DNA of 64,000 nucleotides from Microcella indica (lineage in GTDB: Bacteria > Actinomycetota > Actinomycetes > Actinomycetales > Microbacteriaceae), in assembly GCF_013414345.1 (NCBI RefSeq), contig NZ_CP058670.1, positions 1,488,001 through 1,552,000 on the forward strand, in the 5' to 3' direction. The position numbers were made by a program, and so were the translations under genes. The notes beneath the pieces are model-generated. The model made no database searches and was not told the origin of the DNA. It worked only from the letters and a program-made list of their open reading frames with translations. Below, piece after piece: positions 1 through 64,000 of this stretch (within the stretch, counting starts at the first letter, position 1; each line of letters opens with the position of its first letter).

Positions 1-2051
<2,051 letters not shown>

Positions 2052-2474
2052 GCCGAAGACCGCGCGCTCGTCGCATCCGCCGCGAGACGGAGATGGCGGG
2101 CTCGAACGCGCTGAAGAATCACGATTGGATAACGAGAGCGCCGGTCCGCGGAGGCTCGAACGGCCGCTCGATCCGCACGTTGGTGCTGATCTGGTGCATC
2201 TCGAGGCCCGGGAGGCCGGTTGGCACGCGGCACGCGCACCCTGTTATCGTCGCCCGCTGTCCCCCGGTGTCGCGTCCGACACGGCCGGTTCGGGATCATC
2301 CGCCCCCACGTCCGCGCGCGGCACCGAGATCGATGCCGCACGTCAGGCGCTCGAGAGCGGAAGCCACCGATGGCTTTCCTGCACGGCGCGTGCACCCTGT
2401 GTCGCTCTGTGCCTCTCGGCGCTCGGACCACTGATCCAAGACCTCACCCGCATCGCGGCGAGGCACAGGAGACC
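2052..2474. other. Intergenic region upstream of the betaine ABC operon
   Basis: This 423-bp gap lies between the start of the decayed protease gene (minus) and the ABC operon (plus), so it should hold divergent promoters. Open frames on both strands have arginine-rich, non-protein-like composition. A possible plus-strand promoter is TTGGCA near 2219 with TTATCGT near 2243, but the spacing (about 19 bp) is long and this is weak. No RNA gene or repeat was seen. Confidence 0.4.
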
Positions 2475-3770
2475 GTGACTGACGAGATCGCATTGAAGGC
2501 CGAGGGTCTGTACAAGATCTTCGGGCGCCGCAGCACCGAAGCACTCCGACACCTGCGTGACGGCGGCGCGAGCGCCGACCTCGACTCCGAGACCACCGCC
2601 GCCGTCATCGACGCCGGCTTCGAGGTCACGCGCGGCGAGATCTTCGTCGTCATGGGCCTTTCCGGCTCGGGCAAGTCGACTCTCATCCGCATGCTCAACG
2701 GGCTGCTCACCCCGACTGCGGGCACCGTGGAGATCGGCGGGGAGCCCCTGACGGGCATCCCCGCGCGCCGCCTGCGCACCCTGCGTCAGAAGCGCGTCTC
2801 GATGGTCTTCCAGCACTTCGCCCTGCTGCCCCACCGCACCGTGCTCGAGAACGTCGCATACCCGCTCGAGATCCGCGGCGACTCGCGCGCCTCGCGCCTC
2901 GAGGCTGCACGCAAGACGATCGAGCTCGTCGGCCTCGGCGACTGGGCCGAGTCGATGCCCGACGAGCTCTCCGGCGGCATGCGCCAGCGCGTCGGCATCG
3001 CCCGCGCTCTCGTCGCCGACACCGACGTGCTGCTCATGGACGAGGCGTTCAGCGCGCTCGACCCGCTCATCCGCCGCGAGATGCAGGAGCAGCTGCTCGA
3101 GCTCCAGGAGACGCTCGGCAAGACCATCGTCTTCATCACGCACGACCTCAACGAGGCGATGTTCCTCGGCGACCGCATCGCCGTCATGCGGGACGGCCGC
3201 ATCGTGCAGGTCGGCACGCCGGAGGACATCCTCACCGACCCCGCCAACGACTACGTCGAGCAGTTCGTCCAGGATGTCGACCGAGCCCGCGTGCTCACCG
3301 CGTCGAGCGTCATGGAGCCCGCGAAGGGCGTTGCGCTCGCGAGCGCCGGGCCGCGCGCGGCGCTGCGCACCATGCGGGACGAGCAGATCTCTGCCGCGTT
3401 CGTCGTCGGTCGCGACCGCCGCCTCCTCGGTGTGATCTCCGATCGGGATGCCCTGCAGCTCGTCCGCTCGGGGGCCACCGATCTGGCGAGCGCCGTGAGC
3501 GACGACTACTCGGCCGTGGAAGCCTCGACGGCGCTCCTCGAGCTCGTCGTCCCCTCGGTGGAGTCGCCCCTGCCGCTCGCCGTCACGGATGAGAAGGGGC
3601 GCCTTCTCGGCGTCGTGCCGCGCATCACGCTCCTCATCGCCCTGGGCGGCGCCCAGGCTCCTACGGAGGAGATCGCGGTGCTCGAGCCGCCGCTTCCCGT
3701 CGCGATGGTCGACAAGGCGCTGCAGGACTCGTCCGATGGGCAGACCACCGCGAAGGAGGTGCGCTCATGA
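2475..3770 (+). CDS. Glycine betaine/proline ABC transporter ATPase (ProV/OpuAA type)
   Basis: ATP-hydrolysing subunit of a quaternary-ammonium (compatible solute) importer at the inner face of the membrane. Residues 61-68 are Walker A (GLSGSGKS), 165-172 the ABC signature (LSGGMRQR) and 185-196 Walker B (VLLMDEAFSALD). A C-terminal region from about residue 285 looks like paired CBS domains, as in ProV/OpuAA, where they sense ionic strength. The GTG at 2475 is chosen because CAGGAGA lies 5 nt upstream and family similarity begins here; the frame stays open back to 2220 but that part is not protein-like. It overlaps the permease gene by 4 nt (ATGA). Length 431 residues is usual. Confidence 0.95.
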   Translation: MTDEIALKAEGLYKIFGRRSTEALRHLRDGGASADLDSETTAAVIDAGFEVTRGEIFVVMGLSGSGKSTLIRMLNGLLTPTAGTVEIGGEPLTGIPARRLRTLRQKRVSMVFQHFALLPHRTVLENVAYPLEIRGDSRASRLEAARKTIELVGLGDWAESMPDELSGGMRQRVGIARALVADTDVLLMDEAFSALDPLIRREMQEQLLELQETLGKTIVFITHDLNEAMFLGDRIAVMRDGRIVQVGTPEDILTDPANDYVEQFVQDVDRARVLTASSVMEPAKGVALASAGPRAALRTMRDEQISAAFVVGRDRRLLGVISDRDALQLVRSGATDLASAVSDDYSAVEASTALLELVVPSVESPLPLAVTDEKGRLLGVVPRITLLIALGGAQAPTEEIAVLEPPLPVAMVDKALQDSSDGQTTAKEVRS

Positions 3771-4732
3771 CCGATCTCTTCCGCATTCCCTTCGGTGACT
3801 GGATCGAGGGCGGCGTCGACTTCGTCGTCGACAACTTCGCCGCATTCTTCGGCGTCCTGCGCAGCATCTTCCTCGGCATGTACGACGCCATCGGCTGGGT
3901 GCTCGTCACACCGCCGTTCTGGGTCATCATCATCGCCGTCGCCGTGGTCGCGCTCTTCGCGCGCGGCTGGCTCTTCGCTCTCGGGTCGACGCTCGGTCTG
4001 CTCTTCATCGTGTCGGTCGACCAGTGGGTCAACGCGATGGATACGCTCGCACTCGTCCTCGTCGCGGCCTTCATCGCGACGGTGATCAGCGTGCCGCTCG
4101 GCATCGCGGCGGCCCGCACGACGACGTTCTCGACGATCATGCGCCCCGTGCTGGACTTCCTGCAGACGATGCCCGCCTTCGTCTACCTGATCCCGGCGCT
4201 CCTGCTCTTCCGGGTCGGCGTCGCCCCCGGCATCGTCGCGACGATCATCTTCGCGCTCGCCCCCGGAGTGCGACTGACCGAGCTCGGTATTCGCGGCGTC
4301 GACAAGGAGGTCGTGGAGGCCGGGCGCGCGTTCGGCTCCTCGCCCGGTCGCATCCTGCGCCAGATCCAGTTGCCGCTCGCACTGCCGACGATCATGGCCG
4401 GGGTCAATCAGATCATCATGCTGTCGCTGTCGATGGTCGTCATCGCCGGCCTCGTCGGCGCGGGTGGACTCGGTGGCGAGATCGTCGCGAGCCTCGGGCG
4501 TCTCGACACGGCCCTCGGCGCCGAAGCGGGCCTTGCCGTCGTCGTGCTCGCCATCCTGCTCGACAGGCTCACCGGCGCCTTCGGGCGCAAGCAAGGGCTG
4601 TATGCGCGCCTCCGGGCCGCGAACGCCGCTCGGCAGCGCACGGGTGCCCGCAACGAGACGCCCGCAGAGTCAGACGACGAGGCCTCGGTGGCCATGGCCG
4701 CCGGCCCTCGCCGCTCCCCCGGCGGCAACTGA
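3767..4732 (+). CDS. Glycine betaine/proline ABC transporter permease (ProW/OpuAB type)
   Basis: Membrane subunit pairing with the preceding ATPase (4-nt overlap). The 321-residue protein has a long N-terminal segment and several transmembrane helices (for example PPFWVIIIAVAVVALFARG and TLALVLVAAFIATVISVPLG). An EAA-type coupling loop with EAGRAFGSSPGRIL contacts the ATPase in this family. The C-terminal 40 residues are polar and probably cytoplasmic. Together with the downstream binding lipoprotein this makes a complete three-gene osmoprotectant importer. Confidence 0.94.
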   Translation: MTDLFRIPFGDWIEGGVDFVVDNFAAFFGVLRSIFLGMYDAIGWVLVTPPFWVIIIAVAVVALFARGWLFALGSTLGLLFIVSVDQWVNAMDTLALVLVAAFIATVISVPLGIAAARTTTFSTIMRPVLDFLQTMPAFVYLIPALLLFRVGVAPGIVATIIFALAPGVRLTELGIRGVDKEVVEAGRAFGSSPGRILRQIQLPLALPTIMAGVNQIIMLSLSMVVIAGLVGAGGLGGEIVASLGRLDTALGAEAGLAVVVLAILLDRLTGAFGRKQGLYARLRAANAARQRTGARNETPAESDDEASVAMAAGPRRSPGGN

Positions 4733-4845
4733 CCCCCAGACCCGCGTTCGCGCACCAGCGCGAGCGTGCGTGCCGCCCTCGGTGACCCGGGGGCGACCAC
4801 GTGAACGACCGCGGGAGATCCCCGTAGGTCACGAAAGGAGACACT

Positions 4846-5751
4846 ATGACGAAGCGCCGCAACGCGCTCCTGGCCGCCTCGGCGGCCGCCGCTCTCGTGC
4901 TCGCCGGTTGCGCCGGCGAGACCGGTGAGAACGGCAGCAACGGCGACGAGGGTTCGCCCGAGTCGCAGGGCTCGATCACCCTCGCCGTCTTCAACGGCTG
5001 GGACGAGGGCATCGCGACCTCCGAGCTGTGGAAGGCCATTCTCGAGGACGAGGGTTACGACGTGACCCTCGAGTACGCCGACGTCGCCCCGCTCTTCGCG
5101 GGTCTCTCGACCGGCGACTACGACTTCACGACCGACGTCTGGCTGCCCGGCACCCACGCCGAGTACGTCGAGGAGTTCGGCGACGACATGATCGACCTCG
5201 GCCCGTGGAACACCGAAGCCGCACTGACGGTGGCCGTGAACGAGGATGCCCCGATCGACTCCCTCGAGGAGCTCGCCGCGAACGCCGACGCCTTCGGCAA
5301 CCAGATCGTCGGCATCGAGCCCGGCGCCGGCCTCACCGCCGCGATGGAAGACGCCGTCATCCCGAACTACGGCCTCGACGGCATGGAGTTCACGACCTCG
5401 TCGACCGCCGCGATGCTCACCGAGCTCGAGGCTGCGACGAGCGCCGGCGAGAACGTCGTCGTGACGCTGTGGGAGCCGCACTGGGCCTACGGTGCGTTCC
5501 CCATCAAGAACCTCGAGGACCCTGAGGGTGCTCTGGGCGAGGCCGAGGGCCTGCACATCTTCAGCCGCACCGGCTTCGACAGCGACTTCCCGCAGGTCGC
5601 CGACTGGCTCGGCAACTTCGAGATGTCGCTCGACCAGCTCTACGACCTGGAGAACCTCCTCTTCGTGGACAACGACACCGACGACTACGGCCCCCTCGTG
5701 GACCAGTGGATCGCCGACAACCAGGAGTACGTCGACTCGCTCACCGAGTAA
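4846..5751 (+). CDS. Glycine betaine-binding lipoprotein (ProX/OpuAC type)
   Basis: Extracellular solute-binding component of the upstream importer. A lipoprotein signal peptide ends in the lipobox LAGC (Cys22), followed by a Gly/Ser/Glu-rich linker and an OpuAC-type fold. Aromatic-rich motifs NGWDEG, DVWLPGTH and LWEPHWAYG fit the Trp/aromatic cage that holds betaine-like cations. The start has an excellent AAAGGAG ribosome site 6 nt upstream. A 113-bp gap separates it from the permease, so it may also have its own promoter, which is common because binding proteins are needed in excess. A strong hairpin follows the stop. Confidence 0.94.
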   Translation: MTKRRNALLAASAAAALVLAGCAGETGENGSNGDEGSPESQGSITLAVFNGWDEGIATSELWKAILEDEGYDVTLEYADVAPLFAGLSTGDYDFTTDVWLPGTHAEYVEEFGDDMIDLGPWNTEAALTVAVNEDAPIDSLEELAANADAFGNQIVGIEPGAGLTAAMEDAVIPNYGLDGMEFTTSSTAAMLTELEAATSAGENVVVTLWEPHWAYGAFPIKNLEDPEGALGEAEGLHIFSRTGFDSDFPQVADWLGNFEMSLDQLYDLENLLFVDNDTDDYGPLVDQWIADNQEYVDSLTE

Positions 5752-5765
5752 GTCGTCCCTCCTCA

Positions 5766-5799
5766 CGAACGCCGGTCGCCTTCGGGCGGCCGGCGTTCG
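5766..5799 (+). terminator. Hairpin terminator after the betaine operon
   Basis: A 15-bp stem (5766-5780 with 5785-5799, one G-T wobble) closed by a TTCG tetraloop starts 14 nt after the stop codon of the binding protein. There is no strong T-run, which is usual for high-GC actinobacteria. Confidence 0.75.
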
Positions 5800-5905
5800 C
5801 CGTCTCGTGCTCGTTGCACGCGCGAAACCTCTGTGACACGAGCTCGCTTTACGGTTGACGGTGGCGTCGCTGCTCCGAGACGGCGCTGGCCTCGAGGAGG
5901 AGCCC

Positions 5906-7540
5906 GTGACCGGTCCCCGTTTCCCCCGTCGTCGGCGCTTCGTCGTGGCGGTGTGCATGGCGGCACCCGCACTCCTCATGAGCATCGCTCTCTCCCTGCT
6001 CCCGGCACCTGCATCTGCATCTGCATCTGCCGAGACGGCAGAGTCAGGGGGAACCATCGTGTACGAGGGCGGCATGCAACTCTCCTCGTCCGACGGTTTC
6101 ACCGTCGACGTCACCGCTCGGCTCACGGTCGAGTGCGCCAACGACGCCAGCTGCACCGCTCTCGTCGTCATCACCGGGGGCGACTTCGTCGCTTCACCGA
6201 CGAACGACCAGGCACTGCCCTTCGCGGCGGGTCGCGCCAGCGCCGACCTCCCCTACTACGGAGACATCTGCCAGTTGCGTTTCATCGGCGCCGGCGCCGT
6301 GACCGTCGACGCGACACCCGATGTGGCCATCGTCACGAGGCAGTCAGCACCTGTCTCGACGAGCTGCCCGGACGGCTCGACCGCGACCGCGTCCGCCGCC
6401 ACGGTGAGCGGCACGCTCTCCTACGTCTCCGGGGCCTCCTGCCTCAGCGACGGCACGTGCCCGACACCCACGCCGACACCGACCCTCACGCCGACCGAGA
6501 CCGCGAGCCCGATGCCGACCACGGCCACCATCGAGCCGGCCGTCGCAACAGAGGCGCGGGACTGGGACGACCCCGGCGTCCTTTCCACACTGCGCCCCTT
6601 TCGCAGTATCGGCACCCCCTCTGCCGCACTGTGGAGCGTCACAGGCGCCATCGTCTTGAGCATCCTCATCGCATTGCCCACCGTTCTGCTCGACGCGACG
6701 AGCGAGCGAGTGACGGAGCGCGCCGAGCAGCGGCGACGTGCGCGGGGGCTCGCGCCGGCTGACCCCTCCGCGCGCCCGCCGCTCACGGTACTCGGCTGGC
6801 CCGCCGCCCTCGCCGGGTTGCTGGTCGCCGCCACCGCCTCGACCTACGTCGACCCCGAATTCGCTTTCGATGCGGCAGGCTGGCGCACGGCAGCGGGCAT
6901 CGACGCCGGATTCCTCGTCGTCATCGCCCTCGGATGGGCGGTCGTCACCGCCGTCATGCGCTCGATCCGGCCCCAGTGGCGACCTCGCATCGAATTCCGG
7001 CCCCTCACGTTGCTGTTCGTCATCACCGCTGTCGCGTTCAGTATCGTGAGCGGCTTCCAGCCCGGCGTGGTCTTTGGTCTCGTCGCGGGAGTGGGGTTCG
7101 CGGGCTCGATCAGCGAGCGCGCTCGTGCCGGCTCGGCCCTGATGCTCGCGGGTTTCATGGTCGTCACCGGCGCTGCGGCATGGGCGGGTTACAGTCTGCT
7201 CGTACCCGTCTTCGACAACCCCGACCTTCTGCAGCTCCTCGCACTCGAATGCCTCGCGGCAATCACCATCGCTGGCTTCTCGGCCCTGCCCATCGCTCTG
7301 CTGCCCCTGCGTGGCCTCCTCGGCCGGGCCGTGTGGCAGTGGAGCCGCCTCGTGTGGGTCGGCCTCTACGCGATCGCGGTGGGCGCCTTCCTCTTCGTGC
7401 TGATCCCCCTGCCGGACTCTTGGCAGTGGGTCGAGCTGGACTACCTCGCGTGGGGCATCGGCTACGCCGTCTACTGCGTCGTCGCCGTCATCGCGTGGGC
7501 GGTCTCCGCGCGCGGGGCAGGTAGCAGCGCTACGACGTAG
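5906..7540 (+). CDS. Secreted-domain plus multi-pass membrane protein, unknown function
   Basis: About 544 residues. An N-terminal signal peptide (arginine-rich, then a hydrophobic stretch to LPAPASASASA) leads to an extracellular domain of about 170 residues with several cysteines. A Pro/Thr stalk (PTPTPTPTLTPTETASP) follows, and then about eight predicted transmembrane helices. The GTG at 5906 is preferred because GAGGAGG lies 6 nt upstream; the frame is open from 5855. A CATCTG tandem repeat around 6010-6029 encodes the Ala-Ser run at the signal-peptide end. No enzyme motif was recognised. The end overlaps the convergent glycosylase gene by 11 nt. Confidence 0.8.
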   Translation: MTGPRFPRRRRFVVAVCMAAPALLMSIALSLLPAPASASASAETAESGGTIVYEGGMQLSSSDGFTVDVTARLTVECANDASCTALVVITGGDFVASPTNDQALPFAAGRASADLPYYGDICQLRFIGAGAVTVDATPDVAIVTRQSAPVSTSCPDGSTATASAATVSGTLSYVSGASCLSDGTCPTPTPTPTLTPTETASPMPTTATIEPAVATEARDWDDPGVLSTLRPFRSIGTPSAALWSVTGAIVLSILIALPTVLLDATSERVTERAEQRRRARGLAPADPSARPPLTVLGWPAALAGLLVAATASTYVDPEFAFDAAGWRTAAGIDAGFLVVIALGWAVVTAVMRSIRPQWRPRIEFRPLTLLFVITAVAFSIVSGFQPGVVFGLVAGVGFAGSISERARAGSALMLAGFMVVTGAAAWAGYSLLVPVFDNPDLLQLLALECLAAITIAGFSALPIALLPLRGLLGRAVWQWSRLVWVGLYAIAVGAFLFVLIPLPDSWQWVELDYLAWGIGYAVYCVVAVIAWAVSARGAGSSATT

Positions 7541-8108
7541 CCTTCTTCGCCGCCTTGGCAGCGCGCTTGAACTCCCGCACCTCGGCGAGCGTCTCGGGGC
7601 TCGTGATGTCGGCGACCGAGCGGCGTGAGCCTTCCACCGCGTAGTCCCCGGCCGCCTCGCGCCACCCGGGCGCGTCCACACCGTACTGCTTGCCGAGGAG
7701 GGCGAGGAAGATGCGCGCCTTCTGCTCGCCGAAGCCGGGCAGTGCCTTCAGCCGCCTCAGAACCTCCGCGCCGTCGGGCTCGCCCCGCGTCCACACTGCC
7801 GCGGCGTCACCCTCCCAGTCGCTCACGAGCTGCGCGCACAGGGTCTGGATGCGCGCGGCCATCGAGCCGGGGAAGCGGTGCACAGCGGGCGACTGCGCGC
7901 ACAGCGCGGCGAACTTCTCGGGGTCGTGCGCGGCGATGGCGCGGGCATCGAACGACCCGAGCCGGTCGCGAATCTTCGCCGGCCCCGCGAACGCGACCTC
8001 CATGGCGACCTGCTGGTCGAGGAGCATGCCGATGAGCAGGGCGAGCGGCTCGGTCGAGAGCAGGCGGTCGGCGTCGGCATCACCCGTGATGTGCAGTTCC
8101 TTCGTCAT
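7530..8108 (-). CDS. HhH-GPD family base-excision repair protein
   Basis: 192 residues with the helix-hairpin-helix-GPD architecture of DNA glycosylases. LIGMLLDQQVAMEVAF is the conserved QQ helix, LKALPGFGEQKARIFLALLG is the hairpin that grips DNA, and GVDAPGWREAAGDY follows at the GPD position. No C-terminal 4Fe-4S cysteine cluster is present, so it is not a standard endonuclease III. This small family is widespread in actinobacteria and its substrate is not settled. The ATG at 8106-8108 is chosen although the frame is open to 8321. It converges on the preceding membrane protein gene with an 11-nt overlap. Confidence 0.85.
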   Translation of the reverse strand: MTKELHITGDADADRLLSTEPLALLIGMLLDQQVAMEVAFAGPAKIRDRLGSFDARAIAAHDPEKFAALCAQSPAVHRFPGSMAARIQTLCAQLVSDWEGDAAAVWTRGEPDGAEVLRRLKALPGFGEQKARIFLALLGKQYGVDAPGWREAAGDYAVEGSRRSVADITSPETLAEVREFKRAAKAAKKATS

Positions 8109-8193
8109 GCCTCCATGGTCGCACCTGAGTGCACGACCCGGCAGTCTCGCTAGGGTGCACGCGACCGACCGACCGACCGAAGGAGGGACGACC

Positions 8194-8463
8194 ATGCCCG
8201 AGAACAACGACAATCCGAGCCTGAAGAACCCCGAGATGTACGAGAAGCTGCGCGATGACGGCGCGTCGAAGGAGAAGGCGGCTCGCATCTCCAACGCTGC
8301 GGCGCGCGACGGCGAGAGCACTGTCGGGTCGCGCGGAGGCGACGCGCCGCCCTACGAGGAGTGGACGGTGGAGGAGCTACGAGACCGCGCGCGGGAGCTC
8401 GACCTCAGCGGCTACAGCGACCTGCGCAAGGAGGAGCTCATCGAGCTGCTGCGCTCGCACTAG
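8194..8463 (+). CDS. Small DUF7218/Rho N-domain-like protein
   Basis: 89 residues beginning MPENNDNPSLKNPEMYEKLR. The first half is the charged DGASKEKAARISNAAA segment typical of small actinobacterial proteins now called DUF7218. The second half (EEWTVEELRDRARELDLSGY, then LRKEELIELLRSH) is a Rho termination factor N-terminal/SAP-like helix-extended-helix. It probably binds nucleic acid, but the exact role is unknown. A strong AGGAGGG site lies 6 nt upstream. The leader holds four GACC repeats (8163-8178), a simple-sequence tract close to the probable promoter. Confidence 0.85.
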   Translation: MPENNDNPSLKNPEMYEKLRDDGASKEKAARISNAAARDGESTVGSRGGDAPPYEEWTVEELRDRARELDLSGYSDLRKEELIELLRSH

Positions 8464-8478
8464 CCGCAGGACGCGCGA

Positions 8479-9483
8479 CTACACCGTCTGCGGCAGAACG
8501 CGCCTCAGGACGTCCGCGAGAGTCACGACCCCGAGCATCCTCTCGCCGTCCATGACGACCGCGAGCTGCACGCTCGCCTCGCGCATGCGCGACATGACCT
8601 CGTACACTGGCGTTCCCGCAGCGATCACATAGGCCGGGCGCGCGGTCGCGGCGGCCGGCGACTGCGGCGCGGCGAGCAGCGTGTCGCGCACGTGCACGAC
8701 ATCCGGTGCGCCGCTCTCCGTATCCAGAAGGATGCGCAGGTGGCCCGAGGCCATCGCGACCTCCTGCACGTCGGCGACGGTCGCGCTGGCGGGCACGGAC
8801 GTAGGCGGGCTGTCGGCCGAGACGAGCGACTCGACCGTGAGCGACTGCAGGTCGATGATGCCGCTGATCTGCCGGCGGAACTCCGGCTCGAGCACACCCG
8901 CCTGCGCCGAGTGCTCCACGAGCTGGCGAATCGTGTCGGCATCCTGACCGCCGACGGCCGCGCGGTCGACAGGTTCGACGCCCGTCGCGGCCACCAGCCG
9001 GTTGGCGATCGCATTGACCCAGCGCAGCAGCGGCCGGAAGACGTTGACGAAGAATCGCGAGGGAATGCCGATGATGCGCGCCGACACCTCTGGGTGCGCG
9101 ATCGCCCACGACTTCGGCGCCATCTCTCCGACGACGAGATGCAGGAACGTCACGAGCAGCAGGGAGAGCGCGAAGGCAGTCGCATCGGATGCCCATTCCA
9201 CGAGTCCCCACGAGGTGAACAGCGGGCCCAGCCACGCGTCGACGGCCGGTTTCGTGACCGCGCCGAGCGCGAAGGTGCACGCCGTGATGCCGAGCTGCGC
9301 GACCGCGAGCATCATCGTGAGCTCGTTGACGCCCTTGAGGGCGGCTCGCGCCGACCTGCTCGTGGTGGCCTGCTCCTCCAGACGATGGCGGCGGGCGCCG
9401 AGCAGCGAGAACTCGATGACGACGAAGAACGCGCTCAGGGCGATGAGCGCGACCGTCGCGGCAAAGACGACCCAGCCGTTCAT
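8479..9483 (-). CDS. CNNM/CBS-domain membrane protein (HlyC/CorC-like family)
   Basis: 334 residues. The N-terminal half is a DUF21/CNNM transmembrane domain starting MNGWVVFAATVALIALSAFFVVIEFSLLGARR, with the conserved GEMAPKSWAIAHPE. The C-terminal half carries a CBS pair, ending VMDGERMLGVVTLADVLRRVLPQ. This family is linked to Mg2+/divalent cation efflux or homeostasis. It overlaps the upstream, larger paralogue by 4 nt (ATGA), so the two are co-translated and may form a heteromeric transporter. It lacks the C-terminal CorC_HlyC domain of its partner. Confidence 0.9.
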   Translation of the reverse strand: MNGWVVFAATVALIALSAFFVVIEFSLLGARRHRLEEQATTSRSARAALKGVNELTMMLAVAQLGITACTFALGAVTKPAVDAWLGPLFTSWGLVEWASDATAFALSLLLVTFLHLVVGEMAPKSWAIAHPEVSARIIGIPSRFFVNVFRPLLRWVNAIANRLVAATGVEPVDRAAVGGQDADTIRQLVEHSAQAGVLEPEFRRQISGIIDLQSLTVESLVSADSPPTSVPASATVADVQEVAMASGHLRILLDTESGAPDVVHVRDTLLAAPQSPAAATARPAYVIAAGTPVYEVMSRMREASVQLAVVMDGERMLGVVTLADVLRRVLPQTV

Positions 9484-10910
9484 CGGCCCGCCTCCTCGGT
9501 CTCGCGCGGGTCGTCCGCGTCGTCGGGCGTCGGTGGAGCATCCGCGTCGTCGGAGCGGCCGGGCGTCTCGATGAGGCGAACGCGCACCTCGCTCGGCACG
9601 TGGCGATCCACCTCGAGCACGTCGACCTCGAGATGGCGAGTGGGCGGGTGGTCCTCCACGAGATCGGCGCCGTCGATAGGCAGCTCCACCGTCACGGTGT
9701 CGCCTGCCGCGGGAAGCTCGCCTCGCGCGGCGATGAGCAGACCGGCGATCGTCTCGTAGTCGCCGCGCGGGAGATCATGGCCGACGGCGCGCTCCACCTC
9801 GTCGACGTGCACGTCGCCGTCCATGAGCCAGATGTCGTCGCCGTCGGGCACGACGAGCTCGCTCACATCCTGATCGTGCTCGTCGGTGATCTCGCCGATG
9901 ACCTCCTCCGCGAGGTCTTCGAGCGTGAGGACGCCCGCGAAGCCGCCGTACTCGTCGATGACGCACGCCAGCTCGTTGCGCGTCGACGTGAGCTGGGTGA
10001 GCGCGTCGGGCAGCCGCATGAGGGTGGGCAGCACGATCGTCGGGCGCATGAGCTCGGCGACGGGTGTGTCTCCCCCGAGGGTCGTCTCGAGCACGTCGAT
10101 GAGGTGGATCACGCCGAGCGGCTGCTCGTCTTCACCGATCACCGGGTAGCGCGTGTGGGCCGTCGCCATGAGCTCGCGAATCTCGGCGAGCGTCGTGCCG
10201 GGCCGTGCGATGTCGACCTGCGAGCGCGGGATCATCGCGTGCTCGACGTCCTGCTGCGGGAAGTCGAGGATGCGATCGAGCATGAGCGACAGCTCTTCGG
10301 GCAGGTCGCCGCTGTCGCGCGAGTCGCCGATGATGCGCTCCAGGTCGACCGCGGTCGCGCTCGAGTCGACGTCGTGCACGGGCTCGATGCGCAGTGCCTT
10401 GAGCAGCAGGTTCGCCGAGGCGTCGAACACGGTGATGAGCCAGCCGAACACAGCGAGGTAGATGGTGGTCGAGCGGGCGAGCCAGCGCGCGAGCGGCTCG
10501 GCGTTCGCGATCGCGAGGTTCTTGGGGAAGAGCTCGCCGAAGATCATCTGCACGACGGTCGCGACGACGAGGGCGAGCACCGTGCCGACGGTGATGCTCA
10601 CGGCCGCCGGCACGCCGACGCCGCCCAGCAGGTGCCCGAGGGACTCGCCGACGAGCGGCTCGGCGACGTATCCGACGAGCAGGCCCGTGATGGTGATGCC
10701 GAGCTGGGCGCCCGAGAGCATGAACGAGTTGCGCTTCGTGACGGCGAGCGCGCGCTCAGCGGCCTTGTCACCGTCGGCCGCGCGCGCCGCGAGGCGCAGT
10801 CGGTCGACCGACATGTAGGCGAACTCCTGCGCGACGAAGTAGCCGTTCGCGGCGATGATCACGATGATCACGACGACGCCGACGAGCAGCGAGACGATGG
10901 CCTCGATCAC
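9480..10910 (-). CDS. CNNM/CBS/CorC-HlyC membrane protein
   Basis: 476 residues: N-terminal CNNM (DUF21) domain with about four membrane helices and GELFPKNLAIANAEPLARW, a central CBS pair (about residues 205-330; HAMIPRSQVDI, IDEYGGFAGVLTLEDLAEEVIGEI), and a C-terminal CorC_HlyC domain (WLMDGDVHVDEVERAVG...ETIAGLLIAARGELP). First gene of a two-gene operon with the shorter paralogue. The predicted role is divalent-cation (Mg2+/Co2+) export or regulation. The old hemolysin name is historical and does not imply a toxin. The acidic C-terminus (DDADAPPTPDDADDPRE) is disordered. Confidence 0.92.
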   Translation of the reverse strand: MIEAIVSLLVGVVVIIVIIAANGYFVAQEFAYMSVDRLRLAARAADGDKAAERALAVTKRNSFMLSGAQLGITITGLLVGYVAEPLVGESLGHLLGGVGVPAAVSITVGTVLALVVATVVQMIFGELFPKNLAIANAEPLARWLARSTTIYLAVFGWLITVFDASANLLLKALRIEPVHDVDSSATAVDLERIIGDSRDSGDLPEELSLMLDRILDFPQQDVEHAMIPRSQVDIARPGTTLAEIRELMATAHTRYPVIGEDEQPLGVIHLIDVLETTLGGDTPVAELMRPTIVLPTLMRLPDALTQLTSTRNELACVIDEYGGFAGVLTLEDLAEEVIGEITDEHDQDVSELVVPDGDDIWLMDGDVHVDEVERAVGHDLPRGDYETIAGLLIAARGELPAAGDTVTVELPIDGADLVEDHPPTRHLEVDVLEVDRHVPSEVRVRLIETPGRSDDADAPPTPDDADDPRETEEAGR

Positions 10911-11273
10911 GATCGGCTCACGAGGGAGATGCGCACGAGGTCGAAAAGGCCTGCGTGACGAGAACGATGGTCAGATCGACTATGGCTCGGGTCGTCAGAC
11001 GACGACCCTGTTGTCTTCGCGGTGCGATCCACGGGTGTTCGGTGCCTCCAGGCATCGGTGAGTCAGTGCTCTCAGATTACCGAGTCGCCTGTGGCCCTGC
11101 TGAGAACTCCCCCGCGCCCGCCGCTGCCCACCCCCGGGCATCTCCACAATTCAGGAGTGGAGTCGCTTAACGGGGCGCTACAACCCGCCGACGGGCGTGT
11201 CGCGCGCCTCATCGTGCGCGAGCTCCTGAATTGTGGAGACGCGGGCGGGGGCGGCGGCTGAGGCGCGCGGCGG
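10911..11273. other. Intergenic region holding a palindromic repeat
   Basis: A 363-bp gap between the start of the CNNM operon (minus) and the end of the SRPBCC operon (minus). It should hold the CNNM promoter near 10920-11080 and, at its far side, the palindromic repeat annotated at 11141-11239. No credible open frame was seen. Confidence 0.5.
11141..11239. repeat. Palindromic intergenic repeat, copy 1
   Basis: A perfect 17-bp inverted repeat (11141-11157 TCTCCACAATTCAGGAG; 11223-11239 its complement) encloses 65 bp. G/C-rich sequence outside the arms is also roughly complementary. A related element with the same CCACAA/TTGTGG arms followed by GAGTG lies at 55303-55359. It sits at the 3' end of the SRPBCC operon and may act as its terminator; the recurrence suggests a dispersed REP-like family. 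Confidence 0.7.
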
Positions 11274-11765
11274 TCAGCCCTCGGCGAGGATCGCGTCGGC
11301 CTGGCTCATCGCCTGACGCATGCCCTCCTCCATGCCCATCGCGGCGAGCTCCTCGAGCGCCTCCAGGCTCGGGAAGGTCGAGACGAGGGTCTGGCGCGTG
11401 CGCCCCCCACCCGCCGGCTCGAGCGTCACGACCGCGTGCGTCACGGGCATGTCGGGGTGCGGCCGCCCGTCGTCGTCGGCGAAACCGTCGTCGAAGGCGA
11501 GCGTGCGCGGAGCATCCACCGCCGTCACCGTCCACCAGCCGGCCGCCTTCGTGCCGTCCGGCCCGGTCATGTGGTACTCGACGGTGCCGCCCTCCTGCAA
11601 CTCGTGCCTCGTGAACGTCGCCGGCCACTCGGGCGGACCCCACCAGCGCTCGAGCTTGCGCGGGTCGGCCCACAGCTGCCACACCCGGTCGACGGGGGCG
11701 TCGAACTCGGCGACGAACGTGAGGGTGAGCGCCGTGGTGTCTTTCTGCACGTCGATGACGGTCAT
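11274..11765 (-). CDS. SRPBCC (AHSA1-like) domain protein
   Basis: 163 residues of the activator-of-Hsp90-homology-1-like branch of the START/SRPBCC superfamily. FVAEFDAPVDRVWQLWADPRKLERWWGPPEWPATF is the hallmark opening. It is followed by HMTGPDG, an acidic VDAPRTLAFDDGF segment and the C-terminal helix of the ligand cavity. The ligand is unknown. Third gene of an ArsR-SRPBCC-SRPBCC operon; its ATG at 11763-11765 overlaps the stop of the upstream paralogue. Start chosen over the longer open frame because homology begins at MTVIDVQKD. Confidence 0.88.
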   Translation of the reverse strand: MTVIDVQKDTTALTLTFVAEFDAPVDRVWQLWADPRKLERWWGPPEWPATFTRHELQEGGTVEYHMTGPDGTKAAGWWTVTAVDAPRTLAFDDGFADDDGRPHPDMPVTHAVVTLEPAGGGRTRQTLVSTFPSLEALEELAAMGMEEGMRQAMSQADAILAEG

Positions 11766-12259
11766 GAGATGCCTTTCGCGGGTGGGAGCAGGTCGTCGAT
11801 CTGGGAGATGCAGGCGATGAAGCCCTCGTAGGCGCCGAACTCGCGCGCCCCCTCGAACGCTTCGTCGCTGTCGAACGTGCACACGAGAGTCATGCGACTG
11901 CCGTGCTCGGTCGCCTCGAAGGTGACGACGGTGCGGTTGTCCGGCTCGGGCTCCCCGCCCTCGCTCGGCACGAACACGTCGGTGTAGACGATCTCGCGCG
12001 GTTCCTCGATGCTGTGGAAGACGAGGTGGCCGTCGAGGCGCTCGCCGTCGTCATCGCCGACCATGCGGTAGAGCACGCGACCGCCGGGGGCGAACTCGAA
12101 CTCGCTGAACGTCGCCGGGTACCCGGGCGGTCCCCACCAGCGCTCGAGCTTCTGCCGGTCTGCCCACACCTGCCACAGCCGGTCGACGGACGCGTCGAAC
12201 TCGGCGACGAACGTCATGGTGCGCGCAGAGGCGTCCTTGTCGGTACGCACGATGGTCAT
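11762..12259 (-). CDS. SRPBCC (AHSA1-like) domain protein, second paralogue
   Basis: 165 residues, clearly a paralogue of the downstream neighbour: TMTFVAEFDASVDRLWQVWADRQKLERWWGPPGYPATF matches it almost position for position, so the pair arose by tandem duplication. It lies 3 nt after the ArsR-type regulator gene and overlaps the next gene by 4 nt. Such ArsR/SRPBCC operons are very common in actinobacteria; the small-molecule ligand is not known. Confidence 0.88.
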   Translation of the reverse strand: MTIVRTDKDASARTMTFVAEFDASVDRLWQVWADRQKLERWWGPPGYPATFSEFEFAPGGRVLYRMVGDDDGERLDGHLVFHSIEEPREIVYTDVFVPSEGGEPEPDNRTVVTFEATEHGSRMTLVCTFDSDEAFEGAREFGAYEGFIACISQIDDLLPPAKGIS

Positions 12260-12262
12260 GAT

Positions 12263-12607
12263 TCAGGGCCTTTCTTCTTCGAGGATGCTCGCCATGCGGT
12301 CCACCCGGTGGCGCCACAGCCGCTCGTACCGGTCGAGCAGCTGCTGGGCACGCCGCAGTCGTTCGACCTCGGCGTGCACGATCTGCTGCCGACCGTCGCG
12401 CACCTTGCGCACGAGCGCGGCCTTCTGCAGCACCGCCACGTGCTTCTGCACGGCGGCGAAGCTCATCGCGTAGCGCTCGGCGAGGGCACTCACCGACTGC
12501 TCGCGCTCGATCACTCGCGCGACGATGTCGCGGCGAGTGCGGTCGGCGAGGGCGTGGAAGATCGCATCGACGTCCGCGTCGCTGAGCTCGTGCGTTCGTG
12601 TAACCAT
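12263..12607 (-). CDS. ArsR-family winged-helix repressor
   Basis: 114 residues with an ArsR-type HTH: VDAIFHALADRTRRDIVARVIEREQSVSALAERYAMSFAAVQKHVAVLQKAALV, followed by the wing VRDGRQQIVHAE. No metal-binding Cys motif is visible, as expected for the SRPBCC-associated, non-metal branch. It heads the operon controlling the two SRPBCC genes. The ATG lies inside a small inverted repeat (AACCA-TG-TGGTT), consistent with autorepression. No clear ribosome site precedes it, so translation may be leaderless. Confidence 0.9.
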   Translation of the reverse strand: MVTRTHELSDADVDAIFHALADRTRRDIVARVIEREQSVSALAERYAMSFAAVQKHVAVLQKAALVRKVRDGRQQIVHAEVERLRRAQQLLDRYERLWRHRVDRMASILEEERP

Positions 12608-12613
12608 GTGGTT
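12602..12613. promoter_or_regulatory. Inverted repeat over the ArsR start codon (likely operator)
   Basis: AACCA-TG-TGGTT straddles the ATG of the ArsR-type gene. A second pair of AGCGCT hexamers lies at 12621-12633. The position over the translation/transcription start fits autorepression, but this is inferred from symmetry only. Confidence 0.45.
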
Positions 12614-12663
12614 GTACGTTAGCGCTGAGCGCTCACGCGCGCAATACCCGGTGATGAGTGGGG

Positions 12664-13311
12664 TCAGTCCCTCTCGACGTCGACCTCGGGGGTTGGCGCC
12701 TCCGGGGACGACGAGCGCCCTGCGCGGTCACCCAGCACGATCGCGAGCACGCCGAGCACCACGAGCGCGGCGACTGACGCGATGCCGTTCACCGTGACGG
12801 CGACGTACCCGAAGACTTCGAGCATCTGGCGCGACATGACGGAGGCGATCGCGGTGGCCGCGAAGAGCAGGGCGATGACGCCGAAGGCGATCGCGGGCGC
12901 CCAGTTCCAGGGCCGAGGCACGACCGCGAGACGGCCGATGCGCTCGACGGCGATGAGCGCGAGCGCGAACTGCAGAACCAGGATGACCTGACCGACGACC
13001 ACGACGGCATCGAGCCGCCCGCCCATGGGCAGGAGGGTCGCGTTCACGACCCAGCTGACGACGAGCGTCGTGGCGAGCGCGCAGAGCGCGATCGTGCCGG
13101 TGGGGCGGAGAGCCGTGACGCTGCCGGAGCCTCTCACGCCCACCGCGAAGACCACGAGGGCCGCCGCCAGCAGGAGGGCGCGCACGAGGCCGCCATCCGG
13201 CAGGAATCCGCCCGCCCCCGCGTCGAGCACGACGACGAGCAGGACGAGCGACCCGCCCACCGTCCAGGCGCGTTGGGTGTCAAGGGCATCAGTGTTCAGA
13301 CGATCGCTCAT
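12664..13311 (-). CDS. Multi-pass membrane protein, unknown function
   Basis: 215 residues with about six hydrophobic helices (for example WTVGGSLVLLVVVLDAGAG and ALLLAAALVVFAVGVR) and a short acidic C-terminal tail. No catalytic motif recognised. It is a single gene between the ArsR gene, whose promoter side it faces, and a GerW-family gene. The start is ATG at 13309-13311. Confidence 0.75.
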   Translation of the reverse strand: MSDRLNTDALDTQRAWTVGGSLVLLVVVLDAGAGGFLPDGGLVRALLLAAALVVFAVGVRGSGSVTALRPTGTIALCALATTLVVSWVVNATLLPMGGRLDAVVVVGQVILVLQFALALIAVERIGRLAVVPRPWNWAPAIAFGVIALLFAATAIASVMSRQMLEVFGYVAVTVNGIASVAALVVLGVLAIVLGDRAGRSSSPEAPTPEVDVERD

Positions 13312-13353
13312 GATCGCTCCAGCGTACTGATCGCGGCAGGCCCCTGCGCGAGG

Positions 13354-13704
13354 CTACTTCTTGAGCGCCTTGATGATGCTCGTGAACGCTCGCCCTCCGA
13401 CCCAGAGCACGGGAATCGACACGGCGAGCAGCGCGATGAGGTTCGGCTTGAAGGCCGGCCCGTCGGGCCCCGGCTGGTACACGCCAATCGGGATGCTCGC
13501 CCCACCGCCGCCGCCTCCGGCGGACGACTCGCCCTCGTCGTTCTCGGAGCCCGCTCCGAAGCCGAACCAGGTGAGCGCGACCGGCGTCACCTTCGTGCCG
13601 CCGATGTCGATCGGCTCGCCGTAGGCGGTGCCGATTCCGAGCTTGGAGACGCTGTCGGCGAGGTGGTCGACGGTCGTGGGCGGGTTCGCAGGTGTCGGAG
13701 TCAT
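13354..13704 (-). CDS. GerW/YtfJ-family sporulation-like protein
   Basis: 116 residues. The pattern YGEPIDIGGTKVTPVALTWFGFGAG, then a Gly-run GGGGGGASIPIGVYQP and a C-terminal hydrophobic helix ending in basic residues, is characteristic of the GerW (YtfJ) family. In Bacillus YtfJ/GerW is needed for spore germination. Actinobacterial homologues occur in non-sporulating genera and their role is unknown. It is divergent from nnrE, with 90 bp between the starts. Confidence 0.82.
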   Translation of the reverse strand: MTPTPANPPTTVDHLADSVSKLGIGTAYGEPIDIGGTKVTPVALTWFGFGAGSENDEGESSAGGGGGGASIPIGVYQPGPDGPAFKPNLIALLAVSIPVLWVGGRAFTSIIKALKK

Positions 13705-13794
13705 GCCCCCACTCTTGCCCTGCCCCGCACCCGGGTCAAGGGAGCATCAGCCACTTCGAAGCGAGTGAGCCCGCACGCCGGTAGCCTCGGCGTC

Positions 13795-14496
13795 ATGCGC
13801 GCGCAGCCCTTCCCCGAGCACCTCACCGGCTGGACGGCAGAGCAGGTGCGGGAGGCCGAGGCTCGCCTGCTGACGGCCGGCGAACCCCTCATGCTGCGGG
13901 CGGCCGCGGCCCTCGCGGAGGTCGTGCGCGACGTGCTGCGCGACCGTGGTGCGCCCGTCGAGGAGGCGCCGGGCATCCTCGTTCTGGCCGGTTCCGGTGA
14001 CAACGGCGGCGACGCGCTCTTCGCCGCCGCGGAGCTCGCCCAGCAGGGAGCTCGCGTTCGCGTGCGCGCGACGGGCAGCGGCGTGCACGAGGAGGCCGCC
14101 GACGCCGCCCTCGCCGCCGGTGCACAGTGGGTCGAGATCGGGGGCGGCTTCGACGACGCCGTCACCAGCAGCGCCGTCATCCTCGACGGCATCATCGGCA
14201 TCGGCGGCAGCTCGCCCGCCCTGCGCGGCACGGCGCGCACCGCCGTCGCGCGCATCCGCGAGCTTCTCGGTCTGGACGGCCCCGATGAGGATGCTCCTGC
14301 CGACCGCCCGGCGATCGTCGCTGTCGACCTGCCAAGCGGCGTGCACTCGGACGACGGCTCGGTGCCCGACCCGACAGTGCTGCCCGCCGATGTGACGGTC
14401 ACGTTCGGCGCGGTCAAGGCGGGGCTGCTGCGCGAGCCTGCCGCGCGCTACGCGGGGGAGGTGCGACTGGTCGAGCTAGGGCTCGACCGCGCGTGA
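13795..14496 (+). CDS. nnrE: NAD(P)H-hydrate epimerase (YjeF N-terminal type)
   Basis: 233 residues. Epimerises R/S-NAD(P)HX, a damaged form of the cofactor, so that the ADP/ATP-dependent dehydratase can repair it. The YjeF_N core shows ILVLAGSGDNGGDALFAAAEL (nucleotide-binding loop), ILDGIIGIGGSS and VAVDLPSGVHSDDG. The dehydratase half (NnrD) is not fused here and is not found nearby. The ATG at 13795 is chosen as the first codon before the conserved WTAEQVREAE helix. The 3' end overlaps the convergent HNH gene by 21 nt. Confidence 0.88.
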   Translation: MRAQPFPEHLTGWTAEQVREAEARLLTAGEPLMLRAAAALAEVVRDVLRDRGAPVEEAPGILVLAGSGDNGGDALFAAAELAQQGARVRVRATGSGVHEEAADAALAAGAQWVEIGGGFDDAVTSSAVILDGIIGIGGSSPALRGTARTAVARIRELLGLDGPDEDAPADRPAIVAVDLPSGVHSDDGSVPDPTVLPADVTVTFGAVKAGLLREPAARYAGEVRLVELGLDRA

Positions 14497-14853
14497 CGGC
14501 GCTGCCGGGTCGCTCTCGAGCAGCGCGGCACGCACCTGCACGAGCCGGGTGAGGAAGGCGCGCTCGTCGAGCTTCTTGCGCCGCATCCAGCTCGTGGCCT
14601 CATCGTTGCTCTTGCTCGCATTGCACGGGCCGCACGCGGGCACGATGTTGTCGAGCGTGTAGCGGCCGCCGCGCGCAATGGGCTGCACGCAGTCGCGCTG
14701 CAGCGGCCGGTCGGTCGCCCCGCAGTAGGCGCAGCCGCCCCACAGCTCGCGCAGGCTCGCCCACTGCGCGGGGCTGAGGTCGTGCTCGACCGCGGCCATG
14801 CGGCGCTTGCGGCGTCGCGCAGCCTTCGCCTGGCGTGAGTTCGGGTGCGGCAC
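14476..14853 (-). CDS. HNH endonuclease-like protein
   Basis: 125 residues. A basic N-terminus (RQAKAARRRKRRM) precedes an HNH module: CAYCG (zinc knuckle), RDCVQPIARGG, YTLDNIVPACGPCNASKSN. The paired CxxC motifs and the DNxxP(A)C segment fit the HNH/McrA-like fold. The first catalytic His of a canonical HNH (usually DHxxP) is replaced by CVQP here, so nuclease activity is uncertain. The gene stands alone and converges on nnrE. Confidence 0.82.
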   Translation of the reverse strand: MPHPNSRQAKAARRRKRRMAAVEHDLSPAQWASLRELWGGCAYCGATDRPLQRDCVQPIARGGRYTLDNIVPACGPCNASKSNDEATSWMRRKKLDERAFLTRLVQVRAALLESDPAAPSRAVEP

Positions 14854-14883
14854 ACCGCCAGGGTACGAAGCACCCGGCTCGAT

Positions 14884-15678
14884 CTACCCGAGCGACACGA
14901 GTTCGGTCACGTCGTCGCTGGGCAGCTCGTCGACGACGGCGGTGACGGTGAGGTCGTCGAGCGTCGTGGCCGCACCGTGGATGCTGAGGAATGCAGTGTC
15001 GGAGGCGTCCCGCCCGGTCGCGATGCGCACGAGCGACGACCGCGGCGCGAGGGTCGTCGCATCGACGACGCACCAGCGGCCGTCGATGGCGGCTTCGGCG
15101 ACGGCGTGGAAGTCCATGGGCGAGAGCCCGGGAGCGTAGACGGAGACGAGCCGCGCGGGCACGTTGAGCGCGCGCAGCAGGGCGACGACGAGGTGGGCGT
15201 AGTCGCGGCACACGCCCTCACCGGCGAGCAGGGTCTGCACGGCCCCGTCGGTGGGCAGGCTCGACCCGGGCACGTATTGCAGCCGCTCCCCCACCCATGA
15301 GCTGACGCCGAACAGCAGGTCGGTGCGGCTGAGGCCGTAGAACTCGCGAATCGCGGTCGGGGCGAGCGAGTCGGACTCGCAGTAGCGGCTGGGCCGCAGG
15401 TACACGACTTCGTCGAGGGGCGTCACGGCGAGCGGGTCGGCCCGACCGTCGACGGCCGCGCGGTAGGTCACCCGCACTTCCCCCTCGCTCACGTCGAGCA
15501 GGTGCAGGCGCGTACCGTGCGGGTCCACGATCTCGGTCACCTCGAGCGGGCGCCCCTCCTGCGTCACCTCGAGGTGCTCGTCGAGCATCGCGGTGGGCGC
15601 CTGCGCGGCGATCGAGAGCACGAGGCGCGCGGGGCCGCTCGCGGTGAGGGCCATCTCGGCGGTGGAGTGTCGACGCAT
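14884..15678 (-). CDS. Transglutaminase-like cysteine peptidase
   Basis: 264 residues with a bacterial transglutaminase-like N-terminal beta domain and a transglutaminase core. The catalytic triad is visible: Cys157 (GEGVCRDYAHL), His191 (DFHAVAE) and Asp206 (VVDATTL). No signal peptide, so cytoplasmic. These proteins often sit with circularly permuted ATP-grasp/alpha-E genes, which are not found here. The protein is probably a peptidase or amidase; the substrate is unknown. Confidence 0.88.
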   Translation of the reverse strand: MRRHSTAEMALTASGPARLVLSIAAQAPTAMLDEHLEVTQEGRPLEVTEIVDPHGTRLHLLDVSEGEVRVTYRAAVDGRADPLAVTPLDEVVYLRPSRYCESDSLAPTAIREFYGLSRTDLLFGVSSWVGERLQYVPGSSLPTDGAVQTLLAGEGVCRDYAHLVVALLRALNVPARLVSVYAPGLSPMDFHAVAEAAIDGRWCVVDATTLAPRSSLVRIATGRDASDTAFLSIHGAATTLDDLTVTAVVDELPSDDVTELVSLG

Positions 15679-15824
15679 CCGGCGATCATGTCAGGGCTGC
15701 CTCCATTGGCTCGGAGGGAACGCGCAGTCTGAGAGTTTCGCCGGAGCGGGAACCACGCAAAGCCCGGCGCGGTTGACTCGAGTAGCGCCGCGGCCCGCGG
15801 CACGAGCATCCTCAGGAGGACCCC

Positions 15825-16268
15825 ATGTCGCAGGAGTACCGCGCCACCGCCGACGCCCTCAGCCGTCTCACGCCGATCCAGTACAAGGTCACGCAGAAGG
15901 ATGGCACCGAGCCGGCGTTCCGCAACGAGTACCACGACAACAAGCAGCCGGGCCTCTACGTCGACATCGTCTCGGGCCAGCCGCTGTTCACCTCGCTCGA
16001 CAAGTTCGACAGCGGCACCGGATGGCCCAGCTTCACGAAGCCGATCGAGCCCGGTGCCATCACGACGCGCAGCGACCGCACGCTGTGGATGACGCGCACC
16101 GAGGTGCGCTCGAGCGGTGCCGACAGCCACCTCGGGCACGTCTTCGACGACGGACCGCGCGACGCTGGCGGCCTGCGCTACTGCATGAACTCCGCCGCGC
16201 TGCGCTTCATCCCTGTCGACGAGCTCGAGGCCGAAGGCTACGGCGAGTACCGGCAGCTCTTCGCGTAG
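15825..16268 (+). CDS. msrB: Peptide-methionine (R)-S-oxide reductase
   Basis: 147 residues. Reduces methionine-R-sulfoxide in oxidised proteins. Hallmarks [26 protein letters not shown] and [11 protein letters not shown] are present, with the catalytic Cys120 in the last. This is the only cysteine in the protein: both structural zinc CxxC motifs and the usual resolving Cys are missing, so recycling must depend directly on an external thiol. The start has AGGAGG 6 nt upstream. It is a single gene, convergent with a metallopeptidase-like gene. Confidence 0.95.
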
Positions 16269-16282
16269 GGAGCGGAACGGGT

Positions 16283-17140
16283 TCAGCACAGACCGAGTTC
16301 GACCGCGAGCTCGGTGCGGATGTGCTCGCGCAGTGCCTCGAGCTCGGGATACCGGTCGAAGAAGCGCAGCTTCTGCGCCGCGACCGTCGGCCCGTCGGCG
16401 GAGTCCTCGATGACGTACGTCATGAACGACTCGGCGAGATCCTCCCCCAGGTTCGTCGCCGCGTAGTCGCTCACGAAGTCTTCCTCGTAGGTCTCGTAGA
16501 ACTGCCACGCGAGGTCGGGGTCGAGGTTCTCGACGTCGACCGCGTCGGGGTATCCCGCCCAGAAGGTGTCGTAGAACGTCCAGAGGTAGCTGTCGTCGGC
16601 CGCGCATCCTTCGACGAGGGCGAGCGTCGGACACGCCGCGTCGGTGACGAACTCGCCATCGTCGAAGCTGAGCACGTGTGCGTACTCGTGGATGAGCGTC
16701 GCGACGAGAAGCTGCGGGTCGTCGGCGACGGCGAGGTTGACGGCGAGGGTCCAGTACTGCGGGTCGGCGTCCTGGTAGACGTAGGCGAGAGTGTCGCTGT
16801 CGGGAGCGTCACCGGCGCGGTACTGGATGATCGACTCGCCTGCCGCGTCGGCGCCGACCATGCGCACGAACAGCTGCCACACCTCGGCGGCCGTACCGCT
16901 CGCCGCTGGTTCGAGGCTGGCGTCGGCGAGGACGTCGTAGACCTGCACCTCGCCGAAGTCCTCATCCGGCTCGGTCGGAATGCCGGAGGTGTCGGCGTGC
17001 TGCGCGGGCTCGTCGAGCGCCCACTCGAGCGCGGCGACGACCGCGCGTTCCGCCGCGGGGATCGCGACCCCGACCCCGACCCCGATGACGACGGCGAGGC
17101 TGACGAGCCCGGCGAGAAGAGGGGCGACGATGCGGCTCAT
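16283..17140 (-). CDS. Membrane-anchored HExxH metallopeptidase-like protein
   Basis: 285 residues. An N-terminal membrane anchor or signal (about residues 7-28, LLAGLVSLAVVIGVGVGVAI) is followed by an acidic extracellular domain. TLIHEYAHVLSFD matches the HExxH zinc site, and EDLAESFMTYV about 80 residues later could give the third (Glu) ligand of a gluzincin. Cysteines in AACPTLALVEGCAADD may form a disulfide. No close family name recognised; the substrate is unknown. Confidence 0.75.
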   Translation of the reverse strand: MSRIVAPLLAGLVSLAVVIGVGVGVAIPAAERAVVAALEWALDEPAQHADTSGIPTEPDEDFGEVQVYDVLADASLEPAASGTAAEVWQLFVRMVGADAAGESIIQYRAGDAPDSDTLAYVYQDADPQYWTLAVNLAVADDPQLLVATLIHEYAHVLSFDDGEFVTDAACPTLALVEGCAADDSYLWTFYDTFWAGYPDAVDVENLDPDLAWQFYETYEEDFVSDYAATNLGEDLAESFMTYVIEDSADGPTVAAQKLRFFDRYPELEALREHIRTELAVELGLC

Positions 17141-17179
17141 GCTGGTGAGACTAGCGGCCGCACAGACGCTCGGCGCGCA

Positions 17180-17866
17180 TCACCCGGCGGACGCGTCGGT
17201 GGGCTGCGCGTCGGGCTCGAGCGCGCCCAGGATGAGGTCGAGGCCGACGGCGAACTCGTCGGCGTAGGCGTAGTCGGGTGCCAACGCCCGCTGCGTCATC
17301 GCCTCGCTGAGCCAGGGGTAGTCGTCGCCCATGCTCGCGGCGATCCCCTCGGCGACATCGACGAGCTCCTCGTGCCCGTCGAACGGCAGCGACTGCTCCT
17401 GCAGGCAGTAGCCGTACAGGTAGCTGTCCAGCAGCGAGAAGGCGTGCAGCGCTCCCGCCACGCTGAAGCCTCCCGCTCTCAACGACCCGAGCACGGCGTC
17501 GTGGTGACGCAGGGTCGCCGGGCCCGGTGCGCGACGCGAGTCCATGAGGCCGACCGCCCACGGGTGCCGCGTGAGCACGGCGTGCGCGGAGTGGGATCGC
17601 GTCCGCATCTCCCCCGCCCAGTCGCCCGCGCCGGTCGGCAGCTCGATCTGCGCGAAGACCGCGTCGACCATTCCGTCGAGCAGATCGTCGCGATTCTTCA
17701 CGTGGTTGTAGAGCGACATCGCCTCGACTCCGAGCGCGCCGGCGAGCGCCCGCATGGTCGTGCCGGCCAGCCCGGCGCCGGCGGCGAGCGCGAGAGCGGC
17801 ATCCACGATGCGCTCACGACTGAGTGGCCGCCGGGGAGTGGCACGGCTGCGCGTGGTGTCTGCCAT
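17180..17866 (-). CDS. TetR-family repressor
   Basis: 228 residues. The N-terminal HTH (RERIVDAALALAAGAGLAGTTMRALAGALGVEAMSLYNHVKNRDDLLDGMVD) is of the TetR type, and the rest is a TetR_C-like all-helical ligand domain. It is transcribed divergently from an NAD(P)-binding oxidoreductase gene with 89 bp between the starts. Two copies of a CTTACNNNGTAAG palindrome lie in that gap, so it most likely represses both genes and responds to a hydrophobic ligand. Confidence 0.9.
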   Translation of the reverse strand: MADTTRSRATPRRPLSRERIVDAALALAAGAGLAGTTMRALAGALGVEAMSLYNHVKNRDDLLDGMVDAVFAQIELPTGAGDWAGEMRTRSHSAHAVLTRHPWAVGLMDSRRAPGPATLRHHDAVLGSLRAGGFSVAGALHAFSLLDSYLYGYCLQEQSLPFDGHEELVDVAEGIAASMGDDYPWLSEAMTQRALAPDYAYADEFAVGLDLILGALEPDAQPTDASAG

Positions 17867-17894
17867 AGGTGCCTCGAATCCTCGTCTTGCTTTG

Positions 17895-17930
17895 CTTACA
17901 TCGTAAGTCTATGCTGACTTACGCCGTAAG
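17895..17930. promoter_or_regulatory. Two TetR operator palindromes CTTACNNNGTAAG
   Basis: CTTAC-ATC-GTAAG at 17895-17907 and CTTAC-GCC-GTAAG at 17918-17930, centres 23 bp apart (just over two DNA turns), lie between the divergent TetR gene and the NmrA-like gene. The perfect arms and the doubled arrangement are typical of TetR dimers binding in pairs. Confidence 0.75.
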
Positions 17931-17955
17931 TGCCCGTCCGACACGAGGAGACACC

Positions 17956-18663
17956 ATGACCACGCCCACCCTCCGCCGCATCTGCATCGTCGGGGCCTCC
18001 GGCAAGCTCGGCCGGTACATGATCCGCCACGCCCTCGACCGCGGCTACGAGGTCGTCGGCGTCTGCCGCGAGCGCAGCGTCGACAAGCTCGCCGACCTCG
18101 CCGACCGCATCACGATCGTGCCCGGCGACACGAACGACCGCAGCGTCATCCGCCGTGCCGTCGCCGGCTGCGACGGCGTACTGACCGTCCTCGTGCCGTG
18201 GGGCATGAAGAAGTACTCGTCGGGCACCGCGCAGGCCGTGCTGGACTACGCCGAACCGGATGCCCGGCTCGTGTTCTCCTGCGGCTGGCACGTCGCCCGC
18301 GATGAACGCGACCGCTACTCGCGCCGCTTCCTCGCCCTCGTGCGCGTCTCCACGATCCTCGCCCGCTTCCTGCGCGTCATCGACATCGACGACCAGGTGG
18401 AAGCCGCTCGGCGCGTCTTCGCGAGCAACCGGCGCTGGACCCTCGTGCGCGGCAGCGACCTGGAGGAGGGAGAGAGCCAGGGCCTGCCCGTGTGGAGCCG
18501 CCACATCGGCGACCCCGTTCTCGAGAGCAACCTCACCCGGCGCACCGACTTCGCGCTCTTCATGGTCGAGGCCCTCACCGACGACACCCTCATCGGCGAA
18601 GCGCCCGCGATCGTCGGCCGCCTCACCCCGAGCGCGCAGGAGCACCTAGCATCGACGGCATGA
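17956..18663 (+). CDS. NAD(P)-binding NmrA/SDR-like oxidoreductase
   Basis: 235 residues. RRICIVGASGKLGRYMIRHAL contains the GxxGxxG dinucleotide-binding loop of atypical short-chain dehydrogenases/NmrA-like proteins. IVPGDTNDRSVIRRAVAGCDGVLTVL follows the usual pattern. The active-site YxxxK is not clear, so it may be a redox sensor or act on quinones. It has GAGGAG 6 nt upstream and is divergent from its probable TetR regulator. It overlaps the next gene by 4 nt. Confidence 0.87.
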   Translation: MTTPTLRRICIVGASGKLGRYMIRHALDRGYEVVGVCRERSVDKLADLADRITIVPGDTNDRSVIRRAVAGCDGVLTVLVPWGMKKYSSGTAQAVLDYAEPDARLVFSCGWHVARDERDRYSRRFLALVRVSTILARFLRVIDIDDQVEAARRVFASNRRWTLVRGSDLEEGESQGLPVWSRHIGDPVLESNLTRRTDFALFMVEALTDDTLIGEAPAIVGRLTPSAQEHLASTA

Positions 18664-19298
18664 GCACTCCAGCCCGCATCGGTGTCATGCTTCCCCGCGA
18701 CCTGCTCGCAGGCCACGTGATCGACTTCGTGCAGCGGGCCGAGCAGCTCGGGTTCCACGAGGTCTGGGTGGTCGAAGACCTCGGGTACCGCGGTGGCATC
18801 GCGCAGGCCGCGGTGGCGCTCGGCTGCACCACGAGCATCCGCATCGGGGTCGGCATCCTGCCGGCGGCAGCCCGCAATGTGGCCTTCACCGCCATGGAGA
18901 TCGCCACCCTCGAAGCCCTGCACCCTGGTCGACTCGACGTCGGCATCGGCCATGGCGTGCCCGACTGGATGGCCTCGCTCGGCATCTGGCCACGCACGCC
19001 GCTCACGTTCCTCGACGGGTACGCGCAGTCGCTCTCCGCGCTCCTGCGCGGTGACGCCGTGACGCTCGCGGAGGGCGCCGACCCCGTCGCGCTCGACCCC
19101 AGCGCGCTCCCACCGACCGTTCCGCCGATCGTGCTCGGCGTGCGGGGGCCGCGGTCCCTCGCCGACGACGCGCAGCAGGTGCGCGCCCGGCTCGACGAGC
19201 TCGACTCGGCCGGCACGACCGACCACGTGCTCATCCCCGTCGGGGACGACCCAGTGGACGCGCTCGATAGCCTGGCAGGAGTGCTACCCGCCGCCTGA
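18660..19298 (+). CDS. Luciferase-like (LLM) flavin oxidoreductase, shortened
   Basis: 212 residues of the LLM class (F420/FMN-dependent TIM barrel): RIGVMLPRDL, FVQRAEQLGFHEVWVVEDLGYRGGI, RIGVGILPAAARNVAFTAMEIATLEALHPGRLDVGIGHG. Family members are usually 280-340 residues. The barrel is normal up to PPIVLGVRGPRSLA and then jumps to a short C-terminal helix, so about 80-100 residues seem to have been lost in frame. Co-translated with the NmrA-like gene (ATGA), so under the same TetR control. Activity of the shortened form is doubtful. Confidence 0.78.
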   Translation: MSTPARIGVMLPRDLLAGHVIDFVQRAEQLGFHEVWVVEDLGYRGGIAQAAVALGCTTSIRIGVGILPAAARNVAFTAMEIATLEALHPGRLDVGIGHGVPDWMASLGIWPRTPLTFLDGYAQSLSALLRGDAVTLAEGADPVALDPSALPPTVPPIVLGVRGPRSLADDAQQVRARLDELDSAGTTDHVLIPVGDDPVDALDSLAGVLPAA

Positions 19299-19307
19299 GG
19301 AGGCCCC

Positions 19308-19916
19308 GTGACCGAGCCCGCCCCGCCCGACCCCGTCACGACCGAACCTGCCACGGCCGCGAGCTCGCGCCCGGGCATCCGCGGATTCTTCGCCCGCAAC
19401 CGAGACGACCTGTGGCTCGAGGTGATCGGCGGCGTGGTGCTCGCCCTCGTCGTCTCACTCGCCGTGTTCGCGCTCGACCAGGCGACCACCGCCGAGCGCG
19501 AATCGAACGCCGAATCGCTCGGCAACTCCCTCTTCGTGCGCGAAGCGGTCATGGCCGAGAGCTCCGTGTTGCCGTTCTCGAGCCTCAACCTGCGCGGCGC
19601 GCAGCTCAGCGGCCTGCCCCTCGCCGGCGCCGACTTCTCCGACGCCGACCTGCTGGACGCCGAACTCAAGCGCACCGACCTCACGGGCGCCAACCTGAGC
19701 GAGGCCGACCTGACGAACGTCGACGTCACCGGCAGCATCTTCGTCGACGCCGACCTGAGCGAGGCGCTCCTGCGCAGCACCGAGCTCACCAGCGCCGACT
19801 TCACGGGCGCCGACCTCACCGAGGCCGACCTCACTGGTGCGTTCTACGTCGAGGGCGAGCCGCCGGTCGGGCTCCCGCTCGACGGGCTGCGCGTCATGCC
19901 CGACACCGACGACTGA
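19308..19916 (+). CDS. Membrane-anchored pentapeptide-repeat protein
   Basis: 202 residues. One transmembrane helix (about residues 39-57, VIGGVVLALVVSLAVFALD) is followed by about 16 tandem A(D/N)LxX pentapeptide repeats (SSLNLRGAQLSGLPLAGADFSDADLLDAEL and onward), which form a right-handed quadrilateral beta helix outside or at the membrane. GTG start with GAGG upstream, 9 nt after the LLM gene, so probably in the same transcript. No function is known. Confidence 0.85.
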   Translation: MTEPAPPDPVTTEPATAASSRPGIRGFFARNRDDLWLEVIGGVVLALVVSLAVFALDQATTAERESNAESLGNSLFVREAVMAESSVLPFSSLNLRGAQLSGLPLAGADFSDADLLDAELKRTDLTGANLSEADLTNVDVTGSIFVDADLSEALLRSTELTSADFTGADLTEADLTGAFYVEGEPPVGLPLDGLRVMPDTDD

Positions 19917-19957
19917 CGTCGGCTCATTCCGTCCGTCGGCGTCCTCAGCTGGAGTCG

Positions 19958-20413
19958 TCAGTCGACCTCGTCCTCGTCCTCGTCCTGGTCGACCGGCGCG
20001 GCAGAGGTTGGCCGCTCCCCGATCGCAGTACCCGGCGGCCGACCACTGCCGGGAGCGTGCTTCTCGCGCTCCACGACGAGCCACTCGGGCCGCTCGTCGA
20101 GCAGCGCGCGAATCTCCTCCGTCGTCATCGAGTCGCTCACTCCCCCACGGGCGAGCGCCGAGTTCGAAACGCCCAGGCGGCGAGCCACCTCGTCGCGCGG
20201 GTGCGGCCCCTCGCGGCGCAGCGTCGAGAGCCACTCGGGCGGGTTCTCGTTCATCTCGCGCAGCGTCGAGCGCGACACCGGCTGCGCGCGGAAGTCTTCG
20301 GGCATCGCCGGCAGGAACACGCCGAGCTTCTTCGCGGCCGTCGCCGGGCTCAGCATCTGCTCCTTCTTGGGCTTCGGTTGCTGGCGGTTGTCTTCGCGCG
20401 GTGCGTCGGTCAT
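19958..20413 (-). CDS. DUF5997 family protein
   Basis: 151 residues. LSPATAAKKLGVFLPAMPEDFRAQPVSRSTLREMNENPPEWLSTLRREGPHPRDEVARRLGVSNSALARGG is the conserved core of DUF5997, with an HTH-like second half. The ends are charged and disordered. It is divergent (68 bp) from a LysR-substrate-domain protein, an arrangement commonly seen in actinobacteria, which suggests joint function or regulation. No biochemical role is known. Confidence 0.83.
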   Translation of the reverse strand: MTDAPREDNRQQPKPKKEQMLSPATAAKKLGVFLPAMPEDFRAQPVSRSTLREMNENPPEWLSTLRREGPHPRDEVARRLGVSNSALARGGVSDSMTTEEIRALLDERPEWLVVEREKHAPGSGRPPGTAIGERPTSAAPVDQDEDEDEVD

Positions 20414-20481
20414 GCACCCGAGCGTACTGATGATGGGATGCCCAAGGCTGAGTCGCCCGTCACCGCCGGTAGCCTGAGCCC

Positions 20482-21036
20482 ATGCCCGACCCGCTCATCG
20501 TCGCCTTCGTGCCCGGAGTCACACCCGGCAAGTGGGAGCGCACGTGGCGGGAGCGCCGGCCGCGCGGGCGCCTCGAGCTGCGGCCGCACACGCAGGCGGA
20601 GGCGCTCGCGGCGCTCGATGACGGCAGCGCGCACATGGCGCTCGCGCGCGACATTGTCGCCGACGACGACCGGCATGCCATCCCCCTCTACCGGGAGGCG
20701 CCCGTCGTCGTCGCGCCGAAGGGCTCGCTCGTCGCCGGCGTCGGCGACCTCAGCGTCGCCGACCTCGCCGAGCTCGACGACGTGACCGTGCTTCCCGTCG
20801 ACCTGCACGGGGGCACGGGCGCCGACGCGGTCGAGCTCGTCGCGGCGAACGTCGGCGTGGCCGTCATGCCGCAGTCGGTCGCCCGCGCGCACTCGCGCAA
20901 AGACGTCGTCGCCCGCCCCCTCAGTGGTGCCCCCGACACCGGTATTGCGCTCGTCTGGCCGACGCGCGACGCGCACCCGCTGTGCGACGAGTTCATCGGC
21001 ATCGTGCGGGGGCGCACGGCGAACAGCTCGCGCTGA
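20482..21036 (+). CDS. LysR substrate-binding-domain protein without HTH
   Basis: 184 residues resembling only the effector-binding half of LysR regulators: PLIVAFVPGVTPGKWERTWRERRPRGRLELRPHTQAEALAALDDGSAHMALAR, then DAVELVAANVGVAVMPQSVAR, a typical LysR C-terminal pattern. The N-terminal HTH is missing, so it cannot bind DNA by itself. The divergent DUF5997 neighbour has an HTH-like segment and could be its DNA-binding partner; this is inference. Confidence 0.82.
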   Translation: MPDPLIVAFVPGVTPGKWERTWRERRPRGRLELRPHTQAEALAALDDGSAHMALARDIVADDDRHAIPLYREAPVVVAPKGSLVAGVGDLSVADLAELDDVTVLPVDLHGGTGADAVELVAANVGVAVMPQSVARAHSRKDVVARPLSGAPDTGIALVWPTRDAHPLCDEFIGIVRGRTANSSR

Positions 21037-21095
21037 GCATCCCGCTGCTGCGTGGCCGGTCCGTTGGCGCGGGAGCATGACCGCCGACAGCTGAC

Positions 21096-21689
21096 TTAGA
21101 GCAGACCTTCATCGGCAAACGGCGCCGGTGGCGGCGACTCAGCCGCGGGTAGCCCGACCATAAACACGCGCTCGACTCGCTCGTACGTGCGCGGCGTGAA
21201 CTCATCCCCCGGATAGAACTCTCCATACAGTTCCTCGGCCTCGTCGACCGAGTCGACGCCGACGATCGTGAGCAGCTTCGCCACGTCGCCGATGTCACGG
21301 TTACCTCGGTGCTGCACGGCGTGCAGCTTCATCGCGAGCAGCGCTTCCGGGCTCGCCACACTGATCGTCACGCCGTCGAGCGTCCACAGTGTGCGCCAAT
21401 GCACGTCACGACCCCACCGGGGGATGAACTGCTCAGCGTCGCTGTTTAACCAATTGTCGGGCCACGCACGCTCTGCCGCGATGTCACGGATTATTGGCGC
21501 CAGTTGCTGTTCGGGCGACAGCCGGGCGTCAATGTCGACCGTCGTCGCACGCTCGATGTAGGCGAGGCGAAGCGCAGCACCTCCGATGATCTCGATCGTC
21601 ACTCCCGTGAGTCCTGCGCTGCGAACACGAGCGACGATCTCACGGAGCCCGTCGATGAGATCATCACGGTCCAGCCGAACGACCATCAC
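21096..21689 (-). CDS. Nucleotidyltransferase (DUF6036/AbiEii-like), probable toxin
   Basis: 197 residues. GVTIEIIGGAALRLAYIERATTVDIDARLSP resembles the minimal nucleotidyltransferase core (GG-A-x9-12-D-x-D), and SPEALLAMKLHAVQHRGNRDIGDVAKLL matches the helix of AbiEii/DUF6036-type enzymes. In AbiE and MenAT systems such proteins modify tRNA and arrest growth. It overlaps the upstream XRE gene by 4 nt, the usual antitoxin-first order. The TA role is inferred from family and context. Confidence 0.82.
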   Translation of the reverse strand: MMVVRLDRDDLIDGLREIVARVRSAGLTGVTIEIIGGAALRLAYIERATTVDIDARLSPEQQLAPIIRDIAAERAWPDNWLNSDAEQFIPRWGRDVHWRTLWTLDGVTISVASPEALLAMKLHAVQHRGNRDIGDVAKLLTIVGVDSVDEAEELYGEFYPGDEFTPRTYERVERVFMVGLPAAESPPPAPFADEGLL

Positions 21690-22261
21690 GCACTCCGCAG
21701 TGCGCCCGCTTCGACGAGAAGGTTGCGGCGCTCGAAGGCCTCCGGCACATCGTCGGGTTGCGGCGTCAGGTCGTAGTCACTGATGATCAACGGCTGGGCG
21801 CTGGGCAGAATGCGCTGCTGCTCGTCGACCCATTCGGGTATCGGAAGTGAGCGATCTCGCAGGCGCCAGTCGGTCACGGCCGCGACAGCCGCCGTCCATG
21901 TCGGCTCCACATTCGGTGGTGGCGCAGACGCTGCGAGCAGCACGCATTCCACGGGCATGCAGACGGCGAGGCCGTCCGAGTAGTCGAGCAGCGCACGCCA
22001 AGCGCGATCACGATCTCCCGCCTCCAGTGCATCGTCGATGGCAAGCGCAGTCTCGGTAGCGTCAGCGAAAATGCTCGGGTAGATGACAACCCGATGACTG
22101 GTGGCTACGAGCCAGTTCTGCACAGTGTCGAGTCGCGGGGCCCTGCGCCGCCCTTCGATGAAGGAGATCGCCGACTGACTTGTGCCGAGGCGGCGCGCGA
22201 GTTCGCCTTGATCCCAGCCCCTACTCGTGCGAGCACTGCGCAACACGTCAATGAGGTCCAT
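21686..22261 (-). CDS. XRE-family regulator, probable antitoxin
   Basis: 191 residues. The N-terminal Cro/C1 HTH (LIDVLRSARTSRGWDQGELARRLGTSQSAISFIEGRRRAPRLDTVQNWL) is followed by a helical domain of about 120 residues, probably the toxin-interaction part. The ATG at 22259-22261 is preferred because GAGAGGAGG precedes it and the HTH begins at once; the frame is open to 22312. The upstream region carries a perfect 7-bp palindrome that fits autoregulation by an XRE dimer. Confidence 0.88.
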   Translation of the reverse strand: MDLIDVLRSARTSRGWDQGELARRLGTSQSAISFIEGRRRAPRLDTVQNWLVATSHRVVIYPSIFADATETALAIDDALEAGDRDRAWRALLDYSDGLAVCMPVECVLLAASAPPPNVEPTWTAAVAAVTDWRLRDRSLPIPEWVDEQQRILPSAQPLIISDYDLTPQPDDVPEAFERRNLLVEAGALRSA

Positions 22262-22279
22262 GCGCCTCCTCTCAGGATC

Positions 22280-22297
22280 TATATCGTAATCGATATA
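22280..22297. promoter_or_regulatory. Operator-like palindrome upstream of the XRE/NTase pair
   Basis: TATATCG-TAAT-CGATATA: perfect 7-bp arms with a 4-bp spacer, 18 nt upstream of the XRE start codon and strikingly AT-rich in a GC-rich genome, so it probably overlaps the promoter -10 region. This is the expected place for toxin-antitoxin autorepression. Confidence 0.7.
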
Positions 22298-22373
22298 CTT
22301 GGTGGGCACCACGATTCATCCTGGTTGTGGATGAGGGTCAGCTCACACTGCTGGAAACCGCTGAGCAGGGGGG

Positions 22374-23822
22374 CTACCGCGCCCCGCGCGCTCGTCGGCC
22401 GGCGATCATCGCCTGACGGTCCAACCCGAACGTCCGGCGGGCCGCGAACCCTCCGATCGCGGTTCCCGCAGCGAGTCCGATACCCGTCGCGATGGCGTCC
22501 ACCGCCGCGGGCAGCGCCTCCATCACCCCGGTCGTCGAATCCACAAGCACGTACAGCGCGCTGTACACGGCAAGACCGGGGATCAGACCGATGATGGCCG
22601 CCGTCGTCGTCGCACCTTCGGGAACCTTGATCCAGCGGTAGGTGAGGTAGCCGATGACGCCCGCCGCCACCGCGGCGATGCCCGGCGCCAAGCCCGGCTG
22701 ATCCACGTACGGCGACACCAGCAGGAACACGGTGAACACGAGAGCCGTCGCGGCCGCCATGAGCGGCACCAGGCGCAGCCGCACATACGACGTGAGCGCG
22801 AACCCGCATCCGATGAGCGCCGCACCCACCACCCCGGAAACCAGGCCGATACCGTCGCCGAGAGACGTCGACACCGCCACCGGAATGCCCATCCGCAAGG
22901 CGATGCCCAAGACGGCCGAAATGCCCACGGCGAGGCCGAGAGTGAGCATGAACACTTCCATGCCTCGCGCCGTCGCCGTCACGTAGTACCCGTCGATCGC
23001 GTCGCGCGCGGCCGCCGTGAGCCCCAAACCAGACAGCAGCATGACGATTCCCGCGATGACGATGACCGTCGGCGCATCCGACCCCGGCAGCTCGATGCCC
23101 ACCGAGCGCAACCAGAACAGCAGCACCGCGATGCTCGTCGTCGCCACAGCGGCCGCCATCTGAGCGAAGAAGCCGGGCACCGACCACTTGCCCAACTGAC
23201 GCGTGATGAGGTCAGAGATCACCGCAGACACTGCGGCGACGAACACGAGCACCAGTCCCACATCGAACAGCACCACAACCCCGGCAGCCAGAATCGCTTT
23301 GCCCGCGGTCACCACCCAGCGCCGGTACGGGTGCGGGCTCGACAGAATCGTGGTGAGCCGCTCGCGGGCAACCTCAACGGTGGGCCGCATGCCGTCGCCG
23401 GTGATCTCCTCGATCAGCAGGTACACGTTCTGCAGCCTCGTGTAGTCCGTGGTGCGCACCTTCACGATCCGCATGACCGACACCGGGTCCTCGTTCATGC
23501 CGCGATGCACCGAGACGGTGATCGACGTGAACGTGATGTCCACGTGCATGCCGCTCACCCCGTACGCGTCGCTGATGCGCAGCACCATCGCCACCACGTC
23601 GGCCGCCGACGCGCCCGTCGCGAGCATCGCCTCGCCCACCCGCAGGCACAGGTCGATCACGAGGCGCACGTGGCGCTGAGACGGCTGCCCGTCGCCGCCG
23701 GCCACCGAGATCACCTGGGTGGGAGCGGTCGACCCCCGCAGTACCCCGTCAGCGATCTGCAGAATCGACCGATTCTTCCGTCGCCAGGGCACCCTGCGTC
23801 CGTTGTCGCTGCTTTCACCCAC
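22374..23822 (-). CDS. Threonine/serine exporter family protein (ThrE-like)
   Basis: 482 residues, close to C. glutamicum ThrE (489). The cytoplasmic N-terminal part (about 1-175; RHVRLVIDLCLRVGEAMLATGASAADVVAMVLRISDAYG) resembles the ThrE hydrolase-like domain. About ten membrane helices follow, covering ThrE_1 and ThrE_2 (for example SLGDGIGLVSGVVGAALIGCGFALTSYVRLRLVP and TTTAAIIGLIPGLAVYSALY). It exports threonine/serine using the proton gradient in Corynebacterium. GTG start. Single gene placed between two TA-like pairs. Confidence 0.88.
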   Translation of the reverse strand: MGESSDNGRRVPWRRKNRSILQIADGVLRGSTAPTQVISVAGGDGQPSQRHVRLVIDLCLRVGEAMLATGASAADVVAMVLRISDAYGVSGMHVDITFTSITVSVHRGMNEDPVSVMRIVKVRTTDYTRLQNVYLLIEEITGDGMRPTVEVARERLTTILSSPHPYRRWVVTAGKAILAAGVVVLFDVGLVLVFVAAVSAVISDLITRQLGKWSVPGFFAQMAAAVATTSIAVLLFWLRSVGIELPGSDAPTVIVIAGIVMLLSGLGLTAAARDAIDGYYVTATARGMEVFMLTLGLAVGISAVLGIALRMGIPVAVSTSLGDGIGLVSGVVGAALIGCGFALTSYVRLRLVPLMAAATALVFTVFLLVSPYVDQPGLAPGIAAVAAGVIGYLTYRWIKVPEGATTTAAIIGLIPGLAVYSALYVLVDSTTGVMEALPAAVDAIATGIGLAAGTAIGGFAARRTFGLDRQAMIAGRRARGAR

Positions 23823-23950
23823 TGCACCAGGGTACGGGCCCGCAGTTCAGCGCGCGCCGCGAGCCGACGAGCTCACATGCGCACGTCGCACGCGGCTCAT
23901 GACAGCGCAACCCCGCGATTGTTCATAATCGGGATGCTCTGCCTCGCGAT

Positions 23951-24445
23951 TCACGCCCGAACTAGGTGAAGCCCGAGTTCGCGGAACAACTCGAACGGCT
24001 CGCGCAGTTCGACTCCGAAGGCGCTACACACGTCTGGGATCTTGATCGTCTTCTTGCCTTCCGGCTGAGCAACTTCGTGGGTGACGACGGTATGCGCGCC
24101 TGCGAATGCTTGGGCGAGAAGACGATAGTCCGCTGAGGCGAGGAAGTCGGTTCTCGCTTCCTGTCGGAATCGGGTTTCCCCGGTCATCGCCCATCCTGCG
24201 AGCTTGCGAAGCGCGACGATGTCGGCGGCGGTCTCCTCCATCCAGAACTCGCTCGGCAGCTGTCGCGCCCAGTCGCTGAGCTCATCCTCTTGGGCAAGCA
24301 ACTCTTCTCGCACGGCAACGACGGAACGCAGATCGCAAGTGGCGTACTCCTCCGCGATCCATTCCCAGAAGCCTGGGACGAAGTCAGTGCCGTAGTAGGT
24401 GTTCTTGGCGGTGATGAAGATGTTCGCGTCAAGCAGGTGCATCAC
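23951..24445 (-). CDS. DUF4411 PIN-like ribonuclease, probable toxin
   Basis: 164 residues. MHLLDANIFITAKNTYY gives the first PIN acidic residue (D6). VVAVREELL and ASADYRLLAQAFAG supply further conserved acidic positions, and VVTHEVA is typical of DUF4411. PIN proteins are Mg2+-dependent RNases and usually the toxin of TA pairs. It overlaps the upstream ImmA/IrrE-like gene by 4 nt. Codon use is noticeably less GC-biased than in the surrounding housekeeping genes, hinting at acquisition. Confidence 0.85.
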   Translation of the reverse strand: MMHLLDANIFITAKNTYYGTDFVPGFWEWIAEEYATCDLRSVVAVREELLAQEDELSDWARQLPSEFWMEETAADIVALRKLAGWAMTGETRFRQEARTDFLASADYRLLAQAFAGAHTVVTHEVAQPEGKKTIKIPDVCSAFGVELREPFELFRELGLHLVRA

Positions 24446-25599
24446 AAGCCCAACTGTTCGGAGTACTTGCGAAGCTGCTCCGCACTGCGAAGGCCGAGTA
24501 CCCGAAACGCATCGGTGTAGGAAGTTCCGCCTTCGCGAACGTCAGACAGAACAGCGCGAGACAGTCGCTCCCCCACCCTGAAGGGCTGATTCAGATAGAA
24601 GTCGCCGCCGCCGGCGTTCTTCTGGCGCTGATAGCTGAACGCTTCGGCCGCTCTTCTTTCCTCACGCGCATATATGGCATCGAATCCGCTCGTCTCAATG
24701 AGGTGAAGGTCGCGCAACCTGATCAGAATGACCAGGGTGCTGCACATGTATCGCCCCGCGAGGCGATCGAGCTCGTCCTCGAAAGGAGGCTCCCGACGAA
24801 ACTGAGACCTCAGATCTGTGGCGGGTGCGAGCATCTCAGCAGCGAAAGCGTTGCACCAGCTCTCGACCCCAAACCCGTTCGTATTCGGGTCCTCGTCGCT
24901 CACTCCCGTCTTGCCCAGCATCACGTGACCGTACTCATGCAGAAACGTGAAGATCTGCCCACTCAGGGAGTCCCCGCTGGCATTGACGAAGATCAGCGGC
25001 ACGCGGTCGTCGGCCAAGGTAAACCCGCGGAACTCATCACGGTCGAGCATTCGATGGTTGTCGTTTCCCACCATGCTCGTGATAACGACAAGGCCCCCGA
25101 GTTCTTCAAACTTTCGACGCAAGTGATTGCGCGCGTTCTCGCGAGTCTTCAAGCGAGCTCGATCAGCAACCTCGAAAGACAAGTGTTTGGCGGCAGCGGT
25201 CGCAACAGACCCCGGCTCATCGCTTTCGTGCGCTCGAGGGATCGCCGCATCGCCGAGCCCGAGCTTCAGCGCGTAGTCCGTGAACCATGCCTGACGCCTC
25301 ACGCTGAGGTCGATGACGTCGAGGAGTTCTTGGCTCGGGGTGACTCGATCGCCAGAACGGCCAAGACGGTAGTCCGGTATCGGAAGCTCCACATCTGGCG
25401 GTTCGCTCAGGAAGAAGACGCCAAAGGGGAGGTGGGTGTACCTCGCCAGCTCCTCGACTTGGCGAACCGTGGGTTCCCGGGACTCTGCGAGCCACTCATG
25501 CCAGGCCGGAAACTTCTTCTCCAGTGCCTCAGCGTCACGCTTGGAGCGCTCTTGTGCCCAGAGAAGCAAGGAAGGCGCTACTGCGACTCGTGCGCTCAT
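24442..25599 (-). CDS. XRE/ImmA-IrrE metallopeptidase regulator, probable antitoxin
   Basis: 385 residues. The N-terminal third (ARVAVAPSLLLWAQERSKRDAEALEKKFPAWHEWLAESREPTVRQVEELARYTHLPFGVFFL) is the helical XRE-like region. The centre holds the zinc-peptidase site FTFLHEYGHVMLG (HEYGH), with WCNAFAAEMLAP giving a likely third ligand. ImmA/IrrE-COG2856 proteins often pair with DUF4411 toxins. It is expected to regulate the operon and/or neutralise the PIN protein. Start ATG at 25597-25599. Confidence 0.87.
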   Translation of the reverse strand: MSARVAVAPSLLLWAQERSKRDAEALEKKFPAWHEWLAESREPTVRQVEELARYTHLPFGVFFLSEPPDVELPIPDYRLGRSGDRVTPSQELLDVIDLSVRRQAWFTDYALKLGLGDAAIPRAHESDEPGSVATAAAKHLSFEVADRARLKTRENARNHLRRKFEELGGLVVITSMVGNDNHRMLDRDEFRGFTLADDRVPLIFVNASGDSLSGQIFTFLHEYGHVMLGKTGVSDEDPNTNGFGVESWCNAFAAEMLAPATDLRSQFRREPPFEDELDRLAGRYMCSTLVILIRLRDLHLIETSGFDAIYAREERRAAEAFSYQRQKNAGGGDFYLNQPFRVGERLSRAVLSDVREGGTSYTDAFRVLGLRSAEQLRKYSEQLGL

Positions 25600-25841
25600 T
25601 CGCTGCCCTCCTACCTACTCGCGACTCCCCCATGAGGCTGATCTACAGCCTAGGGTCGAACGATCCGATCGCCAGAGAGTCGAGCGATGTGAAATTGACA
25701 TCCCCATCTCTCCTGCGAGTCATGATGTTGCCACCAACCCCTGACAGCGCTGCACCCCGAGCGCCGTCCTTATTTGCGTTTAGCGGCCTAAGTGCAAGCA
25801 ACGGCACTCGCTGCTTTCCCTTGCAGACCGAAGAGGCACCT

Positions 25842-26492
25842 TCACGCCGCCCGAAACCGCCGCGCCAGTACCTCCACCGTCGCCGTCACGTCACACACCG
25901 CTTCCTGCGGCGCACTCAATACCTTCACCAGCTTCTTCGGCCACATCACGTCGACCCCGCGCACTGTGAACGACCCGCCGACGAGCGGCCAGTCGGCGTC
26001 GACGAAGCACAGCACCCCGCGCACTGGCACGTCTCCCACCGCCTCCTGCACATGCGCCACCTGCTTGAGTACACCCTCGACGAGCGCCGTCTTGTCGCTC
26101 CCCCGCACGAGCAGCTTCTCCACCCGCGGCCGCAGAATGCCACCCTCGACCCGCAGCTCCGGCCGCCTGTCCTGGTACCGCTTCGAGTCGATCACCCACA
26201 CCCCGCCCGGCGTGACGACAAGGTGGTCGATGTTGGCTTTCGAGCGCGGAATCTTGCGATCATGCAGCACCCGGATGCTCTGCCCCGCGACCGCGTCCAC
26301 CACAGCCGCGACCCGCTCCTCGCAGATAGCACCCGAACTCCACGCTCGCGTGCTCTGACGCTCCGGCGTCAGCGCCACGGCGATGGTGCCGAGCTTGCCC
26401 CAGGATGCCCGGGTCGCCGCCTCATCCTTGGCGCGGCGCCTCTCGTACTCGCGTCGAGCGGATCCTCCGGCGGTGCCGTTCTCGTCAGTCAT
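25842..26492 (-). CDS. NERD-domain nuclease-related protein
   Basis: 216 residues. GAICEERVAAVVDAVAGQSIRVLHDRKIPRSKANIDHLVVTPGGVWVIDSKRYQDR is the NERD core. The DHLVV...IDSK pattern carries the acidic and lysine residues of the PD-(D/E)XK-like fold. The N-terminal 45 residues are charged and may form a coiled coil. NERD proteins are linked to DNA processing and phage defence. It is divergent (98 bp) from a small membrane protein. About 240 bp between it and the ImmA-like gene (25600-25841) hold no credible gene. Confidence 0.85.
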   Translation of the reverse strand: MTDENGTAGGSARREYERRRAKDEAATRASWGKLGTIAVALTPERQSTRAWSSGAICEERVAAVVDAVAGQSIRVLHDRKIPRSKANIDHLVVTPGGVWVIDSKRYQDRRPELRVEGGILRPRVEKLLVRGSDKTALVEGVLKQVAHVQEAVGDVPVRGVLCFVDADWPLVGGSFTVRGVDVMWPKKLVKVLSAPQEAVCDVTATVEVLARRFRAA

Positions 26493-26590
26493 GGTTCGAC
26501 GGTAGGAGAAGTCGAGGGGGGCTCGGCAGCCCCCGTCCTGGGCGCGTCTAAGCTGATGAAGATTCTAGGTTCTTCAGTCGAGAGGCAAGT

Positions 26591-26995
26591 ATGTCCACTC
26601 TGCCCGTATCGGGCTGGTACGAAGACCCCGAAGATGGCACACGGGAGCGCTGGTGGAATGGTTCTAAGTGGACTGACCTCCGGCGCGAGAAGCCTCTGCC
26701 ACCTCCGACAGTTCCCGATCATCGCGGGTCAAGTGCGCCGGCATCAAGCAACCCGTGGGCCATCGTTGGAATCGTGATGGGGTTCGTCTCTCTGCTGTAC
26801 AACCCGGTATTGATTCCTTCCACCCTGGGCATTGTGTTCAGTGCGCTAGGAATTGCACGTGCGAACAGTCTTGGCGAAGCAACAGGGCAGAGAGTTCAGT
26901 TTCCGACCGCAGTTGTCGGTCTCACTCTGAGCCTCGTTGGCGCGTTCTTGTTCCTGATCAACGTGAGCGTCTCCCTCAGCAACCTCAGCTTCTGA
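26591..26995 (+). CDS. DUF2510/DUF4190 small membrane protein
   Basis: 134 residues. An N-terminal DUF2510 motif (SGWYEDPEDGTRERWWNGSKWTD) is followed by a Pro-rich linker and two membrane helices (PWAIVGIVMGFVSLLYNPVLIPSTLGIVFSALGIARA, and TAVVGLTLSLVGAFLFLINV), a DUF4190-like arrangement. Common in actinobacteria with no established role. The start lies just after GAGGCAAGT, a moderate ribosome site. Confidence 0.85.
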   Translation: MSTLPVSGWYEDPEDGTRERWWNGSKWTDLRREKPLPPPTVPDHRGSSAPASSNPWAIVGIVMGFVSLLYNPVLIPSTLGIVFSALGIARANSLGEATGQRVQFPTAVVGLTLSLVGAFLFLINVSVSLSNLSF

Positions 26996-27029
26996 GACCG
27001 TCGGCCACGATGCGCGATAGGTTCTCAGC

Positions 27030-27347
27030 ATGACCGACGCCGCCCGCGACGCCCTCCGCGCGTTCGTGGCCGAACGCGACTGGGCACAGTTCCACTCCCC
27101 CGAGAACCTCGCCAAGAGCATCTCCATCGAGGCCGGCGAACTGCTCGAGTGCTACCAGTGGAACGCCGACGCGGACCCCGAAGCCGTGCGCGACGAGCTC
27201 GCCGACGTGCTCAGCTACTGCCTCATGCTTGCCGACAAGCTCGGCCTCGACCCCGAACAGATCGTGCTCGAGAAGCTCGAGCGCAGCCGCGCCAAGTATC
27301 CGGCCGACAAGGCGCGCGGGCGCAGCGAGAAGTATGACCGGCTCTAG
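27030..27347 (+). CDS. MazG-like nucleotide pyrophosphohydrolase
   Basis: 105 residues of the all-alpha NTP pyrophosphatase superfamily. SIEAGELLECYQW carries the ExxE half and VRDELADVLSYCLMLADKLG the ExxD half of the Mg2+-binding site. Single-domain members hydrolyse dNTPs or modified nucleotides; some act in defence by depleting nucleotides. The gene overlaps the start of the GIY-YIG/DUF2075 gene by 14 nt, so the two are almost certainly translated together. Confidence 0.9.
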   Translation: MTDAARDALRAFVAERDWAQFHSPENLAKSISIEAGELLECYQWNADADPEAVRDELADVLSYCLMLADKLGLDPEQIVLEKLERSRAKYPADKARGRSEKYDRL

Positions 27348-29139
27348 CATCGAGCGGCTCCCCTTCGACCGCGACGCCGTCCGCGTGTGGAGCGCGCTCG
27401 ACACGCGCCACCGCAACTGGCCGACCGTTTACGTCATCGACGGAGGCGGCACGAGCGGCACCGGGACCGGCAAGCCCACCGCTAAGACCCTCGACGACGT
27501 CTACGTCGGCGAAACCGTCAACGCCGCCGCCCGCATGCTGCAGCACCTCGACTCCCCCACCAAGCAGCACCTCACCAGCGTCCGCGTAGTCCTTGACGAC
27601 CGCTTCAACAAGTCCGCCTGCCTCGACCTCGAGTCGCACCTCATCCGCCTCCTCGCTGGCGACGGCACCTACCGCGTGCTCAACCGCAACGAAGGCATCA
27701 CCGACTCCGACTACTACGAGCGCGAGCTCTACCGCGAGTCGTTCCGGGACGTGTTCGAGCAGCTGCGCGCCGAAGGCATCTTCAGCCGCAGCATCCCCGA
27801 GATCGAGAACAGCGACCTGTTCAAGCTCTCCCCCTACAAGGCGCTCACCGACGACCAGGCGGCCGCCGTCGAAGACATCGTCGAAGGCCTCCTCGACGAC
27901 GTCGACAAGAACATCGGCGACCTGCTCGTCGTGCAAGGCGAACCCGGCACCGGCAAGACCGTCGTCGCCATCTACCTCATGAAGCTGCTCGCCGACATCG
28001 CCGCATCCAAGCCCGACGACGAGCCCGACGCCGACTCCGTCTTCGCCGAATTCTTCACCGACGAGAACCGCGTGCTGCTCAAGGACTTCACCGTCGGGCT
28101 CGTCGTACCCCAGCAGTCGCTGCGTAAGAGCATCCAGGCCGTGTTCCGTCGCACTCCCGGCCTCCACCCGCGCCAAGTGCTCACCCCGTTCGATGTCGGC
28201 GGCAGCGACACCCACTGGGATCTCCTCATCGTCGACGAAGCTCACCGCCTCAACCAGCGCGCCAACCAGGCCTCCGGCGTGCTCAACAAGAAGTTCGCCG
28301 ACAACAATGTGCGCCTGTTCGGCGCCGACGACCCCGCCAAAACGCAGCTCGACTGGATCCGCGCCCGCAGCCGCCACCAGCTGATCATGGTCGACCCCGA
28401 GCAGAGCGTGCGCCCCGCCGACCTGCCGCCCGAACTCATGCGCGCCCTCGTCGACGACGCCAAAGCCGACCACCGGCACTACCCGCTCACCTCACAGCTG
28501 CGGGTCCGCGCCGGCGAGGACTACATCGGCTGGGTGCGCAGCATCCTGCGCCCCGGGCTCCCGCTACCGGATGCTCCGCCTCCCGCACCCCGCACCTTCG
28601 AGGGCTACGACCTGCGGTTCTTCGACGACCTCGGCGAAATGCACGACGCCATCCGCGAGCGCGACACCGAACACGGGCTTGCGCGCCTCGTCGCCGGCTA
28701 CGCGTGGGAGTGGAAGAGTCGCAGCGACCCGACCGCCTACGACATCGAGCTCGACGGCCGCCAGCTGCGCTGGAACACCACCGCCACCGACTGGATCGCC
28801 TCGAAGACTTCTCTCGACGAAGTCGGCTCGATCCACACCGTGCAGGGCTACGACCTCAACTACGCCGGCGTCATCATCGGCAACGACCTGCAGTGGGACG
28901 AGGATGCTCAGCGCCTGGTCGTCGACCGTGACAGCTATTTCGACAAGAAGGGCAAGGAGAACAACCCGACGCTCGGCAAGACGTATAGCGATGAGGATCT
29001 GCTGCGGTACGTGTCCAATGTGTATGCGGTATTGATGACGAGGGGGATCCGGGGGACATACGTTTACGTTTGCGGTCAGCACCTATCTGATCGCCTGAAG
29101 GCCCTCTTCGTTCACAAGTTCGATCGCCACTCGCAGTGA
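27334..29139 (+). CDS. GIY-YIG nuclease fused to DUF2075 helicase-like ATPase
   Basis: 601 residues. The N-terminal GIY-YIG-type nuclease (about 30-120) has VYV at 32-34, VYVG at 56-59, Arg67, Glu100 in CLDLESHLI and Asn117. The DUF2075 P-loop helicase domain follows: Walker A GEPGTGKT (202-209), Walker B LLIVDEAH (297-304) and the late motifs IHTVQGYDLNYAGVIIG and YAVLMTRG of SF1-like enzymes. ATG 27334 is inside the MazG-like gene and gives a start directly before conserved sequence. DUF2075 proteins occur in defence loci and near restriction systems. The fusion predicts ATP-driven DNA cleavage. Confidence 0.88.
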   Translation: MTGSSIERLPFDRDAVRVWSALDTRHRNWPTVYVIDGGGTSGTGTGKPTAKTLDDVYVGETVNAAARMLQHLDSPTKQHLTSVRVVLDDRFNKSACLDLESHLIRLLAGDGTYRVLNRNEGITDSDYYERELYRESFRDVFEQLRAEGIFSRSIPEIENSDLFKLSPYKALTDDQAAAVEDIVEGLLDDVDKNIGDLLVVQGEPGTGKTVVAIYLMKLLADIAASKPDDEPDADSVFAEFFTDENRVLLKDFTVGLVVPQQSLRKSIQAVFRRTPGLHPRQVLTPFDVGGSDTHWDLLIVDEAHRLNQRANQASGVLNKKFADNNVRLFGADDPAKTQLDWIRARSRHQLIMVDPEQSVRPADLPPELMRALVDDAKADHRHYPLTSQLRVRAGEDYIGWVRSILRPGLPLPDAPPPAPRTFEGYDLRFFDDLGEMHDAIRERDTEHGLARLVAGYAWEWKSRSDPTAYDIELDGRQLRWNTTATDWIASKTSLDEVGSIHTVQGYDLNYAGVIIGNDLQWDEDAQRLVVDRDSYFDKKGKENNPTLGKTYSDEDLLRYVSNVYAVLMTRGIRGTYVYVCGQHLSDRLKALFVHKFDRHSQ

Positions 29140-29709
29140 CCACATCGCGACGAAGAGTCTGACGAATCGCCGAGTACGCTCGGTCGGCCAATTGCTTGAC
29201 GGTCACTCTCACCCAGCATCCATCATTGCGAGTAGCACCGTACCTCAGCGATCGCGGTCGTATGCTTCCGAAGAGCGAGTAGCGCAATTGCGGAACGTAG
29301 TGCGCGCAGAAGTCGAGGCCACTCTCAAAGCTCATCCTCGAGGCCTGCCAAGTCGAGCGGCCTGTCGTCTCCAAGGCGCCCGCACAACCACTTTGCCCGG
29401 GTAACGGCAACATAGATGATGCAATGGTCCTCGAAATCCTGCTGAAGACCCCCCTCTAGCATCGCAACTTGAGCCGACGACAAGACAACTCCCACGCGTG
29501 ACCACTCCTGGCCCTTCGCTTGAAAAACGGTCAGACCGGGAATGAGATCGGTTCTCGGGAGGCGCGCAGCGATCTGGGCGATCTGCTCGACTAGCGCAGC
29601 CTCCTTACTTGGGTCGCCTAGTCTGCTGGGCCTGCGCACACCCAAAGACTTAACGGGCTCTTCGCAGTTGAGGGGGTAGGTCGGTAGCGCGTCGGGGTCT
29701 GGAGACAGG

Positions 29710-29766
29710 GTCGAGGTCTTCCAGGATGGAAGTTCTTCAGGCTCACCATCCGAGAAAGACCTCGAC
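29710..29766 (+). promoter_or_regulatory. Leader hairpin at the ISL3 transposase start
   Basis: GTCGAGGTCTT (29710-29720) pairs perfectly with AAGACCTCGAC (29756-29766), which ends at the base before the GTG start codon. In a transcript reading in from outside, this 11-bp stem would hide the ribosome site, so it may limit transposase made from external promoters. Function inferred from position. Confidence 0.5.
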
Positions 29767-31068
29767 GTGCTCAACGCTACCTTCGACCCCGCCGATCTGA
29801 CTGTCTTCTGCCGTCTCGAGGAGCTCGGACTCGTGGTCGCCGGGCAGCGGATCGAGGCACATCGGGCGGTGTTGGAGTGCCGGATCGTGGAGCCGGACCA
29901 GTGGTGCCGGTGGTGCGGGGCGGAGGGTGTCTCGCGCGGCACCGAGGCGAGACGGCTCGCGCATGTCCCGTTCGGCGAGCGGCCGACGACGTTGCTGGTG
30001 CGGGTGCGCCGCTACCGGTGCTCGGGATGCGGCAGGTCGTGGCGGCAGGACAGCACCGCGGCGGCTGAGCCGAGGTCGAAGCTGTCCCGTGGAGCGCTCA
30101 CCTGGGCGCTCACCGCGCTCGTCGTGGACCATCTCACGATCAGCCGAGTCGCAGCTCGGCTCGGGGTGTCCTGGCACACGGCCAACAGTGCTGTTTTGGA
30201 GGAAGGCCGTCGGAGGCTGATCGGCGATCCGGCCCGCTTCGATGGGGTCACCGTGATCGGTGTCGATGAACACGTCTGGCGGCACACGAGGTTCGGGGAC
30301 CGCTACGTGACCGTGGTCATCGACCTGACCCCGGTGCGTGACGGGACGGGTCCGGCGCGGCTGCTGGACATGGTCGAGGGCCGATCGAAGCCGGTGTTCA
30401 AGACCTGGCTCGAGCAGCAGTCCCCGGCGTTCCGGGCCGGGATCGAGGTGGTCGCGATGGATGGGTTCACCGGCTTCAAGACCGCCGCCGCCGAAGCCCT
30501 CCCCGACGCGATCGAGGTGATGGACCCGTTCCACGTCGTCCAGCTCGCCGGCGACGCCCTCGACCGCACCCGGCAACGCGTCCAACAGCACACCCTCGGC
30601 CACCGCGGCCACGCCGGCGATCCGCTCTATGGTGTTCGCCGCGCCCTGCACACCGGGGAAGCGTTCCTCACCGACCGACAGCGCGCCCGCATCGAGGCGG
30701 TGTTCGCCATCGACGAGCATGTCGAGGTCGAGACCACCTGGGCCGTCTACCAGAGCATCGTCGCCGCCTACCGGCACCCCGACCGAGCCGCCGGGCGCCG
30801 AGCCCTGCAAGCGGTGATCGACTCGCTGCGTCACGGCGTTCCCGAAGTCCTCGTCGAGCTGGGCAAGCTCGGCCGCACCCTGCATCGCCGCGCCGGCGAC
30901 GTGCTGGCCTATTTCGACCTGCCCGGCACCTCGAACGGTCCAACCGAGGCGATCAACGGCCGACTCGAACACCTCCGCGGCAGTGCGCTCGGCTTCCGCA
31001 ACCTCAGCAACTACATCGCCCGCAGCCTGCTCGAAAGCGGCGGATTCAGACCCCACCTACCCGCTTGA
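29767..31068 (+). CDS. ISL3-family transposase
   Basis: 433 residues. The N-terminal zinc-ribbon part (CRWCGAEGV...RRYRCSGCGRSW) is followed by an HTH (VARLGVSWHTANSAV) and the DDE domain: VIGVDEHVWR (first Asp), VVAMDGFTGFKTAAAEALPDAIEVMDPFHVVQL (second Asp) and SNGPTEAINGRLEHLRG (Glu). GTG start within the element; intact, so the IS is probably active. Confidence 0.95.
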   Translation: MLNATFDPADLTVFCRLEELGLVVAGQRIEAHRAVLECRIVEPDQWCRWCGAEGVSRGTEARRLAHVPFGERPTTLLVRVRRYRCSGCGRSWRQDSTAAAEPRSKLSRGALTWALTALVVDHLTISRVAARLGVSWHTANSAVLEEGRRRLIGDPARFDGVTVIGVDEHVWRHTRFGDRYVTVVIDLTPVRDGTGPARLLDMVEGRSKPVFKTWLEQQSPAFRAGIEVVAMDGFTGFKTAAAEALPDAIEVMDPFHVVQLAGDALDRTRQRVQQHTLGHRGHAGDPLYGVRRALHTGEAFLTDRQRARIEAVFAIDEHVEVETTWAVYQSIVAAYRHPDRAAGRRALQAVIDSLRHGVPEVLVELGKLGRTLHRRAGDVLAYFDLPGTSNGPTEAINGRLEHLRGSALGFRNLSNYIARSLLESGGFRPHLPA

Positions 31069-32135
31069 TTGCGAAGAGCCACTTAACGGTGTCGCGCAGT
31101 GCATCCAGGACTGTGACAGCATCTTCGCCAGCCATTAGGCGGGCGACCAACGGCTCCATGATCTCTCGCTGCTTCTGCAGGAAAGAGTCACGATCTATTT
31201 TGAGCTTAGCTATCGCGCTTTCTCGGCCATGCGCGTTTTCGCCGAGTCGAGACTTCGTGACGACATCAAGTAGAAGCAGAATCGCAGCATCTGACTTGTT
31301 TTCGACGTTCCGAAAGGCCAATGGTAGGACGTTGTCCCCGACTCTCCATAGATCTCGCCAGCGTCGCGCCAGTGCAACATCAATGTCTTCACTTGAGATA
31401 GGTGGCAAGCTCGCCTTCTCGCCACGTCGGAGAGCGGCAGCAAGCTCTGGCATTTGTGTGCCATGAAATCGGAAAGACTGACTAAGGATTCGACAGTTGA
31501 ACCGGTCAGTGGTCGCCTCCAACAACTTCGCAACGAGATGAGGCTGCGCGCCCCTCCATTTGTAGAGTGCCTGCCAGGGGTCTCCGATCGTAGTCACAGA
31601 CGAACCCGAATCGGCCGCAAGTCGAGCGACCTCTATGTCAAGCTCGTCAGCGTCGTACACCTCGTCGATGATGATTGCTCTGTAGCTACTGGAAAGCCAA
31701 TCGGAGATGAGCGCGCGTAGGTCAACATCTTCAAGCACTGCGCGAAGTACATGTCTGACATCTTCGTGATCCACAATGCCCTGCCCAAGTATGGACTGGT
31801 GTTTGGCCTTGGCTCCTACACCCCGTGCTGGCTTGGTGACCATCCGACTAAGTGACACCACTTGTCGTTTCGAGTTTAGGCTCGCGTAGCGCCGCCAATT
31901 GCGATCTGGGACGAGGTACGTGAATCCGTCAAGCCCTCGGTAGTCGTCCCGAACGTCGAGACGCTCATGACTCCCAGGCCAGCTGATGATCTTTTCTCTT
32001 ATGAGTCGATGAATTAGGTCAACATAGACGTGATCAAAGGTGGCAATTCGATGTGGGTACACGAGGCAAGATTCGCCCCAGCGGCTAGTGACTCTGGCCT
32101 GACCCCGTGTTTCGGTCCACGCCGTTTGGGAGTCG

Positions 32136-32939
32136 TCACGGGTTTCGATGCGTGCAGTCCCGAGCATAGGCCGCCGGGGTCCGGTAGCCGAGCGCGGAGT
32201 GGCGACGGCCATGGTTGTAGTCCCTTTTCCAGTCGCCGATCACGACCCGGGCATGGTGCAGGCTGTAGAAACTGTTCAGGTTCAAACACTCGTCGCGAAT
32301 GCGGGAGTTGAACGATTCCACGTAGCCGTTGCGCCACGGCTGGCCCGGCGGAATGTAGGAGATCCCCACCGAGTCGTTCGCCCAGTCGGCGAGGGTTTGG
32401 GAGACGAACTCGGGCCCGTTGTCGCACCGCAACACAGTCGGCAGGCCACGGTGGGCGACGATGCGCTCCAGTTCGTCCACGAGCCGGTCGGCGGTGATCG
32501 AGCGCTCCACGAGCCCGCCGACGCATTCGCGGGTGTGCTCATCGATGATCGAGGCGATCTTCAGGTTGCGACCGTTCTCGGTGGCATCGAACTGGAAATC
32601 CACCGCCCACACCGTGTTAGGCGCGTCAGCCGGGATAGGTTCAGCGGTGGAGGCGCCGACGCGTTTGCGGCGACGACGCACGATCACCCGCAGGCCTTCC
32701 TCACGCCAGAGCCGTTGGATCTTCTTGACGTTCACCACCCAGCCCTCACCGACGGCGTCGGCGTGGGCGTTGCGGTAGCCGCGCCGAGGATGAGTCTTCG
32801 CCCACGCTCGCAGCCACGTCCGCAATGCAGCGTCTGGGTCGGCGCAGGTCTCCGAGACCAAGGGTCGGCGCCAGGCCGATCTGCTCAGCCCGACCAGACG
32901 ACACGCCATCCGCTCACTGATGTCGAACACGCTCAGCAA
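32136..32939 (-). CDS. IS3-family transposase OrfB, DDE integrase domain (copy A)
   Basis: 267 residues from the in-frame TTG; in the OrfAB fusion the frame joins upstream at the GGGAAAC slip site. The rve-type catalytic residues are VWAVDFQFDA (Asp), LRCDNGPEFVSQ (Asp) and GYVESFNSRIRDECLN (Glu, DDE with the IS3 spacing). Intact. Confidence 0.95.
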   Translation of the reverse strand: MLSVFDISERMACRLVGLSRSAWRRPLVSETCADPDAALRTWLRAWAKTHPRRGYRNAHADAVGEGWVVNVKKIQRLWREEGLRVIVRRRRKRVGASTAEPIPADAPNTVWAVDFQFDATENGRNLKIASIIDEHTRECVGGLVERSITADRLVDELERIVAHRGLPTVLRCDNGPEFVSQTLADWANDSVGISYIPPGQPWRNGYVESFNSRIRDECLNLNSFYSLHHARVVIGDWKRDYNHGRRHSALGYRTPAAYARDCTHRNP

Positions 32940-32971
32940 GTGACGGATCGCGGCGCGGCGTCTGCCCGGGC

Positions 32972-33256
32972 CTAAAAGTTTCCCTCTGCCAGCTCCTTCA
33001 ACGCCGCCTTCTCCAGCTCCGCCTCAGCCAGCAGTCGCTTCAAGGTCGCGTTCTGTTTCTCGAGCTCTTTGAGCCGTTTCGCGTCTTCTGCTTTCAGGCC
33101 GCCGTATTGGTTGCGCCACCGGTAGTAGGTCTGCTCCGACACGCCGAGCTCCCGGCAGGCAGCTGCAACGTCGCCGCCATCGGCCAGGACACGGTCAGCG
33201 ATGCCGAGCTTGCGAACGATCTGTTCCGGCGTGTGCCGGCGCCTTCTCGTGGTCAT
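32972..33256 (-). CDS. IS3-family transposase OrfA (copy A)
   Basis: 94 residues from MTTRRRRHTPEQIVRKL. IADRVLADGGDVAAACRELGVSEQTYYRWRNQYGGL is the HTH that binds the IS ends, followed by a leucine-zipper-like helix (LKELEKQNATLKRLLAEAELEKAALKEL). A slippery heptamer GGGAAAC (complement of 32978-32984) just before the stop allows a -1 frameshift into orfB to make the OrfAB transposase. Confidence 0.95.
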   Translation of the reverse strand: MTTRRRRHTPEQIVRKLGIADRVLADGGDVAAACRELGVSEQTYYRWRNQYGGLKAEDAKRLKELEKQNATLKRLLAEAELEKAALKELAEGNF

Positions 33257-33535
33257 GATGAATCCAGTCTTCCTCCCCGACGAGCGGGGCAACAAGACGA
33301 CTCTCATAACGAACGGACCGAAAATCTGGGGTCAGGCCAACTCGTTGAGCTAGCTCTCGAGCTGCTGCTCGGTTAAACGTGAGCCCCAAGACGCCTCTGT
33401 CATCCCCACGTTGGTATCGATGGAAGCCAAAACGCTCCGCAGCGACCGTGGTCTTTCCACTGCCCGGAGCCGAGACGATGTCCACCAGCCGATCCTCGGA
33501 CGCGGCTGCGAGCACTTGCTCATCTGTGAGATGGA

Positions 33536-35386
33536 TCATTGATCCTGAGCGGAGGAATCCGTGCGCTTGACAGCTCCACCGTCATAGAGCCAATCGAACA
33601 TAGCCTCCAGTTCGGCCGGAACATGGAATGCGGCCCGATCCGAGTCGATGGCGTCGGCAAGTGCTACTGAGAATGCCCCCTTGTCGACGCCTCGAGCTCT
33701 GAAATGCTGATCGATACCGTCAGCCGTGAAAGCGAACGGTCTTGTCAGACCAGCTGTGTCAAACACTGCTTCGAAGAGAGACTCATTTCCAGCCGCGAGA
33801 GATGGCTCCAAGGTCGGCATTGACCAGAAGAACTTTGCGGTATCGGCGTCCAATTCGGTGTGCCAAGCAGGTGGCTTAAATGATTTCCCAACGTCGCGGT
33901 GATCTGTATCTGCGAGCGCTGCTACGCGGGCAACAATTTCATGCCCAGGAGTGGCAAGAAGCCGAATTGGCCATTTTCCTATCTTGTGACCGACCGGGAA
34001 TATGGCAAGCGCATCGACAAAGGCGAACTTGCTGCGATCGCCGGCGGCCCACGCCCGACCGATGACCCGCATGAGCATCGCTTCGGTTACACCTTCAACG
34101 ACGAGGAGGTTTTCAGCGAACAGGGCGGCGGAGCGGTTCGCATCGAGGTGGAGTCGTGTTTGCCGCAAGAGAGACTCCCGCTCCCCAGGAGCGATGGGGA
34201 CAGATCCAAGTGCACGGGCCACGGGGCGCCCCGTCTGCTCACGACGCAAGACAACGATCTCCGCAGGATCGCAAGCCGCAATGAGTTCTGAAGAGTGCGT
34301 GGTGACGATCACCTGGATCTCTGGTCGAGCGCGTACGACTTCACGCAGATAGCGAATCAGACCGTATTGAAGCTGAGGATGGAGGTGCGCTTCCGGTTCC
34401 TCAAGCAGAACTGTCACGTGAAATAGGTCCGGGTAGAAAGAGTCCGCGTCTGCTTCGGCGGATTCTGCCGTCTCGGCTAGTCGCGCCCTAGCCGCAGATG
34501 CGTCGAAGTCCTCAGAACTTTCGGACCTGCTGACCTGATCCTCCGTCGGTGCAACGCTCGGGCTGGATGCCTCAATCTCCTCTGGTCGGGACAAGTCAGG
34601 AATCCCAGCCAGCGTGACTGCAATGTGCAGGAGGTTGACGAATCCAAGGCTTGATACTTCAAGGCGTTTGCCCGCCAGTCGGTCTGGTACGAGAGCAAGC
34701 AAGAGTTCAAGCACTCGCGCGAGATATCCATCATCAACTCTCTGGTGTCCAAAGAATGCGAAGTGCTCTCGGACCCCGGCGCTCGCCATCGATAGGTGAT
34801 TCCCGATTCGCTCTTCAAGGCCCACGAGGAGGTCGTGCTCAGTCATCGAGGTGAGCATCGCGTCGGCAACGGAGCGAAGCGACGCAAGGCCACCGGTCTC
34901 GGGGCGCCGTCGCTCCTCAGCACGAAGAAGCTCAAGCAACACGCGTGCGTCGCGTCGCGAAAGGTCATCGATGGGGTTCCTCTGGGCTGGGAGATACACC
35001 AATCGCACGTTCTCGTGCCCCTCCGTGGGCGACACGACATGCCCAGCGCGAACCTTGCCGAGTGAACGCTCGAGCGGGCGCCCCCATCTCGGGGCTTCAT
35101 GGCCCATTTCGTAGAGCGATCGCCCGAGCGCGCCCTCAGCTTCGAGGTCGCCTTCCAACGAGTACTGGACATCAACCGCGCGAGGCGTGTCTCCTAGGGC
35201 TGCTCCGTCGATCGCCGGAAGTTGCGGAAAACGATGACGATGCGCCAACACGATGGCTTCGTTGATAGTGGTCTTGCCAGTCCCGTTCGCACCGACGATT
35301 AGAGAAAAGCGTCCGGGCAATTCACACGAGATTGGGTCGACAGCCGATGCACGAAACCCGTTAACCTCTACACGACGAAGATGCAC
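33536..35386 (-). CDS. gajA: Gabija-type OLD-family ATPase/TOPRIM nuclease
   Basis: 616 residues. ABC-type ATPase halves: Walker A GANGTGKT (32-39), Walker [13 protein letters not shown] (327-338) and H-loop TTHSSEL (362-368). The TOPRIM nuclease has [13 protein letters not shown] (Glu431) and LADTD (Asp493, Asp495). This is the layout of class 2 OLD nucleases and GajA, which nick DNA when NTPs fall during phage attack; GajB is the partner helicase. GTG start with GAGGAG 5 nt upstream. It overlaps the disrupted gajB by 4 nt. Codon use is less GC-biased than in the core genes, in line with acquisition beside a tRNA. Still open, but probably without a working partner. Confidence 0.9.
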
Positions 35387-35761
35387 CTGGACTCCTCAAT
35401 CCGATGATTGCCACATTGGTCGTGAAATTGAGCGACCTGGGCTCCTTAATGGACCGACGCACGCAATGGTCTGTGGGGCAACGTCGGCCAATCTGGCCGA
35501 CGGAATTGACAATAGATCAGTGGACGCTTGCGAGACAGAAGTTCGACCGCGTGTCATCAGCACAGATCTTGCTCGACTGCGAGTGAAACGAACACGCCGA
35601 CCCGGTACGACAACACAAACGCGAGCAGGTTGGTCTTCGCGAGTTGAAGAGAGATGGCAGGTTGTGGATTTGTCCCCACCGGCTCCCCCACACGTTGCTG
35701 CGCAACGCGTGGGGCCCCTCGCGCGGCGTGGGCCCACCTGCTCGCAGGTGCAATGTTGATT
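35387..35761. other. Gap upstream of gajA with a hairpin cluster
   Basis: 375 bp with no credible gene. The gajA promoter should lie near 35390-35500. The tRNA-proximal part has a 13-bp hairpin with one mismatch and a TGC loop (35686-35698 with 35702-35714) and a perfect CACCTGC-TC-GCAGGTG palindrome (35735-35750). Next to it is the long palindrome at 35762-35822. The cluster may mark an old junction of the accessory stretch. Confidence 0.5.
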
Positions 35762-35812
35762 AGCCCGACCAAATGAAATGAGGGGCCGTCGTTGACGGCC
35801 CCTCATTTCATT

Positions 35813-35822
<10 letters not shown>
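35762..35822. repeat. 29-bp perfect inverted repeat covering the tRNA-Pro 3' end
   Basis: Arms 35762-35790 and 35794-35822 are exact complements with a GTT loop. The right arm contains the last bases of the tRNA including CCA, so the left arm is an inverted copy of the tRNA 3' end plus 18 bp of flank. On the minus strand the inner GGGGCCGTC-AAC-GACGGCCCC followed by TCATTTCATTT should act as the tRNA terminator. Confidence 0.85.
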
Positions 35823-35889
<67 letters not shown>

Positions 35890-35982
35890 TGGCTGGCCCG
35901 ACGTGCGTGGGCCGGGAGCAAGCTTAGCGGAGGTGGAGGGGTGGTGCGTGCGGGCACCGCGAGACACTGACGAGCTTCGCCG

Positions 35983-36867
35983 TCAGGGGGCAACCAGGGT
36001 GGGCAGGGTGTTCGGGTCGTGGGCGGGGAGGAGGCGCAGGGTTGGGTTCAGGGACTGGAGGGCCACGAGACGACGTGCAGTGTCTAGCTGAGTAGCGCGG
36101 TCTCCCACGTCGGGCACTATGGCGCGCGGGAGCAGGCTGGGGTCGTAGGTGGCGTCTCCTGCGAGGAGGAGAGGCGGAGCATCCCCTCGGCGGATCAGGA
36201 GGCTCATCGAACCCGGGGTATGGCCGGGGGTGGGCAGGAGGAGCAGCGTGCCGTCGTCGTGGATGTCGTGGGCGGTGGCGAAGGGGGCGAGCAGCGGATC
36301 ATCCGTGGGGGTGAACGACACCGGGGTGAACGCGGCGGTGGGCGGGGCCACGTGGTCGGGCAGGATGCCGTGCAGCTGCGGGCGCTTCTCGTCGAGCAGG
36401 GCCAGCTCGTCCGCAGCCACCAGAACCGGCGTGGAACCCAGCTGCGGCACACCGCCGGCATGATCCTGGTGCAGGTGCGACAGAGCGGCGTAGGCGAGCG
36501 ACGAGACCGGATGCCCGATCTCGGCCAGCTGCGTCGTCAAATCGTGCTCGGGGCTCACCTCGAAGCGCGCCTGCCGGCGGTACACCCAGCCGAGCGGGCC
36601 CCGCGAGTAGAAGTCGGGGTCGGTCACGGAGGCGAGCGGCTGGCCCGTGTCGAACAGCACCGTGCCGCGCTCGTGCTCGACGACGAAGACGTGCACGGGC
36701 AGCCATTCGCTCCACGTGCGGGCGGTGAGCGTCCACCACAGCATGGGAGTTCCCGTGCCGGCGATGTTCTTCGGCCGCACCTGCACGCGGCCGACCGTGA
36801 GGGCGTGCACGGCGCCGACCGGGCCGGAGGAGGGTGCGGGGGCGACCGCGCGGGCAGGAGCTGACAT
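35983..36867 (-). CDS. Metallo-beta-lactamase-fold hydrolase (AHL-lactonase-like family)
   Basis: 294 residues. SHLHQDHAGG is the HxHxDH zinc motif. PTPGHTPGSMSLL gives the next His, LLAGDATYD the bridging Asp, and LLPAHDP the last His, so both zinc sites are complete. The N-terminal VFVVEHERGTVLFDTGQP pattern is typical of the N-acyl-homoserine-lactonase-type subfamily, but the substrate may be another lactone or ester. No signal peptide. Confidence 0.88.
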   Translation of the reverse strand: MSAPARAVAPAPSSGPVGAVHALTVGRVQVRPKNIAGTGTPMLWWTLTARTWSEWLPVHVFVVEHERGTVLFDTGQPLASVTDPDFYSRGPLGWVYRRQARFEVSPEHDLTTQLAEIGHPVSSLAYAALSHLHQDHAGGVPQLGSTPVLVAADELALLDEKRPQLHGILPDHVAPPTAAFTPVSFTPTDDPLLAPFATAHDIHDDGTLLLLPTPGHTPGSMSLLIRRGDAPPLLLAGDATYDPSLLPRAIVPDVGDRATQLDTARRLVALQSLNPTLRLLPAHDPNTLPTLVAP

Positions 36868-36902
36868 GGGGTCAGTATTGCACCGAGGTCACCCGGCTCG
36901 GC

Positions 36903-37364
36903 TCAGAAGGGCGTGAGGTGAGGCAGGACGAGGCGGACAGCTCGCACCGCCTCCTGAGCGACGGTGATCGCATCCGTCGCGTCATCCGCCGTCGCGGACG
37001 GGGTGTCAACAGACGGGTACTCGTTGTCGTTGCGTGCACGACGGATGCGGTCCACCTGACGGCCGATCCGATTCGGCGGGTCGAGCTGGGCAGAGACCGC
37101 CTCCGTGACGGCGATGTGGCCACCCGAGCGGGTGGGCCGGATGCCCTGCGCGAGCAGGAGCGAGGTGAGCGCCTTGCGTGCCGCGTCGTAGGCAAGTGCC
37201 AGCGCGCCGACGGGGTCTTCCTCCACGATCGACCTGGCTGCCGTGACGTGGGTGTCGCACAGCTCCAGGGAGCGCTCAGCGAATTCAGGTTGCGCGGCGA
37301 CCCTCTCGAGTTCACCGCGGTGCAGAAGCTGCTCGATCGTCGCCCGGCCCTGCTCCCATGTCAT
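36903..37364 (-). CDS. HEPN-domain protein, probable RNase toxin
   Basis: 153 residues, all-helical. AARSIVEEDPVGALALAYDAARKALTSLLLAQGIRPTRSGGHIAV is a HEPN helix bundle. RQVDRIRRARNDNEYP is the catalytic-helix region (R-x-RN-x-x-EY variant of Rx4-6H). HEPN proteins are metal-independent RNases and the toxin of HEPN/MNT modules. It overlaps the upstream HTH-MNT gene by 4 nt. Confidence 0.85.
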   Translation of the reverse strand: MTWEQGRATIEQLLHRGELERVAAQPEFAERSLELCDTHVTAARSIVEEDPVGALALAYDAARKALTSLLLAQGIRPTRSGGHIAVTEAVSAQLDPPNRIGRQVDRIRRARNDNEYPSVDTPSATADDATDAITVAQEAVRAVRLVLPHLTPF

Positions 37365-37951
37365 GCGCTTACTCCGGTGTCGACGTCAAGGTCGACCCAT
37401 GGTCGCGCACGCACCGTCGCGACGAAAGGATCATCCACAGTCGCCCATCGCTCCGGGGTGATCGTCGTGGCGTTGACCTCCCGACGCAGCCGACCCTCTG
37501 CTCGCCGCAGAGCGTCGTACAGCTCATCGCGATCAGGTCGCCCGACTACGAGCAGATCGATGTCACCGGGCGGCGGGCCGGGCTCTCCACGGCGTCGCGC
37601 GGCCCACGAGCCGAAGAGCACCGCCTGCACGATGCCCGGCACCGACGACAATTCGCGGGCGACGACGGGCTGCGGCCCGTGCGCGAACATCGCGATCTCC
37701 CGCACCGCCTCGGCAAGAGGGTGGCGCACGTTGAGTCGGTAGACCGCTCGACGCCCCACCGGAGTCGCCTCGATGATGCCCGCGTCGTGCAGGCGGGCAA
37801 GCTCGCGCGTCACCGTGGGCAGGCTCGCGTCGACGTGCCGCGCCAAGTCGGCCGCCGTCTCCCCTCGATGGCTGAGCTCGAGGGTGGCCAGGATCTGCCC
37901 CTGCGCGTCGGATCGCAGAAGAGGGAAGATCGCCGGTGCCTCTACTTTCAT
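37361..37951 (-). CDS. Winged-HTH fused to MNT nucleotidyltransferase, antitoxin of the HEPN pair
   Basis: 196 residues. Residues 1-80 form a winged HTH (LLRSDAQGQILATLELSHRGETAADLARHVDASLPTVTRELARLHDAGIIEATPVGRRAVYRLN). Residues about 100-190 are a minimal nucleotidyltransferase with LFGSWAARRRG and GDIDLLVVG (GS...DxD). In HEPN/MNT modules the MNT inactivates HEPN by AMPylation; here it also carries its own DNA-binding domain. The ATG at 37949-37951 lies within a palindrome and lacks a ribosome site, so the transcript is probably leaderless. Confidence 0.88.
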   Translation of the reverse strand: MKVEAPAIFPLLRSDAQGQILATLELSHRGETAADLARHVDASLPTVTRELARLHDAGIIEATPVGRRAVYRLNVRHPLAEAVREIAMFAHGPQPVVARELSSVPGIVQAVLFGSWAARRRGEPGPPPGDIDLLVVGRPDRDELYDALRRAEGRLRREVNATTITPERWATVDDPFVATVRARPWVDLDVDTGVSA

Positions 37952-37976
37952 AAACAAGATGCTAGCATTTGTTTAT
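37950..37976. promoter_or_regulatory. Operator-like palindrome at the HTH-MNT/HEPN start
   Basis: ATAAACAAGATGCT faces AGCATTTGTTTAT: a 13-bp inverted repeat with one bulged base, AT-rich and overlapping the start codon of the HTH-MNT gene. It is the likely binding site for its winged HTH. Confidence 0.68.
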
Positions 37977-38020
37977 TGAAAGTTTATAGGGATCTGTGGC
38001 GAGCCCGTTGCCCAAGCCCG

Positions 38021-39598
38021 TCAGTCTGGCACCGCCACCGCCGCTGCGGCTGGGGATTCGGCCTCGGCCCGCACGTGACGCGGGCCCACGATCGCCGCGA
38101 CCACCGCGGTGACGACGAGCACGGCGGCCGCGACGAGCAATGCCGTCGTCGTGCCGTCGAGGAACGCCTGGCGCGCCGCCGCGATGACCGGCTCGGCTGC
38201 GGCACCCCATTGCGCGACCATCGGCGACTGCGTGAACGCGATCGAGCCCTCCACCGCCTCCGCCGCCGGCCCGGACAGGCCCACCGCGACGTCGGCGACA
38301 CCGGTGCGGTAGACGTCCGCGAGCACGCTGCCGAGCACGGCGATGCCGAGCGCGCTGCCGAACTCGCGCGAGAGGTCGTTGACCGCCGAAGCGACGCCCT
38401 GCTTCTCGTGCGGCAGCGCTTGCGTGATGACCGTCGTCGACGGCGTGCCCGCGAGTGCCATTCCCGCGGCGAACACGACGAGCCCGAGCGCGAACACCCA
38501 GTAGAGGAAGTCCACCTCGAGGAAGGACATGATCGCGAAGCGGCCCGCCATGAGCACGAGCCCGAGCGGCACGACGCGGCGGTAGCCGAACCGCTCGGCG
38601 ATGCGCGGGGCGTTGCGGGCCAGCGGGATCATCACGAACGGCAGCGGCAGCAGGCACACCGCCGCCATGAGCGGGCTCAGCTCCACCACGAACTGCAGGT
38701 ACTGCAACGCGGTGAAGAAAAACCCGAACGCGGCGAAGAACTGCACCGTCAGCACGAGACTGCCCGCCCCGAGCCCGCGCACCAGGAACAGACGCGGGTC
38801 GAGCAGAGCATCCCGCCGCCGCAGCTCCCACAGCACGAACGCGACCGCCGCCGCGAGACCCACCGCGAGCGCGACCTTCGGGCCCGGCTCCTCGGCGTCC
38901 GTCGCCGCGATCTCGATGATGCCGAACACGATGCCGCCCACCGCCACCAACGAGAGCAGGGCGGCCGGGGTGTCGAAGCGCGGAGGGTGAGCATCCCGAC
39001 TCGGGGGAATCACCGCCGCCGACAGGATGAGCCCCGTCACCGCGAGCGTCACGTTCAGCCAGAAGAAGGAGTGCCAGTCGAAGAACTCCAGCAGCAGGCC
39101 CGAGCCGAACAGGCCCAGCACCGCTCCGCTGCCCGCCACGCCGACCCAGACGCCGACGGCCTTGCCGCGCTCGGCGGGCGGGAAGCTCGTCGTGATGACC
39201 GAGAGCGTCGTCGGCATGATCGCCGCCGCGCCGATGCCCATGACGGCGCGCAAGACGATGAGGGTGCCCGGGTCGGCTGCGAACGCCGCGCCCACCGCCG
39301 CCGCTCCGAACAGGGCGAGGCCCACCATGAGGATGCCCTTGCGGCCCAGCCGGTCGCCGATCGCGCCGGCCGCGAGCAGCAGGCCCGCGAAGACGACCGT
39401 GTAGGCGTCGACGATCCAGGTGAGCTCGGTCTGCGTCGCGCCCAGGTCGCGCGCGAGGCTCGGCAGGGCCACGTTGAGGCCGCTCACCGCGGAGACGACC
39501 GTCATGAGCGAGAGGGCGACGGTGAGGAGGATGAGGCGGCGGCGGCGCGGGGTGAGGGCAGGTGCCGGGGTGGCTGTCGGTGCCGTGGTGGGCCTCAT
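38021..39598 (-). CDS. MFS drug exporter, DHA2-like (14-helix type)
   Basis: 525 residues. ARDLGATQTELTWIVDAYTVVFAGLLLAAGAIGDRLGRKGILMVGLALFGAAA contains motif A (GDRLGRKG) and the motif D1 region. RAVMGIGAAAIMPTTLSVI is motif B, and GVAGSGAVLGLFGSGLLLEFFDWHSFFWLNV is motif C of the DHA family. Length and hydrophobic pattern fit 14 membrane helices. A perfect AGGAGG lies 5 nt before the ATG. It is divergent from a TetR regulator and shares a palindromic operator with it, so its export substrate probably induces it. Confidence 0.92.
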   Translation of the reverse strand: MRPTTAPTATPAPALTPRRRRLILLTVALSLMTVVSAVSGLNVALPSLARDLGATQTELTWIVDAYTVVFAGLLLAAGAIGDRLGRKGILMVGLALFGAAAVGAAFAADPGTLIVLRAVMGIGAAAIMPTTLSVITTSFPPAERGKAVGVWVGVAGSGAVLGLFGSGLLLEFFDWHSFFWLNVTLAVTGLILSAAVIPPSRDAHPPRFDTPAALLSLVAVGGIVFGIIEIAATDAEEPGPKVALAVGLAAAVAFVLWELRRRDALLDPRLFLVRGLGAGSLVLTVQFFAAFGFFFTALQYLQFVVELSPLMAAVCLLPLPFVMIPLARNAPRIAERFGYRRVVPLGLVLMAGRFAIMSFLEVDFLYWVFALGLVVFAAGMALAGTPSTTVITQALPHEKQGVASAVNDLSREFGSALGIAVLGSVLADVYRTGVADVAVGLSGPAAEAVEGSIAFTQSPMVAQWGAAAEPVIAAARQAFLDGTTTALLVAAAVLVVTAVVAAIVGPRHVRAEAESPAAAAVAVPD

Positions 39599-39608
39599 GA
39601 ATTCCTCC

Positions 39609-39626
39609 TGAGGAATTAATTCCTCA
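39609..39626. promoter_or_regulatory. TetR operator TGAGGAATTAATTCCTCA
   Basis: A perfect 18-bp palindrome between the divergent MFS and TetR genes, 10 nt upstream of the MFS start codon and abutting its ribosome site. Symmetry, length and position are typical of a TetR dimer site. Confidence 0.8.
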
Positions 39627-39680
39627 TGTGATGAAATCACTAGGGATGCGCGGCGCGGGCCGCAAGAAGGGCGCGCGGTT

Positions 39681-40361
39681 GTGGCTGATAGAGGTGCGGG
39701 GGCCGGGCGTCGGGCGGGGCGGCGGCCGGGCGCGTCGAGCGCCGCCGAGAGCCGCGAGACCATCGAGCGGGTCGCGCGCGAGCAGTTCGCCGAGCTCGGG
39801 TACGAGAAGGTGAGCGTGCGCGGCATCGCCCGTGCGGCCGACGTCGACCCGAAGCTCGTGCACCACTACTACGGAGGCAAGGAGGCGCTCTTCGCCGCGA
39901 TCGTGCAGCTGCCGCTCGCCCCCGCCGACATCGTGGCCGAGCTCGGCACGCCGAGCGACGACTCCCCCGGCACGCGCCTCGCCCGCATCATCCTCGACCT
40001 GCAGGCGAACCCGATCGCGCGCATGACGATGATGAGCATCGTCCGCGCGGCCGCGAACGAGCGGCACGCGGCCGAGCGCATCCGGTCGATCCTCACGCAG
40101 CGGCTCTTCGAACCCCTCGCCCGGCAACTGGGGGTGGATCGGCCGCAGCTGCGAGCATCCCTCGCCGGGTCTCAAGTCGTGGGGCTCATGATGGCGCGCC
40201 ACGTCGTCCAGCTGCCCGCGCTCGTCGCGGCCTCCGATGCCGAGCTTGCGGAGCTGCTCGGCGCCACGATCGATGCGGCGCTCGGGGTCGGTGGGGCTGG
40301 GGTGTACGGGGCTGGGGCGCCGGGGGCTTGGGGGGCGTCTGGGACGTCGGGGGCACAGTAG
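39681..40361 (+). CDS. TetR-family repressor of the MFS exporter
   Basis: 226 residues. RETIERVAREQFAELGYEKVSVRGIARAADVDPKLVHHYYGGKEALFAAIV is the TetR HTH. The C-terminal domain (PGTRLARIILDLQANPIARMTMMSIVRAAANERHAAERIR) belongs to the group with MFS partners. The last 25 residues are a Gly/Ala-rich tail of unclear value. The GTG start at 39681 is uncertain; a GTG 48 nt downstream would still keep the HTH. Confidence 0.87.
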   Translation: MADRGAGAGRRAGRRPGASSAAESRETIERVAREQFAELGYEKVSVRGIARAADVDPKLVHHYYGGKEALFAAIVQLPLAPADIVAELGTPSDDSPGTRLARIILDLQANPIARMTMMSIVRAAANERHAAERIRSILTQRLFEPLARQLGVDRPQLRASLAGSQVVGLMMARHVVQLPALVAASDAELAELLGATIDAALGVGGAGVYGAGAPGAWGASGTSGAQ

Positions 40362-40438
40362 ACCTGCACCGATCCTCCCCACCTTCCCCTCGCGTGACGT
40401 ATCCCCAGCCCGAGATCGACGCACTCCACCGTCGGTGG

Positions 40439-40454
40439 TCGAATGTATGTTCGA
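40439..40454. promoter_or_regulatory. LexA (SOS) box upstream of the DUF222-HNH gene
   Basis: TCGAATGTATGTTCGA differs at one position from the actinobacterial SOS consensus TCGAAC-N4-GTTCGA. It lies 40 nt upstream of the chosen start codon. DUF222-HNH (13E12) genes of Mycobacterium are known to carry such boxes. Confidence 0.72.
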
Positions 40455-40493
40455 ATCACGAACCAGCACACGGCACCGCGGAGGGAGGCGACC

Positions 40494-42050
40494 ATGACCA
40501 TCACGACGACGCTCGCGCCGCCGATGCCCGCGGTGCCCGCCGCCGCGTTACCGCGCCACCCCAGCCGGGGCGCGACGGACGACACCATCAGTGAGGTGAG
40601 CGGCGTCGTCGAGGTGGCGGGCGCACTCACTGCTGCTCGGGATGCCCTTGCCGCCGTCCCGCGCGAGGTGCAGGCGTTTCGCGCTCTGGACGACGCCGAG
40701 CTGCTCGACCTCACCCGCCTCGCGGCCGACGAGGTGCGCCTGGCGCAACTGCACGTGTCGCTTCTCGCCGGGGAGATCGCCCGACGGTCCGCCCCCGAGC
40801 TCGGCCACTCCGGTCTCGCGCAACGCACCGGGCACCGCACCCCCGAGGAGATGGTGCGCGTGACGACGGGAACCCGCGTCGCCGACGCCCGCACCGCCGT
40901 GCGCGTCGGCACATCGGTGGGCGGCGAGACGCCGACGCCGCTGGGCGACGCCGTGCTGGCCGGGACGGTGAGTGTCGCCGTCGCCGACGCCGTACGCACG
41001 GGGCTCGGCCGGCCGACCAGCACGATGAGCGAGACCGACCTCGAGGCCGCCGCCGAACGGCTTCTGCCCCGACTGGACGGGCTCGACGCCGACCGCGCCG
41101 CCCGCGAGGCCCGCGCCGTGCGCGACGCACTCGACCTCGCCGGCATCGCCGACCGCGAAGAGGCCCGCAGGCAGCAGCGCTCCTTCCGACTCGGCCGCCG
41201 CGCCGACGGCATGGGCTACGCCCACTGGGTCCTCGACCCGGAAACCTTCGCCCTCGTCAGCGACGTCTACGACCGCATCACCTCACCCCGACGCCACGAG
41301 CCGCGATTCCAGAGCGACACCGAGCGAGAGCACGATGCCCCAGAAGCCGCGCATCCCGCCCTCGACGACGACCGCACCCCCGAGCAGCGCGCCAGCGACA
41401 CGATCGCCGAACTCCTGCGCCAGGGCGCCGCCGCCGACACCAGCCAGCTGCTCGGAGACGAGCCGGTCGGCGTGCGCATGATCGTCGCCGCCCGCACCCT
41501 CGAGAAGCGCCGCGGCCAAGGCTGGATCGACGGACACCCCGACGCCGTCTCCGTCGCCACCATCGAGCGCCGCGCGTGCACCGCCGGCACCATCACCCTC
41601 ACCGTCGACGGCGACCCCGACAATGCCGGCCAACCCCTCAACCTCGGCCGCGAACGCCGCCTGTTCACCCGCGCCCAAAGACTCGCCCTCACCGCCCGCG
41701 ACGGCGGATGCCGCTGGCCCGGCTGCGAACGACCACCCTCCTGGTGCGAAGCCCACCACATCCACCACTGGCACCGCGACCACGGCACCACCGACATCGC
41801 CGACGGAATCCTCCTGTGCCGCCACCACCACCTCCTGGCCCACAACAACGGATGGGAAATCCACCGCGCCGGCCCCAGCTACCAACTCATCCCACCACCA
41901 AGCCCACCCCCATCACGGCACGGCCCCCAAGCGAATGCCCGGCCCGGCACCCATCGCGGAGACCCGCCTGCCGAGCACGGCAACCCGCCCGCTGAGCCGA
42001 TCGACATGCCCAGCCGCAGCCCCGCACTACGCGACGCGCTCCGTGCGTGA
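40494..42050 (+). CDS. DUF222 / HNH endonuclease (13E12 repeat family)
   Basis: 518 residues. The N-terminal DUF222 (about 30-330) holds LLDLTRLAADEVRLAQLHVSLLAGEIARRS and the basic REEARRQQRSFRLGRRADGMGYAHWVLDPE. The C-terminal HNH nuclease has CRWPGCERPPSWCEAHHIHHW, then GILLCRHHHLLAH. The tail is Pro-rich. Such genes are multi-copy in many actinobacteria and probably ride with repeats. ATG 40494 is chosen because GGAGGGAGG lies 5 nt upstream; an ATG at 40443 would overlap the LexA box. Confidence 0.9.
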   Translation: MTITTTLAPPMPAVPAAALPRHPSRGATDDTISEVSGVVEVAGALTAARDALAAVPREVQAFRALDDAELLDLTRLAADEVRLAQLHVSLLAGEIARRSAPELGHSGLAQRTGHRTPEEMVRVTTGTRVADARTAVRVGTSVGGETPTPLGDAVLAGTVSVAVADAVRTGLGRPTSTMSETDLEAAAERLLPRLDGLDADRAAREARAVRDALDLAGIADREEARRQQRSFRLGRRADGMGYAHWVLDPETFALVSDVYDRITSPRRHEPRFQSDTEREHDAPEAAHPALDDDRTPEQRASDTIAELLRQGAAADTSQLLGDEPVGVRMIVAARTLEKRRGQGWIDGHPDAVSVATIERRACTAGTITLTVDGDPDNAGQPLNLGRERRLFTRAQRLALTARDGGCRWPGCERPPSWCEAHHIHHWHRDHGTTDIADGILLCRHHHLLAHNNGWEIHRAGPSYQLIPPPSPPPSRHGPQANARPGTHRGDPPAEHGNPPAEPIDMPSRSPALRDALRA

Positions 42051-42090
42051 ACGGGAGCGCGCCCGACAGCACCCCAACTACTCTGGGAGC

Positions 42091-42351
42091 ATGAGCGCGC
42101 GCAGCAGGAGCATTGGCAGGCGCATCATGTTCATCGCCGGCATCCTCGTCTTCCTGGTCGGCGTCGCCATCACGATCATCACCCCCGACGCCATCGCCCT
42201 CGGGCTCGCGCTGCTCATTGTCGGCGTCGTCCTCGTCTCCCTCTCGGGCGCGCGACGGCAGGGCGCAGAACCATACGGTCCTGACCAGCGCCACGCAGAC
42301 CAGCGCGACGCGGACGGCCCCGCGGCCGACACCCACGAACGGACCAGCTGA
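42091..42351 (+). CDS. Small two-helix membrane protein
   Basis: 86 residues: a basic N-terminus (SARSRSIGRRIM), two close hydrophobic helices (FIAGILVFLVGVAITIITPDAIALGLALLIVGVVLVSLSG), and a polar, charged tail. No family recognised. Its stop codon shares one base with the pcp start (TGATG), so the two are coupled. Confidence 0.72.
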   Translation: MSARSRSIGRRIMFIAGILVFLVGVAITIITPDAIALGLALLIVGVVLVSLSGARRQGAEPYGPDQRHADQRDADGPAADTHERTS

Positions 42352-43103
42352 TGCACCTCCCCACCGTTCTCGTCACCGGCTTCGAGCCCTTCGACGGCGC
42401 CGACGTCAACCCCAGCGGCGAGATCGCCCGCCGACTGGGCGAGCTCGGGCACCCCGACTGCCACCTCGTCGCCGAGGTGCTGCCCGTCTCCTTCGCACGC
42501 GCCCCGCAGCTGCTCGCCGCCGCACTCGACGCGCACCGGCCCGACATACTCCTCATGCTCGGCCTCGCCGAGAACCGGCACGCCCTCACGCCCGAACGCG
42601 TCGCGCTCAACCTCGCCGACGCGGCCATCCCCGACAACGACGGCGACCAGCCCACGGATGCTCCGCTCGAGCCCCACGGACCCCCCGCGCGCTTCACCGA
42701 CCACCCGGTCAAGCACATCGCCGCCGCCATCGACGCCGCCGGCATCCCCGCGCAGGTGTCGCTCACCGCCGGCAGCTACGTGTGCAACGCCGTGCTGTAC
42801 ACCGCCCTCGGCATCGCCGAGCAGCGCGGCGATGCTCGAAAGCACAGTGCCGAGCAGCGCGGCGAGCACGGCAAGCACAGCGCCGACGCGAGCACCGCCC
42901 CGACCGACACCACTGCCGGCACCACCGCCGAGCACGGTGAGCACAGCGAGCACGGTGAGCACGCTCGGCACCCTCGCCTGAGTGCGGGGTTCATCCACGT
43001 TCCGGCGACGCCGCAGCTCGGCGGCGACCCGCGCTTCACGCTCGACGAGCTCGAGCGGGGCATCCGCATCGCCATCACGACGATCCTCGACGAGCCCGCG
43101 TGA
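42351..43103 (+). CDS. pcp: Pyroglutamyl-peptidase I with a low-complexity insertion
   Basis: 250 residues. Removes N-terminal pyroglutamate from peptides in the cytoplasm. VLVTGFEPFDGADVNPSGEIARRL is the family opening; the triad is Glu in MLGLAENRHALTPERVALN, Cys in GSYVCNAVLYTALG and His in AGFIHVP. The usual length is about 215. The excess is a His/Glu/Ala-rich insertion of about 40 residues (EHGEHSEHGEH repeats) between the Cys and His segments, encoded by GAGCACGGTGAGCACAGC-type repeats around 42830-42970. It probably loops out of the fold. Confidence 0.9.
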   Translation: MHLPTVLVTGFEPFDGADVNPSGEIARRLGELGHPDCHLVAEVLPVSFARAPQLLAAALDAHRPDILLMLGLAENRHALTPERVALNLADAAIPDNDGDQPTDAPLEPHGPPARFTDHPVKHIAAAIDAAGIPAQVSLTAGSYVCNAVLYTALGIAEQRGDARKHSAEQRGEHGKHSADASTAPTDTTAGTTAEHGEHSEHGEHARHPRLSAGFIHVPATPQLGGDPRFTLDELERGIRIAITTILDEPA

Positions 43104-43546
43104 CGGACGCGGCAGTCATCCGGGTCTCGGCCGTGCTCGCCGTCGACGACGCCGGCCGACTGCTGCTCGTGCGCAAGCGCGGCACGAGCGTGTGGATGCA
43201 GCCCGGCGGCAAGCCCGAACCCGGTGAGACCGCCGCCGAAACCCTCGCGCGCGAACTGCACGAAGAGCTCGGCGCGCGCGTCGACCCCGCCGCCCTCGAA
43301 CCGCTCGGCACGTTCACGACTGCCGCCGCCAACGAAGCTGGCACGACCCTCATCGCCGACGTCTTCCGCACCGAGCTTCCCGGCCCGCTCGCCGCCGCCG
43401 CCGAAATCGACGCCGTCACCTGGATGCACCCCCGCGAGTTCCCGCAGCATCGACTCGCCCCGCTCATCACCGAGCACATGCTCGCGTTCCTGTCCGCGCC
43501 CGCCCGGCGCGGAACAGACGGCGACAACCCCGCCAGCGCACCCTGA
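43100..43546 (+). CDS. NUDIX hydrolase
   Basis: 148 residues, GTG start overlapping the pcp stop by 4 nt. The Nudix box lies at residues 36-58 (GGKPEPGE...RELHEELG, complete GX5EX7REUXEEXGU). The fold suggests a small NDP-X or nucleotide hydrolase; the substrate is not predictable. Last gene of the short operon starting at 42091. Confidence 0.9.
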   Translation: MTDAAVIRVSAVLAVDDAGRLLLVRKRGTSVWMQPGGKPEPGETAAETLARELHEELGARVDPAALEPLGTFTTAAANEAGTTLIADVFRTELPGPLAAAAEIDAVTWMHPREFPQHRLAPLITEHMLAFLSAPARRGTDGDNPASAP

Positions 43547-43619
43547 CCCTCGCCGCGGTCTGCATGCACTGCAGGCGCCGCGAAACCCGCCCGCAACGTG
43601 CCCTTGCTAGCGTGAGGTC

Positions 43620-45290
43620 ATGGAGCTCGAGCTCGACACCTTCGGCACGACGGCCCTCATCCTCGTGCTCGCCGCCGCGATCGCTGTCCTCGCCCACCGC
43701 GCCCGGCAGCCGCTCATCATCGCCTTCATCGTCGTCGGGATCATCGCCGGGCCGAGCGTCTTCGACTGGGTGCACGAAGCCGAAGCCCTGGAGCTGTTCG
43801 CCGAAATCGGCATCGCCATCCTGCTGTTCCTCGTCGGCCTGAAGCTCGACGTGAACCTCGTGCGCTCTGTCGGGCCCGTCGCCCTCGCCACCGGGCTCGG
43901 CCAGATCGTCGTCACCGCCATCGTCGGCTTCGGCATCGCGACGCTCTTCGGCCTCGACCTGCTCGCCGCGGCCGTCGTCGGTGTCGCCATCACGTTCTCC
44001 TCCACGATCATCGTCGTCAAGCTGCTCGCCGACCAGCGCGAACTCGACGAGCTGCACGGGCGCGTCGCCCTCGGTCTGCTCATCGTGCAAGACGTCGTCG
44101 TCATCATCGTCATGATCGTGCTGACCAGCCTCGGCGAAGGCACGACCGACGTCGGCGCCGAAGCACTGCGCATCCTGCTCAGTGGCGGCGGTCTGCTGCT
44201 CGGCATCGCCATCGCCATGCGCTGGGTGCTGCCATGGCTGCTCGACCGCGTCGCCACCAGCCAAGAGCTGCTCATCGTGTGGAGCGTCGCGTGGGCGATC
44301 GGCATCGCCGCCCTCACCGACGTGCTCGGCTTCTCCATCGAGGTCGGTGCATTCCTCGCCGGCTTCGCCCTCGCCTCCACCCGCTATCGCGAGCAGGTGC
44401 ACGCCTCCCTCAGCGGCCTGCGCGACTTCCTGCTGCTGTTCTTCTTCATCGTGCTCGGCGCCGAACTCGACTTCGCGGCGATCGGCGCGCAGGTGCCGCT
44501 CGCGATCGCACTCTCGATCTTCGTCCTCGTCGGCACCCCGTTCATCATGATCGCCATCATGAGCCTCATGGGCTACCCGGCGCGCGTCGGCTTCCTCGCC
44601 GGGCTCGCGATCGCGCAGATCAGCGAATTCAGCCTCATCCTCATCGCCCTCACGCGGGACGTCGGCCTCGTCGGGGACGACATCGTGGGGCTCATCACCC
44701 TCATCGCGCTCATCACGATCGGCGGCTCGAGCTACCTCATCCCCTACTCCGAACGCATCGCCACCCGCATCGAACCGTTCCTCTCTCGCCTGCAGCGCCG
44801 CAACCCGCGCGTACCCGAGCCCGCCACCGGCTCCGGATACGACGCGATCGTGTTCGGGCATGGCCGCTTCGGCACGCAGCTCATCCGCGAGCTCGTCGAC
44901 GAGGGCTGTCGCGTGCTGCTCGTCGAGTGGGACCCGTTCGCGGAGGTGCGCCTCGAGGACGAGAAGATCGCCGACCGGGTCGACGTCGTCTTCGGGGATG
45001 CCCGCAGTCCCGACTTCCCCGAGACACTCCCCCTGCACGACGTGCGGTACATCATCTCCACCGTGCCCGACGTCGACACCAACCTCGTGCTGGCCGGCGC
45101 CCTGCGCCACCACGGCGCGACGTGCCCGATCGCCGTCACCGTGCACACCGACAAGCAGGCCAGCGCCTACCGCCCGGCCCTCATCGACGACACGATCTCC
45201 GTCGTGCTGCACCCCTTCCGAGACGCGGCCGACGACGCTCTCGACACTCTGCGCCGGCTGGAGAGCGCCAGGTCGGACGACGAGAGCTAG
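43620..45290 (+). CDS. CPA2-type monovalent cation/proton antiporter with TrkA-N domain
   Basis: 556 residues. Residues 1-380 form a Na+/H+-exchanger domain with about 12 helices (RQPLIIAFIVVGIIAGPSVF; ALGLLIVQDVVVIIVMIVL; FSIEVGAFLAGFALAST). From about residue 405 a TrkA-N/RCK domain (YDAIVFGHGRFGTQLIRELVDEG) binds NAD(H) and gates transport. Members such as KefB/YbaL export K+ during electrophile or osmotic stress. It ends exactly next to the convergent CaCA gene. Confidence 0.92.
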   Translation: MELELDTFGTTALILVLAAAIAVLAHRARQPLIIAFIVVGIIAGPSVFDWVHEAEALELFAEIGIAILLFLVGLKLDVNLVRSVGPVALATGLGQIVVTAIVGFGIATLFGLDLLAAAVVGVAITFSSTIIVVKLLADQRELDELHGRVALGLLIVQDVVVIIVMIVLTSLGEGTTDVGAEALRILLSGGGLLLGIAIAMRWVLPWLLDRVATSQELLIVWSVAWAIGIAALTDVLGFSIEVGAFLAGFALASTRYREQVHASLSGLRDFLLLFFFIVLGAELDFAAIGAQVPLAIALSIFVLVGTPFIMIAIMSLMGYPARVGFLAGLAIAQISEFSLILIALTRDVGLVGDDIVGLITLIALITIGGSSYLIPYSERIATRIEPFLSRLQRRNPRVPEPATGSGYDAIVFGHGRFGTQLIRELVDEGCRVLLVEWDPFAEVRLEDEKIADRVDVVFGDARSPDFPETLPLHDVRYIISTVPDVDTNLVLAGALRHHGATCPIAVTVHTDKQASAYRPALIDDTISVVLHPFRDAADDALDTLRRLESARSDDES

Positions 45291-46307
45291 TCAGCCGACC
45301 CAGAGCGCCCCGCCCACCGTCGCCAGGTAGAGAGTGGGCAGGGCGATTCCCTCGAAGCCGATGCCCTTGCGGTCGCGCACGACCAGGCCCGCGGCGAGCA
45401 CCGCGGTGATGAGGATCGTGCCGCCCAGCAGCACGAGGCTCGCCGGCCCCACGTTGGCGTAGATCGTGCCCTCCAGGTAGAACGCGTCGGCGACGGCGAT
45501 CATGAGCGTGTCGAAGACATTGCCGCCGATGATGCCGCCCACGCCGAGGGTGAGCGCGCCGAGGCGCACGGCCGCGAGCAGCGTGATGAGCTCCGGCAGC
45601 GACGAGATCGCCGTCGTCACCGTGAAGCCGGTCACCGCGCTCGGCCAGCCGGTCGCCGCGATGAGCCCCAGACCGGACTGTCCGATCACCCAGCCGGTGA
45701 CGCCGACGATGACGGCGAGAACGGCGAGCGTCGTCCACAGTCGGCGTGTCGACGACGTGCTGCGGTCTTCGCCGTCGTCGGTGCGGGTGTCGCGCGTCAT
45801 GCGCGGCGACCACATGGGCGCTTCGCGCATCTGCCGCAGCAGCCGCAGGCCGTAGGCGTAGAAAACGGGGATGAGCAGCGTCACCGGGTGGAACCAGCCG
45901 ATCGCGAGGTCGGGCGTCGCGTAGGCGACGATCGGCAGGGCGAGCAGTCCGACGAGGATGAGCGCCTGCAGCAGGTTGTCGAGCGATGCCGCCGCATGCT
46001 CGAGGTTCGCGCGGCGGTAGACGAGGTCGGCGATGGCGAGCCACACCGTTTGAATGGCGACCCCGCCGATCGGGTTGGCGAGAGCGAATTCGGCGTCGCC
46101 GCCGAGGGCTCCCGTGATGGTGGTGAGGATGCCCGGCAGGGAGGTGACCGCGCCGAGGAACAGCGCCCCGGCCACGGCCTCGCCGAGTCCCGTGCGATCG
46201 GCGAGCTCGTCGGCCGTCTTCGCCAGGCGCGTGCCGGCGAAGGCGAGCAGCACGACCGAGGCGGCGAGCCCGATGAGGCTCGGCAGCAGCGGCCAGGTGT
46301 CCGTCAT
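45291..46307 (-). CDS. Ca2+/cation antiporter (CaCA family)
   Basis: 338 residues with two inverted hydrophobic repeats. Repeat 1 has GEAVAGALFLGAVTSLPGILTTITGALGG and repeat 2 has VTTAISSLPELITLLAAVRLGALTLGVGGIIGGNVFDTLMI, matching the alpha-repeats G-x-S-x-P-(E/G) of sodium/calcium exchangers. The first repeat has G in place of the conserved acidic residue (SLPG instead of SLPE), so the ion coupling may be atypical. A hydrophilic loop lies mid-protein (about 165-190). Confidence 0.88.
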   Translation of the reverse strand: MTDTWPLLPSLIGLAASVVLLAFAGTRLAKTADELADRTGLGEAVAGALFLGAVTSLPGILTTITGALGGDAEFALANPIGGVAIQTVWLAIADLVYRRANLEHAAASLDNLLQALILVGLLALPIVAYATPDLAIGWFHPVTLLIPVFYAYGLRLLRQMREAPMWSPRMTRDTRTDDGEDRSTSSTRRLWTTLAVLAVIVGVTGWVIGQSGLGLIAATGWPSAVTGFTVTTAISSLPELITLLAAVRLGALTLGVGGIIGGNVFDTLMIAVADAFYLEGTIYANVGPASLVLLGGTILITAVLAAGLVVRDRKGIGFEGIALPTLYLATVGGALWVG

Positions 46308-46367
46308 CGCTCCACTCTGCCAGCGCCCGACACTCGAGGTCGAGGCCCGCCGGGGCGCTTCACGGGC

Positions 46368-46856
46368 TCAGTGCAGAGTCAGTCGTTCGCGGAGGGCCGG
46401 CCAGCTGGCGGCGAATCCGGGGTGCAGGGGCAGAGCATCCACGTCGTCGAGGGGCACCCAGCGCACGGCGACGCTCTCGGCGTCGGCGACGATGGGGGCG
46501 AAGAGCCGGTCGACGCGCACCGCGACCGTCGTGTACGACCAGAAGCCGATGTCGTAGACGCTCTCGAACAGGAGGCTGACCTCGTCGGGCGGCACCCCGG
46601 CCTCCTCGACGGCTTCGCGCACGGCGGCGTCCTGGGCGGACTCGCCCTGCTTGCGCGCCCCACCGGGCAGGCCCCACGTGTCGCCGTGATGCGACCACGC
46701 CGCGCGATGCTGCAGCAGGATGCCCGCCTCGACGTGCCACGCCAGCAGACCGGCCGCGCCGAAGCGACCCCAGTACTTCGTGCCGTCGGGGCCTTCGACC
46801 CACGCGTCGCCGGGATCGCGCAGGTGCGGCGGCGGCAGCGGAGGTCGATCGGTCAT
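46368..46856 (-). CDS. NUDIX hydrolase
   Basis: 162 residues. GLLAWHVEAGILLQHRAAWSHHGDTWGLPGGARKQGES leads into the Nudix box at about 65-87 (GGARKQGE...REAVEEAG), followed by the typical WVPLDDVDALPLHPGF. The start ATG (46854-46856) has GAGGG 5 nt upstream. It is divergent from a DUF2071 gene with a 91-bp gap. Substrate unknown. Confidence 0.9.
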   Translation of the reverse strand: MTDRPPLPPPHLRDPGDAWVEGPDGTKYWGRFGAAGLLAWHVEAGILLQHRAAWSHHGDTWGLPGGARKQGESAQDAAVREAVEEAGVPPDEVSLLFESVYDIGFWSYTTVAVRVDRLFAPIVADAESVAVRWVPLDDVDALPLHPGFAASWPALRERLTLH

Positions 46857-46947
46857 AGTGCCCTCAGGGTACGCCGCGCCCCTGCAAGACCGCCGCGCAG
46901 GGCCCGGCTCCACCGGCATCCACCGGTGCGGGGGCCATGATGGGGGC

Positions 46948-47691
46948 ATGCTCGACGCACCCGCACCCGACCCCACGTCTCCCCCGCTGCCGGGTCACGC
47001 GATCATCCGCCAGCGCTGGAGCGACTTCGTGTTCCTCCACTGGCGCGTCGACCCGCTGCTCGTCGCTCCCATGCTGCTGCCCGGCACGCGGCCCGACGTG
47101 CACGATGGCAGCGCGTGGGTGGGGCTCATCCCGTTCGTGCTGAGCGACCACGCGTTCCTGCCGCTACCTCCGGTGCCCGGTGCTGGCACGTTCATCGAGA
47201 TCAACGTGCGCACCTACTCGGTCGACGAGCACGGGCAGCGCGGGGTGGTGTTCCGCTCCCTCGACGCTGAGCGGCTGCCCTCCGTCCTCGCCGCGCAGGC
47301 ACTGTTCGGCCTGCCGTACCGCTGGACTCAGGCCGGGATGCGCCTCACCGCCGACACTCTCGAGTACCGCGCGCGACGACGCACCGGCGCTCGACCGCGC
47401 ACCCGCATTCACGCGCGACCCGGCAGCACTCCTGTCGACACGCCGCTCAGCCGCTTCCTCACCGCACGCTGGGGGTTCCACGAGCGCCACCTGGGGCGCA
47501 CGATCTTCGCGCGCAACACGCACGAGCCATGGCCGCTCGTCGACGCGCAGCTGCTGCACCTCGACGACGAGCTGCTCGCCGCCGCCGGGTTCCCCGACCT
47601 CGCGGAGCGCCCGCCCGACTCGGTGCTCGCGACCCCGCTGCGGCACCCCGGCGTCACGACCGAGTTCGCCGCGCCCACGCGCGTCGCGTGA
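46948..47691 (+). CDS. DUF2071 (YqjF-like) protein
   Basis: 247 residues. IIRQRWSDFVFLHWRVDPLLVAPMLLPGTRPDVHDGSAWVGLIPF is the conserved opening of DUF2071/YqjF acetoacetate-decarboxylase-like proteins. FIEINVRTYSVDEHGQRGVVFRSLDAERLPSVLAAQALFGLPYRWTQAGM follows as in homologues. No proven activity. ATG at 46948 chosen because the conserved part starts directly after it. Confidence 0.88.
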   Translation: MLDAPAPDPTSPPLPGHAIIRQRWSDFVFLHWRVDPLLVAPMLLPGTRPDVHDGSAWVGLIPFVLSDHAFLPLPPVPGAGTFIEINVRTYSVDEHGQRGVVFRSLDAERLPSVLAAQALFGLPYRWTQAGMRLTADTLEYRARRRTGARPRTRIHARPGSTPVDTPLSRFLTARWGFHERHLGRTIFARNTHEPWPLVDAQLLHLDDELLAAAGFPDLAERPPDSVLATPLRHPGVTTEFAAPTRVA

Positions 47692-47695
47692 CCAC

Positions 47696-48295
47696 CTACT
47701 CGGGGCGGAACGCGCCCGCGATGGTCGGCGCCACGTCGGGCACGCTCACGACCGTGATCGGGTCGCCTGCACGCACGACGCCCTTGCGCACCACGCGCGC
47801 GTAGGCCCCGAGCCGCCGCGAGTCGGCGAAGCGCTTGACCCAGCCCCGAGCATCCTCGCCACCGACCCAGCGGGCGAACGTCTGGCACGGCGTGCGCGGC
47901 ATCGTCAGCTCGAGCTCCACCGCGTCGGACCCCTCGCCGATGCGCCACCGCTCCCCCACGCGGGCGGCGTTCACGTCGACGCCCTCGACGCGCAGGTTCT
48001 CGCCGAACCAGCCGGGGTGCAGCTCGCGGCCGAGCTCGGCCTGCCAGAAGTCGGCATCGGACTGGCTGTAGAGGTAGACGGCCTTGTCGTGGCCGCCGTG
48101 GTGCTTGCGGTCGACCTGCACGTCGCCGCGCAGGCCGAACTCGCCGACCTTGACCGGCTCGGCGGTCGCGCGCTTGTCGATCGCCGTCACACCGTCGGGG
48201 CCGCCGTAGTCGGGGATGAGCTGGTGGACGACGCACACGGCGGAGACGACGGGGTGCGAGGGGGGATCAGCAACAGCAGGTGTAGCAGGGGGCAT
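47696..48295 (-). CDS. MOSC-domain protein (YiiM-like)
   Basis: 199 residues. AVYLYSQSDADFWQAELGRELHPGWFGENLRVEGVDV is the YiiM/MOSC core, and TMPRTPCQTFARWVGGEDARGWVKRF carries the conserved Cys expected to bind the molybdenum cofactor. MOSC proteins reduce N-hydroxylated compounds or carry sulfur for cofactors. Stand-alone gene, convergent with the DUF2071 gene (gap 4 nt). Confidence 0.9.
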   Translation of the reverse strand: MPPATPAVADPPSHPVVSAVCVVHQLIPDYGGPDGVTAIDKRATAEPVKVGEFGLRGDVQVDRKHHGGHDKAVYLYSQSDADFWQAELGRELHPGWFGENLRVEGVDVNAARVGERWRIGEGSDAVELELTMPRTPCQTFARWVGGEDARGWVKRFADSRRLGAYARVVRKGVVRAGDPITVVSVPDVAPTIAGAFRPE

Positions 48296-48302
48296 GTCGC
48301 CA

Positions 48303-48333
48303 GCCTACGGGTGGGGCGGGCGCACCCGTAGGC
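48303..48333 (-). terminator. Hairpin between der and the MOSC gene
   Basis: GCCTACGGGTG and CACCCGTAGGC form a perfect 11-bp stem with a 9-nt loop, 147 nt downstream of the der stop and 8 nt upstream of the MOSC start. It could end the long pyrG-der side transcript, or sit in the MOSC leader. No T-run follows. Confidence 0.5.
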
Positions 48334-48479
48334 GGGCGCCGGGGAACGAACACGACACCGCGCGCGACCGAACCCGGTTGGCCGCTCGAGCTGTGTGCCT
48401 TGCGGGGCATGTGCCGTGAGAGGCACACTCGCCCAGCGGCAATCCAAGGCCCCGCCGCCGAAGCGCTCACCAACTCTCC

Positions 48480-50042
48480 CTAGCGCTTCCTCTTTTCTCG
48501 GACACGCATGTTCACTTGAATCGGGGTGCCCTCGAAACCCCACACCTCGCGCAGGCGCCGGGTGATGAAGCGGCGGTATTGCGGGTCGAGGAACCCGGTC
48601 GTGAAGAGCACGAACGTCGGCGGTCGCGTCGACGCCTGCGTCGCGAAGAGGATGCGCGGCTGCTTGCCCCCGCGCACCGGGTGAGGATGCTCCGCCGTGA
48701 GCTCGCTGATGAACGCGTTGAGCTTTCCGGTCGGAATACGGGTATCCCACGACTCGAGCGCAAGCTCCAGGCCGGGTACGAGCTTCTCCAGGTGCCGACC
48801 GGTGCGCGCCGACATGTTGATGCGCGGCGCCCACGCCACGTGCGCGAGATCCTGCTCGATCTCGCGCTCCAGGTAGCGGCGGCGCTCGTCGTCGAGCAGA
48901 TCCCACTTGTTGAACGCGAGCACGAGGGCGCGACCCGACTCGAGGACGAGGTCGATGATGCGCACGTCCTGCTCGCTCAGCGGCTCCGTCACGTCGAGCA
49001 GCACGACCGCGACCTCCGCCTTCTCGAGCGCGGCCGCCGTGCGCAGTGACGCGTAGAAGTCGGCACCCTGCTGCAGGTGCACGCGGCGGCGGATGCCGGC
49101 CGTGTCGACGAAGCGCCAGATGCGCCCGCCGAGCTCCACCTGCTCGTCGATCGGGTCTCGGGTCGTGCCCGCGAGCTCGTTGACGACGACGCGCTCTTCG
49201 CGCGCCGCCTTGTTGAGCAGGCTCGACTTGCCCACGTTGGGGCGGCCCAGCAGCGCGACGCGGCGGGGCCCGCCGTACTCCTCCTTCGCGACCGCCGACA
49301 CGCTCGGCAGCACCGTGAGGATGTGGTCGAGCAGGTCGGCGACACCGCGGCCGTGCAGGGCCGAGACGGGCCACGGCTCGCCGAGACCGAGATTCCACAG
49401 CGCGGCGGCCTCCGGCTCCTGGCGCGCATCGTCCACCTTGTTCGCGGCGAGGATGACGGGCTTGTTCGAGCGGCGCAGCATCTTCACGACGAACTCGTCG
49501 GTCGCGGTGGCACCCGTGATGGCGTCGACGACGAAGAGCACAGCATCCGCCAGATCGACCGCGACCTCGGCCTGCGCCGCGACCGACGCGTTGATGCCCG
49601 ACGCGTCGGGCTCCCAACCGCCCGTGTCGACAAGGGTGAAGCGGCGCGTGTTCCACTCCGCCTTGTACGTCACGCGGTCGCGCGTGACACCCGGAGTGTC
49701 CTCCACGACAGCCTCGCGACGGCCGAGAATGCGGTTGACGAGCGCGCTCTTGCCCACGTTGGGGCGGCCCACGATCGCGAGCACCGGCAGGGCCGGCATC
49801 GTGATGATGCCGTCCTCCCCGACGGTCGCGCCCTCGAGCAGGTCGAGGTCGTCGTCGTCGAGGTCGTAGTCGGCGAGGCCTGCGCGCAGAGCCTCAGCGC
49901 GCTTCGCCGCGAGATCCTCATCGAGGTCGGCCAGGCGCGCGGCGACCTCGCCGGCCGCCTCGGGGGCGAGCTCGGGGTAGTCGTCACCCGCGGAGTCGCG
50001 GGCGTCGTCGTCACCGGGGGTGACGGGGGTGGTGTCAGTCAT
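48480..50042 (-). CDS. der: Ribosome-assembly GTPase Der (EngA)
   Basis: 520 residues. Two tandem Era-like G domains: G1 of the first at 91-98 ([25 protein letters not shown]) and of the second [14 protein letters not shown] ([19 protein letters not shown]). A C-terminal KH-like domain ends in basic RVREKRKR. The family is needed for 50S subunit maturation. An acidic extension of about 85 residues precedes the first G domain, common in actinobacteria. The start overlaps cmk by 4 nt. Confidence 0.97.
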
Positions 50043-50704
50043 GGGGTCCTTGCATGCACGATGTCGAGGAGCGCCAGCACCGTCTGCTCGAAGTCGAGGT
50101 CGGTGGAGTCGAGAGTGGTGACGCCCTCAGCGGCATTCATGAAATCCACCACGCGGGAATCCTGGGCATCCCGCGAGGCCAGCTGCTGCGCGGTCGCCTC
50201 GGCCGACACGGCGCTCAGCTCCGCCGACCTTCTCGCCATTCTAGCCTCTGCACTGGCAGTCAGCAGTACGCGCACGGCGGCGTCGGGCGCGACGACCGTC
50301 GTGATGTCGCGCCCCTCGACGATCACGCCGTCCTTCGGGTTCTCCGCCATGAGCCGACGGAACAGATCGTTGAGCCCCACCCGCACCTCGGGCACGCGCG
50401 CGACGTGGCTCACGACGGCGCTCACGCGCGGCTCGCGGATGTCGCGCGTGATCTCCTCGCCGCCGACGCGCACGAAGTAGTGCTGCGGGTCCATACCGAT
50501 GGAGTAGTCGAAGTCGGCGAGGCGGGCGACCACGGCATCAGCATCCTTGGTGTCGACGCCCTCGTCGAGGCAGTGCCAGGCGAGCGCACGGTAGGCGGCC
50601 CCCGTGTCGAGGTAGGCCCAGCCGAGCCGCAGCGCGGCCTCCCTGCTGACGCTGGACTTGCCGCTGCCGGCGGGGCCGTCGACGGCCACGATGATGTCGC
50701 TCAT
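50039..50704 (-). CDS. cmk: Cytidylate kinase
   Basis: 221 residues. Phosphorylates CMP/dCMP with [43 protein letters not shown] gives the P-loop and NMP-binding start; [15 protein letters not shown] and [11 protein letters not shown] are typical of bacterial Cmk. It lies between tyrA (34-nt gap) and der, the standard actinobacterial order. The longer open frame upstream belongs to tyrA in another frame. Confidence 0.96.
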
Positions 50705-50738
50705 GGGGTCTCCTTGCAGGGGTTCGGGTCGGTCGGGC

Positions 50739-51857
50739 TCAGCTCGCGCCGGCGATGCGCCAGCCTCGAGACTCGAGCTCGGCGATGAGGCGCTCCTCGG
50801 CCTCGGGCACGATGGAGATCTCGGCGAAGCCGATCGGCGCCCCCGGCGAGTGCTCGAGCCGCAGGTCCTCCATGTTGACGCCGAGCTCGCCGATCTCGGT
50901 GAGCAGGCGCGCCAGCTGACCGGGGGTGTCGTCGACCATGACGACGAGCTGCGCGTACCGGCGGTCCTCGCCGTGCTTGCCGGGGATGCGGGCGACTCCC
51001 GCGTTGCCGGCGCCGAGCAGGTCGGCGAGCGCGCGGCGCGCTCCCGGTGCCTCCGGCTGCTGCAGGGCGGCGATCGCGGCATCGAGGTCGTCGCGCAGCT
51101 CGCTCAGGATGCCCGCCACGGGCGCTGCATTGGCCCCGAGAATCTGCACCCACAGTCCGGGGTCGCTCGAGGCGATGCGCGTCACGTCGCGCACGCCCTG
51201 CCCGGCGAGGTCGACGGCGGCGTTGCTCGCCCCGCGCAGCCGCGCCGCCATGGCGCTCGCGACGAGCTGCGGCACGTGGCTGATGAGGGCGACGGCGCGG
51301 TCGTGGTCCTCGACGCTGAGCTCGATCGGCACGGCGCCGACGTCGAGGATGAGGTCTTCGATCGCTCCCGCCGCGCGGTAGCTGATGCCCTCGTGGCCGG
51401 CGAGAACCCAGGGCCGCCCCACGAAGAGGTCGGCGCGCGCCGAGATGGGCCCGCCTCGCTCACGCCCCGCCATGGGGTGCGTACCGAGGTAGCGGCTCAC
51501 GTCGGCGCCGAGGGCGCGCAGCTCGGCGAGCACGCTGGCCTTGACGCTCGCGACGTCCGTGACGAGAGCCTCGGGATGCGCTTCCAGCTCGGCGGCCACC
51601 GTCGACGCGGTGACGTCGGGCGGCACGGCGACGACGACGAGCGCGGGGCGGTCGCCGGCCGCCGCGGGGCGCCCGGCGCCGTAGTCGACGGCGAGGCGCA
51701 CGGCCGTCGGCGAGAGATCGGCGAGGGCGACGTCGACGCCCTTGGCGGTGACCGCGAGCCCGATGCTCGTGCCGAGCAGGCCAGCCCCGACGATGCGCAC
51801 GTCGCCCTGCAAGCGGCGATCGTGGCCACCAGGCTGGCGCGAGCGCGGCTCGGTCAT
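50739..51857 (-). CDS. tyrA: Prephenate dehydrogenase with C-terminal ACT domain
   Basis: 372 residues. Converts prephenate to 4-hydroxyphenylpyruvate in tyrosine synthesis. [17 protein letters not shown] is the NAD-binding GxGxx[30 protein letters not shown] carries the catalytic His region (HPMAG), and [15 protein letters not shown] the second conserved His. A C-terminal ACT domain ([41 protein letters not shown]) suggests feedback control by tyrosine. Overlaps the rluB stop by 4 nt. Confidence 0.95.
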
Positions 51858-52741
51858 CGGGGTGCTCCGGGGTTCGTGTCGAGAGTGTCGGGGTGGTCGA
51901 CGGTCGCGCGAGCTTCGGCGGCGGCGGCGTCCGTCGCATCCGACCCGCCCCGCGCCGCGCGGCTCAGGGTCAGCAGAGCGCCGCGCTCCACCTTAGTGAG
52001 GTCGCGCACCTCCCCCGCGGCGAGCGTGCCGAGGTGCAGGGGGCCGAAGGAGCGGCGCACGAGCTCGACGACGGGGTGGTCGACAGCGGCGAGCATGCGG
52101 CGCACGATGCGGTTGCGGCCGGAGTGCAGCGTGAGCTCGACCATGCTGTACCCGCCCACGGGGTTGCCGAGCATCCTCGCCGCGTCGGCCGCGATGGGAC
52201 CGTCGTCGAGCTCGATGCCCTCCTTGAGCTTGCGCAGCACGGGCGCCGTCACGCTGCCGCGCACCTTGGCGATGTACGTCTTCTCAACCCCGAACCGCGG
52301 GTGGGCGAGCACGTTGGCCAGCTCGCCGTCGTTCGTGAGCAGCAGCAGCCCGCTCGTCTCGGCGTCGAGACGGCCCACGTTGTAGAGGCGCTCCTCGAAG
52401 CGGTCGGTGTACCGGCGCAGGTCGGGGCGCCCGCTCTCGTCCTTCATGGTGCTCACGACGCCCGTCGGCTTGTTGAGCATGACGTAGCGCTTGGTCGTGT
52501 CGAGCTGGATCGCGACGCCGTCGAGCGCGACCTCGTCGGTAGCGGGGTCGACGCGACGCCCCGGCTCGACGACGGGCTCGCCGTTGACGGTCACCCGGCC
52601 CTGGGCGATGTAGTCCTCGCACACGCGGCGGGAGGCGACACCGGCGGCCGCCATGACCTTCTGGAGGCGCTCCCCCGCAGGCGCATCCGGAGTCGTCGCG
52701 TCTGCGCCCGTCGACTCAGCGCCGGTCGACTCAGCGGACAT
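51854..52741 (-). CDS. rluB: 23S rRNA pseudouridine synthase RluB-type
   Basis: 295 residues. The N-terminal S4 domain (GERLQKVMAAAGVASRRVCEDYIAQGRVTVNGEPV) binds RNA, and the catalytic core has NVGRLDAETSGLLLLTNDGELA with the active-site Asp in GRLDxxTSG. HSGRNRIVRRMLAAVDHPVVELVRRSFGP is the RluB/E/F signature. It overlaps scpB by 11 nt, the usual scpA-scpB-rluB arrangement. Confidence 0.94.
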   Translation of the reverse strand: MSAESTGAESTGADATTPDAPAGERLQKVMAAAGVASRRVCEDYIAQGRVTVNGEPVVEPGRRVDPATDEVALDGVAIQLDTTKRYVMLNKPTGVVSTMKDESGRPDLRRYTDRFEERLYNVGRLDAETSGLLLLTNDGELANVLAHPRFGVEKTYIAKVRGSVTAPVLRKLKEGIELDDGPIAADAARMLGNPVGGYSMVELTLHSGRNRIVRRMLAAVDHPVVELVRRSFGPLHLGTLAAGEVRDLTKVERGALLTLSRAARGGSDATDAAAAEARATVDHPDTLDTNPGAPR

Positions 52742-53387
52742 CGTCGAACCCCGCACTCCCGTCGTCGAGCAGCGGTGAGATCTGGGGCAGCTCGTCGAGC
52801 GAGTTGATGCCGAGCTGCGTGAGCAGCAGGTCGGTCGTCGCGAAGTGGATGGCACCCGTCTCGCTGTCGGTGAAGGCTTCCGTGATGAGCCCGCGCCCGA
52901 GGAGCGTGCGCACGACCGAGTCGACGTTGACGGCGCGGATCGACGCGATCGCTCCGCGGCTGATGGGCTGCTTGTAGGCGATGACGGCGAGCGTCTCGAG
53001 GGCGGCCTGCGAGAGCTTCGACGGGTTCTGCGTCTGCACGTAGTCGCGCACGACGTCGTCGTACTCGCCGCGCACGTAGATGCGCCAGCCTCCGCCGACC
53101 TCGCGCAGCTCGAAGCCGCGCCGCGTCCCCGGCGTGCCCTCCTCGCTCGCCTCGCCGTCGTAGTCGGCGACGAGCGCCGCGATCGCGGCCCGCACGACGC
53201 CGACGGGCCGGCCGAGGGCGCTCGCGAGGCTCACGAGGCTCTGCGGCTCGTCGACGATCATGAGGATCGCCTCGAGGGCGCGCTCCACCTCGATGTGGTC
53301 CGGGATGCCCGGGGCCGGGGTCTCCTCGGCGCCGTTCGGCGCGCTCGCGTCGGCCGTCCCGCTCGTCGTGTCGGTCTCACTGGCCAT
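52731..53387 (-). CDS. scpB: Segregation and condensation protein B
   Basis: 218 residues. Winged-helix subunit of the SMC-ScpAB condensin that compacts chromosomes. IEVERALEAILMIVDEPQSLVSLASALGRPVGVVRAAIAAL and SQAALETLAVIAYKQPISRGAIASIRAVNVDSVVRTLLGRGLI are the two wHTH halves. The start overlaps scpA by 11 nt and the stop overlaps rluB. Confidence 0.95.
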   Translation of the reverse strand: MASETDTTSGTADASAPNGAEETPAPGIPDHIEVERALEAILMIVDEPQSLVSLASALGRPVGVVRAAIAALVADYDGEASEEGTPGTRRGFELREVGGGWRIYVRGEYDDVVRDYVQTQNPSKLSQAALETLAVIAYKQPISRGAIASIRAVNVDSVVRTLLGRGLITEAFTDSETGAIHFATTDLLLTQLGINSLDELPQISPLLDDGSAGFDDVR

Positions 53388-54231
53388 AGTCGGCCCCCAG
53401 GTTCACGAGGTTCTCGTCGCTCCAGTTCTCGGCCGTCCACCGCACGGTGAGCTCGCCGAGCGGCTCGAGCTGCTCGAAGCCGACGGCGGCGTGCCGGTAC
53501 AGCTCGAGCAGGGCGAGGAAGCGCGCGACGATGACGCCCTTGCCCTCGGCGCCCGCGATGAGCTGGCGGAACGACACGGGGTCGCCGCGCCGCAGAAGGG
53601 CGACGACGTGCGCCGCCTGCTCGCGCACGGAGATGAGCGGGGCGTGCAGGTGGTCGAGGCCGACGAGGGGGATCTCGCGCGGCGTGAGGGCGAGCAGCGC
53701 GAGCGCCGCGAAGTCGTCGAGGCTGAGCGTCCACTGCAGCTCGGGCGTGCGCTGCCGGTACTGGTCCTCGAGCCGCACGGAGCGCACGTGGCGGCGGCTC
53801 TCCGCCTCGAACCGCTCGGCGAACCACGCGCTCGCCTCCTTGAAGGCGCGGTACTGCAGCAGTCGCGCGAAGAGCAGGTCGCGCGCTTCGAGCAGGGCGA
53901 CGTCCTCCGCGTCGACGAGCTCGCCCTGGGGCAGGAGGCTCGCGATCTTGAGGTCGAGCAGCGTCACGGCGATGACGAGGAACTCGCTCGCCTCGTCGAG
54001 GTGGTCCTCCGCTTCGAGGGCGCGCAGGTAGGCGAGGAACTCGTCCGTCACGGCGCTGAGGCTCAGCTCGGTGATGTCGCGCTCGCGCTTGGTGATGAGG
54101 CTCAGCAGCAGGTCGAACGGACCGTCGAAGTCGTCGAGGGTGACGCGGAACCCGCGCGGAGCATCCTCGACAGAAGCCTCTGCCGCCGCGACAGCGCCCT
54201 CCGCGACGGTCGGCTCAGGCGACCTGGCCAC
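53377..54231 (-). CDS. scpA: Segregation and condensation protein A
   Basis: 284 residues, GTG start. Kleisin linking SMC heads: FRVTLDDFDGPFDLLLSLITKRERDITELSLSAVTDEFLAYL is the conserved N-terminus, and EASEFLVIAVTLLDLKIASLLP is the helix that binds the SMC neck. An Ala/Glu-rich extension of about 28 residues comes first. The start overlaps the 3' end of parA by 17 nt. Confidence 0.95.
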   Translation of the reverse strand: MARSPEPTVAEGAVAAAEASVEDAPRGFRVTLDDFDGPFDLLLSLITKRERDITELSLSAVTDEFLAYLRALEAEDHLDEASEFLVIAVTLLDLKIASLLPQGELVDAEDVALLEARDLLFARLLQYRAFKEASAWFAERFEAESRRHVRSVRLEDQYRQRTPELQWTLSLDDFAALALLALTPREIPLVGLDHLHAPLISVREQAAHVVALLRRGDPVSFRQLIAGAEGKGVIVARFLALLELYRHAAVGFEQLEPLGELTVRWTAENWSDENLVNLGADYGQ

Positions 54232-55102
54232 GGGCGATCAGCTCTCGAGCCAGCTGGCGGTAGGCGGCGGCGGCCGGGTGGTCGGGGGCGAAGCTCGTGA
54301 TGGGGGCGCCGGCGACGGTCGCGTCGGGGAACTTCACGGTGCGGCCGATGACCGTCTCGAGCACCTTCTCGCCGAACACTTCGACGACGCGCTCGAGCAC
54401 CTCGCGGCTGTGGAGCGTGCGCGCGTCGTACATGGTGGCGAGGATGCCGTCGAGCTGCACGGCGGGGTTGAGGCGGTCGCGCACCTTGTCGATCGTCTCC
54501 ACGAGCAGGGCGACGCCGCGCAGGGCGAAGTACTCGCACTCGAGCGGGATGAGCACGCCGTGCGCCGCCGTGAGCGCGTTGACCGTGAGGAGGCCGAGGC
54601 TCGGCTGGCAGTCGATGAGGATGACGTCGTAGTCGTCGACGACGGGGGCGAGCACGCGGGCGAGGATCTGCTCGCGCGCCACCTCGTTGACGAGGTGCAC
54701 TTCGGCGGCGCTCAGGTCGATGTTGGCCGGGATGAGATCCAGACCCTTGGTCTTGGTCGCCTGGACGGCCTTGCGCGCGTCCTTCTCCTTGCCGAGCAGC
54801 AGGTCGTAGATGGTGACGACGTCGTGGCTCGGCATGCCGAGGCCCGCCGAGAGGGCGCCCTGCGGGTCGAAGTCGATGACGAGGGTGCGGCGGCCGTAGT
54901 CGGCGAGCGCCGCGCCGAGGCTGATGGTCGTCGTCGTCTTGCCGACGCCGCCCTTCTGGTTGCACAGGGCGATGATGCGCGCGGGGCCGTGGCCGCTGAG
55001 CGGCGGCGGCTCGGGCCATTCGCGCAGCGCGCGGCCGGTCGGGCCCTGCACCATGTCGTCGAAGCCCGGCAGTGCCGACTCGTCTGACCTCTCCCCACTC
55101 AT
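54215..55102 (-). CDS. parA: ParA/Soj-family ATPase
   Basis: 295 residues. RIIALCNQKGGVGKTTTTISLGAALADYG is the deviant Walker A, VIDFDPQGALSAGLG is the switch, and VILIDCQPSLGLLTVNAL is Walker B. This Soj-like member is the one next to scpAB, usually distinct from the parAB pair near the origin; no parB is adjacent. First gene of the parA-scpA-scpB-rluB-tyrA-cmk-der run. The ATG at 55100-55102 is chosen over the longer frame because the MSGER start is followed at once by the family-typical acidic region. Confidence 0.93.
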   Translation of the reverse strand: MSGERSDESALPGFDDMVQGPTGRALREWPEPPPLSGHGPARIIALCNQKGGVGKTTTTISLGAALADYGRRTLVIDFDPQGALSAGLGMPSHDVVTIYDLLLGKEKDARKAVQATKTKGLDLIPANIDLSAAEVHLVNEVAREQILARVLAPVVDDYDVILIDCQPSLGLLTVNALTAAHGVLIPLECEYFALRGVALLVETIDKVRDRLNPAVQLDGILATMYDARTLHSREVLERVVEVFGEKVLETVIGRTVKFPDATVAGAPITSFAPDHPAAAAYRQLARELIARGQVA

Positions 55103-55430
55103 AGCGCCCCAGTCTAGTGACCGCGGGCTGTGCCGCCGGGCGGCGCTCCGCACGCGCGTGGTTGACTGCTCGACATCGGCCGAGGAGCTCGCACAGCGCG
55201 CCGGGCAGGCAACCGGGGATGCTCAGCTCGAGGTCGAACGCACCCACCCGCGCGGCGAGCGCCGCGGCCTGCCGCCCGCGTACGAGAAGTCCTCACGCGC
55301 GCCTTCCACAACTTCGGAGTGAGGTGAGTGTCGTTCGCACCCACTCAAGATTGTGGAAGCGTGCCGCGGTCGGGTGGCCGGTGACGCGACGCCTCGGACC
55401 GCGGCTCCCCTGCGTGGTTGACTGATGGAT
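55103..55430. other. Intergenic region upstream of parA
   Basis: A gap of about 330 bp between the divergent parA operon and a frameshifted gene. The CACTAGACT segment about 20 bp before the parA start (complement of 55115-55123) could be a -10 element. The middle holds the palindromic repeat at 55303-55359. No credible coding frame seen. Confidence 0.45.
55303..55359. repeat. Palindromic intergenic repeat, copy 2
   Basis: CTTCCACAA (55303-55311) and TTGTGGAAG (55351-55359) are complementary outer arms. An inner GAGTG/CACTC pair (55326-55330 with 55342-55346) closes on a short loop. The CCACAA and GAGTG pattern parallels the element at 11141-11239. Confidence 0.62.
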
Positions 55431-56585
55431 ATGGACGGGGAGCCTGGGGCAGCTGAGCGACCGCGAGCTCCAGCGGCTCGCCTACGCGCGCACGTCCACC
55501 CCTGAGCAGCAGGCACGAGCATCCGCCGCGGGCGAGGAACTCGCTCGACGCGCCGCGAGAGCCACGACCCTCGAACCCGCACCGCCCGGCGTGACCGGGG
55601 AGACGGGAACAGACGAGGGCCCTGCAACGCAGGATGGTGGGGCGAAGGACGGTGCGGTGCAGGATGGCGCGGTGCAGGTCGGCTCGGCAGAGCACCCCGA
55701 CCTGCCGCCGGAGCGGGCCCACAGCCGGCGGATGCGCGCTGTCGGCCTTACGGGGTTCTCCTCGCAGCCCTCGCCCTCCCCACCATCGCGTGGGCGCTCA
55801 CTCTGCCGAACCCCGACCCTCTCGCGATCTTCGACGGGCAGCAGGACCCGGCCGATATCGCGCTGCTGACCGAGCTCATCGGGCCGGACGCGATCGCGGC
55901 GATCACCTCGGGGCCGCAGCTCGTGCGGCTCGACGGCGACATCGTCGCGATCGCCTTCCGCGCCTCGACCGTGCCCGACGGCCGCAGCACCGACTGGGAC
56001 GCCTACTGCCTCCTCACCACGCGCGACCCCGAATCCGAGGAGGAGAGTAGACGGATGATCGCCGGCAACTGCGTGACGCCGGAGCGTTTCGAGGCACAGG
56101 GAGTCATCGCCGCAGGCGGAACCGTCGGCGAGGAGAACCGCTCCACCGTCGACGCCGTGGTCTGGGGCCCTGAGGGCGGTCCGCGCCGCGAGCGGGACCT
56201 CGCGATCGAGACGCTGGAATGGGGCGGCAGCGTGACAGACGCCCTCGCCTACGGCGGACTCCAGTCAAGGGCCGGCGCCGCGACACCCGACATCGACGGT
56301 GTCGAGCGCCTCGTCATGGGTCCGGCCCAGATCGCGTCGTCGAGCACGCGCGACGGCCGCACTCTCAGCGTCAGCGCCTACCTCATCGACAGCGCCGTCG
56401 AGGGCACCCAGGGCCTCGCGCCGGAGTACTGCCTGCTCGTGACCGCGGACGACGAGACGTCGACCGAGTGCGCGGCGCTGCCGATCGTGGAGCGGGAGGG
56501 CGTGAGCGTGCAGTCCAGCAGCCCGCGCGAGAACTGGCTCGTCGAGGTCGGCCCCGACGGCTCCATCTGCTTCGACGGTTTCTAG
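55431..56585 (+). pseudogene. Frameshifted single-pass membrane protein, unknown function
   Basis: The gene starts ATGGACGGGG and should read MDGSLGQLSDRELQRLAYARTS, but the G4 tract at 55437-55440 has one base too many. The N-terminal charged domain then runs in frame until RRMRAVGLTG, where the G4 tract at 55752-55755 has one base too few. The rest (VLLAALALPTIAWALTL membrane helix, then about 270 extracellular residues with cysteines) lies in the first frame to the stop at 56583. With both tracts corrected a 384-residue protein results. The cause is either decay, slippage or two sequence errors. A shorter product from GTG/ATG codons in 55923-56585 is possible. No family recognised. Confidence 0.7.
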
Positions 56586-56655
56586 GAGCGAGCCGGGTTC
56601 TCAGAGCGAGCCGGGTTCTCAGAGCAGGCCGGGTTCGCGGAGCAGGCCGGGCGCG
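56586..56655. repeat. 18-bp tandem repeat between convergent genes
   Basis: GAGCGAGCCGGGTTCTCA is repeated at 56586-56603 and 56604-56621, then with changes (GAGCAGGCCGGGTTCGCG) at 56622-56639, and partly at 56640-56655. The array ends in CGGGCGC-GCTACA-GCGCCCG, a hairpin that includes the xerD stop. It fills the entire gap between the frameshifted gene and xerD. Confidence 0.9.
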
Positions 56656-57681
56656 CTACAGCGCCCGCGGGTGCGCCGTCGCCCACGCCTCGCGCACGGC
56701 ATCCGCCGTCACGAGCGTGTACAGCTGCGTCGTCGCGACGGAGGCGTGCCCGAGCAGCTCCTGCACGACGCGCACGTCGGCGCCGCCCTCCAGCAGGTGG
56801 GTCGCGAAGGAGTGCCGCAGGGTGTGCGGAGACAACTCCGCGGTGAGGGATGCCCGCGCCGCAGCATCCCGGATCACCAACCACACGCTCTGCCGCGACA
56901 GCGCCGCCCCGCGCGCGCCCAGGAACAGGGCGGGCGTCGACGAGCCCTGCCGTGCGAGCAGCGGCCGCGCCCGCACGAGGTACGCCTCGAGCGCCTCGCG
57001 CGCGTAGCGACCCAGCGGCACGATGCGCTGCTTGCGCCCCTTGCCGAACAGCCGTACGGCCTCCCCCACCGCACCGTCGTCGCCGAGCACGTCGTCCACC
57101 GCGAGGTCAACGGCCTCGCTCACGCGCGCCCCCGTCGCGTACAGCAGCTCGAGCAGGGCGCGGTCGCGCAGCCGCAACGGGTCGTCGCCCGCGCACGCCT
57201 CCAGCAGACGCTCGACCTCGTCGATGCTGATCGCCTTCGGCAGGCGGCGCGGCTGCTTCGGCGGGCGCTGCTCGGCCGACACGTCACGGTCGGCGAGACC
57301 CTCCTCGACGAGGAAGCGATGCCAGCCGCGCGCGCTCGACAGCATGCGCGCCGCCGTCGACGGTGCTACCCCCGGCGACCCGTCGGCGGGCGCCCGCACC
57401 GCGGCGACGAACGCCGACACGTCGGCCTCGCCGATGTCGCCCGGCTGCTCGATGCCGCGCCAGCGCAGGTGCTCGGCGTAGCGCGCCAGGTCACGCCGGT
57501 ACGCCGACACGGTGTGCGGCGAGCGCCCGCGCTCGAGCGCGACGTGCCGCACGTACCGCTCGATCGCCCGCTCGACCGCCGAGGGTGCTCGCTCATTCGG
57601 GCTCGCGGCCGTGGAACCCGGCGTTTCGCTGCTCGCGCGCGGCGTGTCGCGCTCCCCGCCCGCACGAGCGACCACCGTCAC
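56656..57681 (-). CDS. xerD: Site-specific tyrosine recombinase XerD
   Basis: 341 residues. Resolves chromosome dimers at dif with XerC. The N-terminal SAM-like domain ([33 protein letters not shown]) precedes the catalytic domain with Arg in [12 protein letters not shown], Lys in [50 protein letters not shown] (H-x-x-R, H and the Tyr nucleophile). GTG start at 57679-57681 overlaps the NUDIX stop (GTGA). The start gives a disordered N-terminal extension of about 35 residues; a later start is possible. Confidence 0.94.
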
Positions 57682-58297
57682 TCCCGCGTGCGGCGTGCGT
57701 GCTCGGCGAGGACCGCCGCGAGGAAGATGCCGTTGTGCACGCGCCCGGCGAGCACCGCGTCGACCGCGGCGGCGAGCGGCACCCAGCGCGGCACGATGTC
57801 GGCCTCCTCCGCCTCGCGCGCGAACACCTCGTCCGTCGCGGTCAGATCGGTCGCGCGGAACACGTGGATCACCTCGTCCGACCCGCCCGGCGAGGTGTGC
57901 AGAGTGATGAGCGGCTCCCACGAGGCGGCCACGAGATCGGCCTCCTCGGCGAGCTCGCGCTGCGCCGCCTCGAGCGGCGGCTCCCCCTCGACGTCGAGCA
58001 GCCCCGCCGGCAGCTCCCAATTGCGCATCTGGATGGGGTGCCGGTACTGCTGGATGGTGAGAACGCGGTCCGACTCGTCGATCACGAGCACGGCGACCGC
58101 TCCGGGATGCTCCATGAACTCCCGCGTGAGGGTCACGTCTCCGTACGCGAAATCCTCGCGACGGATGTCCCACACGACGCCGTCGAAGGCGACATCGCTG
58201 CGCAGCACCTCGACGCTGTGCGCCTCGTCTCGGAGCTCCCGGGCATCCTCACCCCGAGCATCCACGACCGCCGCATCGTCACCCGCAGCGTCGGCGC

Positions 58298-58301
<4 letters not shown>
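57678..58301 (-). CDS. NUDIX hydrolase, ADP-ribose pyrophosphatase-like
   Basis: 207 residues, GTG start overlapping the pyrG stop by 4 nt. [29 protein letters not shown] is the ADPRase-type Nudix box (about 96-122). [16 protein letters not shown] and the N-terminal dimer strand ([35 protein letters not shown]) match bacterial ADP-ribose pyrophosphatases. It sits between pyrG and xerD as in other actinobacteria. Confidence 0.92.
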
Positions 58302-60007
<1,706 letters not shown>

Positions 60008-60271
60008 GGGGTTTCATCGTATCCGACTTGCGGGCCGACGGCTCCCGACGCGCGCACCGCTCCCGTCGGCACCCTCCCGGGCCCTCCCCCGGAGAGGGGA
60101 TTCTGCGCTCGGGATCGGTGAGGCATCATCGAGGGTGAGTCTGGTGCTGCGGTCTCGGAGACCTGCCTGCCCTCGTCACTCGACGCACTGGCCTGACCCC
60201 AGATTTTCGGTCCGTTCGTTATGAGAGTCGTCTTGTTGCCCCGCTCGTCGGGGAGGAAGACTGGATTCATC

Positions 60272-60556
60272 ATGACCACGAGAAGGCGCCGGCACACGCC
60301 GGAACAGATCGTTCGCAAGCTCGGCATCGCTGACCGTGTCCTGGCCGATGGCGGCGACGTTGCAGCTGCCTGCCGGGAGCTCGGCGTGTCGGAGCAGACC
60401 TACTACCGGTGGCGCAACCAATACGGCGGCCTGAAAGCAGAAGACGCGAAACGGCTCAAAGAGCTCGAGAAACAGAACGCGACCTTGAAGCGACTGCTGG
60501 CTGAGGCGGAGCTGGAGAAGGCGGCGTTGAAGGAGCTGGCAGAGGGAAACTTTTAG
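60272..60556 (+). CDS. IS3-family transposase OrfA (copy B)
   Basis: 94 residues identical to copy A (MTTRRRRHTPEQIVRKL... ending KELAEGNF). The slip heptamer GGGAAAC at 60544-60550 precedes the TAG stop, allowing the -1 shift into orfB. Confidence 0.95.
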   Translation: MTTRRRRHTPEQIVRKLGIADRVLADGGDVAAACRELGVSEQTYYRWRNQYGGLKAEDAKRLKELEKQNATLKRLLAEAELEKAALKELAEGNF

Positions 60557-60588
60557 GCCCGGGCAGACGCCGCGCCGCGATCCGTCAC

Positions 60589-61392
60589 TTGCTGAGCGTG
60601 TTCGACATCAGTGAGCGGATGGCGTGTCGTCTGGTCGGGCTGAGCAGATCGGCCTGGCGCCGACCCTTGGTCTCGGAGACCTGCGCCGACCCAGACGCTG
60701 CATTGCGGACGTGGCTGCGAGCGTGGGCGAAGACTCATCCTCGGCGCGGCTACCGCAACGCCCACGCCGACGCCGTCGGTGAGGGCTGGGTGGTGAACGT
60801 CAAGAAGATCCAACGGCTCTGGCGTGAGGAAGGCCTGCGGGTGATCGTGCGTCGTCGCCGCAAACGCGTCGGCGCCTCCACCGCTGAACCTATCCCGGCT
60901 GACGCGCCTAACACGGTGTGGGCGGTGGATTTCCAGTTCGATGCCACCGAGAACGGTCGCAACCTGAAGATCGCCTCGATCATCGATGAGCACACCCGCG
61001 AATGCGTCGGCGGGCTCGTGGAGCGCTCGATCACCGCCGACCGGCTCGTGGACGAACTGGAGCGCATCGTCGCCCACCGTGGCCTGCCGACTGTGTTGCG
61101 GTGCGACAACGGGCCCGAGTTCGTCTCCCAAACCCTCGCCGACTGGGCGAACGACTCGGTGGGGATCTCCTACATTCCGCCGGGCCAGCCGTGGCGCAAC
61201 GGCTACGTGGAATCGTTCAACTCCCGCATTCGCGACGAGTGTTTGAACCTGAACAGTTTCTACAGCCTGCACCATGCCCGGGTCGTGATCGGCGACTGGA
61301 AAAGGGACTACAACCATGGCCGTCGCCACTCCGCGCTCGGCTACCGGACCCCGGCGGCCTATGCTCGGGACTGCACGCATCGAAACCCGTGA
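60589..61392 (+). CDS. IS3-family transposase OrfB (copy B)
   Basis: 267 residues identical to copy A, with the same DDE residues. In the fusion protein the frame is open upstream to the slip site (GGG-AAA-CTT-TTA...). Intact, so this copy can also move. Confidence 0.95.
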   Translation: MLSVFDISERMACRLVGLSRSAWRRPLVSETCADPDAALRTWLRAWAKTHPRRGYRNAHADAVGEGWVVNVKKIQRLWREEGLRVIVRRRRKRVGASTAEPIPADAPNTVWAVDFQFDATENGRNLKIASIIDEHTRECVGGLVERSITADRLVDELERIVAHRGLPTVLRCDNGPEFVSQTLADWANDSVGISYIPPGQPWRNGYVESFNSRIRDECLNLNSFYSLHHARVVIGDWKRDYNHGRRHSALGYRTPAAYARDCTHRNP

Positions 61393-61457
61393 CGACTCCC
61401 AAACGGCGTGGACCGAAACACGGGGTCAGGCCAGCACCACCAGGAGGGAGCCACGTG

Positions 61458-61898
61458 ATGCTCGCCCACGCCACCGCGCCGCGCACCGCCCAGCGGTCGC
61501 GGCCATCCGTGCCGACCCCCGATGGTGGCTTCACGCTCATCGAGCTCCTCGTCGTCGTGATCATCGTCGGCATCCTCGCCGCCGTCGCCGTGCCGATCTT
61601 CATCGGCCAGCAGAATCAGGCGCACAATGCGGTCGCGACGAGCGACCTGGTGAACATTCGCACGGCCCTCGTCGCCTACTCGGTGGAGCACGAGGGCAGC
61701 TACACGAGCGACGCCAACGATCTCGCCGACTACGGCTTCGCCACCTCGACGACCGCCGCGCCCGTCATCACGATCGCCGCCGGTCGCTTCTGCATCGACG
61801 CGACGTCTGACTCGTCGGCGACGTTCTTCGTCACCGACGACGCCACCGTCCAGTCGGGCACGTGCGCGACGAGCGGAGACCCCGACTTCACGTCGTGA
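61458..61898 (+). CDS. Type IV pilin-like (prepilin) protein
   Basis: 146 residues. A charged leader ends in PDGG, then FTLIELLVVVIIVGILAAVAVPIFI: the class III prepilin signal, with cleavage after Gly24, Phe at +1 and Glu at +5 (residue 29). The exported part has two cysteines (RFCIDA, SGTCATSG) likely to form the C-terminal disulfide loop. No prepilin peptidase or pilus motor genes are in the window. GGAGGGAG lies 7 nt upstream, but the IS3 end is only 24 bp from the start codon. Confidence 0.9.
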   Translation: MLAHATAPRTAQRSRPSVPTPDGGFTLIELLVVVIIVGILAAVAVPIFIGQQNQAHNAVATSDLVNIRTALVAYSVEHEGSYTSDANDLADYGFATSTTAAPVITIAAGRFCIDATSDSSATFFVTDDATVQSGTCATSGDPDFTS

Positions 61899-61929
61899 TG
61901 CAGAGTGAGAGCGGGCGTACGCTGGGCGC

Positions 61930-62814
61930 ATGATGCGCAGGCACTCGCTCACCGCCTCCGCGACACTGCTGGGGGTGCTGCTGATGGCGGGATGCGCGGG
62001 CTCGGGCGGCACGCCCACCTCCGTCGCTCTCTCCGACGAGCAGGGCATACCGTCCGACGCCCCGGTGAGCGAGCCGTGGAACGACTCCGACTGGCGCGGC
62101 GAACCGCTCGCGTGGGTCTCCGACGGCGGCGACACCCTCACGGTCGTCACCTTCGGCAGCTCGTCCTGCCCCTACATCGCCGTGCGCATCGAGATGCTCA
62201 CCGCGAGGCAGCTCGCGATCGACTTCGAGAAGGGGCCAGCCGAAGCCTGCACCGACGATCTGGCGCCCCGCACGCACGTGTTCGCCGTACCGGAGGGTGT
62301 CGACGCCGCCTCGGCAGGCCTCGAGGTGGAGATCTCGCTCGCCGATACCGCATTCGGGCCGGCCGAGCCCACGGTGGTGAGTGTGCCGGTCCTGCCGCTG
62401 GGGAGCGCGGCTCCTGAGGACCAGGCCGAGGAGCCCGTCGACTCGATCGCCCTCGAGGTCATCCGCGGCACTCCCGCCGGCATCGAGCTCGACGAGGCCG
62501 ACCTCGAGCGCGGTGAGCCGCTCGCGTTCTGGGGCGAGGCCCGCGAGACGATCCACGTCGTGACGTGGGGCAGTTCGGGCTGCCCGCCGATCGCCCGCAG
62601 CCTCCAGCCTGCGGAGCCGGGCATCCTCGTGCTCGACTTCGCGCCGAACCCCGCCGAGTTCTGCACGGCCGACTTCGCGCCCACGACGCACGTGCTCGCC
62701 ACGCCCGAGGGAATCACCACGGACGGCATCGACACTGACGACCTCGCCCTCGCAGTCACGATCGAGGAGCGCGACGGAACGGTGGCCGAGTTCCGCGTAC
62801 CGGTGCGCGGCTGA
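61930..62814 (+). CDS. Lipoprotein with two tandem Cys-containing repeats
   Basis: 294 residues. A lipobox MAGC (Cys22) follows the signal. Two homologous halves: the first has LTVVTFGSSSCPYIA...ACTDDLAPRTHVFAVPEGVD, the second HVVTWGSSGCPPIA...FCTADFAPTTHVLATPEGIT. Each half has one GSSxCP and one later Cys that probably form a disulfide. The unit looks like a small beta domain; no named family recognised. It starts 31 nt after the pilin gene, so perhaps co-transcribed. Confidence 0.82.
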   Translation: MMRRHSLTASATLLGVLLMAGCAGSGGTPTSVALSDEQGIPSDAPVSEPWNDSDWRGEPLAWVSDGGDTLTVVTFGSSSCPYIAVRIEMLTARQLAIDFEKGPAEACTDDLAPRTHVFAVPEGVDAASAGLEVEISLADTAFGPAEPTVVSVPVLPLGSAAPEDQAEEPVDSIALEVIRGTPAGIELDEADLERGEPLAFWGEARETIHVVTWGSSGCPPIARSLQPAEPGILVLDFAPNPAEFCTADFAPTTHVLATPEGITTDGIDTDDLALAVTIEERDGTVAEFRVPVRG

Positions 62815-62863
62815 GCGCGCGCGGGCGGGGCGGCAGTAGAGCGGCAGCGGTGCCGGGCCGCGG

Positions 62864-64000
62864 CTAGCTGCCGACGAGCTCGCGCGCCGTCTCGAGCAGC
62901 TCGCGCGCGTGCGTGAGACCCGTCTCGCTGTCGGGCAGGCCGCTCAGCAGTCGCGCCATCTCGGCGACGCGCTCCTCGCCGCCGAGCTGCTGCACGCTCG
63001 ACGCCGTGACGGTGCCCGCGCTGTCTTTGACGACGCGCAGGTGGTTGGTGGCGAAGGCCGCCACTTGCGCAAGGTGGGTGACGACGATGACCTGCGAGCT
63101 CTGCGCGAGGCGTGCGAGGCGCCGCCCGATCTCGATCGCGCTCGCGCCGCCGACGCCCGCGTCGACCTCGTCGAAGATGAACGTCGGCACGGGGTCGGTC
63201 GCGGCGATGACGACCTCGAGCGCGAGCATGACGCGCGACAGCTCTCCCCCGGAGGCACCGCGCCCGAGGGGTCGCGGTTCGGCTCCGGGATGCGGCTGCA
63301 GCAGGATCGCGACCTGGTCGCGCCCGCTCAGCGTGTGCTCCTCGCGCGTGGTGACGTCGACCGTGATGCGGGCTCCGCTCATCGCGAGGGCCGCGAGCTC
63401 GCCCGTCACGCGCTCGGAGAGCCGGATGCCGGCCGTGCGGCGCAGGTCGCTGAGTCGATCGGCGAGCTCGCTCACGCGCGCGCGGTCGGCGTCGACCTCG
63501 CGCCGCAGGGCGTCGATGCGATCGCTGTCCTGGTCGAGTTCGAGCAGGCGGCTGCTGCCCGAGTCGAGGTAGTCGATGACCTCGTCGAGGCTCGGCCCGT
63601 ACTTGCGCATGAGGGCGGCGAGCTCGGCGCGGCGCTCCTGCACCGTCTCGAGCTCGCGCCCGCCGTCGGTGTCGAGCGAGGCGAGGTAGCTCGCGAGCTG
63701 CGTCGCGAGCTCGCCGACGACGAAGCCCGCGTTGGCGATCGACTCGGCGATGGGCTCGAGTGCCGGGTCATGCCCCGAGACGCGGTCGATCGTGCGGCGA
63801 GCCGTCTCGAGCAGGGCGACGGCGTCTCGTGCCTCGTCGAGGCTCTCGGAGGAGATGAGCTCGTGCGCCTGCGCAGCGGCGAGTCGCAGGTCCTCCACGT
63901 TGGTGAGGCGCTCGGCGCGAGCGGTGAGCTCGTCGTCCTCGCCGCGGCGCGGCGCAGCCTCCTCGATCTCCGTCATCGCGGCGCGCAGATCCTCCGCCTC
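62864..64000 (-). CDS. recN: DNA repair protein RecN (N-terminus off the right edge)
   Basis: About 379 C-terminal residues of an SMC-like repair ATPase. A long coiled-coil part (ELETVQERRAELAALMRKYGPSLDEVIDYLDSGSSRLLELDQDSDRIDALRREVD) leads to the ABC signature GRGASGGELSRVMLALEVVIA, Walker B PTFIFDEVDAGVGG and VTHLAQVAAFATNHLRVVK. The frame continues past position 64000, where the Walker A half must lie. Usual in the recN-pyrG neighbourhood of actinobacteria. Confidence 0.96.
   Translation of the reverse strand, partial: EAEDLRAAMTEIEEAAPRRGEDDELTARAERLTNVEDLRLAAAQAHELISSESLDEARDAVALLETARRTIDRVSGHDPALEPIAESIANAGFVVGELATQLASYLASLDTDGGRELETVQERRAELAALMRKYGPSLDEVIDYLDSGSSRLLELDQDSDRIDALRREVDADRARVSELADRLSDLRRTAGIRLSERVTGELAALAMSGARITVDVTTREEHTLSGRDQVAILLQPHPGAEPRPLGRGASGGELSRVMLALEVVIAATDPVPTFIFDEVDAGVGGASAIEIGRRLARLAQSSQVIVVTHLAQVAAFATNHLRVVKDSAGTVTASSVQQLGGEERVAEMARLLSGLPDSETGLTHARELLETARELVGS

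Follow-up and report, generated by a model that had tools for sequence, protein, structure and literature searches.

We found a Gabija-type locus in Microcella indica in which gajB, the second gene, is cut by two different insertion sequences. It is very probably a horizontally acquired Gabija operon that was inactivated by separate IS3-family and ISL3-family insertions into gajB. The locus lies in a window of 64,000 nucleotides (bases 1488001-1552000 of a genome that consists of one contig of 2,585,348 bases), and positions below refer to this window unless stated otherwise.

Both genes are on the minus strand, gajA preceding gajB, and the start of gajB overlaps the stop of gajA. The gajA gene (33536-35386, minus strand) is uninterrupted, has a GTG start and encodes 616 amino acids. 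Its product matches the PADLOC GajA profile (E=1.5e-46) and the Pfam family AAA_15 (5.6e-20). In a motif search and in alignment A1, all of the ATPase and TOPRIM motifs sought are present, one of them as a shorter string. The open frame and the profile match agree with the first-pass annotation of this DNA, which had described the gene as intact. A scan with the sigma-70 consensus only found no promoter-like site upstream of gajA.

Gabija, a two-gene bacterial defence against phages, combines GajA, an OLD-type ATPase with a TOPRIM nuclease, and GajB, a UvrD-like helicase encoded beside gajA; its further hallmarks are anti-phage activity and a 4:4 GajA-GajB complex. PADLOC, AAA_15 and the motifs all identify GajA here, and GajB is present as remains only. 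As in Gabija, both genes occur in the same order, with overlapping stop and start, and match the family profiles; the difference is that gajB is cut twice. The separate GajA and GajB profile matches thus bear out the earlier naming of the locus as Gabija-type. Without a partner, gajA would resemble class 1 OLD, a single-gene nuclease with the same ATPase and TOPRIM architecture. However, it scores far better with the GajA profile (versus 1.1e-18 for class 1 OLD), and gajB remains lie downstream. Similarity to solved structures is more distant. Against PDB, the profile of this GajA subfamily is nearest to Thermus OLD (2.4e-18) and matches the solved GajA of B. cereus much more remotely (about 1e-5, profile residues 320-434). 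For the GajB profile, the match to UvrD (2.6e-16) is a little stronger than that to solved GajB (2.5e-13). These scores place the subfamily at a considerable distance from the B. cereus type; the name Gabija rests on the PADLOC models and gene order.

The remains of gajB form three pieces on the minus strand. Piece 1 (33340-33539, 200 nt) contains the N-terminus, beginning at the ATG that overlaps the gajA stop, and what we take to be helicase motifs I and Ia. Piece 2 (31081-32090, 1010 nt) carries presumed motifs II-IV, and piece 3 (29325-29647, 323 nt) carries presumed motifs V-VI, the C-terminus and the stop codon. The motifs thus follow the right order across the joints, as originally described. 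A search of the rebuilt protein against GajB profiles had been suggested; searched apart, each piece already matches the PADLOC GajB profile (1.8e-9 for the ORF at 33195-33539, 1.1e-16 for 31046-32212 and 5.4e-6 for 29325-29942). Searched in the same way, the pieces also match Pfam UvrD domains, although for piece 3 the match to UvrD_C_2 is only 1.2e-4, which is under the curated cut-off.

The three pieces also fit a single relative. As the reference for alignment we used the uninterrupted GajB (512 residues) from G050, a genome that belongs to a different genus of the same family. Piece 1 is identical at 49/66 positions to residues 1-66, piece 2 at 176/336 positions to residues 68-403 without gaps, and piece 3 at 54/102 positions to residues 406-512. 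The stop-free phases are 0, 1 and 2 for pieces 1, 2 and 3, respectively, and the sole stop, in piece 3, is the terminal one. With lengths of 200, 1010 and 323 nt, these phases fit one frame, so the previously reported 1533 nt free of stops once the elements are removed is correct. Among 20,000 random sequences of 510 codons with matching base composition, none was free of stops. A profile of four intact GajB proteins recovers the three pieces in order from the M. indica genome (2.6e-107, 1.9e-28 and 6.7e-26). No second gajB was found in this genome with the same profile; its seven further hits, all in frames 726-1655 residues long, score weakly (5.9e-7 to 2.2e-4). The genome's only gajB is thus interrupted, with two insertion sequences inside it. 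These comparisons support the view that the remains represent one full-length gene, colinear with intact relatives.

The element between pieces 1 and 2 (32095-33339, minus strand, 1245 bp) belongs to the IS3 family. Members of this family have OrfA (HTH_Tnp_1) and OrfB (rve), TG...CA ends and a 3-5 bp target duplication. All of these are present here, with transposase ORFs at 32972-33307 and 32136-32939 and the duplication ACTC on the piece 1 side (33340-33343) and the piece 2 side (32091-32094). The element between pieces 2 and 3 (29656-31080, plus strand, 1425 bp) belongs to the ISL3 family, which is recognized by a DDE_Tnp_ISL3 transposase, GGCTCTTCGC-type ends and an 8-bp duplication. It likewise has all three; its transposase is encoded at 29767-31068, and its 8-bp duplication, ACTTAACG, occurs at 31081-31088 on the piece 2 side and at 29648-29655 on the piece 3 side. 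These are therefore two separate elements, each with its own duplication, and the first-pass annotation had correctly assigned both to their families and treated them as independent insertions.

Copies elsewhere in the genome establish where the elements end. The IS3-family element has six identical copies, and the ISL3-family element has seven near-identical copies and one relative at 71%. When we read the flanks of the 13 identical or near-identical copies, the duplications proved perfect throughout, 4 bp long at 6/6 IS3 sites and 8 bp long at 7/7 ISL3 sites. Since all 13 copies have perfect duplications, the element ends are fixed without reference to gajB. We rejected GGCC, which brackets the IS3 core, as the target duplication. 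All six IS3 copies start with TGGCC and finish with GGCCA, and GGCC is therefore part of the inverted repeat of the element.

A second identical copy of the IS3-family element lies in the window at 60189-61433, in reversed orientation. An OLD-type gene elsewhere in the genome (genome positions 440955-442976; L035 6956-8977) was considered as a second Gabija system hit by the same ISL3 element, and rejected. Its best PADLOC match is the single-gene Old system, the other nine proteins scanned there have no PADLOC match, and the ISL3 copy is located about 215 bp past the end of the gene.

Insertion sequence copies are repeats, a usual cause of misjoins, and an assembly error could in principle have misplaced them into an intact gajB. 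We regard this as exceedingly improbable, given that the genome is a single contig, that perfect duplications, different for the two elements, flank both of them, and that the pieces fit one relative with almost nothing missing.

The setting of the locus is consistent with acquisition by transfer. Between 21 and 36 kb, GC content drops to 0.56-0.67, versus 0.69 window-wide, with the exception of one ISL3-bearing kilobase at 0.70. A tRNA-Pro gene is located at the right edge. In the close relative G009, two stretches (35655-37983 and 28577-29068) show 89% DNA identity. The homology ends at window base 29068 and restarts at 35655; 3.7 kb with other ORFs lies between, and no GajA match was found in G009. 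Neighboring candidate defence genes encode a Schlafen-group-3 helicase whose N-terminal part is PDC-S14-like (27229-29139) and a HEPN and nucleotidyltransferase-type (PDC-M05A-type) pair (36903-37957). Also in the window are a MazG-like protein, an M78 peptidase and a NERD protein. We infer that the locus is a variable defence site, and that gajAB arrived there by transfer.

We also considered the tRNA-Pro gene as an attachment site and rejected it; within the window, no direct repeat occurs at the other island edge. Beside the gene there is only a 49-nt inverted partial copy of its 3′ end (window 35742-35842), and the stretch containing this copy is matched nearly whole in seven other genomes of the genus.

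Relatives of the locus are sparse. A GajA search of 26 genomes of the genus gave a full match only in M. indica itself, and four others have partial matches (1e-6 to 2.6e-4). The search of the 25 other genomes, of which 18 are at least 90% complete, thus revealed no close GajA. Two others among 398 genomes drawn from the family, G050 and G406, have GajA at 1e-20 or better, as do four others among 394 genomes drawn from the class at 1e-60 or better. Among 134 plasmid records matching GajA, two, both from Streptomyces, cover at least 80% of the protein. A phage collection yielded three partial matches to GajA. A first GajA scan of the named genome contigs confirmed no relative; a second scan, with alignment A1, found at least three distant loci (27-30% identity) that were excluded from the analysis, and this second scan does not measure absence.

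In 8/8 relatives (two from the family, four from the class and two on plasmids), gajA is followed by gajB, as judged by annotation in two cases, a 512-aa open frame in two and a near-full-length single-frame match in four. Both genes are uninterrupted in seven of them. The exception is G406, another genus of the same family (L034, corresponding to G406:C1:1292000-1306000). Its gajA is itself interrupted near the 3′ end by an element that we judged by eye to be IS3-type (L034 about 7377-8888), and its gajB (L034 9062-10600) was used in alignment A2. The G050 and G406 proteins are 59-61% identical to the M. indica GajA, and the G050 GajB is about half to three quarters identical to the pieces described above. 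In G050 (L033 7347-12997) and G406 (L034 64-5717), the genes immediately before gajAB encode a type IIG/DrmMI-like methylase and a helicase of the PLD/SNF2 kind, which for G406 were identified by Pfam scan only. By contrast, these genes are absent upstream of gajA in M. indica. In both genomes, methylase, helicase, gajA and gajB are possibly a four-gene defence operon.

The first-pass annotation had suggested looking for uninterrupted relatives in sister strains, and had named sister strains lacking an uninterrupted frame as grounds for abandoning its reading. Intact forms do exist in other genera, but none turned up among the genomes of the genus that were searched. Taken literally, an uninterrupted frame is indeed lacking in the 25 genus genomes, but only because the entire locus is absent there.

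It was also proposed that two hits on one gene suggest relaxed selection or a benefit of losing it; the benefit we could not establish. If Gabija were costly, through self-damage or exclusion of useful DNA, gajB insertions would be favoured. A 1.5-kb gene was hit twice, and given one gajB hit, the probability that another of the 12 insertions lands there is 0.007-0.06. The element inside gajA of G406 points the same way. On the other hand, the chance that any gene is shared by two of the 13 insertions is 0.03-0.33: a Poisson estimate for a gene of 1.0-1.5 kb gives 0.03-0.045 when insertions can fall anywhere in the genome, and 0.14-0.33 when they are confined to an assumed tolerant space of 300-500 kb. 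Moreover, a single insertion suffices to kill gajB, so the second gives selection nothing extra, and both genes are uninterrupted in most relatives. Five of the 13 insertions lie in four genes of recognisable family, and the other eight are tied to no named gene. These four are gajB (twice), a TrwC-type relaxase-helicase gene, a PRTase-CE gene and a DUF3800 gene; the three besides gajB are also of accessory type. The pattern fits accumulation in dispensable DNA. The double hit is thus weak evidence for selected loss, which we consider unlikely.

The IS3 copy inside the TrwC-type relaxase-helicase gene is the same element as in gajB (L013, G000:C1:1147405-1151649). The same ISL3 element splits the PRTase-CE gene (L021, G000:C1:2405895-2410315), whose PADLOC matches, to PRTase_III-A and RT_UG10, are weak.

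In the reading that we favor, inactivation by two insertions after transfer, a gajA-gajB operon would have been acquired horizontally, and we assume that it was functional on arrival. That the lineage once had a working system, as earlier suggested, is not established for this host. IS3-family and ISL3-family elements, both apparently recently active in the genome, would then have inserted separately, breaking gajB between motifs Ia and II and between motifs IV and V. The clean pieces suggest that the insertions are recent, and that there has been no selection since to keep the system. Judging from its sequence, a twice-cut gajB is not expected to yield a working helicase. With no working GajB there would be no GajA-GajB complex, and hence presumably no Gabija defence, although a shortened GajB or a trans-acting helicase may supply the function. 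Because gajA is upstream of both breaks, its expression may continue, and translation would leave a nuclease without its helicase partner.

Such a protein might have been retained as a lone OLD-type nuclease after gajB was lost, given that gajA is open, has its motifs and lies upstream of both breaks. In the available portions of PMC10681800 and PMC10781630, GajA alone degrades its target DNA in vitro, and in the latter it forms a tetramer; in the former's own assay, GajB had no effect on the nuclease. In the accessible part of PMC10822852, the GajA-GajB complex is described as having greater substrate selectivity and greater sensitivity to nucleotides than GajA by itself. However, PMC10681800 reports both genes to be essential in vivo. 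In addition, gajB follows gajA in every relative, and a recent insertion accounts equally well for an intact gajA. Retention as a lone nuclease is therefore very unlikely. We give hardly any credence to the broader idea that gajB loss with gajA kept is a maintained state, in which GajA would be a lone nucleotide-sensing nuclease and insertion sequences convert a two-gene defence into a one-gene defence.

Our literature search found no Gabija paper joining pseudogenisation, disruption and insertion sequence, and the available portions of PMC13304284, PMC9148166 and PMC11514479 do not describe a gajB split by two insertion sequences. We do not claim that Gabija loci broken by such elements are unreported. 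The case is ordinary pseudogenisation, a clean example of the loss of a defence gene, and it leaves knowledge of Gabija itself unchanged. Regardless, a survey in which any GajA match counts as presence of Gabija would get this genome wrong. The locus offers a snapshot of defence-system turnover, in which mobile elements have broken a system that was transferred into a variable site adjoining a tRNA gene.
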